Assembly: GCA_022071965.1 (NCBI GenBank)
Contig: JAJVIQ010000020.1
Coordinates: forward strand, 62,001-126,000
Source: Gammaproteobacteria bacterium
GTDB lineage: Bacteria; Pseudomonadota; Gammaproteobacteria; JAJPIJ01
Length of the DNA stretch: 64,000 bases
Reading direction: 5' to 3'
How positions within the stretch are numbered: position 1 is the stretch's first letter; the number at the start of each line of letters is the position of its first letter. Both the position numbers and the translations under genes were made by a program. Positions 1 through 64,000 of this stretch are shown here, piece by piece. The notes under the pieces were generated by a model. The model was not told the origin of the DNA. It did no database searches and saw only the letters and a program-made list of their open reading frames with translations.

Positions 1-233
1 TCGGCGAGGGTCTCCCGGCGCACCAGCGCGGCACGCAGGCGGGTCAGCAGCCCCTCATCGGCGTCCGGGAAGCGACGGTACAGCTCCTCCGCGACGATCA
101 GCCCGAGCATCGCGTCGCCCAGGAACTCCAGGCGCTCGTTGTGAGGATTACCCGCACTGCGATGGGTGAGCGCCTGCGTGCACAGGCGCCCGTCGGTGAA
201 TTCGTATTGAAGTATCGTGGACAGTTTGGCCAA
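1..233 (-). CDS. rnc: Ribonuclease III, N-terminal part (window edge)
   Basis: RNase III cleaves double-stranded RNA in rRNA processing and mRNA decay. Only the first 77 residues lie in the window; the gene continues beyond base 1. The family signature is clear: ALTHRSA, then [14 protein letters not shown] with the acidic metal-binding residues of the catalytic domain. No ATG is available; a TTG codon at 233 ([12 protein letters not shown]) fits the usual N-terminus. The frame stays open upstream into the DUF4845 gene, so an earlier start is possible. It is the last visible gene of the minus-strand lepA-lepB run, its usual place in gammaproteobacteria. Confidence 0.93.
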
Positions 234-282
234 GACGGCCTCCGGCCTGCGCCCGGGTTCGCCGCCGGCGTGGCCGGTGCGC

Positions 283-684
283 TCAGGGGGAATAGGCCGG
301 GATGGCAATCTGCTTGTCCACCTTGAGGACGACGTCGAGCGCGCCCAGGAAGGGGGCGCGGATCTCGTACTTCATGCTCATGGTGCGGCCTTCATTGTCC
401 TTGTTCTTGGTGACGGTGAAGATCTTCTTCAGATCCTCCTGGCGGCTGAACTTGTCCACATCCTCGATCTCGAAATGCCGCAGCAGTCTGTTCTTCATGT
501 CGCTCTCTTCGAGGGTGCGAATGTCCGGTTGCGTGGCGATCGACTGCATCGCCTTCTCGACCTTGAATTTCTCCATGTACAGCGGCAGGAGCTTGATGAC
601 AACCAGCGCCGAGACGCCGATGAGCACGCCGTAGAACAACAATTCCCAAAGACTCAGACCACGCTGCCGATGCAATAGGTTCAT
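283..684 (-). CDS. DUF4845 single-pass membrane protein
   Basis: A 133-residue protein that starts [16 protein letters not shown]. It has one hydrophobic segment (about residues 8-30, type-IV-pilin-like in look) and a soluble domain after it. Genes of this family (DUF4845) commonly sit between lepB and rnc in gammaproteobacteria, and that position is the main basis for the call. The function is not known. An in-frame ATG lies six codons upstream (702), but the internal ATG gives a more normal N-terminus. It lies 14 bp after lepB and is probably part of the same transcript. Confidence 0.8.
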
Positions 685-698
685 CTCGCCCCTCCCCG

Positions 699-1523
699 TC
701 AATGGATACGCTGGCCCAGGCGCCGCCAGTCAATTATATGGTCCTTGTTCTGCAGATCGAAATTCATCCAGATGTAGACCGCCCGGCCGATGAGATTCTC
801 ATCGGGGACGAAGCCCCAGAACCGGCTGTCCCGGCTGTTGTCCCGGTTGTCGCCCATGACGAAATAGTGCCCCTCCGGGACGACGCTCTCCCCGTCCACG
901 GACGGCATCTGCGGCCGGATGAGGATCAGGTGCTCCACATCCCCCAGCTTTTCCATCATCACCGGGTCGCCGTTCTGATCGGAGCCCGCCCCGGCGCCGA
1001 CATAGGTGCCGGCCGGCTCCTGCGCCATCACCCGGCCATTGATGTACAGCGTGCGATCACGGTACTCGACATGGTCGCCGGGCAGTCCGACGACCCGCTT
1101 GATGAAGGGTGTCGAAGGATCAACGGGGTAGCGGAAGACGACGATGTCGCCGCGTTTCGGTGCCCCCAGCTCGACGAATTTCTTGTTGAGCACCGGCAGG
1201 CGCAGTCCGTAGTTGAACTTGTTCACGAGGATGAAGTCGCCCACCAGCAGAGTCGGCATCATCGAGCCGGATGGAATCCGGAAGGGTTCGAAAAGAAACG
1301 ACCGCAGCAGCAGCACGACTAGAAAGATCGGGAAGAACGAGCGCGCGTAGTCCACGATCACCGGCTCGCGACGCGAGGCCTTTATCGTCCTGTCGTCGGC
1401 GCCCGCGGTGCGCGTCATCGTGGCGCGCTGGCGCCGCGGCGCCAGCACCCATGCATCGGCTGCCCAGATGACACCGCTCACCAGAGTCAACAATACCAAC
1501 AGCAGCGAGAAGTCGAAGTTCAT
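699..1523 (-). CDS. lepB: Signal peptidase I
   Basis: Type I signal peptidase, an inner-membrane serine protease that removes signal peptides from Sec and Tat substrates in the periplasm. It has 274 residues and two N-terminal membrane segments (about 5-25 and 60-78). The catalytic serine is S87 in PSGSMMPT and the general-base lysine is K142 in [11 protein letters not shown]. The C-terminal box [14 protein letters not shown] is intact. The ATG start overlaps the lepA stop codon (ATGA), so translation is probably coupled to lepA. Confidence 0.96.
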
Positions 1524-3316
1524 TTGTCCTTGCCTATGCTCAATACCGCCATGAAGGCTTCCTGGGGGATCTCCACGGTGCCGAATTGCTTCATGCGCTT
1601 CTTGCCCTCCTTCTGCTTTTCGAGCAGTTTGCGTTTGCGGGTGACGTCGCCCCCGTAGCATTTCGCAAGCACGTTCTTGCGCATCGCCTTGACCGTCTCG
1701 CGTGCGATGATGTTCGAGCCGACGGCGGCCTGTATCGCCACGTCGAACATCTGGCGCGGGATGAGCTGGCGCATCCTCTCCGCCAGTTCGCGCCCCCTGC
1801 GCTGGGCGTTGTCCTGGTGCACGATGAGCGACAGGGCGTCGACCTTGTCGCCGTTGATGAGGATGTCGACCTTGACGAGCCTTGCCGGCTGGTGACGCAG
1901 GAAGGTGTAGTCCATCGAGGCGTATCCTCGCGTCACCGACTTCAACCGGTCGAAGAAATCGGTGACCATCTCGCTCAGCGGCATCTCATAGGCGATCGCG
2001 ACCTGGCCGCCGAGGTACTGCATGCGCTTCTGCACCCCGCGGCGCTCCGCGCACAGGGTCATGACGTTGCCGAGAAACTGGTGCGGCACCAGTACGTCGG
2101 CCTGGATGATGGGCTCGCGGATCTCCTCGATTCTGTTCACCGGTGGCAGCTGCGCCGGATTGTCGACCTGCAGCACCTCGCCTGCGCTGGTCAACACCTC
2201 GTATACCACCGTCGGCGCCGTGGTGATGAGGTTGAGGTCGTACTCCCGTTCCAGCCGCTCCTGTACGATCTCCATGTGCAGCATGCCGAGAAATCCGCAC
2301 CGGAACCCGAATCCCAGCGACTGGGAGGTCTCCGGTTCGTACTGCAGGGCCGAATCGTTCAGGCGCAGCTTCGCCAGGGCCTCGCGGAAGGCCTCGTAAT
2401 CGACCTGATCGATCGGATACATGCCGGCGAACACGTTGGGCTTGATGCGCTTGAAGCCGGGCAGCGGCTCCTTCGCCGGCCGGCCCGCGTCGGTGAGCGT
2501 GTCGCCGACGGGCGCGCCGTCGACCTCCTTGATCCCCGCGATTACCCATCCCACCTCCCCCGCCTGCAGCACCTCGCGGTCGATCTTCTTCGGCGTGGAG
2601 ATGCCGACCCTGTCGACCTCGGAGTCCCGGCCGGTCGACATGACCCGTATCTTCGAGCCAACCCGCAGGCTGCCGTCCACGACCCGCACGAGCGAGACCA
2701 CGCCCAGGTAATTGTCGAACCACGAATCGATGATCAACGCCTTCAGCGGTCCATCCGGTTCTCCGCTCGGCGGCGGTATCCGATCGACGAGCACGTGCAG
2801 CATCTGGCGCACGCCGGTACCCAGCTTGGCGCTTACCCGCACGGCGTCGGTGGCGTCGATGCCGATGATCTCCTCGATCTCCTGGATGACCCGGTCGGGG
2901 TCCGCCGCCGGCAGGTCGATCTTGTTCAGGACCGGCAGCACCGTCAGCCCCTGGTCGACCGCCGTGTGGCAGTTCGCCACCGACTGTGCCTCCACCCCCT
3001 GGGCCGCGTCGACCACCAGCAGCGCCCCTTCGCATGCCGCCAGCGAGCGGGAGACTTCGTAGGCGAAGTCCACGTGACCGGGCGTGTCGATGATATTGAG
3101 CTGATAGACCCTGCCGGTGTCGGCCTTGAACTCCAGCGTGACGCTCTGGGCCTTGATGGTGATGCCCCGTTCACGCTCCAGATCCATGGAGTCCAGCACC
3201 TGGGATTCCATCTCGCGCTGGGTGAGCCCCCCGCAGATTTCGATCAACCGGTCGGCCAGTGTCGATTTGCCGTGGTCGATATGGGCGATGATGGAGAAGT
3301 TTCGAATGTGATCCAT
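1520..3316 (-). CDS. lepA: Elongation factor 4 (LepA)
   Basis: Ribosome-associated GTPase of 598 residues, the usual length for the family. G motifs are visible: HIDHGKST (P-loop), DTPGH and NKID. EF-G-like domains and the LepA-specific C-terminal domain follow, the latter with a basic, lysine-rich tail. The start [12 protein letters not shown] matches the family; an upstream in-frame ATG (3391) would add 25 unlikely residues. The gene lies in the sigma-E operon downstream of a glutaredoxin-like gene and overlaps lepB. Confidence 0.96.
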
Positions 3317-3392
3317 GCCGGCGCGGGCGTTCGTCTTTCCGGGAGTTTCCGCGCATCCGGGCCGCGCGCCCGCCGTCGGGCGGGGGAACAAA

Positions 3393-3695
3393 TCAAGGGG
3401 TCACTCGATCGCGCGCCGATTCTAGCGTTTTTGCGGCGCTGCCGAAACCTTTGATGCCCAGGTACCGGATTACGGCACCCGCATCCAGGTGGTAATGGCA
3501 GATCTCGGTCTGCCCGTCGAGCAGGACCGGGACGAGATCGTCGTAGAGGGACTCGAGCGCCGCGTGATCGGCCGCGTCGATGTCGAGGACCTCGATGTCG
3601 AAGTCGTGCGCGGCCTGCAGGGACTTCAGGGTCCTCAGCATCTCCTCGCAGAGGTGGCAACAGGACCGCGAAAGCAGCGTCAGCCGCGGCCTCAC
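3393..3695 (-). CDS. Glutaredoxin-like protein (DUF836 type)
   Basis: A 100-residue thioredoxin-fold protein with the redox motif CCHLCE near residue 12, typical of the DUF836/glutaredoxin-like family. No signal peptide, so it probably acts in the cytoplasm. Its GTG start overlaps the mucD stop codon (GTGA), indicating translational coupling. The substrate is unknown. Its place between a periplasmic protease and lepA in the envelope-stress operon hints at a role in thiol homeostasis during stress, but this is inference. Confidence 0.8.
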
Positions 3696-5137
3696 CCCTT
3701 GTCGTCCCCGGGAACCTTGAGGGCCAGGAATACCGGGCCGCCGCGACGCTGTATCAGGATCGGCACCGACTTGCCCCCCGGCAACCTGTCGACGATCTCC
3801 TTGAACTGCCTGGCGCTCTCCACCTTCTGGTTGTCGACCATCATGATGACGTCGCCCTCGCGGATCCCGGCCTTGTACGCCGGCCCGTCCTCCACCTCGC
3901 TGACCATTACGCCGCGGTCCTCGACCTCGAGTTCATCGCGCTGCTGCTTGGTCAGATCGCTGACCGTGATCTTGAGCTGGCTGTCCGTGCTGCCATTGGG
4001 CGTGCCCTCGCGCCCGCCGAGCATTGGTGCGAGTTCGTCCTCCTTGGGGAGCTCCGCCACGGCGACCTGCAGGGACTCGACCCGGCCATTGCGCATCACC
4101 TTGAGCGGGACGGTCTCGCCGATCCGGGTGCTGCCGACCAGAGGCGGCAGGTCCGAGGACGTGTCGATCGGCCTGCCCGCGAACTCGAGCACCACGTCGC
4201 CGGCCTGTATGCCGGCCTTGGCGGCCGGTCCGTCGGGCACCACCTTCGACACGAGGGCTCCATGCGGCTTGTCCATCCTGAAGGATTCCGCGAGATCCTG
4301 GGTGACATCCTGGATGATGACGCCGAGCCAGCCGCGGCTGACCGCGCCCTTGTCCCGCAACTGCTCGTAGACGTTCATCACCACCTCGATCGGGATGGCG
4401 AAGGAAAGTCCCATGAATCCGCCGGTGCGGCTGAAGATCTGGGAGTTCACGCCGACCACCTCGCCGTCGAGATTGAACAGCGGTCCACCGGAATTGCCGG
4501 GATTGATGGCGACGTCCGTCTGGATGAAAGGCGTGTAATTTTCGTTCGGCAGACTGCGGCCCTTGGCGCTGACGATGCCGGCGGTCGCCGAGTGATCGAA
4601 CCCGAAGGGGGATCCGATCGCGAGCACCCACTCGCCGACTTTCAGGTCGGCGGAACTGCCGACCTTCACCGTCGGCAGGTCCTGGGCGTCGATCTTGAGC
4701 ACGGCGAGGTCGCTGCGCTCGTCGGTACCGATGAGCTTGGCCTTGAATTCGCGCCGATCGCTCAGTCTCACCATGATCTCGTCGGCGTTCTTGACGACGT
4801 GATTGTTGGTGATGACGTAGCCGTCGCGCGATATGATGAACCCCGAGCCGAGCGACTCCGCCGGGATGTCGCTGCCGAAGCCTTCCTGGCCTTCGAAGAA
4901 CTTCTTCAGAAAATCGTGCAGCGGACTGTCCTCGGGGATGTCGGGAATCTTGAAGTCCTTCGGCATGCCACCCCCTCCCTTCGGACCCGTCGAGGTGGTT
5001 CCGATGTTGACTACCGCAGGTCCGTATTCCTCCACCAGCTGCGTGAATTCGGGGAGCGAGCGGCCCGAGGACGCGCTCGCCCATGCGCACAACATGATCG
5101 CGGCCAGCACGAACGGGTAGCGTTTGATAGCCTGCAT
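3692..5137 (-). CDS. mucD: DegP/MucD-type periplasmic serine endoprotease
   Basis: Do/HtrA-family protease and chaperone that degrades misfolded periplasmic proteins. It has 481 residues with an N-terminal signal peptide (about 1-25). The trypsin-like catalytic triad is H113 (NNHVV), D143 (RSDLAVLKI) and S216 (GNSGGPL). Two PDZ domains follow (about 270-360 and 390-475). The ATG at 5137 has a strong Shine-Dalgarno (GAGGGAG). It lies 43 bp after rseB, as in the algU-mucABCD arrangement but without a mucC/rseC gene between. Confidence 0.95.
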   Translation of the reverse strand: MQAIKRYPFVLAAIMLCAWASASSGRSLPEFTQLVEEYGPAVVNIGTTSTGPKGGGGMPKDFKIPDIPEDSPLHDFLKKFFEGQEGFGSDIPAESLGSGFIISRDGYVITNNHVVKNADEIMVRLSDRREFKAKLIGTDERSDLAVLKIDAQDLPTVKVGSSADLKVGEWVLAIGSPFGFDHSATAGIVSAKGRSLPNENYTPFIQTDVAINPGNSGGPLFNLDGEVVGVNSQIFSRTGGFMGLSFAIPIEVVMNVYEQLRDKGAVSRGWLGVIIQDVTQDLAESFRMDKPHGALVSKVVPDGPAAKAGIQAGDVVLEFAGRPIDTSSDLPPLVGSTRIGETVPLKVMRNGRVESLQVAVAELPKEDELAPMLGGREGTPNGSTDSQLKITVSDLTKQQRDELEVEDRGVMVSEVEDGPAYKAGIREGDVIMMVDNQKVESARQFKEIVDRLPGGKSVPILIQRRGGPVFLALKVPGDDKG

Positions 5138-5180
5138 GGTCACTCCCTCGAGGATGATTCGGTGGCGCCGTGGGGTGCGG

Positions 5181-6182
5181 TCAATGCTTGTCCGCAAGGA
5201 CCACGGAGCCTGCGACCTGGCGCACCGTGAGTGGCGGGACCTCGCCCACGACCGTCACCTGATAGTTGTCGTTCAATCTGCTATAGGTATTCACGGCGCC
5301 CACGGCGGTGAAGCCTTCCAGCGAGTCGGCCTTGTCCTTCAGTTTCTCGACGAACACCGATATTGTCGCCAGTCCGTCGGAGAAGACGATATGGTCCACG
5401 GGCGAATCGCTGGCCGAGAGGCGCTGGATCTTGTAGTCACGTTGCGAAAATCCCTGCGGCACCCACTGGACCAGCCATTTCTGGGTGACGGGCAATTCCA
5501 GGGACGGACCCTCCGCGGATCGGCTCTTGTCGAAGGTCGTGAAATTCTCGCTGTTCACCGCCGGCTGCAGAAGCTCATCGGCGATTGTCGCCGGTAACGT
5601 CAGCTGGGTGAAGAGTATCTGCTCCAATACGGCGCCGCGGCTGTTGACGACCTCCGAGCGGAGCAGGAGCCGATTCTCGGCGTCGACCCAGAATCGATAG
5701 CCATAACGAAACGCGTTGCGCGGCAGCACGCCGATTACCCACGCGCGCCGCCCCGCGATCCTGTCCCTTCCGATCAGCTCGAACTGGTAGTTGACTGCGA
5801 TCTCCGATGCGGGCTGCCTGAAGCTGGGGAGAAACTTGCGCATGGTGCGTTTCTCTATCATCACCGCGCGTCTGTCGGGCAGATAGCATTTCACCGTGTC
5901 GTTGCTGCGTATGACCTCGCGGGGCGATCCCGAGAGGGAGACTATTCGCTCCTGCTCGCCGTGCTGGTCGGCGCGGTGAATGACGCGCATGCTGTCGGCG
6001 TCCGCGCCACGGCTGTAAACGAACACGCCGTCGTAGTTCAGTTCGCGCGTCGCCTTGGCCATGCTCTCGTACAGGCTCTCCGGAGTGGGATCGCCGCCCG
6101 TCTCGGCCTGGATGTGCCCGGTGGAGAGCAGCGCGGCCAGCCACAGCCAGACGCGCCCCCCGGACTTTGCCGTCACCGCCAT
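5181..6182 (-). CDS. rseB: Sigma-E regulatory protein RseB/MucB
   Basis: Periplasmic regulator that binds the RseA periplasmic domain and protects it from cleavage, and so keeps sigma-E off. 333 residues with a signal peptide ending near HIQAETGG. The two-domain RseB/MucB layout is recognisable: a LolA-like N-terminal domain starting at TPESLYESMAKA, and a C-terminal domain ending with the TVRQVAGSV strand. It begins 3 bp after the rseA stop and is clearly in one operon with it. Confidence 0.92.
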   Translation of the reverse strand: MAVTAKSGGRVWLWLAALLSTGHIQAETGGDPTPESLYESMAKATRELNYDGVFVYSRGADADSMRVIHRADQHGEQERIVSLSGSPREVIRSNDTVKCYLPDRRAVMIEKRTMRKFLPSFRQPASEIAVNYQFELIGRDRIAGRRAWVIGVLPRNAFRYGYRFWVDAENRLLLRSEVVNSRGAVLEQILFTQLTLPATIADELLQPAVNSENFTTFDKSRSAEGPSLELPVTQKWLVQWVPQGFSQRDYKIQRLSASDSPVDHIVFSDGLATISVFVEKLKDKADSLEGFTAVGAVNTYSRLNDNYQVTVVGEVPPLTVRQVAGSVVLADKH

Positions 6183-6185
6183 TCG

Positions 6186-6839
6186 CTACTGTTCCGCGCC
6201 GTAACCGACGACCTTGACGTAAGGGAGCACTCCGGGGCTGCCCATCATGGCGCGCTGTTCACTGTAATTCACGATGTAGCTGTTCAGCCTGGAGCGCGCC
6301 GAGGGCATGGGCGCGCCGCTCGCTTCATGACCGAACTCGCCCCAGACCGTGTCGTTGGCACCGTAGGCGCCCACCGCCCGGACCGGCGCCTGCGCGGGAG
6401 ACTCGATCAAGGTCGCCGCCGGCGCGACTGCCTGCTGCGCGACGACCGCTCGCCCGGCGGGGGGCGTCACCGTAGAGGTCGCGATCGCGGCGTTCGGCGA
6501 GACCGGCGGGATGCCCATGTTGCGCACCCCGAACACCGCCACGGCAGCCACAGTCGCCGCAATTGCGGCCCCTGCCAGCGGTCTCGCCCAGCGCTCCCGG
6601 CGACGCGCCGGCGACAGCACGGTCGGTTCCGCGGTGAGCGCCTGCCGGAGGCGGGTGGCGAACTGCCGGTCGAGGCAGGGCGGCAGTTCCGCGCGCATGG
6701 CCTGACCGATGAGGTGGTACCGCGCCCAGGTGGCGCGCATCTCGGGGTCCTTGAGGCCGTTTTCAACGGCACGGCGCTCGGTCTCCGTGCCTACTCCGTC
6801 CACGTACGAGGACAGCTGCAGCAGCTTCTCATCTGTCAT
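6186..6839 (-). CDS. rseA: Anti-sigma-E factor RseA/MucA
   Basis: Single-pass inner-membrane anti-sigma factor. The N-terminal cytoplasmic domain (MTDEKLLQLSSYVDG, then RATWARYHLIGQAMR) binds RpoE. A transmembrane segment lies at about residues 93-112, and the periplasmic C-terminal part is the target of DegS/RseP-type cleavage and RseB binding. The ATG at 6839 is preferred because an AGGCGGG Shine-Dalgarno precedes it; an ATG at 6857 would overlap rpoE. 217 residues. Confidence 0.9.
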   Translation of the reverse strand: MTDEKLLQLSSYVDGVGTETERRAVENGLKDPEMRATWARYHLIGQAMRAELPPCLDRQFATRLRQALTAEPTVLSPARRRERWARPLAGAAIAATVAAVAVFGVRNMGIPPVSPNAAIATSTVTPPAGRAVVAQQAVAPAATLIESPAQAPVRAVGAYGANDTVWGEFGHEASGAPMPSARSRLNSYIVNYSEQRAMMGSPGVLPYVKVVGYGAEQ

Positions 6840-6849
6840 ATGCACCCGC

Positions 6850-7428
6850 CTACTCAAGTAACGGCTTCAACTGGTTGTCTATCGCCTCGCGCGCCCGGAA
6901 TATCCGGGAGCGCACCGTGCCGATCGGGCATTCCATCACCTCGGCAATCTCCTCGTAACTCAGACCGTCCATCTCGCGCAGCGTGATGGCGGTCCGCAGA
7001 TCGTCGGGCAACCGTTCGATTGTCCGGAACACCGTGTCCCTGATCTGCTCGGTCAGCAGGAGGTTCTCGGGTGTTTCGACCTCATGCTGCAACTCTTCAA
7101 TGTTGACCTCGCCATCTTCGCCGTTGCCGCTCAGGTCGACCTCCAGCGGCCGGCGCGACAGCGTCACCAGGTGGTTCTTGGCCGTATTGATCGCGATACG
7201 GTAGAGCCACGTGTAAAAGGCGCTGTCTCCGCGAAAGTTCGGCAGGGCGCGATAGGCCTTGAGGAACGATTCCTGGGCCACGTCCAGCGCCTCGCTGGGG
7301 TCGCGGATATAGCGCGACACGAGCTTGACGATCTTGTGTTGGTACTTGAGGACCAGCAGGTCAAACGCACTCTTGTCACCACGCTGTACCCTCTCGACCA
7401 ACGGTCTATCCGCGCTGCTGTCGCCCAT
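6850..7428 (-). CDS. rpoE: RNA polymerase sigma-E factor (AlgU/RpoE)
   Basis: ECF-type sigma factor for envelope stress, 192 residues. Region 2 is visible as YRIAINTAKN preceded by AFYTWL. Region 4 carries the HTH GLSYEEIAEVMECPIGTVRS followed by RIFRARE. The leader has a good Shine-Dalgarno (AAGGAGA) and a sigma-E-like promoter upstream, so the operon is probably autoregulated. First gene of the rpoE-rseA-rseB-mucD run and divergent from nadB, as in E. coli. Confidence 0.97.
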   Translation of the reverse strand: MGDSSADRPLVERVQRGDKSAFDLLVLKYQHKIVKLVSRYIRDPSEALDVAQESFLKAYRALPNFRGDSAFYTWLYRIAINTAKNHLVTLSRRPLEVDLSGNGEDGEVNIEELQHEVETPENLLLTEQIRDTVFRTIERLPDDLRTAITLREMDGLSYEEIAEVMECPIGTVRSRIFRAREAIDNQLKPLLE

Positions 7429-7479
7429 GCGGGCCGTCTCCTTGTATCATCAGCACGGTACGTACAAGCTCCTGTGGGC

Positions 7480-7508
7480 GTAGACCATTCAGGTGTGAGT
7501 AAGGTTCC
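7480..7508 (-). promoter_or_regulatory. Candidate sigma-E promoter of the rpoE operon
   Basis: On the minus strand GGAACCTT (7508-7501) is followed, 17 bases after GGAACCT, by TCTAC (7484-7480). This resembles the sigma-E consensus GGAACTT-N16/17-TCTGA. It sits about 50 bp upstream of the rpoE ATG. Autoregulation of rpoE from such a promoter is established in E. coli and Pseudomonas; here it is a sequence match only. Confidence 0.6.
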
Positions 7509-7564
7509 ATGAGATCTCGGGCGGGCGGCCGGAGACCAATCGGCGGATTATCGACGATCTGAAG

Positions 7565-9199
7565 ATGAGCCATCAATACGACCTGGATGTGCTGATCCTG
7601 GGCAGCGGCGCCGCCGGCCTGAGCGCCGCCCTGCGGCTGGCGGAGCGCCATCGCGTCGGGGTGGTCACCAAGGGTCGCCTGACCGAGAGCAATACGCTGT
7701 ACGCGCAGGGTGGGATCTCGGCGGTGCTGGACGAGGAGGACTCCGTCGCCTCGCACGTCGAGGACACCATCGACGCCGGTGCGGGACTCTGCAACCGCGA
7801 CGTCGTGCAGTACGTCGTCGAGCGGGGTCATCAGTGCGTCCGATGGCTGCAGGATCTCGGGGCGCCCTTCACCACCCGCACCGGCGCCGGCGGCCGCACC
7901 GAGATCCATCTCACGCGCGAAGGGGGTCACAGTCACCGGCGGGTGGTGCATGCTGCCGACGCCACCGGCCACGCGGTGGAGACGACGCTGGAATCCCACG
8001 TTCGTGCGCATCCCAACATCAGGCTGTTCGAGAACCATCTGGCGATAGATCTCATCCTGGCGGCGAAACTGGGCCTGGGATACCGGCGCTGCCTGGGCGC
8101 GTACGTCTTTGACCGCGCCAACCAGCGGGTCGAGACCTTCGGCGCCCGTTTCACGATATTGGCCACGGGTGGAGCCGGGAAGGTGTACCTCTACACCACC
8201 AATCCCGATGTCGCGACGGGCGATGGCATCGCGATGGCCTGGCGGGCGGGCTGCCGGGTCGCCAATATGGAATTCATCCAGTTTCATCCCACCTGCCTGT
8301 ATCACCCCAAGGCCAAGACGTTTCTCATCACCGAGGCCGTGCGGGGGGAAGGCGGCCGGCTGCTTCTCCCCAACGGAGAGCCATTCATGCACCGCTTCGA
8401 CGCCCGGGGCGAGCTGGCCCCGCGTGATATAGTCGCCCGGGCCATTGACCATGAGATGAAGCGGCTGGGCGCGGACTGCCTCTACCTCGACATCTCGCAC
8501 AAGGACGCGGATTTCATCCGGGAGCATTTCCCGACCGTACACGGCCGCTGCATGGAGCTCGGCATCGACATGACCCGGCAACCCATCCCCATCGTGCCGG
8601 CAACGCATTTCCTCTGCGGGGGCGTCGTGTCGGACATCAACGGCCGCACCGACCTGCCGGGCCTGTACGCCATAGGCGAGGTCGCCTGCACCGGTCTGCA
8701 TGGCGCCAACCGCCTCGCCAGCAACTCTCTGCTGGAGTGTTGCGTGATGGCGGCCGCGTGCACGGACGACATCCGCAACGCCCAAGTCGGGACATCGCCG
8801 GTCCCCGCACTGCCCCCATGGGATGAAAGCCAGGTGACTGATTCCGATGAAGAAGTCGTCGTCTCCCACAACTGGGAGGAACTGCGGCGCTTCATGTGGG
8901 ACTACGTCGGCATCGTGCGTACCACCAAACGGATGCAGCGGGCGCTGCGGCGCGCTCAACTGCTGCACGCAGAGATCGCTGAATACTATGGAAATTTTCG
9001 CGTCACCAATGATCTCATCGAGCTGCGCAATCTGGTCCAGGTTGCCGAGCTGATCATTCACTCCGCCACGCTGCGCCGCGAGAGCCGCGGGCTGCACTAC
9101 ACGCTGGACTATCCTGAGCGCGACGATCGGACCTGGCTGCGGGACACGATCCTGTGCGCCGACACGCTGATCTCCAACCGGCGGGCAGCGTCGCTCTGA
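7565..9199 (+). CDS. nadB: L-aspartate oxidase
   Basis: FAD enzyme that oxidises L-aspartate to iminoaspartate, the first step of de novo NAD synthesis. 544 residues. The N-terminal dinucleotide-binding motif is [15 protein letters not shown]. The succinate-dehydrogenase-like signature ([13 protein letters not shown]) lies near residue 380, and the C-terminal helical domain starts at [16 protein letters not shown]. Divergent from rpoE, the conserved arrangement. Confidence 0.96.
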
Positions 9200-9334
9200 C
9201 CGACCGGTGCCTGGCCCGGCCCCCGATCCCGCGGGAGGCGCGCGGCGGCCTGGCCGCCCCGGCGCCAGACGGCTGTTCTGGCACGGATTTCGCAAATCCC
9301 GCTGCAAACCGAGCCACCAGCGAGTCGAGGACCC

Positions 9335-10294
9335 ATGAGCCCAACGCTGCAAGCCGTCGCCAACAGCCAGCAGATGAGCACGCCCAACCCGCCTTCGGCC
9401 GTCTCCGAAAAGCACCTCGCCACGCTCGCCCAGCGTCCCGCCTCGGCGCTGGCGGCATCGACCCTGCATCTGGCCAACCTGCTGCAGAGCGCGCTGGACC
9501 TCGAGAAGCTCATCGAGGTCTTCGCCGAGGAGGTCAACCGCCTCCTGCCGCTGAGCGGCCTGGAGTACGTGAACATGGAGGAACGGGTGCGGCTGATGCT
9601 GGGCCGGGAAGGCCCGCACTCCAACAGCTATGACCTGGTCGTGCTCGACCGGTCCCTGGGAGTGATCGCCTTCCGCGGCGATGAGCCGCTCGAGGAGGAC
9701 CAGTTGCGGCAGCTCGAGGCGCTCATCTGTGCACTCGTCTACCCGCTGCGCAACGCCCTCATGTACAAGCGCGCGCTGGACACGGCGCTGCAGGATCCGG
9801 TCACCGGCATCAACAACCGCGCCGCGCTCAATGCGACGATCGACCGGGAGGTCAATCTCTCGCACCGCCATGGCTACGCGCTGTCGGTGATCATGCTCGA
9901 TCTCGATCACTTCAAACGCATCAACGACGAGCATGGCCACGTGGCCGGCGACACCGTGCTGCGCACCGTCGCGGGGCGCATCACGGACTGCACCCGTGGA
10001 AGCGACATGGCATTCCGCTACGGCGGCGAGGAATTCACCGTGGTGCTGAGCAACACGGACACCGACGGCGCCGCACTGCTCGCCGAGCGCATCCGCAAGG
10101 CGATTGCGGCGACGCCGATAATCATCGATGATTTCGAGGTCACCGTGACCGTCAGCATGGGTGTGTCCACCCTCGAAGCGGGAGACTCCGCCGCCACCCT
10201 CATCAACCGCGCCGACGCGGCGCTGTACGATGCCAAGACCGCCGGCCGCAACCGGGTGATGATCCAGACCGGCGCGCATTCCGCCTCGTCGTGA
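9335..10294 (+). CDS. Diguanylate cyclase with GAF-like sensor
   Basis: Predicted to make cyclic di-GMP from GTP. 319 residues. The N-terminal half (about 40-145) looks like a short GAF-type sensor domain, then a helical linker. The GGDEF domain follows with an intact GGEEF active site (230-234) and an inhibitory I-site RGSD (221-224), five residues before it. No membrane segment, so cytosolic. The ATG follows a GAGG Shine-Dalgarno. It lies 135 bp downstream of nadB on the same strand; the input signal is unknown. Confidence 0.88.
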   Translation: MSPTLQAVANSQQMSTPNPPSAVSEKHLATLAQRPASALAASTLHLANLLQSALDLEKLIEVFAEEVNRLLPLSGLEYVNMEERVRLMLGREGPHSNSYDLVVLDRSLGVIAFRGDEPLEEDQLRQLEALICALVYPLRNALMYKRALDTALQDPVTGINNRAALNATIDREVNLSHRHGYALSVIMLDLDHFKRINDEHGHVAGDTVLRTVAGRITDCTRGSDMAFRYGGEEFTVVLSNTDTDGAALLAERIRKAIAATPIIIDDFEVTVTVSMGVSTLEAGDSAATLINRADAALYDAKTAGRNRVMIQTGAHSASS

Positions 10295-10362
10295 TCGCCT
10301 GAACGCGCCCGGGGGCGTTGCCGCGGCGCACGCGCGCCACGCGTGAATGGACCGGGTCGCCG

Positions 10363-13204
<2,842 letters not shown>

Positions 13205-13217
13205 GCCCCTTCCCTCG

Positions 13218-13236
13218 CCGCTCCCTCGCGGAGCGG
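13218..13236 (-). other. Hairpin between smc and zipA
   Basis: CCGCTCC (13218-13224) and GGAGCGG (13230-13236) are perfect 7-bp arms around a 5-nt loop, directly before the zipA Shine-Dalgarno on the transcript. There is no T tract, so it is not a classic terminator. It could affect mRNA processing or zipA translation; this is inference. Confidence 0.45.
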
Positions 13237-13273
13237 TGCCTCTGCGCCCTCGGCTCGAAGCGGTGGCGGGAAC

Positions 13274-16200
13274 TCAGCCGGTCGCCGCCAGGCGCACCGC
13301 CTCGTCCATGTTGACCGATACAAGCCGCGACACCCCCGCCTCCTGCATGGTAACACCGAGGAGCTCGTCGGCGATCTCCATCGTAATCTTGTTGTGGGTG
13401 ATGAAAATGAACTGGATGTCGCGCGCACGCTGCTTCAGCATCTCGCACAGGCGGACGACATTGGCGTCGTCCAGGGGCGCGTCCACCTCGTCGAGCAGAC
13501 AGAATGGCGCGGGATTCAGCTCGAAGATCGCGAACACCAGGGCCACGGCCGTCAGTGCCTTCTCGCCGCCCGACAGCAGGTGAATCGTGCTGTTGCGCTT
13601 GCCCGGCGGACGCGCAATGACCGTCACGCCGGTCTCGAGCAGATCTTCTCCAGTCAGTTCGAGCACCGCGTGGCCGCCGCCGAACAGGGCCGGGAAGAGT
13701 GTCTGGAATCCGCTGTTGACCTTGTCGAAGGTCTCCCTGAAGCGCGTGCGTGTTTCACGATCTATCTTCCGTATCGCCTCCCCCAGGGTGGCGAGTGCCT
13801 CGTTGAGGTCGGCGAGTTGGGCGTCGAGATAGCTCTTGCGTTCCGCGAGGGTGTCGCACTCCTCGATCGCGGCGAGATTGATGGGGCCCAGTCGCTGGAT
13901 CTTCCGGCCGATCTCCGCCAGCCGTTCTTCCCACGCCGCCTCGGTGGCATCCGGCGACAGCGCCTCGATGACGTGCTCGGCGACCGCCTCGGCCGCAGCG
14001 AGCTGCTCGACGATGCTTTCGAGCCGGGTCTCCAGGCCGCGTGCGTCCAGACGCGCCTGTTCCAGTTCCTCGCGCCGGTGCCCGGCCTCGGCCTCGATCG
14101 TGTGGCGCTGCTGCTCGAGCGCGCGCAGCCGGGCATCGGCCTGCTGCAGCGCCTCGCGAGTGCTGCTCAGTTCGACCTCGACCTCCAGCCGCTGCCCCAG
14201 GGCGGTCTCCCTCTCCGCCTGCAACTGCGCCTGGGGCGAGCCGAAGCCCTGCAACTGCCCGTGCAGACCCGCGATCTGCTGCTGCAGACGTGCGATCTGC
14301 GTGCGATTGCGGCCGAGCGACTGCTCCAGGGTTGCCCTCTCGGAATGTATCGCACCGATCCTGGCCGTGAGCGCATGGCCGGCATCCCGGATGGATTGCC
14401 ACTGCTGGCGGGCGGTGGCGACCACGGCACGCAGCCGCTCACGCTCCTCGCCGAGCTGCGCGCGTTCGCCCTCCAGGGTGTCGCGCTGCGCGGTCATCGA
14501 GGCCAGCCGCTCGGAGCACGCGCTCAGCTCCGCCGCCTCCTCGCCGACCTGCTCCTCCAGTTCCTGCGATTCATCGAACAGTTGGGCGAGCCGCTGCGTC
14601 ATCTGCTCGAGCCGCGTCTGGCCTGCCGAGACCTCCGATCGCAGTAGCGACATGGTCTCCTGCGCCGCATCGAGCTGCCCGCGCAATGCCGCCTCGCGCG
14701 CATCGAGTGCGGCCAATTGCGTGCGCACCTCCTCCATGCGCCCCTGCAGCGCGTCGATCTCCGCTTCGATGCGCGCGCGATCGCCCTGCAGCGCCTTCAA
14801 CTCCTGGGTGCGTCGAAGCAGACCATCCGCCGCACGCATGTCACGGTTGACCTTCACCCAGCCGGCGCCGAACCACGTCCCGTCGCGGGTGATCACCGAC
14901 TCGCCGGGCCCCAGATCCGGGACCGCCCGCCACGCCGCCTCCAGCGTTTCGGCCGCGTAAACGCCGTCGAACAGGTCGCCGATCGGCCACGGGGCATGGA
15001 CCCCGTCCGCCAGCAGCGGCAGCCCGATAACGGGATTCCGGCGGGGCCCGTTGCCATCGCGCCGCGACGTGTCCAGCGCCGCGGCGCTGCCGTCTCGCAA
15101 CGCCGGCAGATGCTCGAAGAGGGGCTGTAGCGCGGGAACGCAGAAGGTCGCAAGGGGCACCAGCGCCGCGGTCTCCACGGCGTGCTCCCATCCATCCTCG
15201 ACCTCGATGAGCTCGGAGAGCCGGGGCGTTTCCGCCATCCCCGTGTCACTCAGCCACTGCGCCAGGCCCTCGCGATCGGTGCCGAGGCTCGACTGCTGCA
15301 GGGCCTCGAGGGAGGCGATGCGACCGCTCAGTTGCTGGCGCTGCTGGCGGCGCTCATCGAGTTGCGAGGAGATCACATCGATGCTCTGGCGCAGCCGGGT
15401 CAGCTCCGCGCGCAGCTGCTCATGCTCGGCCTGCAGAGCCGCGTGACTGCCCTGCGAGCCGGTGAATCGCCGCTCCAGTTCGGCGAGCGCGCCGCGCAGG
15501 CTCTCCGGTACCAGCCCTGCCCGCTCCCGCCGGAGCGACTCGAGTCGCTGCCGAGCGACCTCGATGGCATCCTCGAGGTGTTCGCGTCGCGTCTGTTCCA
15601 CGTGCGCCTGCCGCTGTGCATCGGCGAGGCGCTGGTTGAATGCGTCCCAGCGGAGCTGCCATTCGTTCAGCCGCAATTCGGCCTCGACCACCTGCCGGTC
15701 CGCCCCCTGCTCCGCCTCGGAATGGCGGGCCTGGTCCGGCTCGAGCGCGGCCAGCTCCTGCAGCAGGGACGCCAGACGCTGTTCATCCTCGGCGATGTGA
15801 CGGCGGGCCTCTTCCAGACCGCTTTCGGTGCCGCCCAGTTCCCGCTCCATCGCCTGCCGCCGCTCGATTGCATGCTGCATCTGCTGCTCCAGGCGCGCGA
15901 CCTCGGCGCCGACGGCGTAGAAGCGACTCTGCACTGCATTGAAATGATCGGTGGCGGCAATCTGGGCATCGCGCTGCCGGATGATCTCCGCCTCCGCGGC
16001 ACGCAACGCGACGGTCGTGGCCTCGACCGCATTGGTGCGCCGCTCAATGTCCTTTCGGTGCACCGCGAGCTGCCCGTCAAGCGAGCGCCAGCGCAGGGCG
16101 TGCAGTTGTGACTGGGTCGCGCGCTCCTCTGCCCTGAGCTCCTGATACCGTTCCGCCGAACGGGCCTGCCGTTGCAGATGCTGCAGTTGCTTGTCGAGCT

Positions 16201-16798
16201 CCGTGGCGATGTCGGCGATGCGGGCGAGATTCTCCTGAGTGTTCCTGATGCGGTTCTCCGTCTCCCTGCGGCGCTCCTTGTATTTCGAGATGCCGGCCGC
16301 TTCCTCGAGAAAGGCGCGCAGGTCTTCCGGCCTGGCCTCTATCACCCGCGAGATCATGCCCTGCTCAATGATGGAGTAGGAGCGGGCGCCCGTCCCGGTG
16401 CCGAGGAAAAGGCCCGTGATGTCCCGGCGCCGGCAGCGGGCGCCGTTGAGAAAATAGCTCGACTGGCCATCCCGGCCTACCTGACGCCTGACCGAGATCT
16501 CGCTGTACGGCGCGTACTGGCCGCCGATCTTGCCATCGCTGTTATCGAATATGAGTTCAACGGAGGCCTGGCTGACCGGCTTGCGAGTACCAGAGCCGTT
16601 GAAGATCACGTCCGCCATCGAATCCCCGCGCAGGTGCTTGGCGGAGCTCTCCCCCATGACCCACTGGATGGCGTCGATGATGTTGGATTTCCCGCATCCG
16701 TTCGGCCCGACGATGCCGCTCAGGTTGCGGCGAAATTCCAGGCTCGTCGTGTCCACGAACGACTTGAATCCGGCGATCCTGACCTTGTTGATCCGCAT
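13274..16798 (-). CDS. smc: Chromosome segregation protein SMC
   Basis: Condensin ATPase that compacts and helps segregate the chromosome. 1174 residues, full length. The head has a Walker A motif GPNGCGKSN (31-39). Two long coiled-coil arms (about 170-500 and 670-1000), rich in Glu, Arg and Gln, flank a hinge domain (about 510-660). The C-terminal head has the ABC signature LLSGGEKALTA and Walker B FCLLDEVDAPLDD. Start MRINKVRIAGFKSF chosen over an ATG nine codons upstream. Partner genes scpA/scpB are not in the window. Confidence 0.97.
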   Translation of the reverse strand: MRINKVRIAGFKSFVDTTSLEFRRNLSGIVGPNGCGKSNIIDAIQWVMGESSAKHLRGDSMADVIFNGSGTRKPVSQASVELIFDNSDGKIGGQYAPYSEISVRRQVGRDGQSSYFLNGARCRRRDITGLFLGTGTGARSYSIIEQGMISRVIEARPEDLRAFLEEAAGISKYKERRRETENRIRNTQENLARIADIATELDKQLQHLQRQARSAERYQELRAEERATQSQLHALRWRSLDGQLAVHRKDIERRTNAVEATTVALRAAEAEIIRQRDAQIAATDHFNAVQSRFYAVGAEVARLEQQMQHAIERRQAMERELGGTESGLEEARRHIAEDEQRLASLLQELAALEPDQARHSEAEQGADRQVVEAELRLNEWQLRWDAFNQRLADAQRQAHVEQTRREHLEDAIEVARQRLESLRRERAGLVPESLRGALAELERRFTGSQGSHAALQAEHEQLRAELTRLRQSIDVISSQLDERRQQRQQLSGRIASLEALQQSSLGTDREGLAQWLSDTGMAETPRLSELIEVEDGWEHAVETAALVPLATFCVPALQPLFEHLPALRDGSAAALDTSRRDGNGPRRNPVIGLPLLADGVHAPWPIGDLFDGVYAAETLEAAWRAVPDLGPGESVITRDGTWFGAGWVKVNRDMRAADGLLRRTQELKALQGDRARIEAEIDALQGRMEEVRTQLAALDAREAALRGQLDAAQETMSLLRSEVSAGQTRLEQMTQRLAQLFDESQELEEQVGEEAAELSACSERLASMTAQRDTLEGERAQLGEERERLRAVVATARQQWQSIRDAGHALTARIGAIHSERATLEQSLGRNRTQIARLQQQIAGLHGQLQGFGSPQAQLQAERETALGQRLEVEVELSSTREALQQADARLRALEQQRHTIEAEAGHRREELEQARLDARGLETRLESIVEQLAAAEAVAEHVIEALSPDATEAAWEERLAEIGRKIQRLGPINLAAIEECDTLAERKSYLDAQLADLNEALATLGEAIRKIDRETRTRFRETFDKVNSGFQTLFPALFGGGHAVLELTGEDLLETGVTVIARPPGKRNSTIHLLSGGEKALTAVALVFAIFELNPAPFCLLDEVDAPLDDANVVRLCEMLKQRARDIQFIFITHNKITMEIADELLGVTMQEAGVSRLVSVNMDEAVRLAATG

Positions 16799-17016
16799 GG
16801 CGGCGGAGAATACAAGAATGTTCAACCGCTAAACAAGGCGCCGCCGGCCACCGTGCACCCGGACAGTTCGCGGCCGTGGACCGTGCGCCGTCGTAGGTGA
16901 TTGTGATCGCGGATGAATCCCGCCGCGAGGCGCCCGCACTGCTCCGGTATGCCATACTTCCGCGCCATGTTATGGTGGGCGTTCACGACCCATCGACGCC
17001 GCACGGCTACCGCAGC

Positions 17017-17406
17017 ATGAGCACCAGACCCGACCGGGTCCTCGAGACCTTCGAGAACCCCGCACCCGAGCGCGATTACAGCATTCATATCCGCATCCCG
17101 GAGTTCACCTGCCTGTGCCCGAGGACCGGCCAGCCGGACTTCGCGACGTTGGATCTGAGTTACGTCCCGGATCGTCTCTGCGTGGAACTCAAGTCGCTGA
17201 AGCTCTATATATGGTCGTTCCGTGACGAAGGGGCGTTTCACGAGGCCGTCACCAATCGCATACTCGACGACGTCGTGCACGCGTGCGCGCCGCGCTTCGC
17301 GCGCCTGAGCGCCGCGTTCAACGTGCGCGGCGGAACGTATCCGACCGTGGTCGCCGAGTACCGCATGCCGGGATGGGAACCGCCGCCCCCCGTGCCCTTG
17401 AGTTGA
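17017..17406 (+). CDS. queF: NADPH-dependent preQ0 reductase
   Basis: Reduces 7-cyano-7-deazaguanine (preQ0) to preQ1 in queuosine biosynthesis. 129 residues, the short unimodular QueF type. The active-site cysteine is C34 in the motif [13 protein letters not shown], and D41 follows. The substrate and cofactor signature [16 protein letters not shown] with FHE after it is present. The ATG at 17017 gives the family N-terminus; the frame is open upstream but without a better start. It ends 3 bp before cysZ. Confidence 0.94.
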
Positions 17407-17409
17407 GCC

Positions 17410-18162
17410 GTGCTCGCGGATCTGCTCGGCGGTGCGCGCTACCTGCTGATCGGTCTTCGCCTGCTGTGGCGCCCGCGCGTGCGCACCTTCGTGGTCATTC
17501 CCCTGGCCATCAGCGCCGCCGTATTCACCGGCGGCATATGGCTGGCGTGGCACTGGATCGGGGCGCTCACCGAACAGATGATGCAGCACGTCCCGCAGTG
17601 GATGGCATGGCTGCGCTACCTCGTCTGGCCCCTGTTCACCCTGATCGCGCTGGTGCTGGTGTTCTTCGGGTTCAACCTGATCGCGAACCTTGCCGGGGCG
17701 CCGTTCAACGGCTGGCTCGCGGAGGCCGTGGAAACGCATCTCACCGGTTCCACACAGACCCCGCCGATGACCTGGCGGCAGCTTCCCGCCGAGATCGGCG
17801 CCATCCTGCGCGCCGAACTGCGCAAGCTCCTGTACATCGCGCTCTGGTCGATCCCGCTACTGCTGCTCCTGTTCATTCCGGTGCTGGGGCCGGCGCTGTG
17901 GTTCCTCTGGGGTGCATGGACGTTCGCGTGCAATTACGCCGACTACCCCATGGGCAACCACGGGCTGAAGTTTCCGGAACAGCGCCGGATGCTGGCCGGT
18001 CGCCGCGCCCTGGCGATGGGATTCGGAATCGCCTCGCTGCTGCTGACGCTCGTCCCCGTGCTGAACTTCCTCGCCATGCCGGCGTCGGTAGCGGGCATGA
18101 CGGCGTTGTACCTGGCCGAACTGCGCGCCGCCACCCCGGCGGAAACGCACACCGAACCGTAA
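17410..18162 (+). CDS. cysZ: CysZ/EI24-family membrane protein
   Basis: Polytopic inner-membrane protein of 250 residues with about four hydrophobic segments (near 28-50, 68-95, 138-175, 203-230). Family features include the C-terminal stretch AWTFACNYADYPMGNHG and FPEQRRML. CysZ of E. coli is a sulfate permease; the wider EI24 family is not uniform, so sulfate transport is likely but not proven. The start is GTG, 3 bp after queF. Confidence 0.85.
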   Translation: MLADLLGGARYLLIGLRLLWRPRVRTFVVIPLAISAAVFTGGIWLAWHWIGALTEQMMQHVPQWMAWLRYLVWPLFTLIALVLVFFGFNLIANLAGAPFNGWLAEAVETHLTGSTQTPPMTWRQLPAEIGAILRAELRKLLYIALWSIPLLLLLFIPVLGPALWFLWGAWTFACNYADYPMGNHGLKFPEQRRMLAGRRALAMGFGIASLLLTLVPVLNFLAMPASVAGMTALYLAELRAATPAETHTEP

Positions 18163-18224
18163 TTGCGTGGCCAACACCTTTCTGGTAAAAGGACGCACTT
18201 AATTTTGGGCAGGGGGTTAACACC

Positions 18225-18986
18225 ATGGCCGCCAAGAAAAAATCGAAGCTCGCCGGCAAGGTCGCTGGCCGCAAATCCGCGGCGCGGAAGAAGTCGCCCG
18301 TGCGGTCTGCGAAGCCGGCTGCAAGGACATCCTCACGCCCCTCGGCCGCCCGCGCGTCACTAAAGAAAAAGAAGACTCCCGCCGCTACCAAGTCACGGAC
18401 CGCGCCGGCGAAGGCCACCGCGAAACCGAAACGTGCGCCATCGGCGGCAAGGAAACCGGCCCCGGTTGCCACTGTCAGGAAACCCGCGTCGGCGCCCCCC
18501 GCGGCCCCACGTGCCGTGACTACAGGTAAGCCCGTGCCGAGACAGAAGACCGCGCCCGCCGTGATCGCGACCGAGACGCCGGTCGCCCGTCCCGCCCCGT
18601 ATCAGGCCGCGCGGGGCGAGGAGTACATGAACTCCAACCAGGTGGCGCATTTCCGGCAGTTGTTGCTGACGTGGCGCCACGAACTGATGCAGGAGGTCGA
18701 CCGTACCGTGCATCACATGCAGGACGACGCCGCCAACTTTCCGGATCCCAACGATCGCGCTACCCAGGAAGAGGAGTTCGCCCTCGAGCTGCGCACGCGC
18801 GATCGCGAGCGCAAGCTCATCAAGAAGATCAATGAGTCCCTGGCGGCGCTGGATGCCGGCACTTACGGGTATTGCGAGATGTGTGGCGTGGAGATCGGGA
18901 TCAAACGGCTCGAGGCACGCCCGACCGCCACGTTGTGCATCGACTGCAAGACGCTGGACGAGATTCGCGAAAAACAGCGCGCCTGA
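18225..18986 (+). CDS. dksA: DksA with long basic N-terminal extension
   Basis: RNA-polymerase secondary-channel factor that acts with ppGpp. The DksA core (about 135-253) is intact: the coiled-coil tip carries D174 and D177 in DPNDRATQEEEF, matching the two catalytic-tip aspartates of E. coli DksA. The zinc finger is C217, C220, C238 and C241. In front is about 130 residues of Lys/Ala/Pro/Arg-rich sequence (KKKSK, AARKK and similar), histone-H1-like and probably disordered. E. coli DksA is about 150 residues, so the extension is the odd part. Followed by gluQ, a conserved neighbour. Confidence 0.93.
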   Translation: MAAKKKSKLAGKVAGRKSAARKKSPVRSAKPAARTSSRPSAARASLKKKKTPAATKSRTAPAKATAKPKRAPSAARKPAPVATVRKPASAPPAAPRAVTTGKPVPRQKTAPAVIATETPVARPAPYQAARGEEYMNSNQVAHFRQLLLTWRHELMQEVDRTVHHMQDDAANFPDPNDRATQEEEFALELRTRDRERKLIKKINESLAALDAGTYGYCEMCGVEIGIKRLEARPTATLCIDCKTLDEIREKQRA

Positions 18987-18992
18987 CAGGCA

Positions 18993-19916
18993 GTGATCTC
19001 CGCGTCGGTCGACTCGCGGCCCTCGGGCCGGATCGGTGCATATTGCGGTCGGTTCGCACCCTCTCCCTCCGGAGCGCTGCATTTCGGCTCGCTGGTCGCG
19101 GCGCTCGCCAGCTACCTGCAGGCGCGCAGCCTGGGCGGCCGATGGCTCGTGCGCATGGAGGATCTCGACACCCCCCGCAATCGACCGGGCGCGGCGGCGA
19201 CCATACTCCGGCAGTTGGACGGCTTTGGGCTCGGTTCCGACGGCGCGGTGCTCGCACAAAGCACGCGGCTGCGGGCATACCATGACGTCCTTGCCGCGCT
19301 CGGAGAGCGCCATCTCACCTTCCCGTGCGGCTGCTCGCGCCAGGGCCCCGGCGAGGGCATCTATCCCGGAACCTGTCGCGAAGGACTGGCGCCGGGGCGG
19401 CAGGCACGTACGGTGCGAGTTCGCGTGAGCGAGGCGACCATCGTTCTTCGTGACGCGATACAGGGGAAGTTCCGGCAGAATCTCGCCCGCGAGGTCGGGG
19501 ACTTCGTCGTACGCCGGGCCGATGATATCGTCGCTTATCACCTGGCCGTGGTCGTGGATGATGCCTGGCAGGGAATCACCGACGTGGTGCGCGGAGCGGA
19601 TCTGCTGGCATCGACGCCGCGACAGATCTACCTGCAGCGTCTCCTCGGATTGCCGACGCCGCGATACGCGCACGTGCCGATCGCGACCAATGCGCAGGGT
19701 CAGAAGCTGAGCAAACAGAACGGCGCCAGCGCGCTCGCCGAAGGCAGACCGGCGCGCACGCTTCATGCGTGCCTGGAATTCCTCGGCCAACGACCCGATC
19801 CGCGCCTGCAGCGTGCAACACCGCCGGAGGTGCTCGCGTGGGGTATCGCGCATTGGGATCTCTCGAAGGTCCCGCGCCGCGCTGCGATCGTCGCGCGGTC
19901 CGGTCAGGACCGTTGA
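18993..19916 (+). CDS. gluQ: Glutamyl-Q tRNA(Asp) synthetase
   Basis: Truncated GluRS paralogue that glutamylates the queuosine base of tRNA(Asp). 307 residues. The HIGH-like region is FAPSPSGALHFGSL, the KMSKS-like motif is QKLSKQN (237-243), and the zinc site is C112, C114, Y124 and C128. It lacks the anticodon-binding domain of GluRS. GTG start, 6 bp after dksA, a conserved pair in gammaproteobacteria. Its last 13 bp overlap the convergent DAHP synthase gene. Functionally linked to queF about 1.6 kb upstream. Confidence 0.93.
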   Translation: MISASVDSRPSGRIGAYCGRFAPSPSGALHFGSLVAALASYLQARSLGGRWLVRMEDLDTPRNRPGAAATILRQLDGFGLGSDGAVLAQSTRLRAYHDVLAALGERHLTFPCGCSRQGPGEGIYPGTCREGLAPGRQARTVRVRVSEATIVLRDAIQGKFRQNLAREVGDFVVRRADDIVAYHLAVVVDDAWQGITDVVRGADLLASTPRQIYLQRLLGLPTPRYAHVPIATNAQGQKLSKQNGASALAEGRPARTLHACLEFLGQRPDPRLQRATPPEVLAWGIAHWDLSKVPRRAAIVARSGQDR

Positions 19917-21019
19917 CGGCGCATCAGCTCGCGGCGTTCCAGGTACGCCCGGCGGGCGATATTCACATCATCGAGAAACCAGCCGAGTTCTTCCAGCGTC
20001 AGGGCCTGCGGGCCGTCCACCAGAGCCTTGGCGGGCTCCGGATGAAAATCGACCAGGACCATATTTGCCCCCGCCACCACGCCCTGCGCCGTCACGTGCA
20101 TCACGTCGAGGACGCCGTCGGCGCCCGTCGCGCGGCTGCCTACGGAGTGGGAGGGATCGATGCATACGGGCATGCGCGTCAGCCGCTGTACCACCGGCAC
20201 ATGCGCGAAGTCCACCATGTTGCGATGCGGATCGCTGAAATTCGCCTTCATTCCGCGCAGACAGAAGATCACGCGGTGGTTGCCCTCGCTCGCCAGGTAT
20301 TCCGCGGCATTGAGGGACTCATCGAGCGTGATGCCGAAACCGCGCTTGATGAGCACGGGGAACCGGCGCTGACGACCGACACTCTTCAGAAGTTCGAAAT
20401 TCTGCGTGTTGCGCGTGCCGATCTGCAGCATCACCCCGGTCGGACGGCCGGCGGCATCGAGCGCCGCACTGATCTCATCGACATGATCATCGTGCGTCAC
20501 CTCCATGGCGATGACGCGGATCCCGTACTTGCCGGCGAGTTCGAAGACGTACGGCAGGCATTCCCTGCCATGGCCCTGGAAGGAATAAGGGCTGGTGCGC
20601 GGCTTGTATGCGCCCATGCGCGTGCACACCTGTCCGTGCTCATGCAGCGCCTTTAACATCTGCTCGACGTGATCGCGGGTGCTGACGGCGCAGAGACCCG
20701 CGAACACATGCAGGGAGTCCTGGTCGAAGCGCACGCCGTTGTACTCGAATCCGATGGCGCGTGTATCGCCCTTGTGACGGCCGAGTATGCGGTACTCGCG
20801 CGAGACACGGACCACCCGATCGACGACCTCGAATCCCTCGATCTCCTTCTGGTCTATCTGGGAGGTGTTGCCGATCAGGTAGATCTCGGTGAGCGTCTGC
20901 TGGGTGCCGCTGACCTCATGCACCCGATACTCGACGTTGGGCAGGCCCGCGAGGTGCGCGAGCAGCCGCTGATACTCCGGGCCGCTCTCCTCGACGTCTG
21001 GTTTGAGGATGACAATCAC
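19904..21019 (-). CDS. 3-deoxy-7-phosphoheptulonate synthase
   Basis: DAHP synthase, first step of the shikimate pathway (PEP plus erythrose 4-phosphate). 371 residues. The N-terminal domain of about 95 residues (MIVILKPD to YRILGRHKG) is the ferredoxin-like regulatory domain found in the AroF type of Thermotoga and Geobacillus. The catalytic barrel carries the signature GAYKPRTSPYSFQG and a GIDPSHS-like motif (CIDPSHSVGSR). It is therefore not the E. coli AroG/F/H type. Convergent with gluQ. Confidence 0.92.
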   Translation of the reverse strand: MIVILKPDVEESGPEYQRLLAHLAGLPNVEYRVHEVSGTQQTLTEIYLIGNTSQIDQKEIEGFEVVDRVVRVSREYRILGRHKGDTRAIGFEYNGVRFDQDSLHVFAGLCAVSTRDHVEQMLKALHEHGQVCTRMGAYKPRTSPYSFQGHGRECLPYVFELAGKYGIRVIAMEVTHDDHVDEISAALDAAGRPTGVMLQIGTRNTQNFELLKSVGRQRRFPVLIKRGFGITLDESLNAAEYLASEGNHRVIFCLRGMKANFSDPHRNMVDFAHVPVVQRLTRMPVCIDPSHSVGSRATGADGVLDVMHVTAQGVVAGANMVLVDFHPEPAKALVDGPQALTLEELGWFLDDVNIARRAYLERRELMRRQRS

Positions 21020-21073
21020 AGGCGCATCATCGCGACGCCCGGGTCAGCGCCGGTCATCGGCGCCCCTTCCGGC

Positions 21074-23011
<1,938 letters not shown>

Positions 23012-23237
23012 TACCTTCCCCCTTGCTGCACAGAGCAGCAGCGTGTTTCCCGTACCGGCATCATGGCCTCGGCCGAGGCGTCTGCCGGGAGGCCTTCGCA
23101 GCTCGATTGCACGGTCTGCGGCGCGGGCGCGGGCCGCGCATGCTCCGCGAGCCATCGACCGTGACGGAGCGACTGTCCGCCGGTCGGTCGCACGTTAATG
23201 CTTCGCGGTGGCAACGACAACCATCGTAGCCGGCCTA

Positions 23238-23254
23238 TGTCGCAGATTGCGACG
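23238..23254. promoter_or_regulatory. Palindrome upstream of acs
   Basis: TGTCGCA-GAT-TGCGACG. GTCGCA (23239-23244) and TGCGAC (23248-23253) are perfect 6-bp arms with a 3-bp spacer. It lies about 230 bp upstream of the acs ATG and just after the stop codon of the AcoR-like regulator. This is a good candidate operator for that regulator, but the link is inference. Confidence 0.5.
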
Positions 23255-23274
23255 ACGGCGGCCGGAGCGCACGC

Positions 23275-24531
23275 TCATCGGGTCCGGAGAGGCGATTGCG
23301 CCCGCTTCAGCCGGCGATAAAGGGTGCTGCGCGCGATACCGAGCTTGCGCGCCGCGCGACTTATCTCGCCTCCGCACTGCGCGAGAGTCTGGCGGATCCA
23401 CTCTTCCTCGGTCTCCCGGAGCGAACGGGACGCAAGGTCACCTGGCGATCGGTCGGACCCGGCATCCTCCGCAGGCCTCACGTAACGGGTATGTTCCGCG
23501 AACGCGGAGGACGGCGTTTCCTTGCGCCGCAATATCAACAGGTAGCCAGCCAGCCGTCCGCTGTCGTCGCGCATGACCTCCAGTCGCAGGGTGAGCCGTT
23601 CCAGGCCGTCGATCTCGCGCTCCAGGGCACCTTCCAGCACATGCTCGTGCAGGCGCATCCCCTGTAGTCCGGGCGCCAGTCGCGGCGCCACCTCGACCAG
23701 GCGCCGATTGCGGATGGCGGCGTCTCCATCGGAGATCGTCGCGAGGCCGGCGGCGTTGGCGTCGAGCACGCGCCCGCTGCGGCTCAGCAACACCAGGCCG
23801 TCGCCGGGCCATCTGTGCTGCAACTCGAGAAAACGGTTATGGAGATGATCGCGGCGCAGCAGCTCGCGCAACTGCAGTTGCTGTTCAACGGCCTGCGCTA
23901 TCGCCACGGTGAGCCCCATGGTCTCGGATTGCGCGTGACGCACCGGCCCGGTGATATCGATCACCCCGATGATCTCGCCGGACTCCGGATCGCGCACCGG
24001 ACCTCCGTAACACACCCAGGGCTGCCACCCCAGGCAGAAGTGTTCGGTCCCCAGCACGACCTCGGGGCGGCCGAGCTTCAGCGGCGTTCCGATGCCGTTC
24101 GGACCGACCACCTCTTCGGCCCACATGCCACCGGGCATGAAGTTGATGCGCTCGAGTTGTTCGCGGGTCCCGCGTTGGCCGGCCGCGTGCAGGATGCGCC
24201 CCTTGGCGTCGGCCAGCACCAGTACATGGCCGGTGCCGTGCAGGATGGCCTCGTAGCTCCTGAGTATCTCGCACCCGACCACCCCCAGGGCGGCCGTATG
24301 CAGTATCTTCTCGATCGCTCCGGATTCCAGCCGGGAAGGGGCGCGGACTGCCTCGGGATCGATGCCCAGATCGCGGCATCGGCGCCAGCTGTCGGCGATG
24401 ACGTTGCGGGGAGAACGGCCCCCGAAGTCCCCGGTGCTCACGAATCGCTCCCATGCCGAGGCAATCTCGCGGTTGGCCTTGACCGGAGCGTCAAGGATCG
24501 CTGCGAAGGGATCCGCGTTTTCGCTGCCCAT
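23275..24531 (-). CDS. AcoR-like GAF-PAS-Fis regulator without AAA+ domain
   Basis: 418 residues. The N-terminal half resembles the GAF sensor of AcoR (acetoin) activators (about 75-220), with the characteristic GMWAEEVVGPNGIGTPL. A PAS-like domain follows (about 240-340, GLVLLSRSGRVLDANAAGL). The C-terminus is a Fis-type HTH (about 370-412, ISRAARKLGIARSTLYRRL). The sigma-54 AAA+ module that normally lies between sensor and HTH (GESGTGKE, GAFTGA) is absent. It therefore cannot activate sigma-54 polymerase in the usual way and may act as a repressor or sigma-70 regulator. Upstream of acs on the same strand. Confidence 0.85.
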   Translation of the reverse strand: MGSENADPFAAILDAPVKANREIASAWERFVSTGDFGGRSPRNVIADSWRRCRDLGIDPEAVRAPSRLESGAIEKILHTAALGVVGCEILRSYEAILHGTGHVLVLADAKGRILHAAGQRGTREQLERINFMPGGMWAEEVVGPNGIGTPLKLGRPEVVLGTEHFCLGWQPWVCYGGPVRDPESGEIIGVIDITGPVRHAQSETMGLTVAIAQAVEQQLQLRELLRRDHLHNRFLELQHRWPGDGLVLLSRSGRVLDANAAGLATISDGDAAIRNRRLVEVAPRLAPGLQGMRLHEHVLEGALEREIDGLERLTLRLEVMRDDSGRLAGYLLILRRKETPSSAFAEHTRYVRPAEDAGSDRSPGDLASRSLRETEEEWIRQTLAQCGGEISRAARKLGIARSTLYRRLKRAQSPLRTR

Positions 24532-24729
24532 GACGATGTATTCCGGGATATCCGCGTCAGGTGCGCGGGACGGCGTTCATGCCGTATGCTGGTGTTCGCG
24601 CCATGAGTGGTAGCTTTAACATATCGGCACGCCATTTGCGAGGCCGGGCGCACGCCGTGCCCGCTCGAGCCGAGCCCCCGGACGTCGAGAATATCATCAG
24701 GCAGCTAGCGGAGAAGGCATTTTCAGACG

Positions 24730-25389
24730 ATGGGCAAGAAGCGTTGCATCGGCCTGCTGCTCGCCGTCCTCCTGCCGCTGGCGGCGGCGTGCGGCGCGGC
24801 GGAAGACTGGGGCCGGGTGGTCGGGCTGTTCCGGGATCAGGCCATCGTCGAGGTGGACGGACGGCAGGTGATCCTGACCGCGGGCGGTCCCGCCCGACGA
24901 GGCATCCGGCTGCTGTCCACGGACGGCCAGGAGGCCGTCTTCGAGATCGCCGGCGTGGAGTACCGTTATCGGCAGGGCACGCAGATCGGCAGCAACCGCC
25001 TTGGCCGCCCTGCCGGCGGCAAGGTCGTGCAGATAGCGCCCGACGCGGGCGGAATGTATTTCGTCAGCGGGGCGGTAAACGGCTATGCGGTGCGGTTTCT
25101 GGTCGACACCGGGGCAACGCTCGTCGCCATGAACAAGCGAACTGCCAAGCGTCTCGGGATCAACTACATGCTGGATGGCGAGGAGGGCCTCTCGCAGACC
25201 GCCTCGGGCTATGCAAGGACCTACCTGGTGAAGCTGAGCCGGGTGACTGTCGGGGAGATCACCCTCACCGACGTGGATGGCGCGGTCATCGACGGCGACC
25301 AACCTCAGGAGGTGCTGCTCGGCAACTCCTTTCTGGGACGCCTGAACATGCAGCGGGAGGGACGTCTGCTGATGCTGAGGACGCAGTAG
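24730..25389 (+). CDS. Retropepsin-like aspartic protease (TIGR02281 type)
   Basis: 219 residues with an N-terminal signal (hydrophobic about 8-20; LAAAC could be a weak lipobox, C21). The C-terminal half (about 108-215) is a single-chain clan AA retropepsin fold with D126-T-G in FLVDTGATLVAM. The ILxN-like strand near the end is VLLGNSFLGRLNM. Such proteins are periplasmic; substrates are unknown. A GGAGAAGG Shine-Dalgarno precedes the ATG. It stands alone, divergent from the AcoR-like gene. Confidence 0.8.
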   Translation: MGKKRCIGLLLAVLLPLAAACGAAEDWGRVVGLFRDQAIVEVDGRQVILTAGGPARRGIRLLSTDGQEAVFEIAGVEYRYRQGTQIGSNRLGRPAGGKVVQIAPDAGGMYFVSGAVNGYAVRFLVDTGATLVAMNKRTAKRLGINYMLDGEEGLSQTASGYARTYLVKLSRVTVGEITLTDVDGAVIDGDQPQEVLLGNSFLGRLNMQREGRLLMLRTQ

Positions 25390-25775
25390 GCCTGCAAAGT
25401 ACGTCGCGGCGGTCACCGGCGAAGCATAAAATCCACCTTCCTGCCCACTCGGGCGAGCGGGCAACGGAAGGTGTAAGGGGAGGTCACATTGCTGGAGAGA
25501 ACCGCGGAGTAACCACATTCCACCTCTCTAGCGCGGTGCACAATAAACTTGATCTAATCGCAGTGCAATATTCCTGGTTGACGATGCTTAGTTTCCTGAT
25601 CGGAAACAACCGTCGCGCCCCGTCGGCTCAACGGTCATGTACGCTGATCCGATTGATGGAAATTTCGTTACCGAACAACGTCTTGGCGGTCAGCCGGTCC
25701 CCGGCGTCAGAAACAGACCTCGCGCACTGGGGAATGCCGTGTTGATACCGCGCTGCAACAACGCGACGCGGGGCC
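25390..25775. other. Intergenic region, 386 bp
   Basis: Between the protease gene and the end of the aldolase gene (convergent). It is visibly less GC-rich than its surroundings from about 25480 on. It holds the strong hairpin at 25434-25473 and a smaller one (GTTTCC-TGATC-GGAAAC, near 25593). No frame reads like a conserved protein, and no tRNA or known riboswitch was recognised. Confidence 0.5.
25434..25473. other. Long stem-loop after the protease gene
   Basis: CACCTTCC (25434-25441) pairs with GGAAGGTG (25466-25473). TGCCC (25442-25446) pairs with GGGCA (25459-25463) across a 2-nt bulge, and CTC/GAG can close the inside. Read on the minus strand the stem is followed by GATTTTA, so it could end minus-strand transcripts from the aldolase operon. 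Read on the plus strand it lacks a T tract. Confidence 0.5.
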
Positions 25776-26579
25776 CTATCGACGGTCGGGCGGGTTGGCT
25801 CGGTCTGGTGTGTTGTTCGAGTGCGGCAAAACCCGCATCTGCGCGAGTGCGTCGCGCCCGCCTCCAAGGATATATGCGGAGTCGCAGCCCGCGGCAATCA
25901 AGCTGAACCCCTGTTCGAGATACGGGCCCAGGGCCCGGGGATCCAGGCTGAAGATGCCCAGCGGCATCTGCCGGCGGGTACACGCGTCGCGTACGATCGA
26001 GATGGCGGCGATGACTTCCGCGTGACTCACCTGGCCCATCAGGCCCATGCTCGCGGAGAGGTCGTATGGACCCACGAATACCGCGTCGACACCGGCGACC
26101 TCGACGATCGAGCCGACATTGGCAACGGCGTCGATATGCTCGATCTGCACCACCACGCTGATCTCGTCATTGGCCCCCTGCACGTAGTCGCCGAAATAGC
26201 CGCCGTAGCCATGCGCACGGGCGATCCCGACCCCACGCGAGCCGGCCGGCGGATAGCGGCACCACCGCACGATGCGGGCGGCCTGTTCGGCGGTGCTGAC
26301 CTGCGGCACGATGATGCCGGCGGCACCGATATCCAGCGCCCTCTTGACCTCGATTTCCGCGGCAAGCGGGATCCGCAGCAGGCAGGGGCATCGATCGCCG
26401 ACCGCCTGGATCATGCGCTGGGCCGTCAGACAGTCCAGGGGCCCGTGCTCACCGTCGAGGAACAGCCACTCAAAGCCGGCAGCCGCGAGGATCTCCGCGA
26501 CCTCCGGGGAGGGAAGGCTGACCAGCGTACCGAGAAGGCGGTTGCGCTCCCGCAACCGCCGCCGAAACGAGTGAAACAT
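25776..26579 (-). CDS. HpcH/HpaI-family aldolase
   Basis: Class II, metal-dependent aldolase of 267 residues. The family signatures are WLFLDGEHGPLD near residue 38, the metal-site glutamate in VVQIEH and the aspartate in VFVGPYDLSASMG. Known members cleave 4-hydroxy-2-oxoheptanedioate or 2-keto-3-deoxy sugar acids to pyruvate plus an aldehyde; the substrate here cannot be told. It follows the icd-CBS gene by 76 bp on the same strand, so it may be co-transcribed. Confidence 0.85.
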   Translation of the reverse strand: MFHSFRRRLRERNRLLGTLVSLPSPEVAEILAAAGFEWLFLDGEHGPLDCLTAQRMIQAVGDRCPCLLRIPLAAEIEVKRALDIGAAGIIVPQVSTAEQAARIVRWCRYPPAGSRGVGIARAHGYGGYFGDYVQGANDEISVVVQIEHIDAVANVGSIVEVAGVDAVFVGPYDLSASMGLMGQVSHAEVIAAISIVRDACTRRQMPLGIFSLDPRALGPYLEQGFSLIAAGCDSAYILGGGRDALAQMRVLPHSNNTPDRANPPDRR

Positions 26580-26655
26580 GCTGTCCTTCCGGGTCAGGCG
26601 TGCAACGGCGGCGTACCGGGCGAGTATAGGGGATGACTCCTCCCCGGCTGCAAGA

Positions 26656-28413
26656 CTATTCGGGGGTCCAGCCGAAGCGGTCGATCAAGCGGAAGATGTC
26701 CGTGTCGCTCACGATCCCGATCGGCTGCCCGGCCTCGCCGACGACGACGCGCCGCACGTTGGCCGCCAGCATCCGCTGGCCGCAGTCGAACAACGACGTC
26801 CCCGGGGGCAGCATCACCAACGGCCGGCTCGCGATCTCCGCCACCTTGACCTGCGCCGGAGAACGCTGCTCGAGCACGATGCGTTTGACCACGTCCCGCT
26901 GGGTCATGATGGCCCAGTCATCATGCCCGTACGGCTCGACCAGCACGCTGCTGATGCCCTGCTCGCGCATGAAACGCATCGCCTTGCCCACGGTCGTGTC
27001 GCCTGGTACAGCCCTGATCGAGCTCATGATCTCGCCCACCGTCAGCGGCTGACGGCCGGAGGCCTCCATCTCAGTGTAAGGGCGGGCGGTGCGCTGTGCC
27101 TCCCGCTGTTGGCGCTCTGCCTCGATCGCCTGGAGGCGCGCGCGTCGCCTGGCCTCGTAATCGACGCCCCCCTGCATCTGTTCGATCAGCGCAAGGGCGA
27201 ACTCGCTGGTGCGCACCGGTACCGCGCCGTCCATCTGGCGCGCGAAGTCGTAGGTGACGATGCCCTGGCTGATGACGTCCGGATAGGCGTAGGTGATGAG
27301 CTCGGCCGCCTCCTTCCAGCCCATGAAGTCCAGCATCATGACGCCACTGAAAAGCAACGATCCGGGATTGACCTTGTCCAGGTTGGCGTACCTCGGCGCC
27401 GTTCCGTGCGTCGCCTCGAACACCGCGACATGATCGGAGATGTTCGCGCCCGGGGCGATGCCCACGCCACCCACCTCGGCGGCGATTGCGTCAGAAAGAA
27501 AATCTCCGTTGAGGTTCGGCGTGGCGATCACGTCGAACTCGTTCGGCCGCAACAGCATGAGCTGAAACATGATGTCCGCGATCCTGTCCTTGATGACGAT
27601 GCGCCCAGGAGGCACCTTGCCGCCGTACCTGCTGTACAGTTCCTCCTCGGTGACAGTCCGATCGCCGAACTCATCGCGGGCGACCTCATAGCCCCAGTTG
27701 CGGAAGGCCCCCTCGGTGAACTTCATGATGTTGCCCTTGTGCACCAGCGTGACGCTCTCACGGCCATTGTCGAGCGCATACCGGATGGCCTTGCGCACCA
27801 GCCGCTTGGTGCCGTAGGGACTCATGGGCTTGATCCCTATCCCCGGGTTTTCGAAGAACTCCGCGCCCATCTCCTCGCGCAGGAACCGTTCCACCTTGCG
27901 CATCTCCTCGGAGCCGGATCTGTATTCGATCCCGGCATAGACGTCCTCGGTGTTCTCCCGAAAGATAACGACGTCGATGAGCTCCGGATCCTTCAACGGG
28001 GAGGGTACGCCGGCGTAATAGCGCACCGGTCGTACGCAGGCGTACAGATCGAGGTCTTGTCGCAGCGCCACGTTCAGCGATCGGAAACCGCCCCCGACGG
28101 GGGTGGTCAGCGGCCCCTTGATGGAGATCACCACATCCTGCATCGCCCGCCGGGTCTCCTCCGGGAAGATCTCCCCGTAGACCTCCGCGGCCTTCTCGCC
28201 CAGCAGCATCTCCATCCAGTGGATGCGACGGCGTCCCCCGTAGGCGTTGGCTACTGCCGCATCCCACACCCGCAGGCAGGCGCGCATGATGTCCGGCCCG
28301 ATGCCATCGCCCTCGACGTAGCCGATGATCGGATGGTCCGGAACGCTGAGCCGGCCACCCGCAACCCGAACCATCTCGCCGTCGGCAGGCAGGCGGAGGT
28401 ATTGATATGACAT
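26656..28413 (-). CDS. icd: NADP-isocitrate dehydrogenase fused to a CBS pair
   Basis: 585 residues. The first about 425 are an E. coli-type isocitrate dehydrogenase: active-site serine in RSLNVALRQ, and adenosine-phosphate pocket [17 protein letters not shown] with [12 protein letters not shown], where Arg/Tyr residues favour NADP. After a charged linker (about 425-455) comes a tandem CBS pair (about 458-583): [17 protein letters not shown] in the first, [17 protein letters not shown] in the second. E. coli Icd is 416 residues, so the extension is extra. CBS pairs usually bind adenine nucleotides, so allosteric control is likely. Start MSYQYLRLP with a GGAAG Shine-Dalgarno. Confidence 0.93.
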
Positions 28414-28496
28414 TGTTTCTTCCTCTCTTCGCCTGGTTCGCGCGGATCGCCCGCGGCGATTGCACGCCCCGCCCCCCCGGCATCGCAGCAGGGTCG

Positions 28497-29618
28497 TCAA
28501 TCCACAGCGGCGGTGAACGCCGTGAGTCGCACCGGGAGTCGTCGCGCCCCCCAGGCGCCCGGCCTGCTCTCGAATACCCCCGCACAGGGCGTCCGGCAGT
28601 GCCGGCAGCGGCCGTCCGCCGTCAGTTCCCAGGCAGTCATGCGGTACCAGTCGCGGCCGATGAGCCGCTCGCCGCATTCATGGCAGTACGTACTGCCGCC
28701 AGCCTCGTCGTGGACGTTCCCCGTGTAGCAGTAGCGCACGCCGTTCTTCGTGGCGATGGCCCGCGCACGTGCCAGCGTGGCGGGCGGCGTCGCCGGCGTA
28801 TCCATCATCTTCCAGTCCGGGTGAAACGCGCTGAAATGCAGCGGGACATCCACGCCCAGCTCGGCGACGATCCACCTCGTCAGCGACTCCAGTTCGCCAT
28901 CGCTGTCGTTGGCGCCGGGAATCAGCAGTGTCGTGATCTCCAGCCATACCCCGGTCTCGCGCCGCAGATAGACCAGTGTGTCGAGCACCGGCTGCAAGTG
29001 GGCACCGGTCAGCTTCCAGTAGAACTGGTCATTGAAGGACTTCAGATCGACATTGGCCGCGTCGATATGCCGGAAGAACTCCGCGCGCGGCTCCGGGCAC
29101 ACGTACCCGGCCGTGACGGCCACGGTGCGTATGCCCTGCTCGCGGCAGGCATCGGCCACGTCCCCGGCATACTCCATGAATACGACGGGATCGTTGTAGG
29201 TGAAGGCGACGCTGCGGCACCCCAGGGCCCTCGCGGCGTTCGCGATCGTCACCGGGGTGGCGGCGTCCGCCAGCGTGTCGATCTCGCGCGACTTGCTGAT
29301 GTCCCAGTTCTGGCAGAACTTGCAGGCCAGGTTGCATCCGGCGGTGCCGAAGGACAGCACGGGCGTGCCGGGCAGGAAGTGGTTGAGCGGCTTCTTTTCG
29401 ATGGGGTCGACGCAGAACCCGCTCGATCTGCCGTGCGTGGTCAGGACGATCTGCCCCCCCATGTTCGCCCGCACGAAGCACAGGCCACGCTGACCCTCGT
29501 GCAGCTTGCAGTAACGGGGGCAGAGATCGCACTGCGTACGTGATTCGCCGATGACGTGCCAGAATCGTGTCGGCACGATTGCCCTGTCGCCGGGATCGAT
29601 GAAAGAAACAGCCTGCAT
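28497..29618 (-). CDS. amrS: AmmeMemoRadiSam-system radical SAM enzyme (AmrS)
   Basis: Radical SAM protein of about 373 residues. The cluster motif is [11 protein letters not shown] (CxxxCxxC). An N-terminal CDLCPRYC pair and C-terminal CHEC ... CRHC cysteines suggest extra metal sites. The family is named for its frequent neighbours AMMECR1 and Memo, which are absent here. The reaction is unknown. Two close ATGs exist (29624 and 29618); the second is better spaced from AAGG. It lies 83 bp upstream of icd on the same strand. Confidence 0.85.
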
Positions 29619-29697
29619 TCGCATGGACCTTGATCCGCCAATCATTCGATTCTAGCCGTCCCGGAGCGATGCCGCTTCTCACGGCCGGCCCGTGGCG

Positions 29698-29711
29698 CTG
29701 ATCCGCATCAA
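29698..29711 (+). promoter_or_regulatory. Possible FNR-type box upstream of cfa
   Basis: CTGAT-CCGC-ATCAA matches TTGAT-N4-ATCAA at 9 of 10 positions. It lies about 120 bp upstream of the cfa start. The best -10-like hexamer, GATAAC (29740-29745), is 38 bp from the box centre, which is not the classic class II spacing. Weak candidate. Confidence 0.3.
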
Positions 29712-29826
29712 TTACCTTTCGTGTCGATTTGACATCTGTGATAACGTAACGTTCGCGCGCCCGCAGGCGAACAGGCGAAAGTGGCGCGCGACTCATCCAG
29801 CTGATGGTGTGCTCGAGGAGATGGAG

Positions 29827-31119
29827 ATGCGCAACGCCAACGTACTGGGCATTTCACGTGGGACACCCATCCAGGGCGGTGCGACCGCGTCCCCGGCGAT
29901 GCAGGTCCCGGACTCGGCCCCCACCACCATGGATCGCAAGTTTGCCCGCCTCGCCCTGCGGCTCGCAAACTCGCCACCGATCGCCCTGGTGCTGTGGGAC
30001 GGACAGGAACTCGCTCCGGCCGGCAAGAGCCCGGTCGCGCGCCTTCGCCTGAACACCCGCGCCGCCCTCTACGGCATGCTGCGCAACCCGGAGCTGCATT
30101 TTGGCGACGCCTACAGCACCGGGCAGATAGACATCGAGGGCGATTTCCTCGAGGCGCTGGAAGCGGTTTACCGCGCGATACACGCCCGGGAATCCGATCG
30201 CTACGCCAGCGCGTTGCGCTGGCTGAGGAGCTACCGCCAGAAGAACAATACCATTCTGAAGGCGCGCGAGAACATCCATCATCACTACGACATCAGCACC
30301 GATTTTTATCGCCTGTGGCTGGATCAGGCGGGTATGCAATACACCTGCGCCTACTATCCTGCCGAGAACCTGACGCTCGAGCAGGCGCAGATTGCGAAGA
30401 TGAACCATGTCGCCCGCAAGTTGATGCTGAAACCGGGCGAGACGGTGGTGGAGGCAGGCAGCGGATGGGGCGGCCTCGCGCTGCACCTTGCCCGGCGGTT
30501 CGGCGTGCGCGTTCGCAGCTATAACATCTCCGGGGAGCAGGTGAAGTTCGCCCGCCAGCGTCTGAAGCAGACCGAAGTCGCCGGGCTGGTCGAGTACGTC
30601 GAGGACGACTACCGCAATATCAGCGGCGAGTACGACGCGTTCGTGTCGGTCGGCATGCTCGAGCACGTCGGCCCGGATCATTACCGTGAAATGGGGCGCG
30701 TCATCGATCGCTGCCTGAAGCCGCAGGGGCGCGGACTCGTGCACAGCATCGGCCGCAATCGCCAGCAACAGATGAACGCCTGGATCGAACGCCGCATCTT
30801 CCCCGGGGCACACCCGCCCACCCTGCGCGAGATGATGCAGATCTTCGAGCCCAGCGAGCTCTCGGTGCTGGACGTCGAGAACCTGCGGCTGCACTACTCC
30901 CGAACGCTCACTGCCTGGCTGGATCGCTTCGAGGCCAATCTCGACGCGGTTCGCTCGATGTACGACGAGGCGTTCGCGCGCGCCTGGCGCCTGTATCTGG
31001 TTGGCTCGATAGCCGCCTTCAATGTCGGCGCGCTGCAGTTGTTCCAGGTGGTATTCACGAGGGCGACCAACAACAACCTTCCCTGCTCGCGCATGCACAT
31101 CTACCGGGATCATCCGTGA
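29827..31119 (+). CDS. cfa: Cyclopropane-fatty-acyl-phospholipid synthase
   Basis: SAM-dependent enzyme that adds a methylene bridge across double bonds of membrane phospholipid acyl chains. About 430 residues. The lipid-binding N-terminal domain is followed by a methyltransferase domain: SAM motif VVEAGSGWGGLALHLAR, bicarbonate-site glutamate in GMLEHVG, the histidine in GLVHSIG, and a tyrosine in HYSRTLTAW. ATG at 29827 chosen because GAGGAG lies 7 nt upstream; ATG at 29821 is possible. Its stop overlaps the GTG start of the next gene. Confidence 0.92.
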   Translation: MRNANVLGISRGTPIQGGATASPAMQVPDSAPTTMDRKFARLALRLANSPPIALVLWDGQELAPAGKSPVARLRLNTRAALYGMLRNPELHFGDAYSTGQIDIEGDFLEALEAVYRAIHARESDRYASALRWLRSYRQKNNTILKARENIHHHYDISTDFYRLWLDQAGMQYTCAYYPAENLTLEQAQIAKMNHVARKLMLKPGETVVEAGSGWGGLALHLARRFGVRVRSYNISGEQVKFARQRLKQTEVAGLVEYVEDDYRNISGEYDAFVSVGMLEHVGPDHYREMGRVIDRCLKPQGRGLVHSIGRNRQQQMNAWIERRIFPGAHPPTLREMMQIFEPSELSVLDVENLRLHYSRTLTAWLDRFEANLDAVRSMYDEAFARAWRLYLVGSIAAFNVGALQLFQVVFTRATNNNLPCSRMHIYRDHP

Positions 31120-32249
31120 CCGCGCCGCGCACCGAAGTGGATGTGCTGATCGTCGGCGGCGGACCTTCCGGCTCGTCGGTCGCGTGGGGCTTGCGCGGAC
31201 AGGGCCTGCGCGTCGCAGTCCTCGACAAGGCCGTGTTCCCGCGCAACAAGGTCTGCGCGGGATGGATAACCCCCGCGGTGGCGCACGCCCTGGGGCTGGA
31301 CCTGCACGAATACGCGCGCACCAGGACCCTGCAGCCGATCAACGGCTTCCTCGTCGGCATGATGGGTACCCGGGCCAACGAAATCCGCTACGATGTGGGG
31401 CCCGTCAGCTACGGCATCCGGCGCTGCGAGTTCGATGAGTATCTGCTGCGCCGATGCGGTGCAGAGCTGTGGCTAGGTCAGCCGCTTGCCCGCATGCAGC
31501 GACAGGGCGATCGCTGGCTGGTCAATGACGGCATTCGCGCGCGGCTGGTCGTGGGGGCAGGCGGTCATTTCTGCCCCGTGGCGCGTGCATTGGGTGCCCG
31601 CCTCGGCCAAGGGGAACTGGTCGTGGCCGCGCAGGAGATCGAATTCGAGATGGCCGCCGACCAGCGCTCGGCCTGCGCGGTCCGCGCCGACACGCCGGAG
31701 CTGTATTTCTGCCCCGACCTCAGGGGATACGGCTGGATATTCCGCAAGGGCGACTGGCTGAATGTCGGCCTTGGCCGCGAGGACAACCACCGGCTTTCCG
31801 AGCACGTCGCGCAGTTCTGCGAAGAGATGCGCCTGCTGGGCCGCGTGGGCTTTCGCCTGCCGGCGCGATTCCATGGCCATGCGTATCTGCTGTCGCACCA
31901 CGCGCAGCGCCCCCTCGCCGCCGACGGCGCCCTGCTCGTCGGGGACGCCACGGGCCTTGCCTATCCGCAGAGCGGCGAGGGAATCCGGCCCGCGGTGGAG
32001 TCGGGGCTGCTCGCGGCGCGGGCCATACTGTCGAGCGCCGGCGATTTCTCCGCGCAGCGGTTGGACGGATATGCGGACTCCATAACGAGGCGCTTCGGGA
32101 CGCGGACGGCCGCCGCGGCGAGCACCCCGCCGAGCGCCTCGGGCTGGAAGCAGGCAATCGCCCGCCGTGCCCTCTCGACCCGCTGGTTCAATCGCCACGT
32201 GGTCATCGATCGCTGGTTCCTGCATCGGCACCAGCCCGCCCTTTCCTGA
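31116..32249 (+). CDS. Geranylgeranyl-reductase-family flavoprotein
   Basis: FAD-dependent oxidoreductase of 377 residues. N-terminal FAD motif VLIVGGGPSGSSVAWGL; the family motif FPRNKVCAGWI follows; C-terminal FAD motif LLVGDATGLAYPQSGEGI. Relatives reduce isoprenoid double bonds (chlorophyll, archaeal lipids) or act on lipids and quinones. GTG start overlapping the cfa stop (GTGA) shows translational coupling, so a lipid substrate is a fair guess. No photosynthesis genes are near. Confidence 0.85.
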   Translation: MTAPRTEVDVLIVGGGPSGSSVAWGLRGQGLRVAVLDKAVFPRNKVCAGWITPAVAHALGLDLHEYARTRTLQPINGFLVGMMGTRANEIRYDVGPVSYGIRRCEFDEYLLRRCGAELWLGQPLARMQRQGDRWLVNDGIRARLVVGAGGHFCPVARALGARLGQGELVVAAQEIEFEMAADQRSACAVRADTPELYFCPDLRGYGWIFRKGDWLNVGLGREDNHRLSEHVAQFCEEMRLLGRVGFRLPARFHGHAYLLSHHAQRPLAADGALLVGDATGLAYPQSGEGIRPAVESGLLAARAILSSAGDFSAQRLDGYADSITRRFGTRTAAAASTPPSASGWKQAIARRALSTRWFNRHVVIDRWFLHRHQPALS

Positions 32250-32264
32250 GCTTCACGCCGCGGT

Positions 32265-33416
32265 TCAACGCGGGGTCTCGATCGGCTCCACCTCCCTGCC
32301 CTGCTCGATGGCCAGGGTGGCCGGCGCACGCGCGACGCGCTCGCCGGGGCTCAGACCAGACAGGATCTCCACGTGCATGTCGTCGGCCGCGCCGACGCTG
32401 ATCTTCCGCTCGATCAGCGTGCGGCTGCCGCGATCGAATACCAGGACGCGGCTTCCGTCCATCACCGTCGTCCCGGGCAGACGCGTTGCCCGCTCTCGCG
32501 CCGCCAGCGGGATCTCGACGGTCACGGCCGCGGCGCGCTGCGCGGCCGAACCGCGCTCATCGGGCCTGAATTCGACGACGATCTCCGCACCCCTCCCGCC
32601 TTGATCTTCCCCGGCGGTGACCGAGCGGACGACGGCGTCGCAGCGCAGGCGGCCCGGGGCTGACGCGAGCCGCACGCATGCCGGCGCGAGGCGTTCGATC
32701 GCGTGCGTGCTGCCGATCGCCGCCGGAACACGCACGCGCGCGGCCAGGCAGTCGTCCTTGGCCAGCCCGATGGCCGCGTCGGCGCCGGCCTGGACGACGT
32801 CGCCTGGGGCGATCTTTACGGCAGTGAGCGTTCCAGCGAGCGCGGCGCGCACCCTGAAACGCTCCAGGTCAGCGCGCAAGATCCCGACCTTTCCGATGGC
32901 GGCGAAAACGTCACGGCGCGCCTGCGCGCACGGGTTCAGATCCCCTCGATGCTTCGTCTCATCCTCCCCGGAAGTCCGCGCAACGGAGTCCCGGCGCATG
33001 TCACCGAGCAGGTCGCGACGCCTGTCCTGCAGCGGCGAGCGCCGACAGAGGTCGTGCGCGGCAAGGCTGGCAGCCGCCGCCTCGCCTCGCGCCCTTTCCA
33101 GTGCTGCGCGCACGCCCGCCGGCTCCCCGATCTCCGCCAGCAGCGTCCCGCGCCGTACCGCCTGCCCCGGTCTGGCGAGGACGCGCCCGACCTGGCCGCC
33201 CGCCTGAATCCTCGCACCCGGCACCACGCAGGCCTCGATGGTGGTCGCCCGATCGCTGCGGAGGATCGGCCGCACGGGCCCGATGTCGACGGCGACCAGT
33301 TCGACCGGTGCTGCGGACTGGTGCCCAACGAACGTCCGGAGTACGCTGGCCAGCAGCGCGAACGCGCCAAGAAGGACGGCCATCGCTATCATCGTCGATC
33401 GTCGGAGGGAGCGCAT
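32265..33416 (-). CDS. HlyD-family membrane fusion protein, no partner transporter
   Basis: Periplasmic adaptor subunit, 383 residues, with one N-terminal membrane anchor (about 8-30). A biotinyl-lipoyl-like domain follows (RIQAGGQVGRVLARPGQAVRRGTLL), then a helical hairpin (about 105-195), the second half of the lipoyl domain (GTLTAVKIAPGDVVQAG), and beta-barrel domains to the C-terminus (VEILSGLSPGERV). Adaptors work with an ABC or RND pump and TolC; none is adjacent. An FNR-like promoter lies about 200 bp upstream. An ATG eight codons downstream is an alternative start. Confidence 0.78.
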   Translation of the reverse strand: MRSLRRSTMIAMAVLLGAFALLASVLRTFVGHQSAAPVELVAVDIGPVRPILRSDRATTIEACVVPGARIQAGGQVGRVLARPGQAVRRGTLLAEIGEPAGVRAALERARGEAAAASLAAHDLCRRSPLQDRRRDLLGDMRRDSVARTSGEDETKHRGDLNPCAQARRDVFAAIGKVGILRADLERFRVRAALAGTLTAVKIAPGDVVQAGADAAIGLAKDDCLAARVRVPAAIGSTHAIERLAPACVRLASAPGRLRCDAVVRSVTAGEDQGGRGAEIVVEFRPDERGSAAQRAAAVTVEIPLAARERATRLPGTTVMDGSRVLVFDRGSRTLIERKISVGAADDMHVEILSGLSPGERVARAPATLAIEQGREVEPIETPR

Positions 33417-33621
33417 CTGAAGGCCGGGCTACGCGTGCAGGAGGGACGCCGGCTGCACGCTCGCACGGCGGCATGCGAATCCGGTGCCAGATCGTGCCGG
33501 GTGAGGAAAACATGCGGCACCTCCGTGTGCCGCCAACGACCGCTGTCAGACGGTCGAGCTTGGAGGGTAACCCCTGCATGGCTTTCCCACACAGGAGGAG
33601 GCGGTGCAAGCACCGCAGGAG

Positions 33622-33663
33622 AAACATACGGGCACGGGCGTACGGGGCTTTGACCGGGATCAA
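33622..33663 (-). promoter_or_regulatory. Candidate FNR-class-II promoter for the fusion protein
   Basis: TTGAC-CGGG-ATCAA (33650-33663) matches the FNR box at 9 of 10 positions. On the minus strand a -10-like TATGTT (33628-33623) is centred 31 bp away, the spacing expected for activation from about -41.5. Transcription would run toward the fusion-protein gene with a leader of about 200 nt that contains two hairpins. Confidence 0.45.
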
Positions 33664-33701
33664 TTGGACGCGGCGGCATTTCGCGCCGGCTTGCGGGAAC
33701 T

Positions 33702-33716
33702 TGATGCGACGCATCA
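33702..33716. promoter_or_regulatory. Perfect 15-bp palindrome
   Basis: TGATGCG-A-CGCATCA, two perfect 7-bp arms around one base. It looks like a binding site for a dimeric regulator in the divergent promoter region. It is not an FNR box (wrong spacing). The regulator is unknown. Confidence 0.45.
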
Positions 33717-33793
33717 CACTCGGCGACAGGGGCGCGACTCCCAGCGGATGTCCGGGGGCTTTAACATCGCAATAAATTACGCTATTGTTAAGC

Positions 33794-33818
33794 GTGGTAC
33801 TCGTCGGTTCGGTACCAC
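33794..33818 (+). promoter_or_regulatory. Dyad just upstream of the small secreted-protein gene
   Basis: GTGGTAC (33794-33800) and GTACCAC (33812-33818) are perfect 7-bp arms around 11 bases. It is 55 bp upstream of the ATG at 33873 and could be an operator or a 5' leader hairpin. Confidence 0.45.
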
Positions 33819-33872
33819 GAGGGACTGAGCAGATCTGCCCAAAACAAACCATTAAATCCCAGGAGGTTTCAC

Positions 33873-34115
33873 ATGAAAAAGTTCGCCCTGACAGCAGCCA
33901 TTGCGGCGACCATCGTCGCGGCTCCTCTGGCGTTCGCCGAGAAGGGACATGATATGGCTGGCAACGAAGTGGAACTGCCTGCCAATTTCACCTACGGTGG
34001 TGACAACACCGGCGCCTATGCCGGTGGCAAGATTGGCACGGGCGTGAAGGACCCGGCGGTGTGCGGCACGTTCTCCAGCGAGAAGTGCTCGATCACCTAC
34101 ACCAAGGGCAAATAA
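33873..34115 (+). CDS. Small secreted protein of unknown function
   Basis: 80 residues with a clear Sec signal peptide (basic MKKF, hydrophobic core, cleavage after AFA at residue 22). The mature protein of about 58 residues is Gly/Thr/Lys-rich with two cysteines (C64, C72) that may form a disulfide. A perfect AGGAGG Shine-Dalgarno and a strong terminator 65 bp downstream suggest a highly expressed monocistronic gene. No family was recognised. It lacks a flavinylation motif despite the nearby apbE. Confidence 0.8.
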   Translation: MKKFALTAAIAATIVAAPLAFAEKGHDMAGNEVELPANFTYGGDNTGAYAGGKIGTGVKDPAVCGTFSSEKCSITYTKGK

Positions 34116-34179
34116 GCAACAGCGAACCACTCCCGGAGAAGAACAAAGAACATCCAGGTTTTGGTGTAATCTCCAAATG

Positions 34180-34206
34180 AAACCCCGCGTCAGCGGGGTT
34201 TTTTTT
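34180..34206 (+). terminator. Rho-independent terminator
   Basis: CCCCGC-GTCA-GCGGGG (34183-34198) followed by eight T (34199-34206), with A residues before the stem that extend pairing. It ends the small secreted-protein transcript. The opposite side is less T-rich (TTTCATTT), so it may also weakly stop apbE transcripts from the minus strand. Confidence 0.93.
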
Positions 34207-34213
34207 GGAACTT

Positions 34214-35464
34214 TCAGTGGCCTTTCCGCGACGCTCCTGCGCCCGTGACCTGCTGCGCTCCCCGCAAGCCACCGCCCGGGTGGCGCCCGTCGCGAGACTC
34301 GTGCGAAGGCCGCGGTGCGGACCGCTGGCGCGATAAACCCTGCAAGGTCTGGAGTGCCCGGGTCGCGTGGATCTCGATGCCCTGCTCGCCGAGATCGGCG
34401 AATCGCGCCGCCAGGCCCTCGATCTCCGCCAATACGGCGCCGCGATCGCTTCCCAGCACCAGCAGTGCTGTGGACCAGGCATCGGCCTCGACGGCATTGC
34501 GGGCCACAACGGCGACTGCCACGGTCCGGTGCCGCACCGGTGCGCCGGTGGAAGGATCCATCTCGTGGGAATAACGGACGCCGTCATACTCAAAATAATT
34601 TCTGTAACTTCCTGAAGTCGATAGGCCTTTCCCGTCAAGTTCAAGTGAAATATCCACTTCCTGCCGGACATCCGTAGGGCGTTCGATGCCGATCTGCCAT
34701 CCCCGGCCGTCTGGCCGGCGGCCCCGGGCGTAGACCTCTCCGCCCAGCTCCACGAGGAAGGACCGCACGCCGTGCTCGGAGAGGAATCTGGCGATGGTGT
34801 CCACCGCATAACCCGGCGCGATGGCGCCCAGATCGACCTCGAGGTCGGGGACCTGTTTTCTGATGGCGGGGGGCGCCGCACGGATCGACAGGTGCTGGAA
34901 ACCCACCCGCGCCCGCGCGGTCGCCACGGCCTCGGCGCCCGGCGGCCGCGGTGGCCTCGCCGGGCCGCTACCGAAACCCCAGGTATCGATGAGCGGCTTC
35001 ACGGTCACGTCAAAGGCGCCGCCGCTGCGGCGGCTTATCGTTGCGGCCGTCTCCAGCACCGTCGCCAGATCCTGGGAGACAGGAAACCAGTCCGTCGAGC
35101 GGCTGGCGTTGAAGCGGGACAGCTCCGAATCCTCCCGATACGTGGACATCTGCCGGTCAATCTCCTGGAGTACCGTGTTGATCCCCGATCGCAGGGTCTC
35201 GTTTGACGGGGCCCCCTGGCCGCTGTCGCCCACGTACTTGACCTGAAACGTGGTGCCCATCGCCTCGCCGACAATCGATGCGATTGCAGCGTGATCGCTC
35301 GCCCGTCCGCAGGCGGCCAGCAGCAGCACGCAACCGGGGCCGTACGCGAATCGCGTCAGGGAGCGGATAATGAACCGGCCGCGCCGCGACCAGTCTGACC
35401 AAGGTAGACTGGCAATGCCGCGCGCGCCCGGCGCAATGGATCGATCAGCACTAGAGTACCGCAC
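34214..35464 (-). CDS. apbE: FAD:protein FMN transferase (ApbE)
   Basis: Attaches FMN covalently to Thr/Ser of target flavoproteins such as Nqr and Rnf subunits. The ApbE fold is clear: GEAMGTTFQVKY, DVTVKPLIDTWGFG, DLGAIAPGYAVD and the C-terminal DPSTGAPV. The lipobox LLLAACG implies a periplasm-facing lipoprotein. The start is uncertain: GTG at 35464 leaves about 30 residues before the signal, and no ATG lies closer. A start downstream with a rare codon is possible. Its targets are not in the window. Divergent from the Bat operon by 17 bp. Confidence 0.88.
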   Translation of the reverse strand: MRYSSADRSIAPGARGIASLPWSDWSRRGRFIIRSLTRFAYGPGCVLLLAACGRASDHAAIASIVGEAMGTTFQVKYVGDSGQGAPSNETLRSGINTVLQEIDRQMSTYREDSELSRFNASRSTDWFPVSQDLATVLETAATISRRSGGAFDVTVKPLIDTWGFGSGPARPPRPPGAEAVATARARVGFQHLSIRAAPPAIRKQVPDLEVDLGAIAPGYAVDTIARFLSEHGVRSFLVELGGEVYARGRRPDGRGWQIGIERPTDVRQEVDISLELDGKGLSTSGSYRNYFEYDGVRYSHEMDPSTGAPVRHRTVAVAVVARNAVEADAWSTALLVLGSDRGAVLAEIEGLAARFADLGEQGIEIHATRALQTLQGLSRQRSAPRPSHESRDGRHPGGGLRGAQQVTGAGASRKGH

Positions 35465-35481
35465 ACGGAATCCCTCATCTG

Positions 35482-36480
35482 ATGAATGATCACGCCACTC
35501 CCGTCCCGGCCGACTCCGTCCGGCCAGCGGTCAGCGATCTCGAGGAGTTTATCGAATCCCGCATCATCGGCCAGGAAGGGCTCGTCGAGGCCCTGTTGAT
35601 CGCGCTGCTGGCCGATGGGCATCTCCTGGTCGAGGGCGCCCCGGGACTGGCCAAGACGCGCGCGGTGCGGGTGCTCGCCGACGGTATCGACGCCTCCTTT
35701 CACCGCATACAGTTCACGCCCGACCTGCTGCCCGCTGATTTGACCGGCACGGAGATCTACCGGCCCCAGGACGGGTCGTTCCGCTTCCAGCAGGGGCCGC
35801 TGTTCCACAATCTCGTGCTTGCCGACGAGATCAATCGGGCACCCGCCAAGGTGCAATCCGCGCTCCTCGAGGCGATGGCGGAGCGCCAGATCACCGTTGG
35901 GCTGCAGACCTATCATCTGCCCGCGCTGTTTCTGGTGATGGCGACCCAGAACCCCCTCGAACAGGAGGGCACCTATCCGCTGCCGGAGGCACAGCTCGAT
36001 CGCTTTCTGATGCACGTGCGCATCGACTACCCGGCCGCCGCGGATGAAAGACGCATCCTGAAGCTGGCGCGCAGCGAGGCCAGCGATGAGGCAGGCGCAC
36101 ATGCCTCGCCGCGTGTGCGCATCCCGCAGACGGCGGTGTTGCAGGCACGGCGCGAGGTGCTGGGCGTGTTCATGTCCGAGCCGCTGGAGCAGTACCTGCT
36201 GCAACTGGTGCTCGCCACGCGCAATCCGCAGGTCTACAGCGACGAGATCGGCCGCTGGCTGCAATACGGGGCGAGCCCGCGGGGCAGCATCGCCCTGGAC
36301 CGCTGCGCGCGGGCGCGGGCGTGGCTGCGCGGCCGCGATTACGTGACGCCGGATGATATCCAGGCCGTGGCGGCGGACGTGCTGCGGCATCGCCTGATAC
36401 TCAGCTACGAGGCCGAGGCCGACGGCATCGCCGCCGATCGCGTCGTCGGCGAGCTCCTGTCGCTGGTGGCCGTTCCATGA
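35482..36480 (+). CDS. MoxR-family AAA+ ATPase
   Basis: 332 residues. Walker A GAPGLAKT (52-59), Walker B VLADEI with D115/E116, and sensor MATQNPLEQEGTYPLPEAQLDRF. The C-terminal lid domain carries SPRGSIALDRCARARAW. MoxR ATPases act as chaperones that load metal or cofactors or mature complexes together with VWA proteins. It is the first gene of a six-gene operon. Confidence 0.94.
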   Translation: MNDHATPVPADSVRPAVSDLEEFIESRIIGQEGLVEALLIALLADGHLLVEGAPGLAKTRAVRVLADGIDASFHRIQFTPDLLPADLTGTEIYRPQDGSFRFQQGPLFHNLVLADEINRAPAKVQSALLEAMAERQITVGLQTYHLPALFLVMATQNPLEQEGTYPLPEAQLDRFLMHVRIDYPAAADERRILKLARSEASDEAGAHASPRVRIPQTAVLQARREVLGVFMSEPLEQYLLQLVLATRNPQVYSDEIGRWLQYGASPRGSIALDRCARARAWLRGRDYVTPDDIQAVAADVLRHRLILSYEAEADGIAADRVVGELLSLVAVP

Positions 36481-36495
36481 GGCATCGTCCCTGAC

Positions 36496-37494
36496 ATGAG
36501 CCTGCGCTCGCTACTCGGCCCGGCGTGGCGCGTGAGCGTGCCGCCCGCTGCCGGGTCTCGTCCCGGGGCCTCGAGCGCCGTGCGGGTCTCGCTCGCCGAT
36601 CTGGTGCGGCTGGCACCGCAGGCGCGGCAGCTGGAGCTCTGGCATTCGCGGCGCGGCGTGGAGGATGGCGGCGCGCACCATACCATGTTCAAGGGGCGCG
36701 GCATGGAGTTCGCCGAGACCCGCCCTTACCAGCCGGGCGACGACATCAGGCATATCGACTGGCGGGTCACGGCCCGATCCGGGCGCGCGCACACGAAGCT
36801 TTTCCGCGAAGAGCGGGAACGCCCGGTGTTCGTGTGGGTGGACTGCAGGCCGCACATGCATTTTGCCACCCGTGGCAGCTTCAAGAGCGTGCTCGCCGCG
36901 CGGCTGGCCGCACTGGTCGCCTGGGCGGCCCACGCCCGCGGCGATCGCGTCGGGGGCAACGTGCTCAGCACCGCGCAGGATTACGCGCAGGAGCCCGGGC
37001 GGGGCCGGCAAAATGTCCTGCGCCTGCTGCGCGCGCTGGAGCTCGCGTGCGCATCGACGATCGCCGAGCGCGCCCCCATGAGCCAGGCGGCGGAAGGCTC
37101 GCTGACCTCGCTGCGACACACCGTACGCCCGGGTACGATCGTGTTCCTCATCGGCGATTTCCACGACCTCGAGGCGGCGGTGACGGGTCTGCTCGCCCAG
37201 ATCAGCACACACAGCGACGTGACCCTGTGCTGCCTGCACGATCCGCTGGAGGCCGCCCTGCCGCCGGCCGGGATCTATCCGGTGAGCTCGCCTGGCGGCG
37301 AGATCGCGGACCTCGACACGGCCAACACCGCCTGGCGAGTGGAGTACGCCGCCCGGTTTCAACAGCGGATGCAGACGTTGCGTGACGCCGCGCGCCAACA
37401 CCGGGCGCGATTCCTGGAAGTCAGTACCACGGACGATCCATTGCTGGCGCTGCGCGCGATCGCAGGCACGGTGGCAGCGCGAAGCGCCGGCTGA
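36496..37494 (+). CDS. DUF58 protein of the Bat operon
   Basis: 332 residues, cytosolic. The DUF58 hallmark is REERPVFV-like: the sequence has DIRHIDWRVTARSG and KLFREERERPVFVWVD. A degenerate VWA-like C-terminal half follows. DUF58 proteins accompany MoxR in virtually all Bat-type clusters. It starts 15 bp after the moxR gene. Confidence 0.9.
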   Translation: MSLRSLLGPAWRVSVPPAAGSRPGASSAVRVSLADLVRLAPQARQLELWHSRRGVEDGGAHHTMFKGRGMEFAETRPYQPGDDIRHIDWRVTARSGRAHTKLFREERERPVFVWVDCRPHMHFATRGSFKSVLAARLAALVAWAAHARGDRVGGNVLSTAQDYAQEPGRGRQNVLRLLRALELACASTIAERAPMSQAAEGSLTSLRHTVRPGTIVFLIGDFHDLEAAVTGLLAQISTHSDVTLCCLHDPLEAALPPAGIYPVSSPGGEIADLDTANTAWRVEYAARFQQRMQTLRDAARQHRARFLEVSTTDDPLLALRAIAGTVAARSAG

Positions 37495-37514
37495 GATCGC
37501 ACGGGGCGATCGCC

Positions 37515-38030
37515 ATGGACCCACGGGCCATCCCGCTACGCGACCTGCACCTGCCCCCGCCGGTGGGCTGGTGGCCGCCCGCGCCTGGGTGGTGGGTGCT
37601 GGCCGCCCTGGCGCTGACGGCCGTTGTGCTGGGGGTCCTGGCGTGGCGAAGCCGCCGTCGCCGTCGCGTGCCGCGCCATGCCGACATGGTTGCCGAGGTC
37701 TGGCGGACCTGGCGGGATCTGCGGAGTACCCTTGCGGATCCGCATGCGATGACCGATGGCGTGCAGCAGTTGTCCGCGCTGGTGCGCCGCGTCGCGTTGA
37801 CGCTGCACGCCCGCGGTGAGGTGGCCGGTCTGAGCGGGGAGGAGTGGCTGCGGTTTCTCGACGCACCGCTGGGCGGCACGGAGTTCAGCAACGGGCCAGG
37901 CCGCATCCTGGCCTCGGCCCCGTATCAGTCCGGACTCGGCCGGATGGCCCCCGGCGAGGTCGAGCGCTGCATGCAGCTGTGCGAGCGCTGGCTGAGAATC
38001 GTCCTCGACGCCGGCAGGGCGGGGCGCTGA
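37515..38030 (+). CDS. DUF4381 membrane protein of the Bat operon
   Basis: 171 residues with a membrane segment at about 22-44 after a Pro/Trp-rich N-terminus (HLPPPVGWWPPAPGWW) that is typical of DUF4381. A basic stretch (RSRRRRRVPR) marks the cytosolic side. The family is found between DUF58 and VWA genes; its function is unknown. Confidence 0.85.
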   Translation: MDPRAIPLRDLHLPPPVGWWPPAPGWWVLAALALTAVVLGVLAWRSRRRRRVPRHADMVAEVWRTWRDLRSTLADPHAMTDGVQQLSALVRRVALTLHARGEVAGLSGEEWLRFLDAPLGGTEFSNGPGRILASAPYQSGLGRMAPGEVERCMQLCERWLRIVLDAGRAGR

Positions 38031-38032
38031 TC

Positions 38033-39028
38033 GTGCTGCAGTTCGAATGGCCCTGGGTATTGCTGGCATTGCCACTGCCGTGGATCGCCCGACGCCTGCT
38101 GTCGCCGGTCCGGCGGCCGGCCGGCGGGGCCCTGCGCGTCCCGTTCTTTGCGAGGATGATGTCCGCCACGGCGTCCACCGCGACGCGTGGCGCGCGCGCT
38201 CTCTGGATTGCCGCGCTGGCCTGGCTGCTGCTGATCGCCGCCGCCGCGCGCCCGCAATGGCTCGGTGAACCGGAGGCCGTAGCGATGAGCGGTCGCGACA
38301 TCATGCTCGCGGTGGATCTCTCGCGCAGCATGCAGCAGACCGACTTCGAGGTGCAGGGCGAGCTCATCGATCGGCTCTCCGCCGTCAAGCTGGTCGCGCT
38401 GGATTTCATCGAGCGCCGCGTCGGTGACCGCATCGGCCTCATCCTGTTCGGCGACCGTGCCTACCTGCAGGCGCCGCTCACCTTCGACCGGACGACCGTG
38501 CAGACGCTGTTGAAGGAGGCGGTGCTGGGACTGGCCGGCGATGCCACGGCCATGGGTGACGCCATAGGCATTGCCGTGAAGCGGCTGCGAGGCGATCGCG
38601 TCCAGAACCGCGTCCTCATTCTCCTTACCGACGGGGCCAACACCGCCGGGGAGATCGAACCCCTGAAGGCGGCGGAGCTGGCCGCCAAGGCGGGTTTGAA
38701 GATACACACGATCGGCATCGGCGCCGACGAGGTCCGGATTCGGCAGTTGTTCGGCACCTATCGTACCAATCCCAAGCTCGATCTCGACGAGGCGACTCTG
38801 AAGGCGATCGCGGAGCGCACCGGCGGGCGCTACTTCCGCGCCCGCGATAGCACCGAGCTGAACGAGATCTACGCGCTCATCGATCAAATCGAGCCGATCG
38901 AACAGGATCCGCGGCGATTCCGTCCGATCGCCTCGCTGTATCCCTGGCCACTCGGCGTCGCGGTACTGCTGGGGGCATGGCTCGTATTGCGCGAGCGGAC
39001 GGGAGTCCGCGGGGCCGCCGTTTCATGA
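38033..39028 (+). CDS. VWA-domain membrane protein (BatA-like)
   Basis: 331 residues with N-terminal membrane segments (about 5-22 and 56-74), a von Willebrand A domain with a complete MIDAS start DLSRS (95-99) and a later TDGANTAG strand, and a C-terminal membrane segment. GTG start 2 bp after the DUF4381 stop, with an AGGGCGGGG-type Shine-Dalgarno. Its stop overlaps the next ATG (ATGA). Confidence 0.9.
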   Translation: MLQFEWPWVLLALPLPWIARRLLSPVRRPAGGALRVPFFARMMSATASTATRGARALWIAALAWLLLIAAAARPQWLGEPEAVAMSGRDIMLAVDLSRSMQQTDFEVQGELIDRLSAVKLVALDFIERRVGDRIGLILFGDRAYLQAPLTFDRTTVQTLLKEAVLGLAGDATAMGDAIGIAVKRLRGDRVQNRVLILLTDGANTAGEIEPLKAAELAAKAGLKIHTIGIGADEVRIRQLFGTYRTNPKLDLDEATLKAIAERTGGRYFRARDSTELNEIYALIDQIEPIEQDPRRFRPIASLYPWPLGVAVLLGAWLVLRERTGVRGAAVS

Positions 39029-40854
39029 GCGTGGCGGATCTCCATTTCCTGCGGCCGCTGTGGCTGCTGGCTCTGCCGGCGCTGCCCGCCATCATCCGGC
39101 TGCTCCGCGGCCACGCGGTCCAGGGTACGCCGTGGCGCCGGGTCGTGGACGCGGCACTGCTTCCACACGTGCTCGCGCGACCGGGGTCTGCGGCCACCCG
39201 ATCGGTGCGCCGGCTCCGCTGGCTGCTGGTCGCCGCATACACGCTGGCCGTGCTCGCGCTTGCCGGACCGGCATGGAAGCGGTTGCCGCAACCGGTATTC
39301 CAGGACCGCTCGGCGGTGGTGATCATGCTCGATCTCTCTCGATCGATGGCGGCGCAGGACCTGCGGCCGAGCAGGCTCGCTCGCGCCCGCTTCAAGGTGG
39401 CCGATCTGCTGGCGCAACGCCGCGCGGGCATGACCGCGCTGGTGGTGTACGCGCAGGATGCCTATGGCGTCGTCCCGGTGACCGACGATGCCGCGACCAT
39501 CTTGAACCTGCTGCCGGTGCTCGAGCCCGATCTCATGCCGGCGCAGGGCAGCCGGCCGGAACGCGCCATTGCACTGGCGCTGGAGCTGCTCCGGCAGGGC
39601 GGTATGCCGCGCGGCGATCTGCTCTTGATCACCGATTCCCTCACCCCGGAACAGGCCGGGGAGATCGCGCGCGAGCTGGAGCCCCACGACCATCGACTGT
39701 CGATATTGGCCATGGGCACCGTGGCCGGCGCGCCGATCCCCAGGCCTGGCGGCGGTTTTTTCGAGACCGAGGAGGGCAAGCCCGCGGTGGCGAGACTGGA
39801 CCCGGCGCCGATGCAGGCGCTCGTCGGCGGGCGGGGCGGACGCTTCCTCATCGGCCGCGGCGACGACAGTGACGTGCAGGCCCTCGCTCGCCTGTTCGCC
39901 ACCCGGATCGGCGCGGAGGTCACCGCCAAGTCCGACCGCACCTCCGAGCGCTGGCGCGAAGAGGGACCGTGGCTGCTGCTGCCGCTCATCCCGCTGGCGG
40001 CCCTGCTCTTCCGCCGCGGGCTCATCGCCGCGGTCCTCATCGCGATGCTGCCGTGGCCCAGGACGGCCGCTGCGTGGCAATGGGGCGATCTCTGGCGCCG
40101 GCCCGATCAGCAGGCGTCGGCCGCGCTCGAGCGCGGTGACAACGACCGCGCCGCCGAACGGTTTCATGATCCACGCTGGGCGGCGGTGGCGCGCTACCGC
40201 GCCGATGACTTCACCGGTGCGGTGGGGACCCTTGAAGGGCTCGACGGCAGCGACGATCACTACAATCGCGGCAATGGCCTCGCGCGCCTGGGTAAGTACA
40301 GGGACGCCATCGACGCCTACGAACGGGCGCTCGCGCTCGACCCGGGCAACGACGACGCGCGCCACAATCGTGATCTCATCCGCCAGTTGTTGCAGCAGTC
40401 GGAGAGCCGGGGCGGCGGCGCGAGCGGTCAGCGGGGCGGCGCCCCGCAGTCCTCGCCGCCGCGGGGCGACGCCGGCGCACAGGATGACCGCGAGCAGGGC
40501 CAGCCCGGATCCGAGCAGCCTGCCGGCGCGGAAGGCGACCGGGGAAGGGAGACGGCCCGCCAGCAGCCCGGCGGCGAGCCCGGCAGGAATCTCGAAGAAC
40601 TGCTCGCCAAGCGCCGGAAGGAAGACGGCCGTGCTCGCGATCCGACCGACTCGGGCAGGGAAGGCGGCGGGGAGGGAGACGTCCCGGACCCCGCTCAGCC
40701 GGACGGCGGGCGCAGTGAGCGCCGCGAGACCAGCCAGGCCGATGAGCAATGGCTGCGACGGATACCGGACGATCCGGGCGGCCTGCTGCGGCGGAAATTC
40801 TATTATCAGTACAGCCAGTCGAATCGCACTCCCGCGGGCGACACGCCATGGTGA
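39025..40854 (+). CDS. VWA-TPR protein (BatB/BatC fusion)
   Basis: 609 residues. Two N-terminal membrane segments, a VWA domain with MIDAS DLSRS (103-107), further membrane segments near 315-350, then TPR-like repeats (about 370-455, e.g. YNRGNGLARLGKYRDAIDAY). It ends in a long Gln/Gly/Arg/Glu-rich low-complexity tail (about 455-590). It joins BatB-like VWA and BatC-like TPR parts in one chain, common in proteobacteria. Its ATG overlaps the previous stop. Confidence 0.9.
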   Translation: MSVADLHFLRPLWLLALPALPAIIRLLRGHAVQGTPWRRVVDAALLPHVLARPGSAATRSVRRLRWLLVAAYTLAVLALAGPAWKRLPQPVFQDRSAVVIMLDLSRSMAAQDLRPSRLARARFKVADLLAQRRAGMTALVVYAQDAYGVVPVTDDAATILNLLPVLEPDLMPAQGSRPERAIALALELLRQGGMPRGDLLLITDSLTPEQAGEIARELEPHDHRLSILAMGTVAGAPIPRPGGGFFETEEGKPAVARLDPAPMQALVGGRGGRFLIGRGDDSDVQALARLFATRIGAEVTAKSDRTSERWREEGPWLLLPLIPLAALLFRRGLIAAVLIAMLPWPRTAAAWQWGDLWRRPDQQASAALERGDNDRAAERFHDPRWAAVARYRADDFTGAVGTLEGLDGSDDHYNRGNGLARLGKYRDAIDAYERALALDPGNDDARHNRDLIRQLLQQSESRGGGASGQRGGAPQSSPPRGDAGAQDDREQGQPGSEQPAGAEGDRGRETARQQPGGEPGRNLEELLAKRRKEDGRARDPTDSGREGGGEGDVPDPAQPDGGRSERRETSQADEQWLRRIPDDPGGLLRRKFYYQYSQSNRTPAGDTPW

Positions 40855-40858
40855 TCGC

Positions 40859-42598
40859 ATGCCGATAGGCGTTCGCCGAGGGTTACGGCGCGCGGCCAGG
40901 CCGTTCGCGGCCCTGCTGCTGGCATGGACCGTGACAAACCCCGCCCGCGCCGAGATCACGGCCGCGGTCGAGGGCGAGGAAATCCGGGCGGGTCAGAGCT
41001 TCGTCCTCTCCTTTCAGAGCGACACTGGCGGCGGCCGGCCGGATCTCTCGCCGCTGCAGCGGGATTTCGAGGTACTCGGCACCGCCCGGCGCACCAACAT
41101 CAGCATCGAGAACGGCCGCGCGATGCGCACGACCCTCTGGCAGGTGAAGCTCATCCCGAGGCACGCGGGCAGCGTCACCATACCGTCCATCGAATTCGGC
41201 GCAGAGCGCTCGCAACCGCTGACCATCGCGATCGCACCGGCCACCGGTGGTCCGGACGATGCGGGGAACCGGTTGCGGCTCGAGGTCACTGCCACCCCGC
41301 AGGCCCCGTATGTTCAGCAGCAGGTGCTCCTGACCGTGCGCCTCTTCGTCCCGCAGGAGGTCGATCTCGTCGAATCGTCATTCGGCGATCCCCGGGTTGA
41401 CGGTGGTGACGCGCTGATTACGGCAGCCGGCAAGGTCCGTGAACGTCAGCGCACCGAACGCGGCGTGCGTGAACGGATGATCGAGCGCACGTACGCGATC
41501 TTTCCGCAGACCCACGGCGAGCTGGTCATCGAGCCGCTGACGTTCGAAGGCCAGGTCTTCGAATCCCAGGCGACATTCGACAATCCCTTCGGTCAGTCGA
41601 TACGAACCCGGCGCCTGCAGTCCGAGCCGATTCCGCTGCGGGTAAGACCGGTCCCGCGGGAGTTCAAGGGCAGGCACTGGCTGCCGGCGCAATCCCTCAC
41701 GCTGGTGGAGAACTGGTCGGAGGAGAACGCCACCTTGAAGGCCGGCGAGCCGATCGCGCGCAGCCTGACATTGCTTGCCAAGGGCCTCACCGCCGGGCAA
41801 TTGCCCGAGATCGCGGTGGCGATGCCCGAGGTCGTCAAGAGCTATCCCGAGGCGCCGGTGCTGGACGACCACGGGCGCAGCGAGGGGATCACGGGCCTGC
41901 GCATGGAGAAGCAGACGTTGATCATCAATGCCAATGGAGCGGTCACGCTGCCCGAGATACGCATCCCGTGGTGGAATACCGGCACGGATCGGCCCGAGGT
42001 GGCCGTGATCGCCGCACAAACCCTGCAGGTCGTCGGTGGCATCCCTGCGCCCCGGGAGACGCCACCCACCCCCGCCGCGGCGCCTGCGCCCGCGCCCGCC
42101 GCCACCACCCCTGGCCCCCGGACGCCGCCGGCGCCGCCGTTCTGGCGCCATCTCGCGATCCTGCTCGCATCGGGATGGGCGCTCACGTCCCTGGCATGGT
42201 GGCGCTCGCGAGCGCATGCCGCGAGACACGCGGGCGGGCCTTCGGATTCGGTTCCGCCCGGATCCGAAGCGGCACGCATCGCCGATCAGGTGCTCGCGTA
42301 CGCGCGCAACGACGATGCCGTGCGGACCCGCCAGGCACTGCAGCGATGGGCCAGCGCCCGAACGATCAATCCCGCGACCCTGGACGGCATTGCGCGACGA
42401 CATCCGGATCTCGCGCCGGCGCTGCAGGAGCTGGATCGATGCCTCTATGCGGGGGGCCCCGCGGGCTGGTCAGGGGCGGAGCTCGCCACGGCATTCGCGA
42501 TCTCGCATCGCTCGCCGGGCGTGGCACGCGATCGGCCCACGACGCAACCCACGGCGCTGGCGCCACTGTATCTCTCGTCCGAAACGGATCCGCGATAG
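40859..42598 (+). CDS. batD: BatD-family protein (oxygen-tolerance BatD)
   Basis: 579 residues with an N-terminal signal peptide (cleavage near ARAEITA). A large periplasmic beta-rich region (about 25-405) follows the BatD pattern GGRPDLSPLQRDFEVLGT. Then a Pro/Ala-rich linker (about 400-425), a membrane segment (about 428-448) and a cytosolic helical tail. Last gene of the operon. A weak GC hairpin (CGCCC-GTGC-GGGCG, near 42613) follows before the convergent receiver gene. Confidence 0.88.
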   Translation: MPIGVRRGLRRAARPFAALLLAWTVTNPARAEITAAVEGEEIRAGQSFVLSFQSDTGGGRPDLSPLQRDFEVLGTARRTNISIENGRAMRTTLWQVKLIPRHAGSVTIPSIEFGAERSQPLTIAIAPATGGPDDAGNRLRLEVTATPQAPYVQQQVLLTVRLFVPQEVDLVESSFGDPRVDGGDALITAAGKVRERQRTERGVRERMIERTYAIFPQTHGELVIEPLTFEGQVFESQATFDNPFGQSIRTRRLQSEPIPLRVRPVPREFKGRHWLPAQSLTLVENWSEENATLKAGEPIARSLTLLAKGLTAGQLPEIAVAMPEVVKSYPEAPVLDDHGRSEGITGLRMEKQTLIINANGAVTLPEIRIPWWNTGTDRPEVAVIAAQTLQVVGGIPAPRETPPTPAAAPAPAPAATTPGPRTPPAPPFWRHLAILLASGWALTSLAWWRSRAHAARHAGGPSDSVPPGSEAARIADQVLAYARNDDAVRTRQALQRWASARTINPATLDGIARRHPDLAPALQELDRCLYAGGPAGWSGAELATAFAISHRSPGVARDRPTTQPTALAPLYLSSETDPR

Positions 42599-42649
42599 CT
42601 GCCCGTGTCCCTCGCCCGTGCGGGCGGGGGTGATGCGGGTGGCGCCCGA

Positions 42650-43087
42650 TCAGGCGCTCAAATGAGTGCGCGCAAGCCCCGCGAGCACCCGCTCCAGATT
42701 GCGCACGAGGGCAACCTGAAAGAACGGTTTCTCGAGGAAGTCCACCGCGCCACCGCGCATCGCGCTCACGCTGGCGGCGACGTCGCCCTGGCATCCGATA
42801 ATCACCACCGGCAGGCCCGGGGCTACCTCGTGCGCCTGCAGCATCAACTCGACCCCGCTGGCATCGCTCAATTCCATGTCCGTCACCAACATTGCCGGAA
42901 CGACGCCTCGCAGCCTGTCCAGAAGTGCACGCGAACCGGTGAACGCCTCCGTACGGCAACCGTGCTGATTGATGAGCGCGCGCAATGCCGCGCCCATCTC
43001 CGCGTCACGCCCCGCGACGAAGACGAGCGGCGACACCGCCGAGCCGGCGGCGCCGTCGTCAGGCAGCTTGTCACAGGTCAATAGCAT
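42650..43087 (-). CDS. Stand-alone, degenerate receiver domain (FixT-like?)
   Basis: 145 residues, one receiver domain without output. The candidate phospho-acceptor D70 (VTDMELSD) and the lysine K120 (LEKPF) remain. The acidic pocket is reduced (VAGRDAE instead of VVDDDE) and the conserved Thr/Ser is lost (PVVIIGCQGD, with Gly where FixJ has Thr). Closest in pattern to FixJ receivers. Its ATG abuts the FNR-type stop codon (TGAATG), so it is translated with that gene. Three cysteines (C5, C44, C99). By position it could be a FixT-like inhibitor of FixL; inference only. Confidence 0.8.
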   Translation of the reverse strand: MLLTCDKLPDDGAAGSAVSPLVFVAGRDAEMGAALRALINQHGCRTEAFTGSRALLDRLRGVVPAMLVTDMELSDASGVELMLQAHEVAPGLPVVIIGCQGDVAASVSAMRGGAVDFLEKPFFQVALVRNLERVLAGLARTHLSA

Positions 43088-43843
43088 TCACCCGTTCGCA
43101 GTCAGGAGAGGCTTGCCACTCGCGCGTGCCACGGCACGCAGGCGCTCGAGAGAGGGGATGCGGATGCTGCGCCGGTCCACCTCCAGCAGTCCTTCATGCT
43201 GGAAGTTCGTGAACAGACGGCTCACGGTCTCCACGGCGAGCGCGAGGTAGCTCGCGATATCCTGCCGTGCCATCGGCAGGTTGAAGGCCACGGCCGAGTA
43301 GCCCAGATGCGCATACGCCTCCGACATCTGCAGCAGGAAGGCGGCCAGCCGCTCGTCGGCTCCGCGTTGCGCCAGCAGGACCGCCCGCGCGTGCTCCTTG
43401 GTGATCTCCCGCCCGGCATGCTTGAGTATCTGGGCATACAGCGCCGGATCGTGGTGGGCCGCATCGTCGATGACATCCAGCGGGAAGCGGCATACCGTAA
43501 TCATCTCCATCGCCTGGGTCGAGCTCGTGTGGGTCCCCTCGCCCAGTGCGTCGACACCGATGAGATCGCCGGGGAGATGAAACCGGATCACCTGTTCCAG
43601 GCCGTCTGGCGTGGAGACGTAGCTCTTCGCCGAGCCGGAGCGGACGATGTACAGGGCCTGCAGCCGCTCGCCCTGGCGAAAGAGGTGGTGGCCCCGCGGC
43701 GACGGCCTGCCGCACTTGATGCCGGTTTCCCCCACGCAATGCGACGCCACCGTGTTCATGATGCAGAGACGCTGCAGGCGGCAGTCTGCACATCGCAGCG
43801 CCGCCTGGCCGAATCTCACTACGTTGGATTCCTGCGTTTGCAT
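43088..43843 (-). CDS. FNR/FixK-type oxygen-responsive regulator
   Basis: 251 residues of the Crp-Fnr family. The N-terminal C18-x2-C21-x5-C27 and C118 (ITVCRFPLDVIDD) correspond to the four [4Fe-4S] ligands of E. coli FNR, so it should sense oxygen directly. Extra cysteines are C36 and C44. The C-terminal HTH has the FNR recognition helix E205-T-V-S208-R209, predicting TTGAT-N4-ATCAA sites. A GGAGGG Shine-Dalgarno precedes the ATG, and a FixJ-like site lies about 100 bp upstream. Confidence 0.93.
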   Translation of the reverse strand: MQTQESNVVRFGQAALRCADCRLQRLCIMNTVASHCVGETGIKCGRPSPRGHHLFRQGERLQALYIVRSGSAKSYVSTPDGLEQVIRFHLPGDLIGVDALGEGTHTSSTQAMEMITVCRFPLDVIDDAAHHDPALYAQILKHAGREITKEHARAVLLAQRGADERLAAFLLQMSEAYAHLGYSAVAFNLPMARQDIASYLALAVETVSRLFTNFQHEGLLEVDRRSIRIPSLERLRAVARASGKPLLTANG

Positions 43844-44148
43844 GTCGGTCCCTCCTCGCCGCCTTTTGGCTGATTCTGCGTGTATTCTCAGGCCGGCAGG
43901 CGCAGCCGAAGTATCCGCGCATCCGCGTAGCGGGATTGCGGAAACTACGTAGTCGATGACCGGGCGGTCGACGCTCCCGCGCGGGACGCTCCGGGCTGCT
44001 GGCCGCGAGGTTGCTTGCGCCGGATCAGAAAGGCGCCGGGACGGTGGCCTGCCAGGCCGGGAAAGGGGAGAATGACGGCGAGGCCTGTGTCGCGACGTCA
44101 TGTCGCATCGGCCGCAATGCGAATCCTCCGAGATAAGGAAAACGAGAA
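43844..44148. other. Divergent promoter region, 305 bp
   Basis: Between the FNR-type gene (minus) and a small secreted-protein gene (plus). It holds the FixJ-like site at 43940-43952 and, on the minus strand, a -10-like GATACT about 25 bp downstream of that site. No open frame with protein character was seen. Confidence 0.5.
43940..43952 (-). promoter_or_regulatory. FixJ-like binding site upstream of the FNR-type gene
   Basis: Minus strand CTACGTAGTTTCC. The core differs at one position from the FixJ class I core GTAMGTAG as I recall it, and TTTCC follows as in the Sinorhizobium fixK promoter. The -10-like GATACT lies about 25 bp downstream, so the core would sit near -49 to -42. ACTACGTAGT (43944-43953) is also a perfect palindrome and could serve the divergent gene. 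Confidence 0.55.
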
Positions 44149-44490
44149 ATGATCCAGTTCAGGCGATACGCTGCATGTCTGGCAGCCAGCGTTGCGATTC
44201 TCTTCGCGGCCGGTGCCGCGGCGGTGGAATGCTATCCGGAGGTCCGAATGCAGCAGGACCTCGACAGTCGCGGATTCACCCTGCACGAATCGGTGAAGGC
44301 CGAGCGCATGGACCTGCTCGCTTACGCCAGCGATGCGGAGAAGAAATGGGTGATCATGGCCCGACCGGAGGAAGGCATGGTCGCGGGCGGTGTCCCGGGG
44401 GAGTCCACGCTCTGCCCGCTTGACGCCGGGGATGGCGACCTCGAGGCCTTGAAGGGCAGCCCGTACTTCCGGAAATTCTTCGTCAAATAG
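44149..44490 (+). CDS. Small secreted protein of unknown function
   Basis: 113 residues with a signal peptide (RRYAACLAASVAILFAAGAAA, cleaved about residue 25). The mature part of about 88 residues has two cysteines (C28, C89) that may pair. No family was recognised. The ATG is preceded by an AAGGA-type Shine-Dalgarno somewhat far away. It is divergent from the FNR-type gene and may share its control region. Confidence 0.7.
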   Translation: MIQFRRYAACLAASVAILFAAGAAAVECYPEVRMQQDLDSRGFTLHESVKAERMDLLAYASDAEKKWVIMARPEEGMVAGGVPGESTLCPLDAGDGDLEALKGSPYFRKFFVK

Positions 44491-44614
44491 CACGGGCAGA
44501 AGGGCTGCGTACGTCGGCCGAGTCGTCCTCGCTCTCCAGCAGGCCGCCGGTTCGCGGCACGCGCGTGATTCAGGCGATCGCCTCCGCCCCCGAACGGCGG
44601 CGGGAGAGCGCCGC

Positions 44615-44992
44615 CTACCGATAACCCTGTTCGCCGTGCCTGGCGTCGACGGCCTTGCCGAGCGAGAGCGACATCATCAGCAGCGCGATACGCTCGTGCA
44701 TGATGAGTGTGTGCCGGTTGCCGCTCTTCATCATGTGCTGGCGCAGCGCCTCGCGCACGGCACCGGAGCCGGTGACGTCGATGATGATGTCGATCTTTTC
44801 TCCCTCATCAGCCAATTTCATGAAATCGGAGGTGACCGCTATCCCGTTCTCGCGTGCCAGTCGTACTCCAGGGAGATCGAGGTTCAGGTCGGCGACGCCC
44901 GCCAGCTCGACGAACGGCGCGGCGATCAGTTGCTTCAACAGCGGCGTGCCGGTTTCACCGGCACCTATTACTGCAATGCGAAACGTTGTCAT
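44615..44992 (-). CDS. Small Rossmann-fold protein, unknown function
   Basis: 125 residues. The start FRIAVIGAGETGTPLLKQL is a typical NAD(P)-binding motif of homoserine-dehydrogenase-like or aspartate-dehydrogenase-like folds. The chain ends after about one Rossmann domain, so the catalytic domain is missing. ATG at 44992 chosen; the frame is open upstream but not protein-like. It lies 143 bp downstream of fixJ on the same strand. It could be a nucleotide-binding sensor; the function is not known. Confidence 0.65.
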   Translation of the reverse strand: MTTFRIAVIGAGETGTPLLKQLIAAPFVELAGVADLNLDLPGVRLARENGIAVTSDFMKLADEGEKIDIIIDVTGSGAVREALRQHMMKSGNRHTLIMHERIALLMMSLSLGKAVDARHGEQGYR

Positions 44993-45135
44993 GGGCGCGA
45001 TCTCCAGCCGGGGAATGGGCATGCTCCGGGACATGCCCGACGGTTCTAGCGAGAAGCATGCCAGCCAGGAGCACCCGATCATGGTGCCCCCGCACCTCGC
45101 GGGCAGTCAGGAATCCGCCCCCGCGCCCTCCCGTC

Positions 45136-45744
45136 TCATTTGAGCCCGAGGTTCGCCGCCACCAGTTCGGCGAGCGAGCGCACCTCCATCTTCTCCATGA
45201 CATGCGCGCGATGCAGCTCCACGGTGCGCTCGCTCAGCCCGAGCTCGATCGCGATGACCTTGTTGGCCTGACCGGCGACCACCCGCTCCATGATCTCGCG
45301 TTCGCGCGGCGTGAGCCTGTCGCGGCGTTCACGCAGGGACTGCTGCTCCACATCGGAATTGCGCCGCGCGATGTCTTCGCCGAGTGCCGCCTGCACGCGA
45401 TCGAGCAGATCCTGATCGTTGAACGGTTTCTGCAGAAAATCGAAGGCCCCCTTCTTGATGGCGCGCACCGCCATCGGCACGTCCCCGTGGCCGGTGATGA
45501 AAATGACCGGAAGGCGCATCCCCTTCGCGCACATCTGCTCGAAGAGCTGCAGGCCGCTCATGCCGGGCATGCGGATGTCCAGCAGCACGCACCCTCCCTG
45601 CGCGCCCGAGACTTCGGCCAGGAACGCCGCCGCCGAGGGGAACAGGGCGGACTTCAGGCCGACTGAGTTCAGCAGCATGCGCAGCGAGCCGCGAACGGCA
45701 TCGTCGTCGTCGACGACGAAAACGGTCTGTTCGGATTCACTCAT
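45136..45744 (-). CDS. fixJ: Response regulator FixJ
   Basis: 202 residues. The receiver domain is complete: VVDDDD acidic pocket, phospho-acceptor D56 (LLDIRMPG), T in FITGHGDV, and K in LQKPF. The output is a LuxR-type HTH (LTPREREIMERVVAGQANKVIAIELGLS). Pairs with the FixL kinase, whose stop codon overlaps its ATG by 8 bp. Confidence 0.94.
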   Translation of the reverse strand: MSESEQTVFVVDDDDAVRGSLRMLLNSVGLKSALFPSAAAFLAEVSGAQGGCVLLDIRMPGMSGLQLFEQMCAKGMRLPVIFITGHGDVPMAVRAIKKGAFDFLQKPFNDQDLLDRVQAALGEDIARRNSDVEQQSLRERRDRLTPREREIMERVVAGQANKVIAIELGLSERTVELHRAHVMEKMEVRSLAELVAANLGLK

Positions 45745-47290
45745 GTTCGACGGGTTGTGCGACCGGCAGCGAGACGTGGAATTCCGCGCCGCCACCCTCG
45801 TGTTCGCTGTACCAGGTTCGGCCGCCGAAGGCGGCCACGATGCTGCCGCTGATCGACAGGCCCAGGCCAATGCCGTGCGCCTTGGTGGTGAAAAAGGGCG
45901 CGAACAGACGCTCCACATCTCCGGGGCTGACGCCCGGGCCGCGATCGGTCACCGAAAATTCTATCGCCGCACCCGGACCGCGCGCCGACCGGATCGCGAT
46001 GACGCGCTCCCCCGGCGGCACCTCGGCCATCGCGTCGACCGCGTTGCGGATGAAATTCAGCGCGACCTGCTGAAGCTGCACGGCGTCGGCCTGCACCGGC
46101 GGCAGATCCGGGGCGAGCGCGAGCTCCACGCGCGTGTAGTGATGCCGGAGATCGACGTCGGCAAACCGGATCACCGCGCGCAGCTGCTCGTTGATGTCGA
46201 CCAGCTCGCTGCGGATTTCCTCGCGGCGCATGAACCCCCGCAACCGCTGGATGATGTCGCCTGCCCTCTCCGCCTGGCGCGCTATCTGCTCGAGGGCCTC
46301 CTCGAAATCCTGCGCTCCCTGTGCGCCGCGGGCGAGCATGCGGCGCGCGGCCTGGGCGTAGGTGGCGATGGCCGTCAGAGGCTGGGTGATTTCGTGCGCG
46401 ATGCCCGAGGCCATCTCGCCCATGGTCGACAGCCGCCCGACATGCGCCAGCCGGTCGCGCTGCTCGCGGACCTGCTGTTCCATCATCAACTCCGAGGAAC
46501 GATCCAGCACCTGGGCGACGAACAGGGGCTGCCCGTCCTGTACCGTATAACTGCAATGCAGGCTGCACGGGGTGAGGCCGCCGTCCGGCCTGCGTATGCG
46601 GACATCCTGTGTGTCGGGCTGGCTCGCGCGCTGCGCCGCCTGCCTCATCTCATCGACGATGCCGCGATCCTCGGCCGCCACGAGGTCGGCGAAGTGCATG
46701 CCGAGGAGAACCCCCTGCGCGCGGCCGCAAAGCCGGCAGAACTCGGGATTGACGGTACGTATGCGGCAGAGCCCGTCGGCCATGAAAATGCCGGCCGGCG
46801 CATTGTCGATGATCAGGCGCAATTCGGCCTCGCGCGCGCGGATGGCGGCCTCGGCGTTCTTGCGCCACGAAATATCACGCACGATACCGACGAACTGCAT
46901 GCGTTCGCCGCGCGCCTCGCCGATGGCGATGTCCAGCGGGAAGACGGTTCCGTCCTTGCGCAGGCCCTGCGCCTCACGGCCGATCCCGATGATCCTGGGC
47001 ACGCCCGTGCGCAGGTAGTTCCTCAGGTACCGATCGTGCTCGCCCTGCCAGGGCTCCGGCATCAGCATCTTGACGTTTCGGCCGATGACCTCCGCGGCGC
47101 GATAGCCGAAGATGCGCTCGGCCGCGGGGTTGAACACCTCGATGCGGCCCCATTGATCGATGATGATCAGTCCGTCGACCATCGCGTTCAGCGCCGCCTC
47201 GAACCGCGCCCGATAGCCACCGGGATCCTGCTGCGTAGTGCCGGCCGGTGTGCCTTCGGGAGGCGCGCCCGGCATGGGAACATGGTCCAT
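45737..47290 (-). CDS. fixL: Oxygen-sensing histidine kinase FixL
   Basis: 517 residues. PAS-1 (about 27-140) is the heme-binding type: proximal histidine H85 in GEHDRYLRNYL and the oxygen-gating arginine R105 in IIGIGRE, followed by RKDGTVFPLD, as in rhizobial FixL. A second PAS (about 150-265) follows. HisKA has H299 (GIAHEITQPL) and the ATPase domain has N, G1 and G2 boxes (FIRNAVDAM, DRGPGV, GLGLSIS). No membrane segment, so a soluble sensor. ATG at 47290 chosen. Confidence 0.94.
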   Translation of the reverse strand: MDHVPMPGAPPEGTPAGTTQQDPGGYRARFEAALNAMVDGLIIIDQWGRIEVFNPAAERIFGYRAAEVIGRNVKMLMPEPWQGEHDRYLRNYLRTGVPRIIGIGREAQGLRKDGTVFPLDIAIGEARGERMQFVGIVRDISWRKNAEAAIRAREAELRLIIDNAPAGIFMADGLCRIRTVNPEFCRLCGRAQGVLLGMHFADLVAAEDRGIVDEMRQAAQRASQPDTQDVRIRRPDGGLTPCSLHCSYTVQDGQPLFVAQVLDRSSELMMEQQVREQRDRLAHVGRLSTMGEMASGIAHEITQPLTAIATYAQAARRMLARGAQGAQDFEEALEQIARQAERAGDIIQRLRGFMRREEIRSELVDINEQLRAVIRFADVDLRHHYTRVELALAPDLPPVQADAVQLQQVALNFIRNAVDAMAEVPPGERVIAIRSARGPGAAIEFSVTDRGPGVSPGDVERLFAPFFTTKAHGIGLGLSISGSIVAAFGGRTWYSEHEGGGAEFHVSLPVAQPVEHE

Positions 47291-47601
47291 GGCGCATATT
47301 GTCGTTAATCTGCGCGCCATACTCCACTACCCGGGCCCCGCATATGGGCATCGCCCTGCTGCCGGTGCGCCGCGCCTGGCGCACCGCAGGCTTCGGGCTT
47401 CCGTGGGGCTGGATGCCCTGCGGCCTGGTCTGCCGCGCCCTGGGCCACGCCGCCGCATCCGGCCACCGGCACGACGGGGCGCTGTACATGCTTGTCTTCG
47501 GGGCCGGCACGCTGCCGGCGATGAGCAGTCCTGCACGCGGGCAAGTCCCATCGCCGCCAGCGCGTCCGGGCGTCCCGCCACGACAGAGGCCTGGAGGTTG
47601 T
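47291..47601. other. Non-coding stretch, 311 bp, with gene remnant
   Basis: Between fixL and ccoS. The plus strand carries a fragment of a TauE/SafE-type gene (listed separately). The rest holds nothing recognised. The fixL promoter must lie here or within the remnant. Confidence 0.5.
47344..47529 (+). pseudogene. Remnant of a TauE/SafE-family membrane protein gene
   Basis: About 60 codons read LLPVRRAWRTAGFGLPWGWM, PCGLV, then GALYMLVFGAGTLPAM. This is the conserved core of the sulfite-exporter-like protein that often follows ccoS in cbb3 clusters. The frame is not protein-like before LLPV and after GTLPAM, so both ends are lost. It lies on the strand opposite ccoIS, so the fragment is also inverted relative to the usual order. 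Confidence 0.65.
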
Positions 47602-47772
47602 TCAGTCCCCGCCGCCTTGCGCCGGCGGAACATCGTCGTCGTCCATGAGTATCTGGTGAGCGGGGCCCTCCAGGTCGTCGAACTGACCCGAGCCGACGGC
47701 CCAGAGGAAGGCCCAGACGATCACTCCCACGATCACCAGGGAGATCGGGATCAGCAGATAGATGATCTCCAT
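47602..47772 (-). CDS. ccoS: cbb3-type oxidase assembly protein CcoS
   Basis: 56 residues. One membrane segment (about 4-25, MEIIYLLIPISLVIVGVIVW) followed by the family signature AFLWAVGSGQFDDLEGPAH and an acidic tail. CcoS is required for heme and copper insertion into the cbb3 oxidase. It begins 10 bp after the ccoI stop. Confidence 0.9.
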   Translation of the reverse strand: MEIIYLLIPISLVIVGVIVWAFLWAVGSGQFDDLEGPAHQILMDDDDVPPAQGGGD

Positions 47773-47781
47773 GCAGCATCC

Positions 47782-50280
47782 TCACCGCGGCTCGGCAACG
47801 CTGCGCAGGCGCAGCGCGTTGCCCAGCACGAACAGCGAACTCAATGACATGCCGGCGGCGGCGATGAGCGGGTTGACCAGGCCGAGCACCGCCGCCGGCA
47901 ACCCAGTCACGTTGTAGAACAGCGCCCACCACAGGTTCCCGCGGATGATCCGGCAGGTCTTGCGCGCGTGCTCCACGGCCAGGAGCACGCCGCGCAGATC
48001 GCCCCGCAGCAGCACCATGTCGGCGCTGCTGTGCGCCAGGGCGGCACCGCCGCCCATGGCGATCGAGACCTGGGCGCCGGCCAGCACCGGGGCATCGTTC
48101 ACGCCATCCCCGATCATCATCACCACGGCGCCGCCACGCTGCAACTCACGCACGGCCTGCAGCTTCGCCTCCGGGTTCATGCCGGCACGCCGGTCCTCGA
48201 TCCCGACGGCGTCGGCGACCGCCGCCGACACCGGCTGCTGATCGCCGGTCAGCAAAGTCACCCGCAGCCCCCTGGCGCGCAACGCCCGCACGACAGCGGC
48301 GGCCTCCGGCCGGATCTCGTCGAGCAGCGTGTAGGCCGCGACCAGGCGATCCTCGCTCGCGAGCACCACGGTCGTGCCGATCGGCCCCGGCCCCGGCCCC
48401 GACCCCGCCGCCGGGAGCGGTTGCAGGCCGGTGTGCCCGGCGATGAACCGCGGGGAGCCGAGGAACCATCGCCGATCGCCGATCTCCCCGTGGATCCCGG
48501 CACCGGGCTCGCTGATCACGCCGGCGGCGCACGGCACGCACAGCCCCCGCGCCGCCGCGCGGAAGGCGTGCGCGATGGGATGCTCCGAGTGCTGCTCGAG
48601 CGCGGCCGCGAGCGCGAGGCATTCCGCCGCGCCGTGGCTGCCGAGCAGCGCGGTATGCGCCAGGCGCGGGGCTCCGTGCGTGAGCGTGCCGGTCTTGTCG
48701 AAGACGATATGTGTCACGCGCGCCGCCGTCTCGATGGCGGCGCTGCGCACCACCAGCACGCCCCTCGACATCAGCGCATTGATGGCGCAGGTCATCGCCG
48801 CCGGAGCGGCCAGCGACAGCGCGCATGGACAGGTGATGACCAGCACGGCCAGCACGTTCGCGAACCAATGCCCGGTGTGGGCGGCGATGCCGGCGAGCGC
48901 GGTCAGCGCCGCGATGAGCAGCACGGCGCCCACGAACCACCCGGCGATGCGGTCGGCGAGCGCAGTCAGCCGCGGCCGCTCGCCGAGGGCGCGCTCCAGC
49001 GTCGCCACGATGCCCGCGAGCAGCGTGTTCTCGCCGACGCGCGTTACCGTCATCTGCAATGGACTGTCGACGTTGATCGAGCCCCCGATGAGCACGGCGC
49101 CCTCCTCCTTGGGCACCGGCGTACTCTCGCCGGTGAGCAGGGATTCGTTGACGGTCGAAACGCCCTCCGCGACCACGCCGTCGGCGGGGATCTCCTCGCC
49201 CGGGCGAACGAGCAGCCGGTCCCCGGGAACGAGCTCCGCCGGTGCAGCCATCTCCATCGTGCCCCCGGTCGCGGGATTGAATCGGCGCGCCAGCAGCGGC
49301 AGGTGCCGTCCCATGCGCTCCACGGATTCGATGGCCCGCGCCCGCGCCATGAATTCCAGGTACCGCGCCGCGAGCAGGAAGGTCACGAACATCACCACGG
49401 CGTCGAAATACGTCGTACCGCGATCGGCCAACGTGTTCCACGCGCTGCCCACGTAGGCCAGCAGGATCCCGAGGGACACCGACAGGTCCATGTTGAGCGT
49501 GCCGCCGCGCAGTCCGCGCCACGCCGACTGCAGGAAACCCGTGCCGGAGTAGAAAACCACCGGGGTCGTCAGCAGCAGGTTGATGACGTTGAGAAACTGA
49601 CGGTGATCGGCCGCGATGTAGCCGTCGTCAAAATAGAACGCGGTGGCCACCATCATCACCTGCATTCCGAGCACCAGGGCCACGCCCAATCTGCGCAGCA
49701 GCGTGCGACGTTCGCGGTCGCTGCCCTGTTGTTGTCGCCGCGGATCGTAGGGTTGCGCACCGTAGCCCAGCCGCTCGATGCCGCGGATGAGGCCGGAGAT
49801 TTCCACGCCGGCGCTGTGCACCACCCGCGCGCGGCGCGTGCTGTAATTGAGCCCCACCTCCAGCACGCCGGGCTGCTGCGCAAGGTAGCGCTCGATGAGC
49901 CACAGGCAGGCCGGGCAGGCCACCTTCTCGATCATGAGCGAGCTCTCCGCGGAGCCGTCGACGCGCTCGCGCGTGAACTGTCTGCGCACGGCGGGATGAT
50001 CCCACGCCGCCAGGCGTTCACGCACGGCCGCCGGCATTTCCTCGACACGGGGCGAGACGACGGTACGGTGCCGGTAGAATTCCGAGAGGCCAGCTCCGAC
50101 GATCAGCGTCGCCGCGGCCTGGCAACCGCGGCAGCACATGGGTTGCCGCTCGCCCTCGATCTCCACCCGCAGGTCCGTGCCGGCAGGCACGGGTTCCCCG
50201 CAGTGGAAACAGGGCGCGTCCGCGCGGGTGGGCATGTCCATGGGCATCGGGGGGGCGATCTCGACGGCAGTGCTCAACAT
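47782..50280 (-). CDS. ccoI: Copper-exporting P-type ATPase CcoI/FixI
   Basis: 832 residues. N-terminal Cys-rich metal site (CFHCG ... CCRGC) and an HMA domain with CPAC (ACPACLWLIE) typical of FixI/CcoI. Membrane copper site CPC in VITCPCALSLA. Actuator TGES, phosphorylation motif DKTGTLTHG and hinge GDGVNDAP are all intact. CcoI supplies copper for cbb3 cytochrome oxidase. The oxidase genes ccoNOP and ccoGH are not in the window. An FNR box lies 350 bp upstream. Confidence 0.94.
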   Translation of the reverse strand: MLSTAVEIAPPMPMDMPTRADAPCFHCGEPVPAGTDLRVEIEGERQPMCCRGCQAAATLIVGAGLSEFYRHRTVVSPRVEEMPAAVRERLAAWDHPAVRRQFTRERVDGSAESSLMIEKVACPACLWLIERYLAQQPGVLEVGLNYSTRRARVVHSAGVEISGLIRGIERLGYGAQPYDPRRQQQGSDRERRTLLRRLGVALVLGMQVMMVATAFYFDDGYIAADHRQFLNVINLLLTTPVVFYSGTGFLQSAWRGLRGGTLNMDLSVSLGILLAYVGSAWNTLADRGTTYFDAVVMFVTFLLAARYLEFMARARAIESVERMGRHLPLLARRFNPATGGTMEMAAPAELVPGDRLLVRPGEEIPADGVVAEGVSTVNESLLTGESTPVPKEEGAVLIGGSINVDSPLQMTVTRVGENTLLAGIVATLERALGERPRLTALADRIAGWFVGAVLLIAALTALAGIAAHTGHWFANVLAVLVITCPCALSLAAPAAMTCAINALMSRGVLVVRSAAIETAARVTHIVFDKTGTLTHGAPRLAHTALLGSHGAAECLALAAALEQHSEHPIAHAFRAAARGLCVPCAAGVISEPGAGIHGEIGDRRWFLGSPRFIAGHTGLQPLPAAGSGPGPGPIGTTVVLASEDRLVAAYTLLDEIRPEAAAVVRALRARGLRVTLLTGDQQPVSAAVADAVGIEDRRAGMNPEAKLQAVRELQRGGAVVMMIGDGVNDAPVLAGAQVSIAMGGGAALAHSSADMVLLRGDLRGVLLAVEHARKTCRIIRGNLWWALFYNVTGLPAAVLGLVNPLIAAAGMSLSSLFVLGNALRLRSVAEPR

Positions 50281-50726
50281 CCTGACTCCCGAGGCTCGAA
50301 TGTCAATTGCCCGTCCCGGTGCCCAGCGGTTTCCCCTGCGCTGACGGTTTTTTGACGTTTGGGGGTGTCGGTGTGCAATTCCACGCCCCCGCGCTCCATA
50401 ATCGCCTTACCTGAGCATCTCGATGGAAGTGCCTGTAGACGGAGTGTTTTTCGACATTCGCGGGCGGACGCGCGAATGGCGGCGCTGACCGGGGGGATCG
50501 GCGCGGCTGGAGCTTTTCTTGCAGTGCGGTTCAAGCCACTCGAGGGCGCCGCGCCGTGCGGCATTAGCAGGGGGCCACACCGAGTTCCACATGAGAAACC
50601 CAGCGCTCATTATCCCGTCCGCCGCCCGATCGGGGTTGATCGGCATCAACGCCATCGGTCGATGAATCCGCGGATCCACCCTCCAGGCACGTTCACTCCG
50701 GAGCCGCATTCGCCACCGACCGTGCG
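50281..50726. other. Divergent intergenic region, 446 bp
   Basis: Between ccoI (minus) and a multi-PAS kinase (plus). It holds the FNR-class-II promoter at 50609-50649, with a long leader of about 320 nt before ccoI. Short minus-strand frames inside this leader show no recognised protein. Confidence 0.5.
50609..50649 (-). promoter_or_regulatory. FNR box with -10 element, directed toward ccoI
   Basis: TTGAT-CGGC-ATCAA (50636-50649) is a perfect FNR/Anr/FixK consensus. On the minus strand GATAAT (50614-50609), a 5 of 6 match to the -10 consensus, is centred 31 bp away, exactly the class II geometry. The expected start is about 50602, giving a long leader before ccoI. Rhizobial fixGHIS is activated by FixK from such boxes, which supports the reading. 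Confidence 0.7.
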
Positions 50727-53700
50727 ATGAACGATCTGACGCCCATCCCGATCCCCCCTGACCCGCCGGCGTCCGACGCGCCGGCAAGTGCCGCGATCGA
50801 TGCCGCAAGATCCGCCGCCCCGCCACCCGGGGGCAACGCCCGCGCCCACCTGCAGGCGGTCGTTGCCGCCGACGGCACCGGCTACGCGGTGATCGATCCG
50901 CGCGCGCGGGTCGTGGAGGCCAACGACGTCTATGCCCACATGGCGGGGTTCGAAGACGCCGCTGCGGTGCTCGGGCGCAGCGTGCTGGAGTGGACGAACG
51001 GCCGCGACGTGCCGCGGACCGTCGAGCAGATCCGCCGCTGCATGGCGGAGGGCAGCGTGCGCGCGATGCTGGTGGAGTATCACGATGCCGGTGGCCGGCG
51101 AGTGCCCGTATCCATCAATGCACAGCGCACCGAGACCGGCGATGGGCCGCGTATCGTTCTGCTGTGCCGTCCGCCGCGGCAGCGACCGAGCGCGGCCGAG
51201 GCGCTGCAGGCCAACCGCGTGCGCATGCGCGAGCAGCAGGCCGCGCTGTCCTGGCTGCTCACCAGCCAGGCCTTTCTCGAGCACGACCTCGGTGAGTTCT
51301 TCCAATTGGTCACGCGCTGCGTGGCCGAGATGCTGGAGGTCGAACGCGTCAACCTCTGGCGGCTGAATCCCGCGCGCACCGTCATGACGCTGGTGAGCGG
51401 CTTCGATCGGCTGAGCGGCACGCACGCCAGCGGCACGGAACTGGACACCGGATCGTACCAGGCCTACTTCCGCGCCCTGGAGAACAACGAGCCGATGCAG
51501 GTCGACAACCTCGGCGAGGACGAGCGCACCAGCGAGCTGTCGGATCTGCACCTGCGCCCGTTCGGCGTCACCGGCCTGCTCGACGTTCCCGTATTCGTCG
51601 ACAACCAGCTCGACGGCGTGCTGTGCCTGGAACAGGTCGGCGAGGACAAGCCCTGGTACCCGGACACCCGCCTGTTCGCCGCGGCGATCACGAACATCGT
51701 CGCGCTCGCCCTGCAGCACCAGGAACGCGCGCGCGCGGAGAATTCGCTGCGACAGAGCGAGGAGCGATACCGCCAGCTCGTGGAGCTGTCGCCGGACGCC
51801 ATCCTCGTGCTGCAGCACGATCGCATCACCTTCGCCAACCCCGCGGCGCTGCAGCTGCTCGGCGCGCGCCGCGCGAGCGAGATCATCGGCGAGGGTCTGT
51901 TCCGCTTCCTGCATCCGCATTACCACGACACGGCGCGCAATCGCCTGCGGCTGACGGCCGAACTGCGGGCCTCGATCCCGTTCGTGGAGGAGAAGTACAT
52001 CCGCCTGGACGGGACCACCGTGGACGTGGAGACGACCTCCGGACCCTACCAGGACGAGCAGGGAGAGGGTCTGCAGGTGATCGTGCGCGACATCACCGCC
52101 CGCAAGCGCACGGAGATGAAACTCGCCAAGAGCGAGCAGCGCCTGGACCTCGCCCTGAAGGCCGCCGACCTGGGCCTCTGGGACTGGAACCTGCAGACCG
52201 GTGATGCGTACTTCGACGATCGCTGGCTGGGTATCGTCGGTTACGCGCGTGAGGAGTTTCCGCCGCACATCAACACCTGGGAGATGATCGTCCATCCCGA
52301 CGATCTGCAGCGGGTCATCGCCGCCACCAGGGCCCATGCCGAGGGGCAGACACCGTACTTCGAGAGCGAACACCGCGTGCTCACGCGCGGCGGCGAATGG
52401 CGCTGGGTGCACGACAAGGGCCGCATCGTCGAGCGCGACGAGGCCGGCCGTCCGCTGCGCGAGACCGGCACCATGCTGGACGTCACGGCGCGCAAGCGGC
52501 AGGAGGAGGCGCTGCGCGCGAGCGAGGCCAAGTTCTCGCGCTTCTTCCAGTCCAACCCGCTGCCGGGCATCATCGCGATCTTCCCCGAAGGACGCGTCAT
52601 CGAGGTCAATCAGGCGTTCCTCCGCGCCACCGGCTACCAGCGCGACGAGGTCATCGGTGTCGCCGCCGCCGATCTGGCCTTGCGCTTCGAGGCCCAGCAG
52701 CGCGATCTGCTCTATCACGCGCTCGAGACGGGTCAGACGCCGTACGCCTTCGAGGCCCGGCTGCAGCTTCAGTCCGGCGAGATGCGCGACGTGCTGGCGA
52801 CCTACGAGCGGGTCGATTTCGGCGGTCAGCGCTGCTTCGTCGGCATGTATTACGACATCACGCATCGCAAGCTCATCGAGGCGGAGATGCGCCGTATCAA
52901 CGAACAGCTCGAACAGCGCGTGGCGGAACGCACCGCGGAGCTCGAATCCAGCAATCGCGCGCTGCGGGCCGCCGAGGGCCGCCAGCGCGTGCTGCTCGAC
53001 GCCATGCCCGACCTGATGTTCCGCATCGACCGCGCCGGCCGCGTGCTCGACTTCTCCGCCCCCCGGGGCGACAGTCTGATCGATCCGGAGAAGCTCATCG
53101 ATCGCAACCTGCGCGACGTCGACCTCGACGCCCCCACCCGGCAGTCGATGCTCACCACCATCGATCGCGCGCTTCACGGCGGCAACATCGAACAGATGGA
53201 ATTCCGCCTCGTCACCCCCGTCGGACCGCGCGAGTACGAGGCGCGGGTCCTCGGGAGCGGGACCGACGAGGTCGTCGCCATCGTGCGTGACATCACGGAG
53301 CGGCGGCACATCGAGCACGCGCTGCGGCTGAGCGAGGCCGGGCTCAGCGCGGCGCAGAGCATCGCCCATCTCGGCAGCTGGGAGCAGGACATCGTCAACC
53401 CCGAATCGATCGAGGCCAACCCGCTGCGATGGTCCGACGAGACCTACCGCATCCTGGGCTATACTCCCGGGGAGGTCGAACCGTCGGTTGCGCGCCTGAT
53501 CAACAGCTTGCACCCCGATGACCGCCAGGCCGTGCGTGAGCTCTGGCGCGCGGCCCTGCGCGACGGCAGGGACTTCGACCACGTCTGCCGGGTGCTCCGC
53601 CCCGACGGCGGGGAACGGATCGTGCATACGCAGTGCGGTATCCTCGGCGGGACGCCTGGCCCAGGGGCAGGCGTGAAGATCCTCGGGGTCATGCAGGACA

Positions 53701-54854
53701 TCACCGAGCGCAAGCACGCCGAGGACGCGCTGCGACTGAGCGAGCGGCGGCTGCGCCAGATCATCGATGCGGTCCCGCACCTCATCTACGCGCGCGAGAT
53801 GGGCGGGCGCTTCATCCTCGTCAATCAGTCGGTTGCCGACATGTTCGGCACCACGGTGGACAACGTGCTGGGCAAGACCGAGGCGGCGTTCGGGCGCCGG
53901 CCGGAGGAGGTCGAGCGATCGCGGGAGACGGACATGGAGGTGGTGCTGGTGGGGCAGCCGCAGCTCATTCCAGAGGAAACGATCACCGACGTGAACGGCA
54001 ACGTGCACGTGCTGGAGACGATGAAGATCCCCTTCACCTTCTCCGGGACGAGCCTGCCGGCCGTCCTCGGAGTATCCACCGACATCACCTATCGCAAGCA
54101 GGCGGAGCGGGAGATCCGCATCCTCAACGAGCAGCTCGAGCATCGCGTGCAGCAGCGCACCGCGGAGCTCGAGGCCGCCAATCGCGAGCTGGAGAGTTTC
54201 AGTTACTCCGTCTCGCACGATCTGATCGCCCCCCTGCGCGGTATCGACGGCTGGAGCCTCGCGCTGCTCGAGGACCTCGGCGATCGGCTCGACGACCTCG
54301 GACGGAAATACCTCGCCAACGTGCGCGGCGAGGCCCAGCGCATGGCCATGCTGATCGACAACATGCTGAAACTCTCGCGGGTGACCCGCGCCGAGATGCG
54401 CCACGAGCCCGTGGACCTCTCGACGATGGCCGAGGAGATCGCCGCGGAGCTGCGGGTCAGGGACCCCGGGAGGCAGGCGGACTTCAGCATCGATCCGGTG
54501 CTCATCGCCAGCGGCGATCCAATCCTGCTGCGCTCGGCGCTGCAGAACCTGATGGAGAACGCGTGGAAATTCACCGGCCGCTGCCAGCACGCGCTGATCG
54601 AGGTCGGGATGACGACCGAGGGCGAGGAGCAGGTGTTCTTCGTGCGCGACAACGGCGCCGGCTTCGATCAGGCCTACGCCGCCAAGATGTTCGCGCCGTT
54701 CGCCCGTCTGCATCGCGCCGCCGACTACCCCGGCACCGGCATCGGTCTGGCCAGCGTGCAGCGGATCATCCGCCGCCACGGCGGACGGATCTGGGCCGAG
54801 GGCGCCGTGAGCCGGGGTGCCACCTTCAAGTTCACCCTGCCGCTGCCGACGTGA
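50727..54854 (+). CDS. Multi-PAS/GAF sensor histidine kinase
   Basis: 1375 residues, no membrane segment. Domain order by sequence: PAS (about 42-150), GAF (187-335), six further PAS domains (about 345-460, 470-590, 595-725, 755-875, 880-1000, 1010-1135), each ending in a DITxRK/ERK-type motif. HisKA carries H1164 in SYSVSHDLIAPLRG (phytochrome-like kinase type), and the ATPase domain has NLMENAWKFT, DNGAGF and GTGIGL. There is no receiver of its own; the next gene begins with one. No clear Shine-Dalgarno is seen. Ligands of the sensors are unknown. Confidence 0.9.
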   Translation: MNDLTPIPIPPDPPASDAPASAAIDAARSAAPPPGGNARAHLQAVVAADGTGYAVIDPRARVVEANDVYAHMAGFEDAAAVLGRSVLEWTNGRDVPRTVEQIRRCMAEGSVRAMLVEYHDAGGRRVPVSINAQRTETGDGPRIVLLCRPPRQRPSAAEALQANRVRMREQQAALSWLLTSQAFLEHDLGEFFQLVTRCVAEMLEVERVNLWRLNPARTVMTLVSGFDRLSGTHASGTELDTGSYQAYFRALENNEPMQVDNLGEDERTSELSDLHLRPFGVTGLLDVPVFVDNQLDGVLCLEQVGEDKPWYPDTRLFAAAITNIVALALQHQERARAENSLRQSEERYRQLVELSPDAILVLQHDRITFANPAALQLLGARRASEIIGEGLFRFLHPHYHDTARNRLRLTAELRASIPFVEEKYIRLDGTTVDVETTSGPYQDEQGEGLQVIVRDITARKRTEMKLAKSEQRLDLALKAADLGLWDWNLQTGDAYFDDRWLGIVGYAREEFPPHINTWEMIVHPDDLQRVIAATRAHAEGQTPYFESEHRVLTRGGEWRWVHDKGRIVERDEAGRPLRETGTMLDVTARKRQEEALRASEAKFSRFFQSNPLPGIIAIFPEGRVIEVNQAFLRATGYQRDEVIGVAAADLALRFEAQQRDLLYHALETGQTPYAFEARLQLQSGEMRDVLATYERVDFGGQRCFVGMYYDITHRKLIEAEMRRINEQLEQRVAERTAELESSNRALRAAEGRQRVLLDAMPDLMFRIDRAGRVLDFSAPRGDSLIDPEKLIDRNLRDVDLDAPTRQSMLTTIDRALHGGNIEQMEFRLVTPVGPREYEARVLGSGTDEVVAIVRDITERRHIEHALRLSEAGLSAAQSIAHLGSWEQDIVNPESIEANPLRWSDETYRILGYTPGEVEPSVARLINSLHPDDRQAVRELWRAALRDGRDFDHVCRVLRPDGGERIVHTQCGILGGTPGPGAGVKILGVMQDITERKHAEDALRLSERRLRQIIDAVPHLIYAREMGGRFILVNQSVADMFGTTVDNVLGKTEAAFGRRPEEVERSRETDMEVVLVGQPQLIPEETITDVNGNVHVLETMKIPFTFSGTSLPAVLGVSTDITYRKQAEREIRILNEQLEHRVQQRTAELEAANRELESFSYSVSHDLIAPLRGIDGWSLALLEDLGDRLDDLGRKYLANVRGEAQRMAMLIDNMLKLSRVTRAEMRHEPVDLSTMAEEIAAELRVRDPGRQADFSIDPVLIASGDPILLRSALQNLMENAWKFTGRCQHALIEVGMTTEGEEQVFFVRDNGAGFDQAYAAKMFAPFARLHRAADYPGTGIGLASVQRIIRRHGGRIWAEGAVSRGATFKFTLPLPT

Positions 54855-54921
54855 TCCCGCCACTCGAGCCTTCCCGTGCGCTCCGAGGCCGGGCCGCCGG
54901 ATCGACGAAGGGGACGCGCGC

Positions 54922-57138
54922 ATGATGGAGCCGACGGCCTCATCGCAGAAGCGTGCCGGCGGCACCGCCGAGGGCGGCGCCGCGGATCCCTCCGATCTGC
55001 GGCGCCACTTTCGCACGACGTCGCACTTCCTGCGCGCGCTGATCGTCGAGGACTCCGAGAGCGACGCCGGCCTGCTGCTGCGCCATCTCGAGCGGGGCGG
55101 CTACATCGTCGAGCATGTCATCATCGACAATGCCGCGGACATGCAGGCCGCCCTGGCCGAGAAGGCCTGGGACGTGGTGATCGCCGACTACGTGCTGCCG
55201 CAATTCGACGCGCCGACCGCGCTCAAGCTCCTCAAGGAGAGCGGCCAGGACATACCCTTCATCGTCGTCTCCGGCAGCATCGGCGAGGACATCGCCGTGC
55301 GCATGATGAAGAGCGGGGCCAGCGATTACCTGCTGAAGGAGAATCTCACCCGCCTGGTGCCGGCCGTGCAGCGCGAGCTGCGCGAGGCCGCCGTGCGCCG
55401 CGAACGCCTGCGCGTCGAGGAGGACCTGCGGGTCTACGGGCAGGTCTTCGAGGCGAGCTGCGAGGCGATCACCATCACCGATGCCCGCCGCCGCATCATC
55501 GCCGTCAACCCGGCGTTCTCGGAGATCACCGGCTATCCGCCCGAGGACGTCATCGGCCGCACGGCGCAGCTTCTGAGCTCCGGCGGCTACGACCCCGCCT
55601 TCTACGACTCGATCTGGCAGACCGTGGATGAATGCGGGTACTGGACGGGGGAGATCTGGGCGCGCAAGAGGTCAGGCGACCTCTTCATGGAGTGGCTGTC
55701 GATCTCGGCGATCAAGGATCCATCCGGCAGGATCAGCCACTATGTGACGCAGGGCGTGGATATCACGAGCCAGAAACGGGCCGACGAGCGCATCCATTAT
55801 CTCGCCCACTACGACTCGCTGACGAGACTGCCCAACCGCACCCTGCTGCAGGATCGCATCTCGCGCGCCGTCGCCGCAGCCGAGCGCAACGGCAACCGCG
55901 TGGCGATCATGTTCATCGACCTCGACCGCTTCAAGAACATCAACGACTCCCTCGGCCACCCGGTCGGCGATCGGCTGCTGCAGGCGGTGGCCGACCGGCT
56001 GCGCGGGTGCGTGCGCGACAACGACACGGTGGCGCGCCTGGGCGGTGATGAATTCGTGGTGGTGCTGCCGGAGACCGGTCAGGAAGGCGCCTCGCACGTG
56101 GCGCAGAAGATCCTCACGAGCCTGAGCGGACCTTACCAGATCGAGAGTTTCCAGCTCATCATCACGCCCAGCATCGGGATCAGCGTCTTTCCCGAGGACG
56201 GCACCGACATCGAGACGTTGATCAAGAACGCCGACGCGGCGCTCTACCACGCCAAGGACAACGGGCGGAACAACTACCAGTTCTTCACCCAGGAGATGAA
56301 CATTGCCGCCTACGAGCGCATCTCGCTGGAGAATGGTCTGCGCATCGCGCTGGAGCGCGGCGAGTTCGAGCTCTACTACCAGCCGCAGGTGAGCGTACGC
56401 ACCGGCGCGGTCACCACGCTGGAGGCGCTGGTGCGCTGGAATCACCCGCATTGGGGTGTCGTGCCGCCCAGCATGTTCATACATGTCGCCGAGGACAGCG
56501 GCATCGTCGTGCCACTGGGCAAATGGATGCTGCGCGAGGCCTGCCGCCAGGTGGCGCAATGGCAGAAGAGCGGCTTTCCGCAGGTGCCGGTGGCGGTGAA
56601 CATCTCGGCCGTGCAACTGCGCGACAAGGGTTTCGCGCAGTTCGTGCAGGAGGTGCTGGCGGAGACCGGGCTGAAGCCCGCGATGCTCCAGCTCGAGCTG
56701 ACCGAGAGCATCCTCATGCAGGACGAGAGCCGCAGCAGCCCCGGCATCAAGGAGCTCTCGGCGCTGGGCGTACATCTGGCGCTGGATGACTTCGGCACCG
56801 GCTATTCGAGCCTCACCTATCTGCGCCGCTTCCCGATCAGCAAACTGAAGATCGATCGCTCCTTCATACGCAACTGCGCCGAGACCCCCTCCGACGGCGC
56901 GATCGTCAAGGCCATCATCAATCTGGCGCACAGTCTCGGCCTGCGGGTGATCGCCGAGGGCGTGGAAAACGAGCGGCAGTACGACTTCGTGGTGGCGGAG
57001 GGGTGCGACGACATCCAGGGCTATTACTTCAGCCCCCCGAAGTGCGCCGAGGATCTCATTGGCTTCCTGAGCGTGGACTCCATCGGTACTCCGCCGGAGC
57101 TGCTGGAAGGCACCGCCAGCAGCCACGCCGCGGAGTGA
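54922..57138 (+). CDS. REC-PAS-GGDEF-EAL cyclic di-GMP protein
   Basis: 738 residues. Receiver (about 38-155) with phospho-acceptor D89 (VVIADYVLP), S117 and K139 (YLLKENL). PAS (about 160-280). GGDEF domain with intact GGDEF (374-378) and I-site RDND (365-368). EAL domain with E501-A-L, DDFGTGYSSL (622-631) and AEGVE, all intact. Both synthesis and hydrolysis of c-di-GMP are possible. It lies 67 bp after the multi-PAS kinase, its likely phospho-donor. Ends 4 bp from the convergent ccmI stop. Confidence 0.92.
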   Translation: MMEPTASSQKRAGGTAEGGAADPSDLRRHFRTTSHFLRALIVEDSESDAGLLLRHLERGGYIVEHVIIDNAADMQAALAEKAWDVVIADYVLPQFDAPTALKLLKESGQDIPFIVVSGSIGEDIAVRMMKSGASDYLLKENLTRLVPAVQRELREAAVRRERLRVEEDLRVYGQVFEASCEAITITDARRRIIAVNPAFSEITGYPPEDVIGRTAQLLSSGGYDPAFYDSIWQTVDECGYWTGEIWARKRSGDLFMEWLSISAIKDPSGRISHYVTQGVDITSQKRADERIHYLAHYDSLTRLPNRTLLQDRISRAVAAAERNGNRVAIMFIDLDRFKNINDSLGHPVGDRLLQAVADRLRGCVRDNDTVARLGGDEFVVVLPETGQEGASHVAQKILTSLSGPYQIESFQLIITPSIGISVFPEDGTDIETLIKNADAALYHAKDNGRNNYQFFTQEMNIAAYERISLENGLRIALERGEFELYYQPQVSVRTGAVTTLEALVRWNHPHWGVVPPSMFIHVAEDSGIVVPLGKWMLREACRQVAQWQKSGFPQVPVAVNISAVQLRDKGFAQFVQEVLAETGLKPAMLQLELTESILMQDESRSSPGIKELSALGVHLALDDFGTGYSSLTYLRRFPISKLKIDRSFIRNCAETPSDGAIVKAIINLAHSLGLRVIAEGVENERQYDFVVAEGCDDIQGYYFSPPKCAEDLIGFLSVDSIGTPPELLEGTASSHAAE

Positions 57139-57142
57139 CGGC

Positions 57143-58360
57143 TCAGGGAACGACGCGGCCGACCTCGATGTGAATGCCGTTCGCGCCCGGTCGCACCGGA
57201 CCGGCGCTGCCCTCGAGATCGCCGGATTGCGGGGCGACGTTGCCGGATTTGGATATCCGGGCCACCAGCATGATTTCCCCCGCACTGCTGAGATCCATGC
57301 CCGGGGACATGGCCATCGAATCGTCCAGCGTGAACGCGAGCGGCAGTTCGCTCGCCGGCCTGCGCAGCACGGCCAACGGCATGCGCGGACCCTCCATCGC
57401 GCGGGCGAAGACGAAAAGCGTGTCGCCGGGCGAGACCCTCGCCGCCATCCCCTCCTTGAGCGCCACCGTGCCCGCCACCGTCGCGCCGGTGGCGGCCGGC
57501 GCTGCATCCGCTGCCGCGGGCATACCGGCGCTGGCGCGCGCCTCGGCCAGGCCCGCCTCGATCGCTGCGTAGGTCCGGGATTCCTTCGGGATCATCTCCC
57601 GCAACGTCTCCCAGTGCCGGATCGCAGCCGCATGGTCGCCCGCGTCCAGGGCCAGGCGGCCGGCCAGCGCGAGGCCGCGTGCGTCGCGCGGTTCGAGCGC
57701 CAGCGCCCGGGCGAGCAGGGCCCGCGCCTCGCCGTGCCCGTCGCCGCTTTGGTACAGCAGTTCCGCGAGCTCGACCAGCGGCGCGGCCAATTGCGGCCCC
57801 GCCTCGATCGCCTGGCGGTAGGCGGCCATCGCCGCCTCGGGCTGCTCCATGAATGCGTGACTGCGCGCGAGCAGCAGCCACGCCTCGGCATCCCCGGGGT
57901 TGTCCTTCACGCGCGCCGACATCTGCGCGACAAAATTCTCGACCTCCGCGGGCGTGAGCTCGCCGCCGGTGCCCGCGTCTTGCGTCTGCATGGCGCGGCT
58001 GGCCAACTGCGGCGTGCCGACGTGCAGATAGACGACGGCGGCGATCACGGGCACGGCCAGGCTCGCCGCCATGACGGTCGCACCCGCGGCCCGGCTCCAC
58101 GGCCGCGGCCTAGGCCCGGCAATGCCCGCCTCCTCGACGACACGCCGCTCGAGTTCCTCGCGCGCCTGACGGTGCTGCGCGGGGCTCAGCACCCCGCGCG
58201 CGAGATCCGCGTCCAGCTCGGCGGCCTGCTCGCGCAGCAGATGCACGTTCGACTTCCCGGCTTCGGTCTCGCCGCCATGCCGGATCCGCAGCAGCGGCAG
58301 GGCGACGAAGACCATGGCGATCAGCGTCATCGCGATCGCTACCAGGGTGAAGGCGTTCAT
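57143..58360 (-). CDS. ccmI: Cytochrome c maturation protein CcmI
   Basis: Membrane-bound TPR protein that presents apocytochrome c to the CcmFH heme ligation complex. 405 residues. Two N-terminal membrane segments (about 3-25 and 94-113) flank a cytosolic loop (QAAELDADLARGVLSP). TPR repeats lie at about 135-265, and a C-terminal CycH-type domain ends IHIEVGRVVP. ATG at 58360 overlaps the ccmH stop (ATGA). Confidence 0.9.
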   Translation of the reverse strand: MNAFTLVAIAMTLIAMVFVALPLLRIRHGGETEAGKSNVHLLREQAAELDADLARGVLSPAQHRQAREELERRVVEEAGIAGPRPRPWSRAAGATVMAASLAVPVIAAVVYLHVGTPQLASRAMQTQDAGTGGELTPAEVENFVAQMSARVKDNPGDAEAWLLLARSHAFMEQPEAAMAAYRQAIEAGPQLAAPLVELAELLYQSGDGHGEARALLARALALEPRDARGLALAGRLALDAGDHAAAIRHWETLREMIPKESRTYAAIEAGLAEARASAGMPAAADAAPAATGATVAGTVALKEGMAARVSPGDTLFVFARAMEGPRMPLAVLRRPASELPLAFTLDDSMAMSPGMDLSSAGEIMLVARISKSGNVAPQSGDLEGSAGPVRPGANGIHIEVGRVVP

Positions 58361-58845
58361 CGCGCCTCGTCCCTGCCGGCCGTCGCCTCCCCCCGCAGCA
58401 GCCGCGCGGCCAGGGCCCGCTCCGCCCCCGTGAGCGGCGCCGGCGCCGGGGTCTCGTCCTGCTGGCGCAACGCCCGGCGCAGCACGAGGACGGCGAGCAG
58501 CAGCAACAGCGCGGGCCCGGCCCACAGCAGTACGGTCGTGGCCTTGAGCGGCGGCTGATAGAGGACGAAATCGCCGTAACGATCGGTCATGAAGGCGACG
58601 ACCTGCGCGTCGGTCCTGCCGGCGGCGATCTGCTCGTCGATCTGGCGACGCAGGTCGACGGCGAGATCGGCATTGGACTCGGCGATCGATTGATTCTGGC
58701 AGACCAGGCAGCGCAGCTTCCTGGCCAGTTCCACCGATCGCCTCGCCGCCACGGGATCCTGCGCCGTCGGTACGGCTTCCCTGGCGCCCACGACGCCGCC
58801 CAGCGCAACCAGGATCGCCAACAAGGCCGCGGCGGGCGCTCTCAT
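58357..58845 (-). CDS. ccmH: Cytochrome c maturation protein CcmH
   Basis: 162 residues with a signal peptide, the thioredox motif LRCLVCQNQSI with C46 and C49, and a C-terminal membrane segment (about 105-122). It reduces the heme-binding cysteines of apocytochrome c. The start overlaps the ccmG stop. Confidence 0.94.
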   Translation of the reverse strand: MRAPAAALLAILVALGGVVGAREAVPTAQDPVAARRSVELARKLRCLVCQNQSIAESNADLAVDLRRQIDEQIAAGRTDAQVVAFMTDRYGDFVLYQPPLKATTVLLWAGPALLLLLAVLVLRRALRQQDETPAPAPLTGAERALAARLLRGEATAGRDEAR

Positions 58846-59369
58846 CCCTGTTCGAGCTCGCGGATGAGCGGCAGGATCTTCCCCTGCAGGGCGTCGGTGG
58901 TGACCGGCCCGATCTGCTTGTAACGGATGACGCCCTGCTTGTCGATCACGAAGGTCTCGGGCACGCCGTAGACGCCGAAATCGATCCCCACCCTGCCGTC
59001 CAGATCGCTGACCGAAAGCGTATAGGGATTGCCGAGCTGCGCCAGCCATGCCTGCGCGTCGCCGGGCTTGTCCTTGTAGTTGAGGCCGACGACGGCAACC
59101 GGGTGACTCCTGGCGAACTCGACCAGCAGAGGGTGCTCGTCACGGCAGGACACGCACCAGGACGCCCAGACGTTCAGCAGCCATACCCGCCCCCGCATGG
59201 ACCGCGGCGAGAACGCCTGTGCCGGCTCGTGCAGTTGCGGAAGCGTGAACTCCGGTACCGGTTTGCCGATGAGCGGCGAGGGCACCTCGCGCGGGTTGAG
59301 CTTCAGTCCGACGAACAGGAATCCCAGCAGGACGAGAAAGGCCCCGAGCGGGAGCAGGAATCGGTTCAT
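58842..59369 (-). CDS. ccmG: Thiol:disulfide oxidoreductase CcmG/DsbE
   Basis: 175 residues with an N-terminal membrane anchor (about 4-23) and a periplasmic thioredoxin domain: active site W71-C72-V-S-C75, and GVYGVPETFVID with the cis-proline. It keeps apocytochrome cysteines reduced. It begins 18 bp after ccmF. Confidence 0.95.
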   Translation of the reverse strand: MNRFLLPLGAFLVLLGFLFVGLKLNPREVPSPLIGKPVPEFTLPQLHEPAQAFSPRSMRGRVWLLNVWASWCVSCRDEHPLLVEFARSHPVAVVGLNYKDKPGDAQAWLAQLGNPYTLSVSDLDGRVGIDFGVYGVPETFVIDKQGVIRYKQIGPVTTDALQGKILPLIRELEQG

Positions 59370-59387
59370 GATCGCGTCAGCCGGAGA

Positions 59388-61364
59388 TCACGCCGCCGAG
59401 GTCACCGCGGTCTCGCGTTGCTGCTGGGTGCTGCGCAGCCGGTAGCGCCGGTCGGTCAGCGCCAGCAGACCGCCCAGGGCCATCAGCACGCAGCCCGACC
59501 AGATCCAGGTCACGAGCGGCTTGTGATAGATGCGCACGCTCCAGCTCCGCGCATTGATGGGCTCGCCCAGGGAGACGTACAGGTCGCCCAGCACGCCCGT
59601 GGAGATCGCCGCCTCGGTCATGGCCATGCCACTGGCGTTGTAGGTGCGCTTTTCCGGATGCAGGACCAGCACCTCGCGGCCGTCGCGCAGCACGGTGACG
59701 GTGCCGCGTGCCGCCCGGTAGTTCGGCCCGGTGACCTCGGTCGTGCCGTCGAAGCGGAACACGTTTCCGCCCATCTCGACGGTATCACCGATCGCCATGC
59801 GCACGTCGCGTTCGGTCTCATAGGTGCCCACCACGGTCACGCCGGCGACGAATACCGCGACGCCGAGATGGGCGAGGGTCATGCCCCACCACGCGCGCGG
59901 CTGCATGGCCAGCCGCTCGTGCACGGCGCCGCGGAAATTGCGGATCCGCTCGCGGACGCTCGCCACGGTCGCCGCGAGTATCCAGATGGCGAGGAAGAGC
60001 CCGAGTCGCAGGCCCCACGACCCGCCGCCGGCGGCGAGCGGTGTCAGCACGGCCGAGGCGAGACTCACCGCGAACGCCCAGCGCAGCAGGGTCCACAACT
60101 CCGGCAGCGCCGCCTGCTTCCAGCGCGCCACCGGCCCGACACCCATCAGGAACACCATCGGGCTCATCAGCGGCACGAACACGGCCTCGAAATACGGAGG
60201 CCCGACGGAGATCTTGGTCTGCCCGCCGCTCAGGGCGTCCAGCACCAACGGGTACAAGGTGCCCAGCAGCACTGATCCGGCCGCCACAATCAGCAGGACG
60301 TTGTTGGCGAGCAGGAAGGTCTCGCGCGAGATCATCTCGAAGCGCCCCCCGCCACCCACGTGCGGCGCCCGCAGGGCGAACAGCATCAGGGCGCCGCCGA
60401 TGACGAGCGCCAGGAACACGAGTATGAACAGGCCGCGCGCCGGGTCGGTGGCGAAGGCGTGCACCGAGGTGAGCACGCCGGAACGCACGAGGAAGGTGCC
60501 GAGGAGCGACAGCGAGAAGGCGCAGATCGCGAGCAGCACGGTCCAGCGCTTGAACGCGCCGCGCTTCTCCGTGACCGCCAGCGAATGCACCAGCGCCGTG
60601 CCCACCAGCCAGGGCATGAAGGAGGCGTTCTCCACCGGGTCCCAGAACCACCATCCGCCCCAGCCCAGCTCGTTGTATGCCCACCAGCTTCCGATCAGTA
60701 TGCCCAGGGTCAGGAAGCACCACGCCGCCGTGGTCCACGGGCGCGACCAGCGGGCCCAGGTCGCATCCAGGCGCCCGCCCAGCAGCGCGGCGATGGCGAA
60801 GGCGAAGGCGACCGAAAAGCCGACGTAGCCCATGTACAGCATCGGCGGGTGCGCCACCATGCCCGGGTCCTGGAGCAAAGGATTCAGATCGTTGCCCTCC
60901 GCCGCCGGCGGCGAGAGGCGCTCGAAGGGATTCGACGTCAGCAGCAGGAACAGCAGGAACCCTACGCTGATCAGACCCATGACCGAGAGCACGCGCGAGA
61001 GCATCTCGCGCGGAAGGCTCTGGCTGAAGATGGAAACCGCCTGCATCCACAGCGACAGCATGAGCACCCACAGCAGCATCGAACCCTCGTGCGATCCCCA
61101 GGTGGCGGCGATGCGGTAATGCGCCGGCAGTTGCGAGTTCGAATTCTTGGCGACGTTCACCACCGAGAAGTCGCTGCCGAGGAAGGACCATGTCAGGCAG
61201 AGAAACGCGACCGCGACGAACAGGAGTTGCCCGGCCGCCAGCGGCCGTGACAGCGCCATCCATGCCTTGACTCCCCGTTGCGCGCCGGCGAGCGGCAGGG
61301 TGCCCTGCACGACCGCGAGCAGCAGGGCGAGAATGAGTGCCAGTTGTCCGATCTCGGGAATCAT
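59388..61364 (-). CDS. ccmF: Heme lyase CcmF
   Basis: Large polytopic membrane protein (658 residues) that attaches heme to apocytochrome c. The tryptophan-rich WWD motif is GWGGWWFWDPVENASFMPW (about 228-246). The periplasmic domain near the C-terminus carries the usual CcmF loop (RDVRMAIGDTVEMGG). ATG at 61364 is better spaced from GGAGG than the GTG two codons earlier. Confidence 0.95.
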   Translation of the reverse strand: MIPEIGQLALILALLLAVVQGTLPLAGAQRGVKAWMALSRPLAAGQLLFVAVAFLCLTWSFLGSDFSVVNVAKNSNSQLPAHYRIAATWGSHEGSMLLWVLMLSLWMQAVSIFSQSLPREMLSRVLSVMGLISVGFLLFLLLTSNPFERLSPPAAEGNDLNPLLQDPGMVAHPPMLYMGYVGFSVAFAFAIAALLGGRLDATWARWSRPWTTAAWCFLTLGILIGSWWAYNELGWGGWWFWDPVENASFMPWLVGTALVHSLAVTEKRGAFKRWTVLLAICAFSLSLLGTFLVRSGVLTSVHAFATDPARGLFILVFLALVIGGALMLFALRAPHVGGGGRFEMISRETFLLANNVLLIVAAGSVLLGTLYPLVLDALSGGQTKISVGPPYFEAVFVPLMSPMVFLMGVGPVARWKQAALPELWTLLRWAFAVSLASAVLTPLAAGGGSWGLRLGLFLAIWILAATVASVRERIRNFRGAVHERLAMQPRAWWGMTLAHLGVAVFVAGVTVVGTYETERDVRMAIGDTVEMGGNVFRFDGTTEVTGPNYRAARGTVTVLRDGREVLVLHPEKRTYNASGMAMTEAAISTGVLGDLYVSLGEPINARSWSVRIYHKPLVTWIWSGCVLMALGGLLALTDRRYRLRSTQQQRETAVTSAA

Positions 61365-61383
61365 CGCCACGGGCCTCCCAAGG

Positions 61384-61833
61384 TCAGTTGCCGATCAGGG
61401 TCTTCTGCGCATTCTGCGCCTGTTCCACGGCGTGGGCGGCCTCCGGCGGCATGTAGTTCTCGTCATGCTTGGCCAGCACCTCGGTGGCGACGAACACACC
61501 ATCGTCGCCGACCTTGCCCTGGGCGACCACGCCCTGCCCCTCCTTGAAGAGATCGGGCAGGATGCCAGTGTACATGACCGGCACGGACTTGACGGTGTCG
61601 GTGACCACGAAGCGTACGGTCAGCCCATCGGGTTCGCGCTGCAGACTCCGCTCCGCCACCATCCCGCCGATGCGAAACGGCTTGCCGATCGGCACCTCCC
61701 TGGCCACCACCTGCGAGGGCGTGAAGAAGAAGACCAGGTTCTTCTGAAAGGCGGACAGTACCAGCCCCGCCGCCACCGCCAGCACCACCACGCCGGCGGC
61801 GATCAGCAGGCCGCGTTTATGACGTGCCTTCAT
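61384..61833 (-). CDS. ccmE: Heme chaperone CcmE
   Basis: 149 residues with an N-terminal membrane anchor (about 8-27) and a periplasmic OB fold. The covalent heme-binding histidine is H123 in AKHDENYMPPE, with Y127 as heme ligand. The start lies inside the end of ccmD (17-bp overlap). Confidence 0.95.
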   Translation of the reverse strand: MKARHKRGLLIAAGVVVLAVAAGLVLSAFQKNLVFFFTPSQVVAREVPIGKPFRIGGMVAERSLQREPDGLTVRFVVTDTVKSVPVMYTGILPDLFKEGQGVVAQGKVGDDGVFVATEVLAKHDENYMPPEAAHAVEQAQNAQKTLIGN

Positions 61834-62011
61834 CGGGATCTCCCGCCAACTGTTGCCGTGTCCGCCGGACTGCCGCCAGGGCGCGCGCACGCCGCCGCCG
61901 CAGCAGGCACGCCTCGAGCGCGAGCGCGAGCAGCGTCACTCCGTACGAACCCCAGACGTATCCCGCGTACCCGCCCATCGCCCAGAAATCGTTCCAGCCG
62001 CCCCAGTGCAC
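61817..62011 (-). CDS. ccmD: Heme exporter subunit CcmD
   Basis: 64 residues with one membrane segment (about 18-38), a basic stretch (LRRRRARAL) after it and an N-terminal FWAMGGYAGYVWGSY typical of CcmD. It helps release holo-CcmE from CcmABC. Overlaps ccmE. Confidence 0.9.
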   Translation of the reverse strand: MHWGGWNDFWAMGGYAGYVWGSYGVTLLALALEACLLRRRRARALAAVRRTRQQLAGDPDEGTS

Positions 62012-62012
62012 G

Positions 62013-62777
62013 TCACGTCACCCCGCGCACCCAGTCGGCGCGCCGCTCGCGTTCCAGGATGATGCTGCGGACCCGATGCAGCGCCGCGGCGATGCAATAC
62101 ATCCAGAAGCCCAGCGCCAGCATGGCCATGCCGGCAAGCATCGTCGTTGCCATCCTGGGCGCGGATTCCAGGCTCACCGTGGCGCCCTGGTGCAGCGTGT
62201 TCCACCACTTCACGGAGAAATAGATGATCGGCACGTTCACCACGCCCACCAGCGCCAGCACCGCGCAGGCCCGGTCGGCCCGGCGCGTGTCCTCGATGGC
62301 GGCCTCGAGCGCCAGGAAGCCGAAATACAGGAACAGCAGGATGAGCTCCGAGGTCAGGCGCGCGTCCCAGACCCAGTAGGTGCCCCAGGTGGGGCGCCCC
62401 CACAACGCCCCGGTCCACAATGCGATGAAGGTCATCAGCGCGCCGGTCGGGGCGAGCGCCGAGGCCATCATGGAGGACAGGCGCGTGTTGAAGGCCAGCC
62501 CCAGCGCGGCCCAGAGCGCCATGACGACATAGGTGAACATCGACATCCATGCCGCGGGCACGTGTATGAAGATGATGCGATACGCCTCGCCCTGACGCGC
62601 CTCGGTGGGCGCGACGAAAAATCCGATGTAAAGGCCGACCAGGCAGAACACCAGCGCCAGCCCTGCGAACCAGGGGATGAGCCGGCCCGCCAGCGGATAG
62701 AAGGTATGCGGCGCGGAGTACTTGTACCAGTTGATACCGGTCCCTTCCGCTGCCATCGATCTTGCCTGCACGCTCAT
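62013..62777 (-). CDS. ccmC: Heme exporter subunit CcmC
   Basis: 254 residues, six membrane segments. The WWD-type motif is WGTYWVWDARLTSE, flanked by heme-ligating histidines in FIHVPAAW and TLHQGAT. CcmC loads heme onto CcmE. An ATG at 62756 is an alternative start. Confidence 0.95.
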   Translation of the reverse strand: MSVQARSMAAEGTGINWYKYSAPHTFYPLAGRLIPWFAGLALVFCLVGLYIGFFVAPTEARQGEAYRIIFIHVPAAWMSMFTYVVMALWAALGLAFNTRLSSMMASALAPTGALMTFIALWTGALWGRPTWGTYWVWDARLTSELILLFLYFGFLALEAAIEDTRRADRACAVLALVGVVNVPIIYFSVKWWNTLHQGATVSLESAPRMATTMLAGMAMLALGFWMYCIAAALHRVRSIILERERRADWVRGVT

Positions 62778-62834
62778 GTATAGGTCTGAAAACGTCTCGC
62801 CACTCCTCGCGTCCCGGGCGCCGTGCCCCGGACC

Positions 62835-63503
62835 TCACTCGATCGAGATGCGCAGCGCCGCGGCGATGGCCCATGGCGTAAGGACCATCGCGAGCAGCGA
62901 AAGTGCCGCCAGCAACAGCAGATAGGGAGTGCCATCGAGCCCTGAGGCCACGGCCTCCGCGGCGCCCGCGCCTAGGATGAGCACCGGGATGTACAAGGGT
63001 AGGACCAGCAGGGAGATTAGCACGCCCGCGCCCCGCAACGATAGCGTCAGCGACGCCCCCACGGCACCCAGGAACGACAGCACGGGCGTGCCCGTGGCCA
63101 GCGACAGGCAGAGCGTCAGCGCCGCATCGCGGTCGATGTCGAACATCAGCGCCAGCAGGATCGAAATCACTGTCACCGGGATGCCGGTCACCAGCCAGTG
63201 CGCGACGACCTTGCCGAGCACGATCACCGTCAGCGGCTCGCCGGCCAGCAGCATCTGCTCCAGCGTACCATCCTGGTTGTCCGAGGCGAACAGCCTTTGC
63301 AGCGACAGCACCGCCGCCAGCAGGGCCGCCACCCACACCACGCCGGGGGCGATCGCGCGCAGCAGGTTCGGGTCGGCACCGACACCGAGCGGAACGATGG
63401 TCACCACCACCACGAAGAACAGCAGCGTATTCATGACATCCATGCGCTGGCGGAACGCCAGCATCAGGTCGCGGCGGATGACGGCGAGGAAGATCCTCAG
63501 CAT
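62835..63503 (-). CDS. ccmB: Heme exporter subunit CcmB
   Basis: 222 residues, about six membrane segments, ABC-permease-like. Family motifs: the N-terminal RDLMLAFRQRMDVMN and QRLFASDNQDGTLEQ. Its start overlaps the ccmA stop by 7 bp. Confidence 0.94.
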   Translation of the reverse strand: MLRIFLAVIRRDLMLAFRQRMDVMNTLLFFVVVVTIVPLGVGADPNLLRAIAPGVVWVAALLAAVLSLQRLFASDNQDGTLEQMLLAGEPLTVIVLGKVVAHWLVTGIPVTVISILLALMFDIDRDAALTLCLSLATGTPVLSFLGAVGASLTLSLRGAGVLISLLVLPLYIPVLILGAGAAEAVASGLDGTPYLLLLAALSLLAMVLTPWAIAAALRISIE

Positions 63504-64000
63504 CGCGGCCCCCGCGCCCGCATGCCCAGCTCGATCGCCGTGACCTGCCGCGCCTCCAGCGGCACCTCCTGATGGGTGGTGAGGACGACGATGTTGCCGG
63601 CATGCAGATGCCCGCCGATACGCTCGCTCAGCACCGCGGAGCCCCTGGCGTCGAGCGCCGTATAGGGCTCATCGAGGATCCACAGCGGCGTCTCCCCGCC
63701 CAGGAAGAGGCGGGCGAGCGCAATGCGGCGGCACTGGCCCTGGGAGAGGTGCCGCGCCGGCACGTCTTCGAAGCCGTCCAGTCCGATCCTCCCCAGCGCC
63801 TCCGCGGCCTGCGCCGCGGTGATGCGCCGCGCCGTGAGCGCGGCGCCGATTTGCAGATTCTCCAGCGCCGTGAGGTCGTCCTTCAAGGCATTGCGATGAC
63901 CGATGTACAGCAGGTCGCGCGCGTAGTCCTCGGCGAGATCGCCGATGCGGACGCCACGCCAGCGGACGCGGCCGTGCGTCGGCTGCATGAGCCCGCACAT
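63497..64000 (-). CDS. ccmA: Heme exporter ATP-binding subunit CcmA (partial)
   Basis: C-terminal 167 residues; the start and Walker A lie beyond the window. The Q-loop region (LLYIGHRNALKDDLTALENL), signature HLSQGQCRRIALARL, Walker B LWILDEPYTALD and the switch histidine in LTTHQE are present and match CcmA. It heads the minus-strand ccmABCDEFGHI operon. Confidence 0.93.
   Translation of the reverse strand: MCGLMQPTHGRVRWRGVRIGDLAEDYARDLLYIGHRNALKDDLTALENLQIGAALTARRITAAQAAEALGRIGLDGFEDVPARHLSQGQCRRIALARLFLGGETPLWILDEPYTALDARGSAVLSERIGGHLHAGNIVVLTTHQEVPLEARQVTAIELGMRARGPRC

Follow-up and report, generated by a model that had tools for sequence, protein, structure and literature searches.

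The 64,000-nucleotide stretch of gammaproteobacterial DNA analysed here, hereafter the window, carries on its minus strand a FixL-FixJ locus whose genes follow one another in the order FixL, FixJ, small NAD-binding-fold protein, FNR-type regulator and single-domain receiver. The FixL oxygen-sensor kinase (45737-47320) combines two PAS domains with HisKA and HATPase domains, and both heme landmarks, the proximal His95 and the distal Arg115, are present. The FixJ response regulator with its LuxR-type output (45136-45744, the start being inferred near 45744) has an intact receiver (D, D, D, T, K) and scores 234 bits against the FixJ model, whose cutoff is 255. The FNR-type regulator (43088-43843, with a start inferred from the 251-amino-acid protein of a congener) is 96% identical to its counterpart in that congener and displays a CX2CX5C motif plus a downstream Cys, which is also present in E. 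coli FNR; its score against the NCBIfam Fnr model, 199 bits, lies under the cutoff of 228. The protein encoded between fixJ and the FNR gene (44615-45082), which forms part of the locus, is 86% identical in the congener, weakly matches the N-terminus of acetaldehyde dehydrogenase and was not seen in either of the other two genomes from the same family; it might have a separate redox-linked role.

The last gene of the series (42650-43087, minus strand) was studied by means of the Pfam Response_reg profile, alignments, AlphaFold2 and dN/dS. It encodes a protein of 145 amino acids that matches Response_reg with an E-value of 4.5e-14 and is devoid of an output domain. In an alignment to FixJ, residues D10, D11, D54, T82 and K104 of the latter correspond to G26, R27, D70, G98 and K120, meaning that the pair of metal-binding acids has changed from DD to GR and the Thr to G, while the acceptor D70 and K120 are kept. 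The sequence-only reading of this DNA, which had described the loss of the Thr and of most of the acidic pocket as well as an ATG placed straight after the FNR stop, was thus accurate on both counts: the junction is TGA-ATG with zero gap, the FNR reading frame ending at 43088, to which the minus-strand location can be added. The structure prediction that it had proposed as a check returned a confident (beta/alpha)5 receiver fold (mean pLDDT 87), with the FixJ structures 5xso and 5xt2 among the best fold matches. Being recognised by the Pfam profile, adopting a predicted receiver fold and lacking key phosphotransfer residues, the protein qualifies as a pseudo-receiver and compares with the pseudo-receivers and aspartate-less receivers of the literature, in which the second metal-binding acid, DD2, is the one more often lost (PMC12632262, PMC4395418).

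Several observations indicate that this is a maintained gene. The dN/dS value of the receiver relative to the congener (G001, same genus) is 0.16 by YN00 and 0.21 by NG86, near the values for FixJ and FixL, and the congener keeps a receiver that is 85% identical at the amino acid level with an identical stop-start junction. A decaying duplicate is ruled out by these low ratios together with the conservation. In two further genomes of the same family, the order FixL-FixJ-FNR-receiver is kept, the receiver being about 33-37% identical and its acceptor Asp itself substituted in both. Within the genome of the window, the 28 other receiver domains examined are all intact ([DE]D-D-[ST]-K), the published share of pseudo-receivers in general being about 6% (PMC12632262), so the degeneration exceeds what chance would give. 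A scan of named genomes matched only the congener, a metagenome-assembled genome (Gammaproteobacteria bacterium isolate Bin_33), and, weakly, a spirochaete receiver.

The pairing of a degenerate receiver with FixLJ recurs in many gammaproteobacteria. In a first survey, 369 genomes of the class and two families were searched with FixL and the loci were then read, yielding single-domain receivers in 23 loci, every one of which is missing a functional DD2 residue. In a reverse survey, the pseudo-receivers served as queries in genomes below the FixL threshold, and the regions found were read likewise; 11 further pseudo-receivers adjoin FixJ, and a FixL-like kinase is present in each case in which the assembled sequence extends far enough, the L166 contig breaking off within fixJ. 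The exception in the reverse survey is the pseudo-receiver of genome G651 (L160:5801-6322), which sits on a contig apart from its FixLJ, whose own locus (L122) is without a receiver. In total, 34 of 35 pseudo-receivers lie at a FixL-FixJ locus, in 33 gammaproteobacterial genomes among those examined. These surveys are a sample, the loci found with receiver queries are biased towards having a receiver, and since related rows are not independent, the counts do not serve as significance tests. The FixL-first survey also revealed eight FixL-FixJ loci of the same type where no receiver could be recognised in the vicinity (L103, L121, L122, L123, L128, L130, L131 and L134). In one genus, the proximal heme His of FixL is replaced by Gln, the distal Arg being kept (L125:1810-3357 and L128:1756-3303), and beside the latter kinase the pseudo-receiver is missing as well.

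Across these loci, DD2 is lost in all 35 pseudo-receivers, being replaced by R, A, P, G, S, T, H or Q (the highly divergent L132 shows a profile gap at this position, which was read by eye), and the acceptor position reads D, E, G, S, H or A, whereas every complete neighbouring FixJ receiver reads DDD[TS]K. The loss of DD2 throughout and the variable acceptor suggest that what is conserved is a function other than phosphorylation. The retention of D70 and K120 in the lineage of the window would fit a protein that still accepts phosphate on D70, as an ordinary response regulator with a single domain or as a phosphate sink, yet the Thr and the pair of metal-binding acids have gone, sister lineages have E, G, S, H or A at the same place as the Asp, and FixT, the receiver-like protein of the alphaproteobacterial FixLJ circuits, keeps its Asp without being phosphorylated in vitro (PMC7078487); we regard this explanation as extremely unlikely.

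The placement of the 34 receivers points to their partner: 17 directly follow fixJ, 16 follow an FNR gene located after fixJ and one follows an FNR gene that is encoded on the other strand. One could imagine that the receiver regulates the co-translated FNR protein, in line with the stop-start junction in the window and its congener and the short overlaps in relatives (where several receiver starts overlap FNR and the sequences were trimmed to the domain). Nevertheless, in half of the loci the receiver comes straight after fixJ; FNR is thus not the partner that all of them have in common, and such a role appears very improbable. The constant partner of the pseudo-receivers is FixL-FixJ, and this constancy, combined with phosphorylation not being conserved, favours a phosphorylation-independent brake on FixL. 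Most of the partner kinases retain the heme His and Arg. At three loci, the FixL-like kinase (L156:6186-7457, L157:2945-4141 and L158:6415-7611) shows no recognisable heme PAS but still stands beside FixJ, an FNR gene and a pseudo-receiver, which suggests that the target is the kinase core or FixJ. The pseudo-receivers of these three loci have a His at the acceptor Asp, and the input signal may have been switched in that genus.

Compared with pseudo-receivers at large, the gammaproteobacterial proteins form a distinct subgroup that belongs to a single kinase locus and lacks DD2 in every member found. A close parallel is FixT, to which the sequence-only reading had likened the window protein, and this likeness holds for locus and residues more than for sequence. 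As in Sinorhizobium meliloti, a single-domain receiver-like protein is encoded in the window with fixLJ and a CRP/FNR-family regulator, and the S. meliloti protein, reading A-A-D-D-K, has likewise lost the DD acids and the Thr and kept the Asp and Lys. The order fixL-fixJ-fixT-fixK was confirmed on S. meliloti pSymA, where sister strains carry the FixT annotation for the reading frame between fixJ and fixK (L049:17329-17676), and a relative occupies the same place in S. numidicum. The order is nonetheless different, Sinorhizobium having fixJ-fixT-fixK and the window fixJ-FNR-receiver, and FixK is not an Fe-S FNR, unlike the FNR-type neighbour in the window. Caulobacter crescentus FixT, also a single-domain receiver within a FixLJ circuit, contains a four-cysteine Fe-S motif formed by C53, C56, C59 and C64 (PMC7078487). 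This C-X2-C-X2-C-X4-C motif is absent from the window receiver, whose cysteines at positions 5, 44 and 99 are isolated, and from all 23 gammaproteobacterial relatives checked, which agrees with the difference in cysteine pattern suspected earlier; Fe-S sensing through a Caulobacter-like motif is thereby ruled out.

In terms of sequence, the family is no closer to FixT than to other receivers. With hhalign, the window family scores 26 against FixT and 205 against FixJ, a comparison weakened by the small FixT alignment (a profile built on three near-identical sequences), and FixT itself scores 37 against the window family, 44 against FixJ and 41 against other receivers. FixJ is therefore the closest family by profile, the own group aside, and also a fold match, from which the window protein differs by its missing output domain and catalytic residues. 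A receiver tree (94 rows by 117 columns) was unresolved: 15 gammaproteobacterial pseudo-receivers grouped (88/98) beside FixJ and 8 divergent ones fell elsewhere, and neither a single clade with FixT (p-AU 0.33) nor one origin of the gammaproteobacterial pseudo-receivers (p-AU 0.38) was rejected. The identity of the pseudo-receivers to their cognate FixJ, 0.32, equals that to other FixJs (0.32), so that nothing suggests a recent origin from, or co-variation with, the local FixJ. The gammaproteobacterial family occupies a FixT-like place and, by analogy, may work like FixT, although its sequence does not place it in the FixT family and its origin is perhaps a separate one.

Taken together, a disabled receiver found beside the sensor in 33 genomes is probably a built-in brake, like the rhizobial FixT. 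The window protein can be viewed as a dedicated FixL-FixJ pseudo-receiver that would most likely act as a FixT-like feedback brake on FixL, a reading to which we give slightly better than an even chance. The solid part of this reading comprises the gene, the operon layout, the residue losses, the conservation with FixLJ, the purifying selection and the predicted fold. Counting against it, sequence does not join the family to FixT, and there are the eight loci without a recognisable receiver nearby. As for mechanism, the protein would descend from a FixJ-type receiver and be synthesised together with FNR, its synthesis possibly being driven by FixJ or FNR. The loss of DD2 should preclude the usual Mg2+ coordination, such that phosphorylation is not expected, and the pseudo-receiver would bind the FixL kinase core at the docking place of FixJ. 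Once bound, it could lower FixL autophosphorylation or phosphotransfer, as does FixT, which inhibits FixL autophosphorylation (PMC7078487).

The best-kept columns of the pseudo-receivers map to alpha4, beta5 and the beta5-alpha5 loop (V91, A93, R95, G97, D100, E103 and P105), and this alpha4-beta5 conservation is equally compatible with an action directed at FixJ as with a brake on FixL. The chief rival of the FixL brake is a decoy of FixJ, in which the pseudo-receiver would pair with FixJ through its alpha4-beta5-alpha5 face and block or modulate active FixJ dimers rather than act on FixL. The profile proximity to FixJ speaks in the same direction; however, the same columns are conserved in FixJ too and are partly structural, the cognate-specific similarity to FixJ is absent, and the known precedent, FixT, targets the kinase (PMC7078487), which makes the decoy doubtful, if worth serious consideration. 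Alternatively, since the sign of action is unreadable from sequence, the protein might act positively on the FixL-FixJ pair or feed in another signal, such as a metabolite or the redox state; S. meliloti FixT requires asnO, a hint of signal integration (PMC7078487). Nevertheless, both FixT proteins that have been studied, which are the only precedents, are inhibitors, and we deem a positive or input role decidedly improbable.

Regarding the FixL brake, which we prefer, the expression control that had been put forward found no backing. The sequence-only reading had compared the receiver with FixT, which is made under FixK control, but the region ahead of the FNR-receiver operon contains no FNR box with up to two mismatches, either in the genome of the window or in the congener. 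The designation "FixK-controlled" is therefore unsupported. Across 14 kb surrounding the locus, there is a single good box, the perfect FNR-type sequence TTGATCGGCATCAA at 50636-50649, in the gap between a gene for a CcoI-type P-type ATPase (47782-50280, minus strand) and a reading frame starting at 50727 on the plus strand.

On a broader scale, it is conceivable, although we would not call it probable, that gammaproteobacterial FixLJ circuits possess their own DD2-less pseudo-receiver brakes, derived from a FixJ-type receiver separately from the alphaproteobacterial FixT and in many lineages translationally coupled to FNR. If so, the same control logic would have evolved twice, and the FNR-coupled lineages would make the brake in step with the downstream regulator. 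The mode of action of bacterial pseudo-receivers has been called a mystery (PMC12632262). The present proteins are numerous, occur naturally with what is probably a single partner pair, vary in their residue losses and include lineages in which the kinase has lost its heme sensor and the receiver was kept; with them a clear question can be asked, namely whether a dead receiver restrains its parent kinase. In the open-access literature searched, work on FixT was found in alphaproteobacteria only, and a paper on Burkholderia FixLJ does not mention FixT. Finally, alphaproteobacterial FixLJ loci also contain single-domain receivers (L110:7725-8156, L111:4407-4844 and L050:8311-8700), which range from intact in Azospirillum to partly degenerate in Phenylobacterium and Rhizorhabdus and possibly represent a series of stages.
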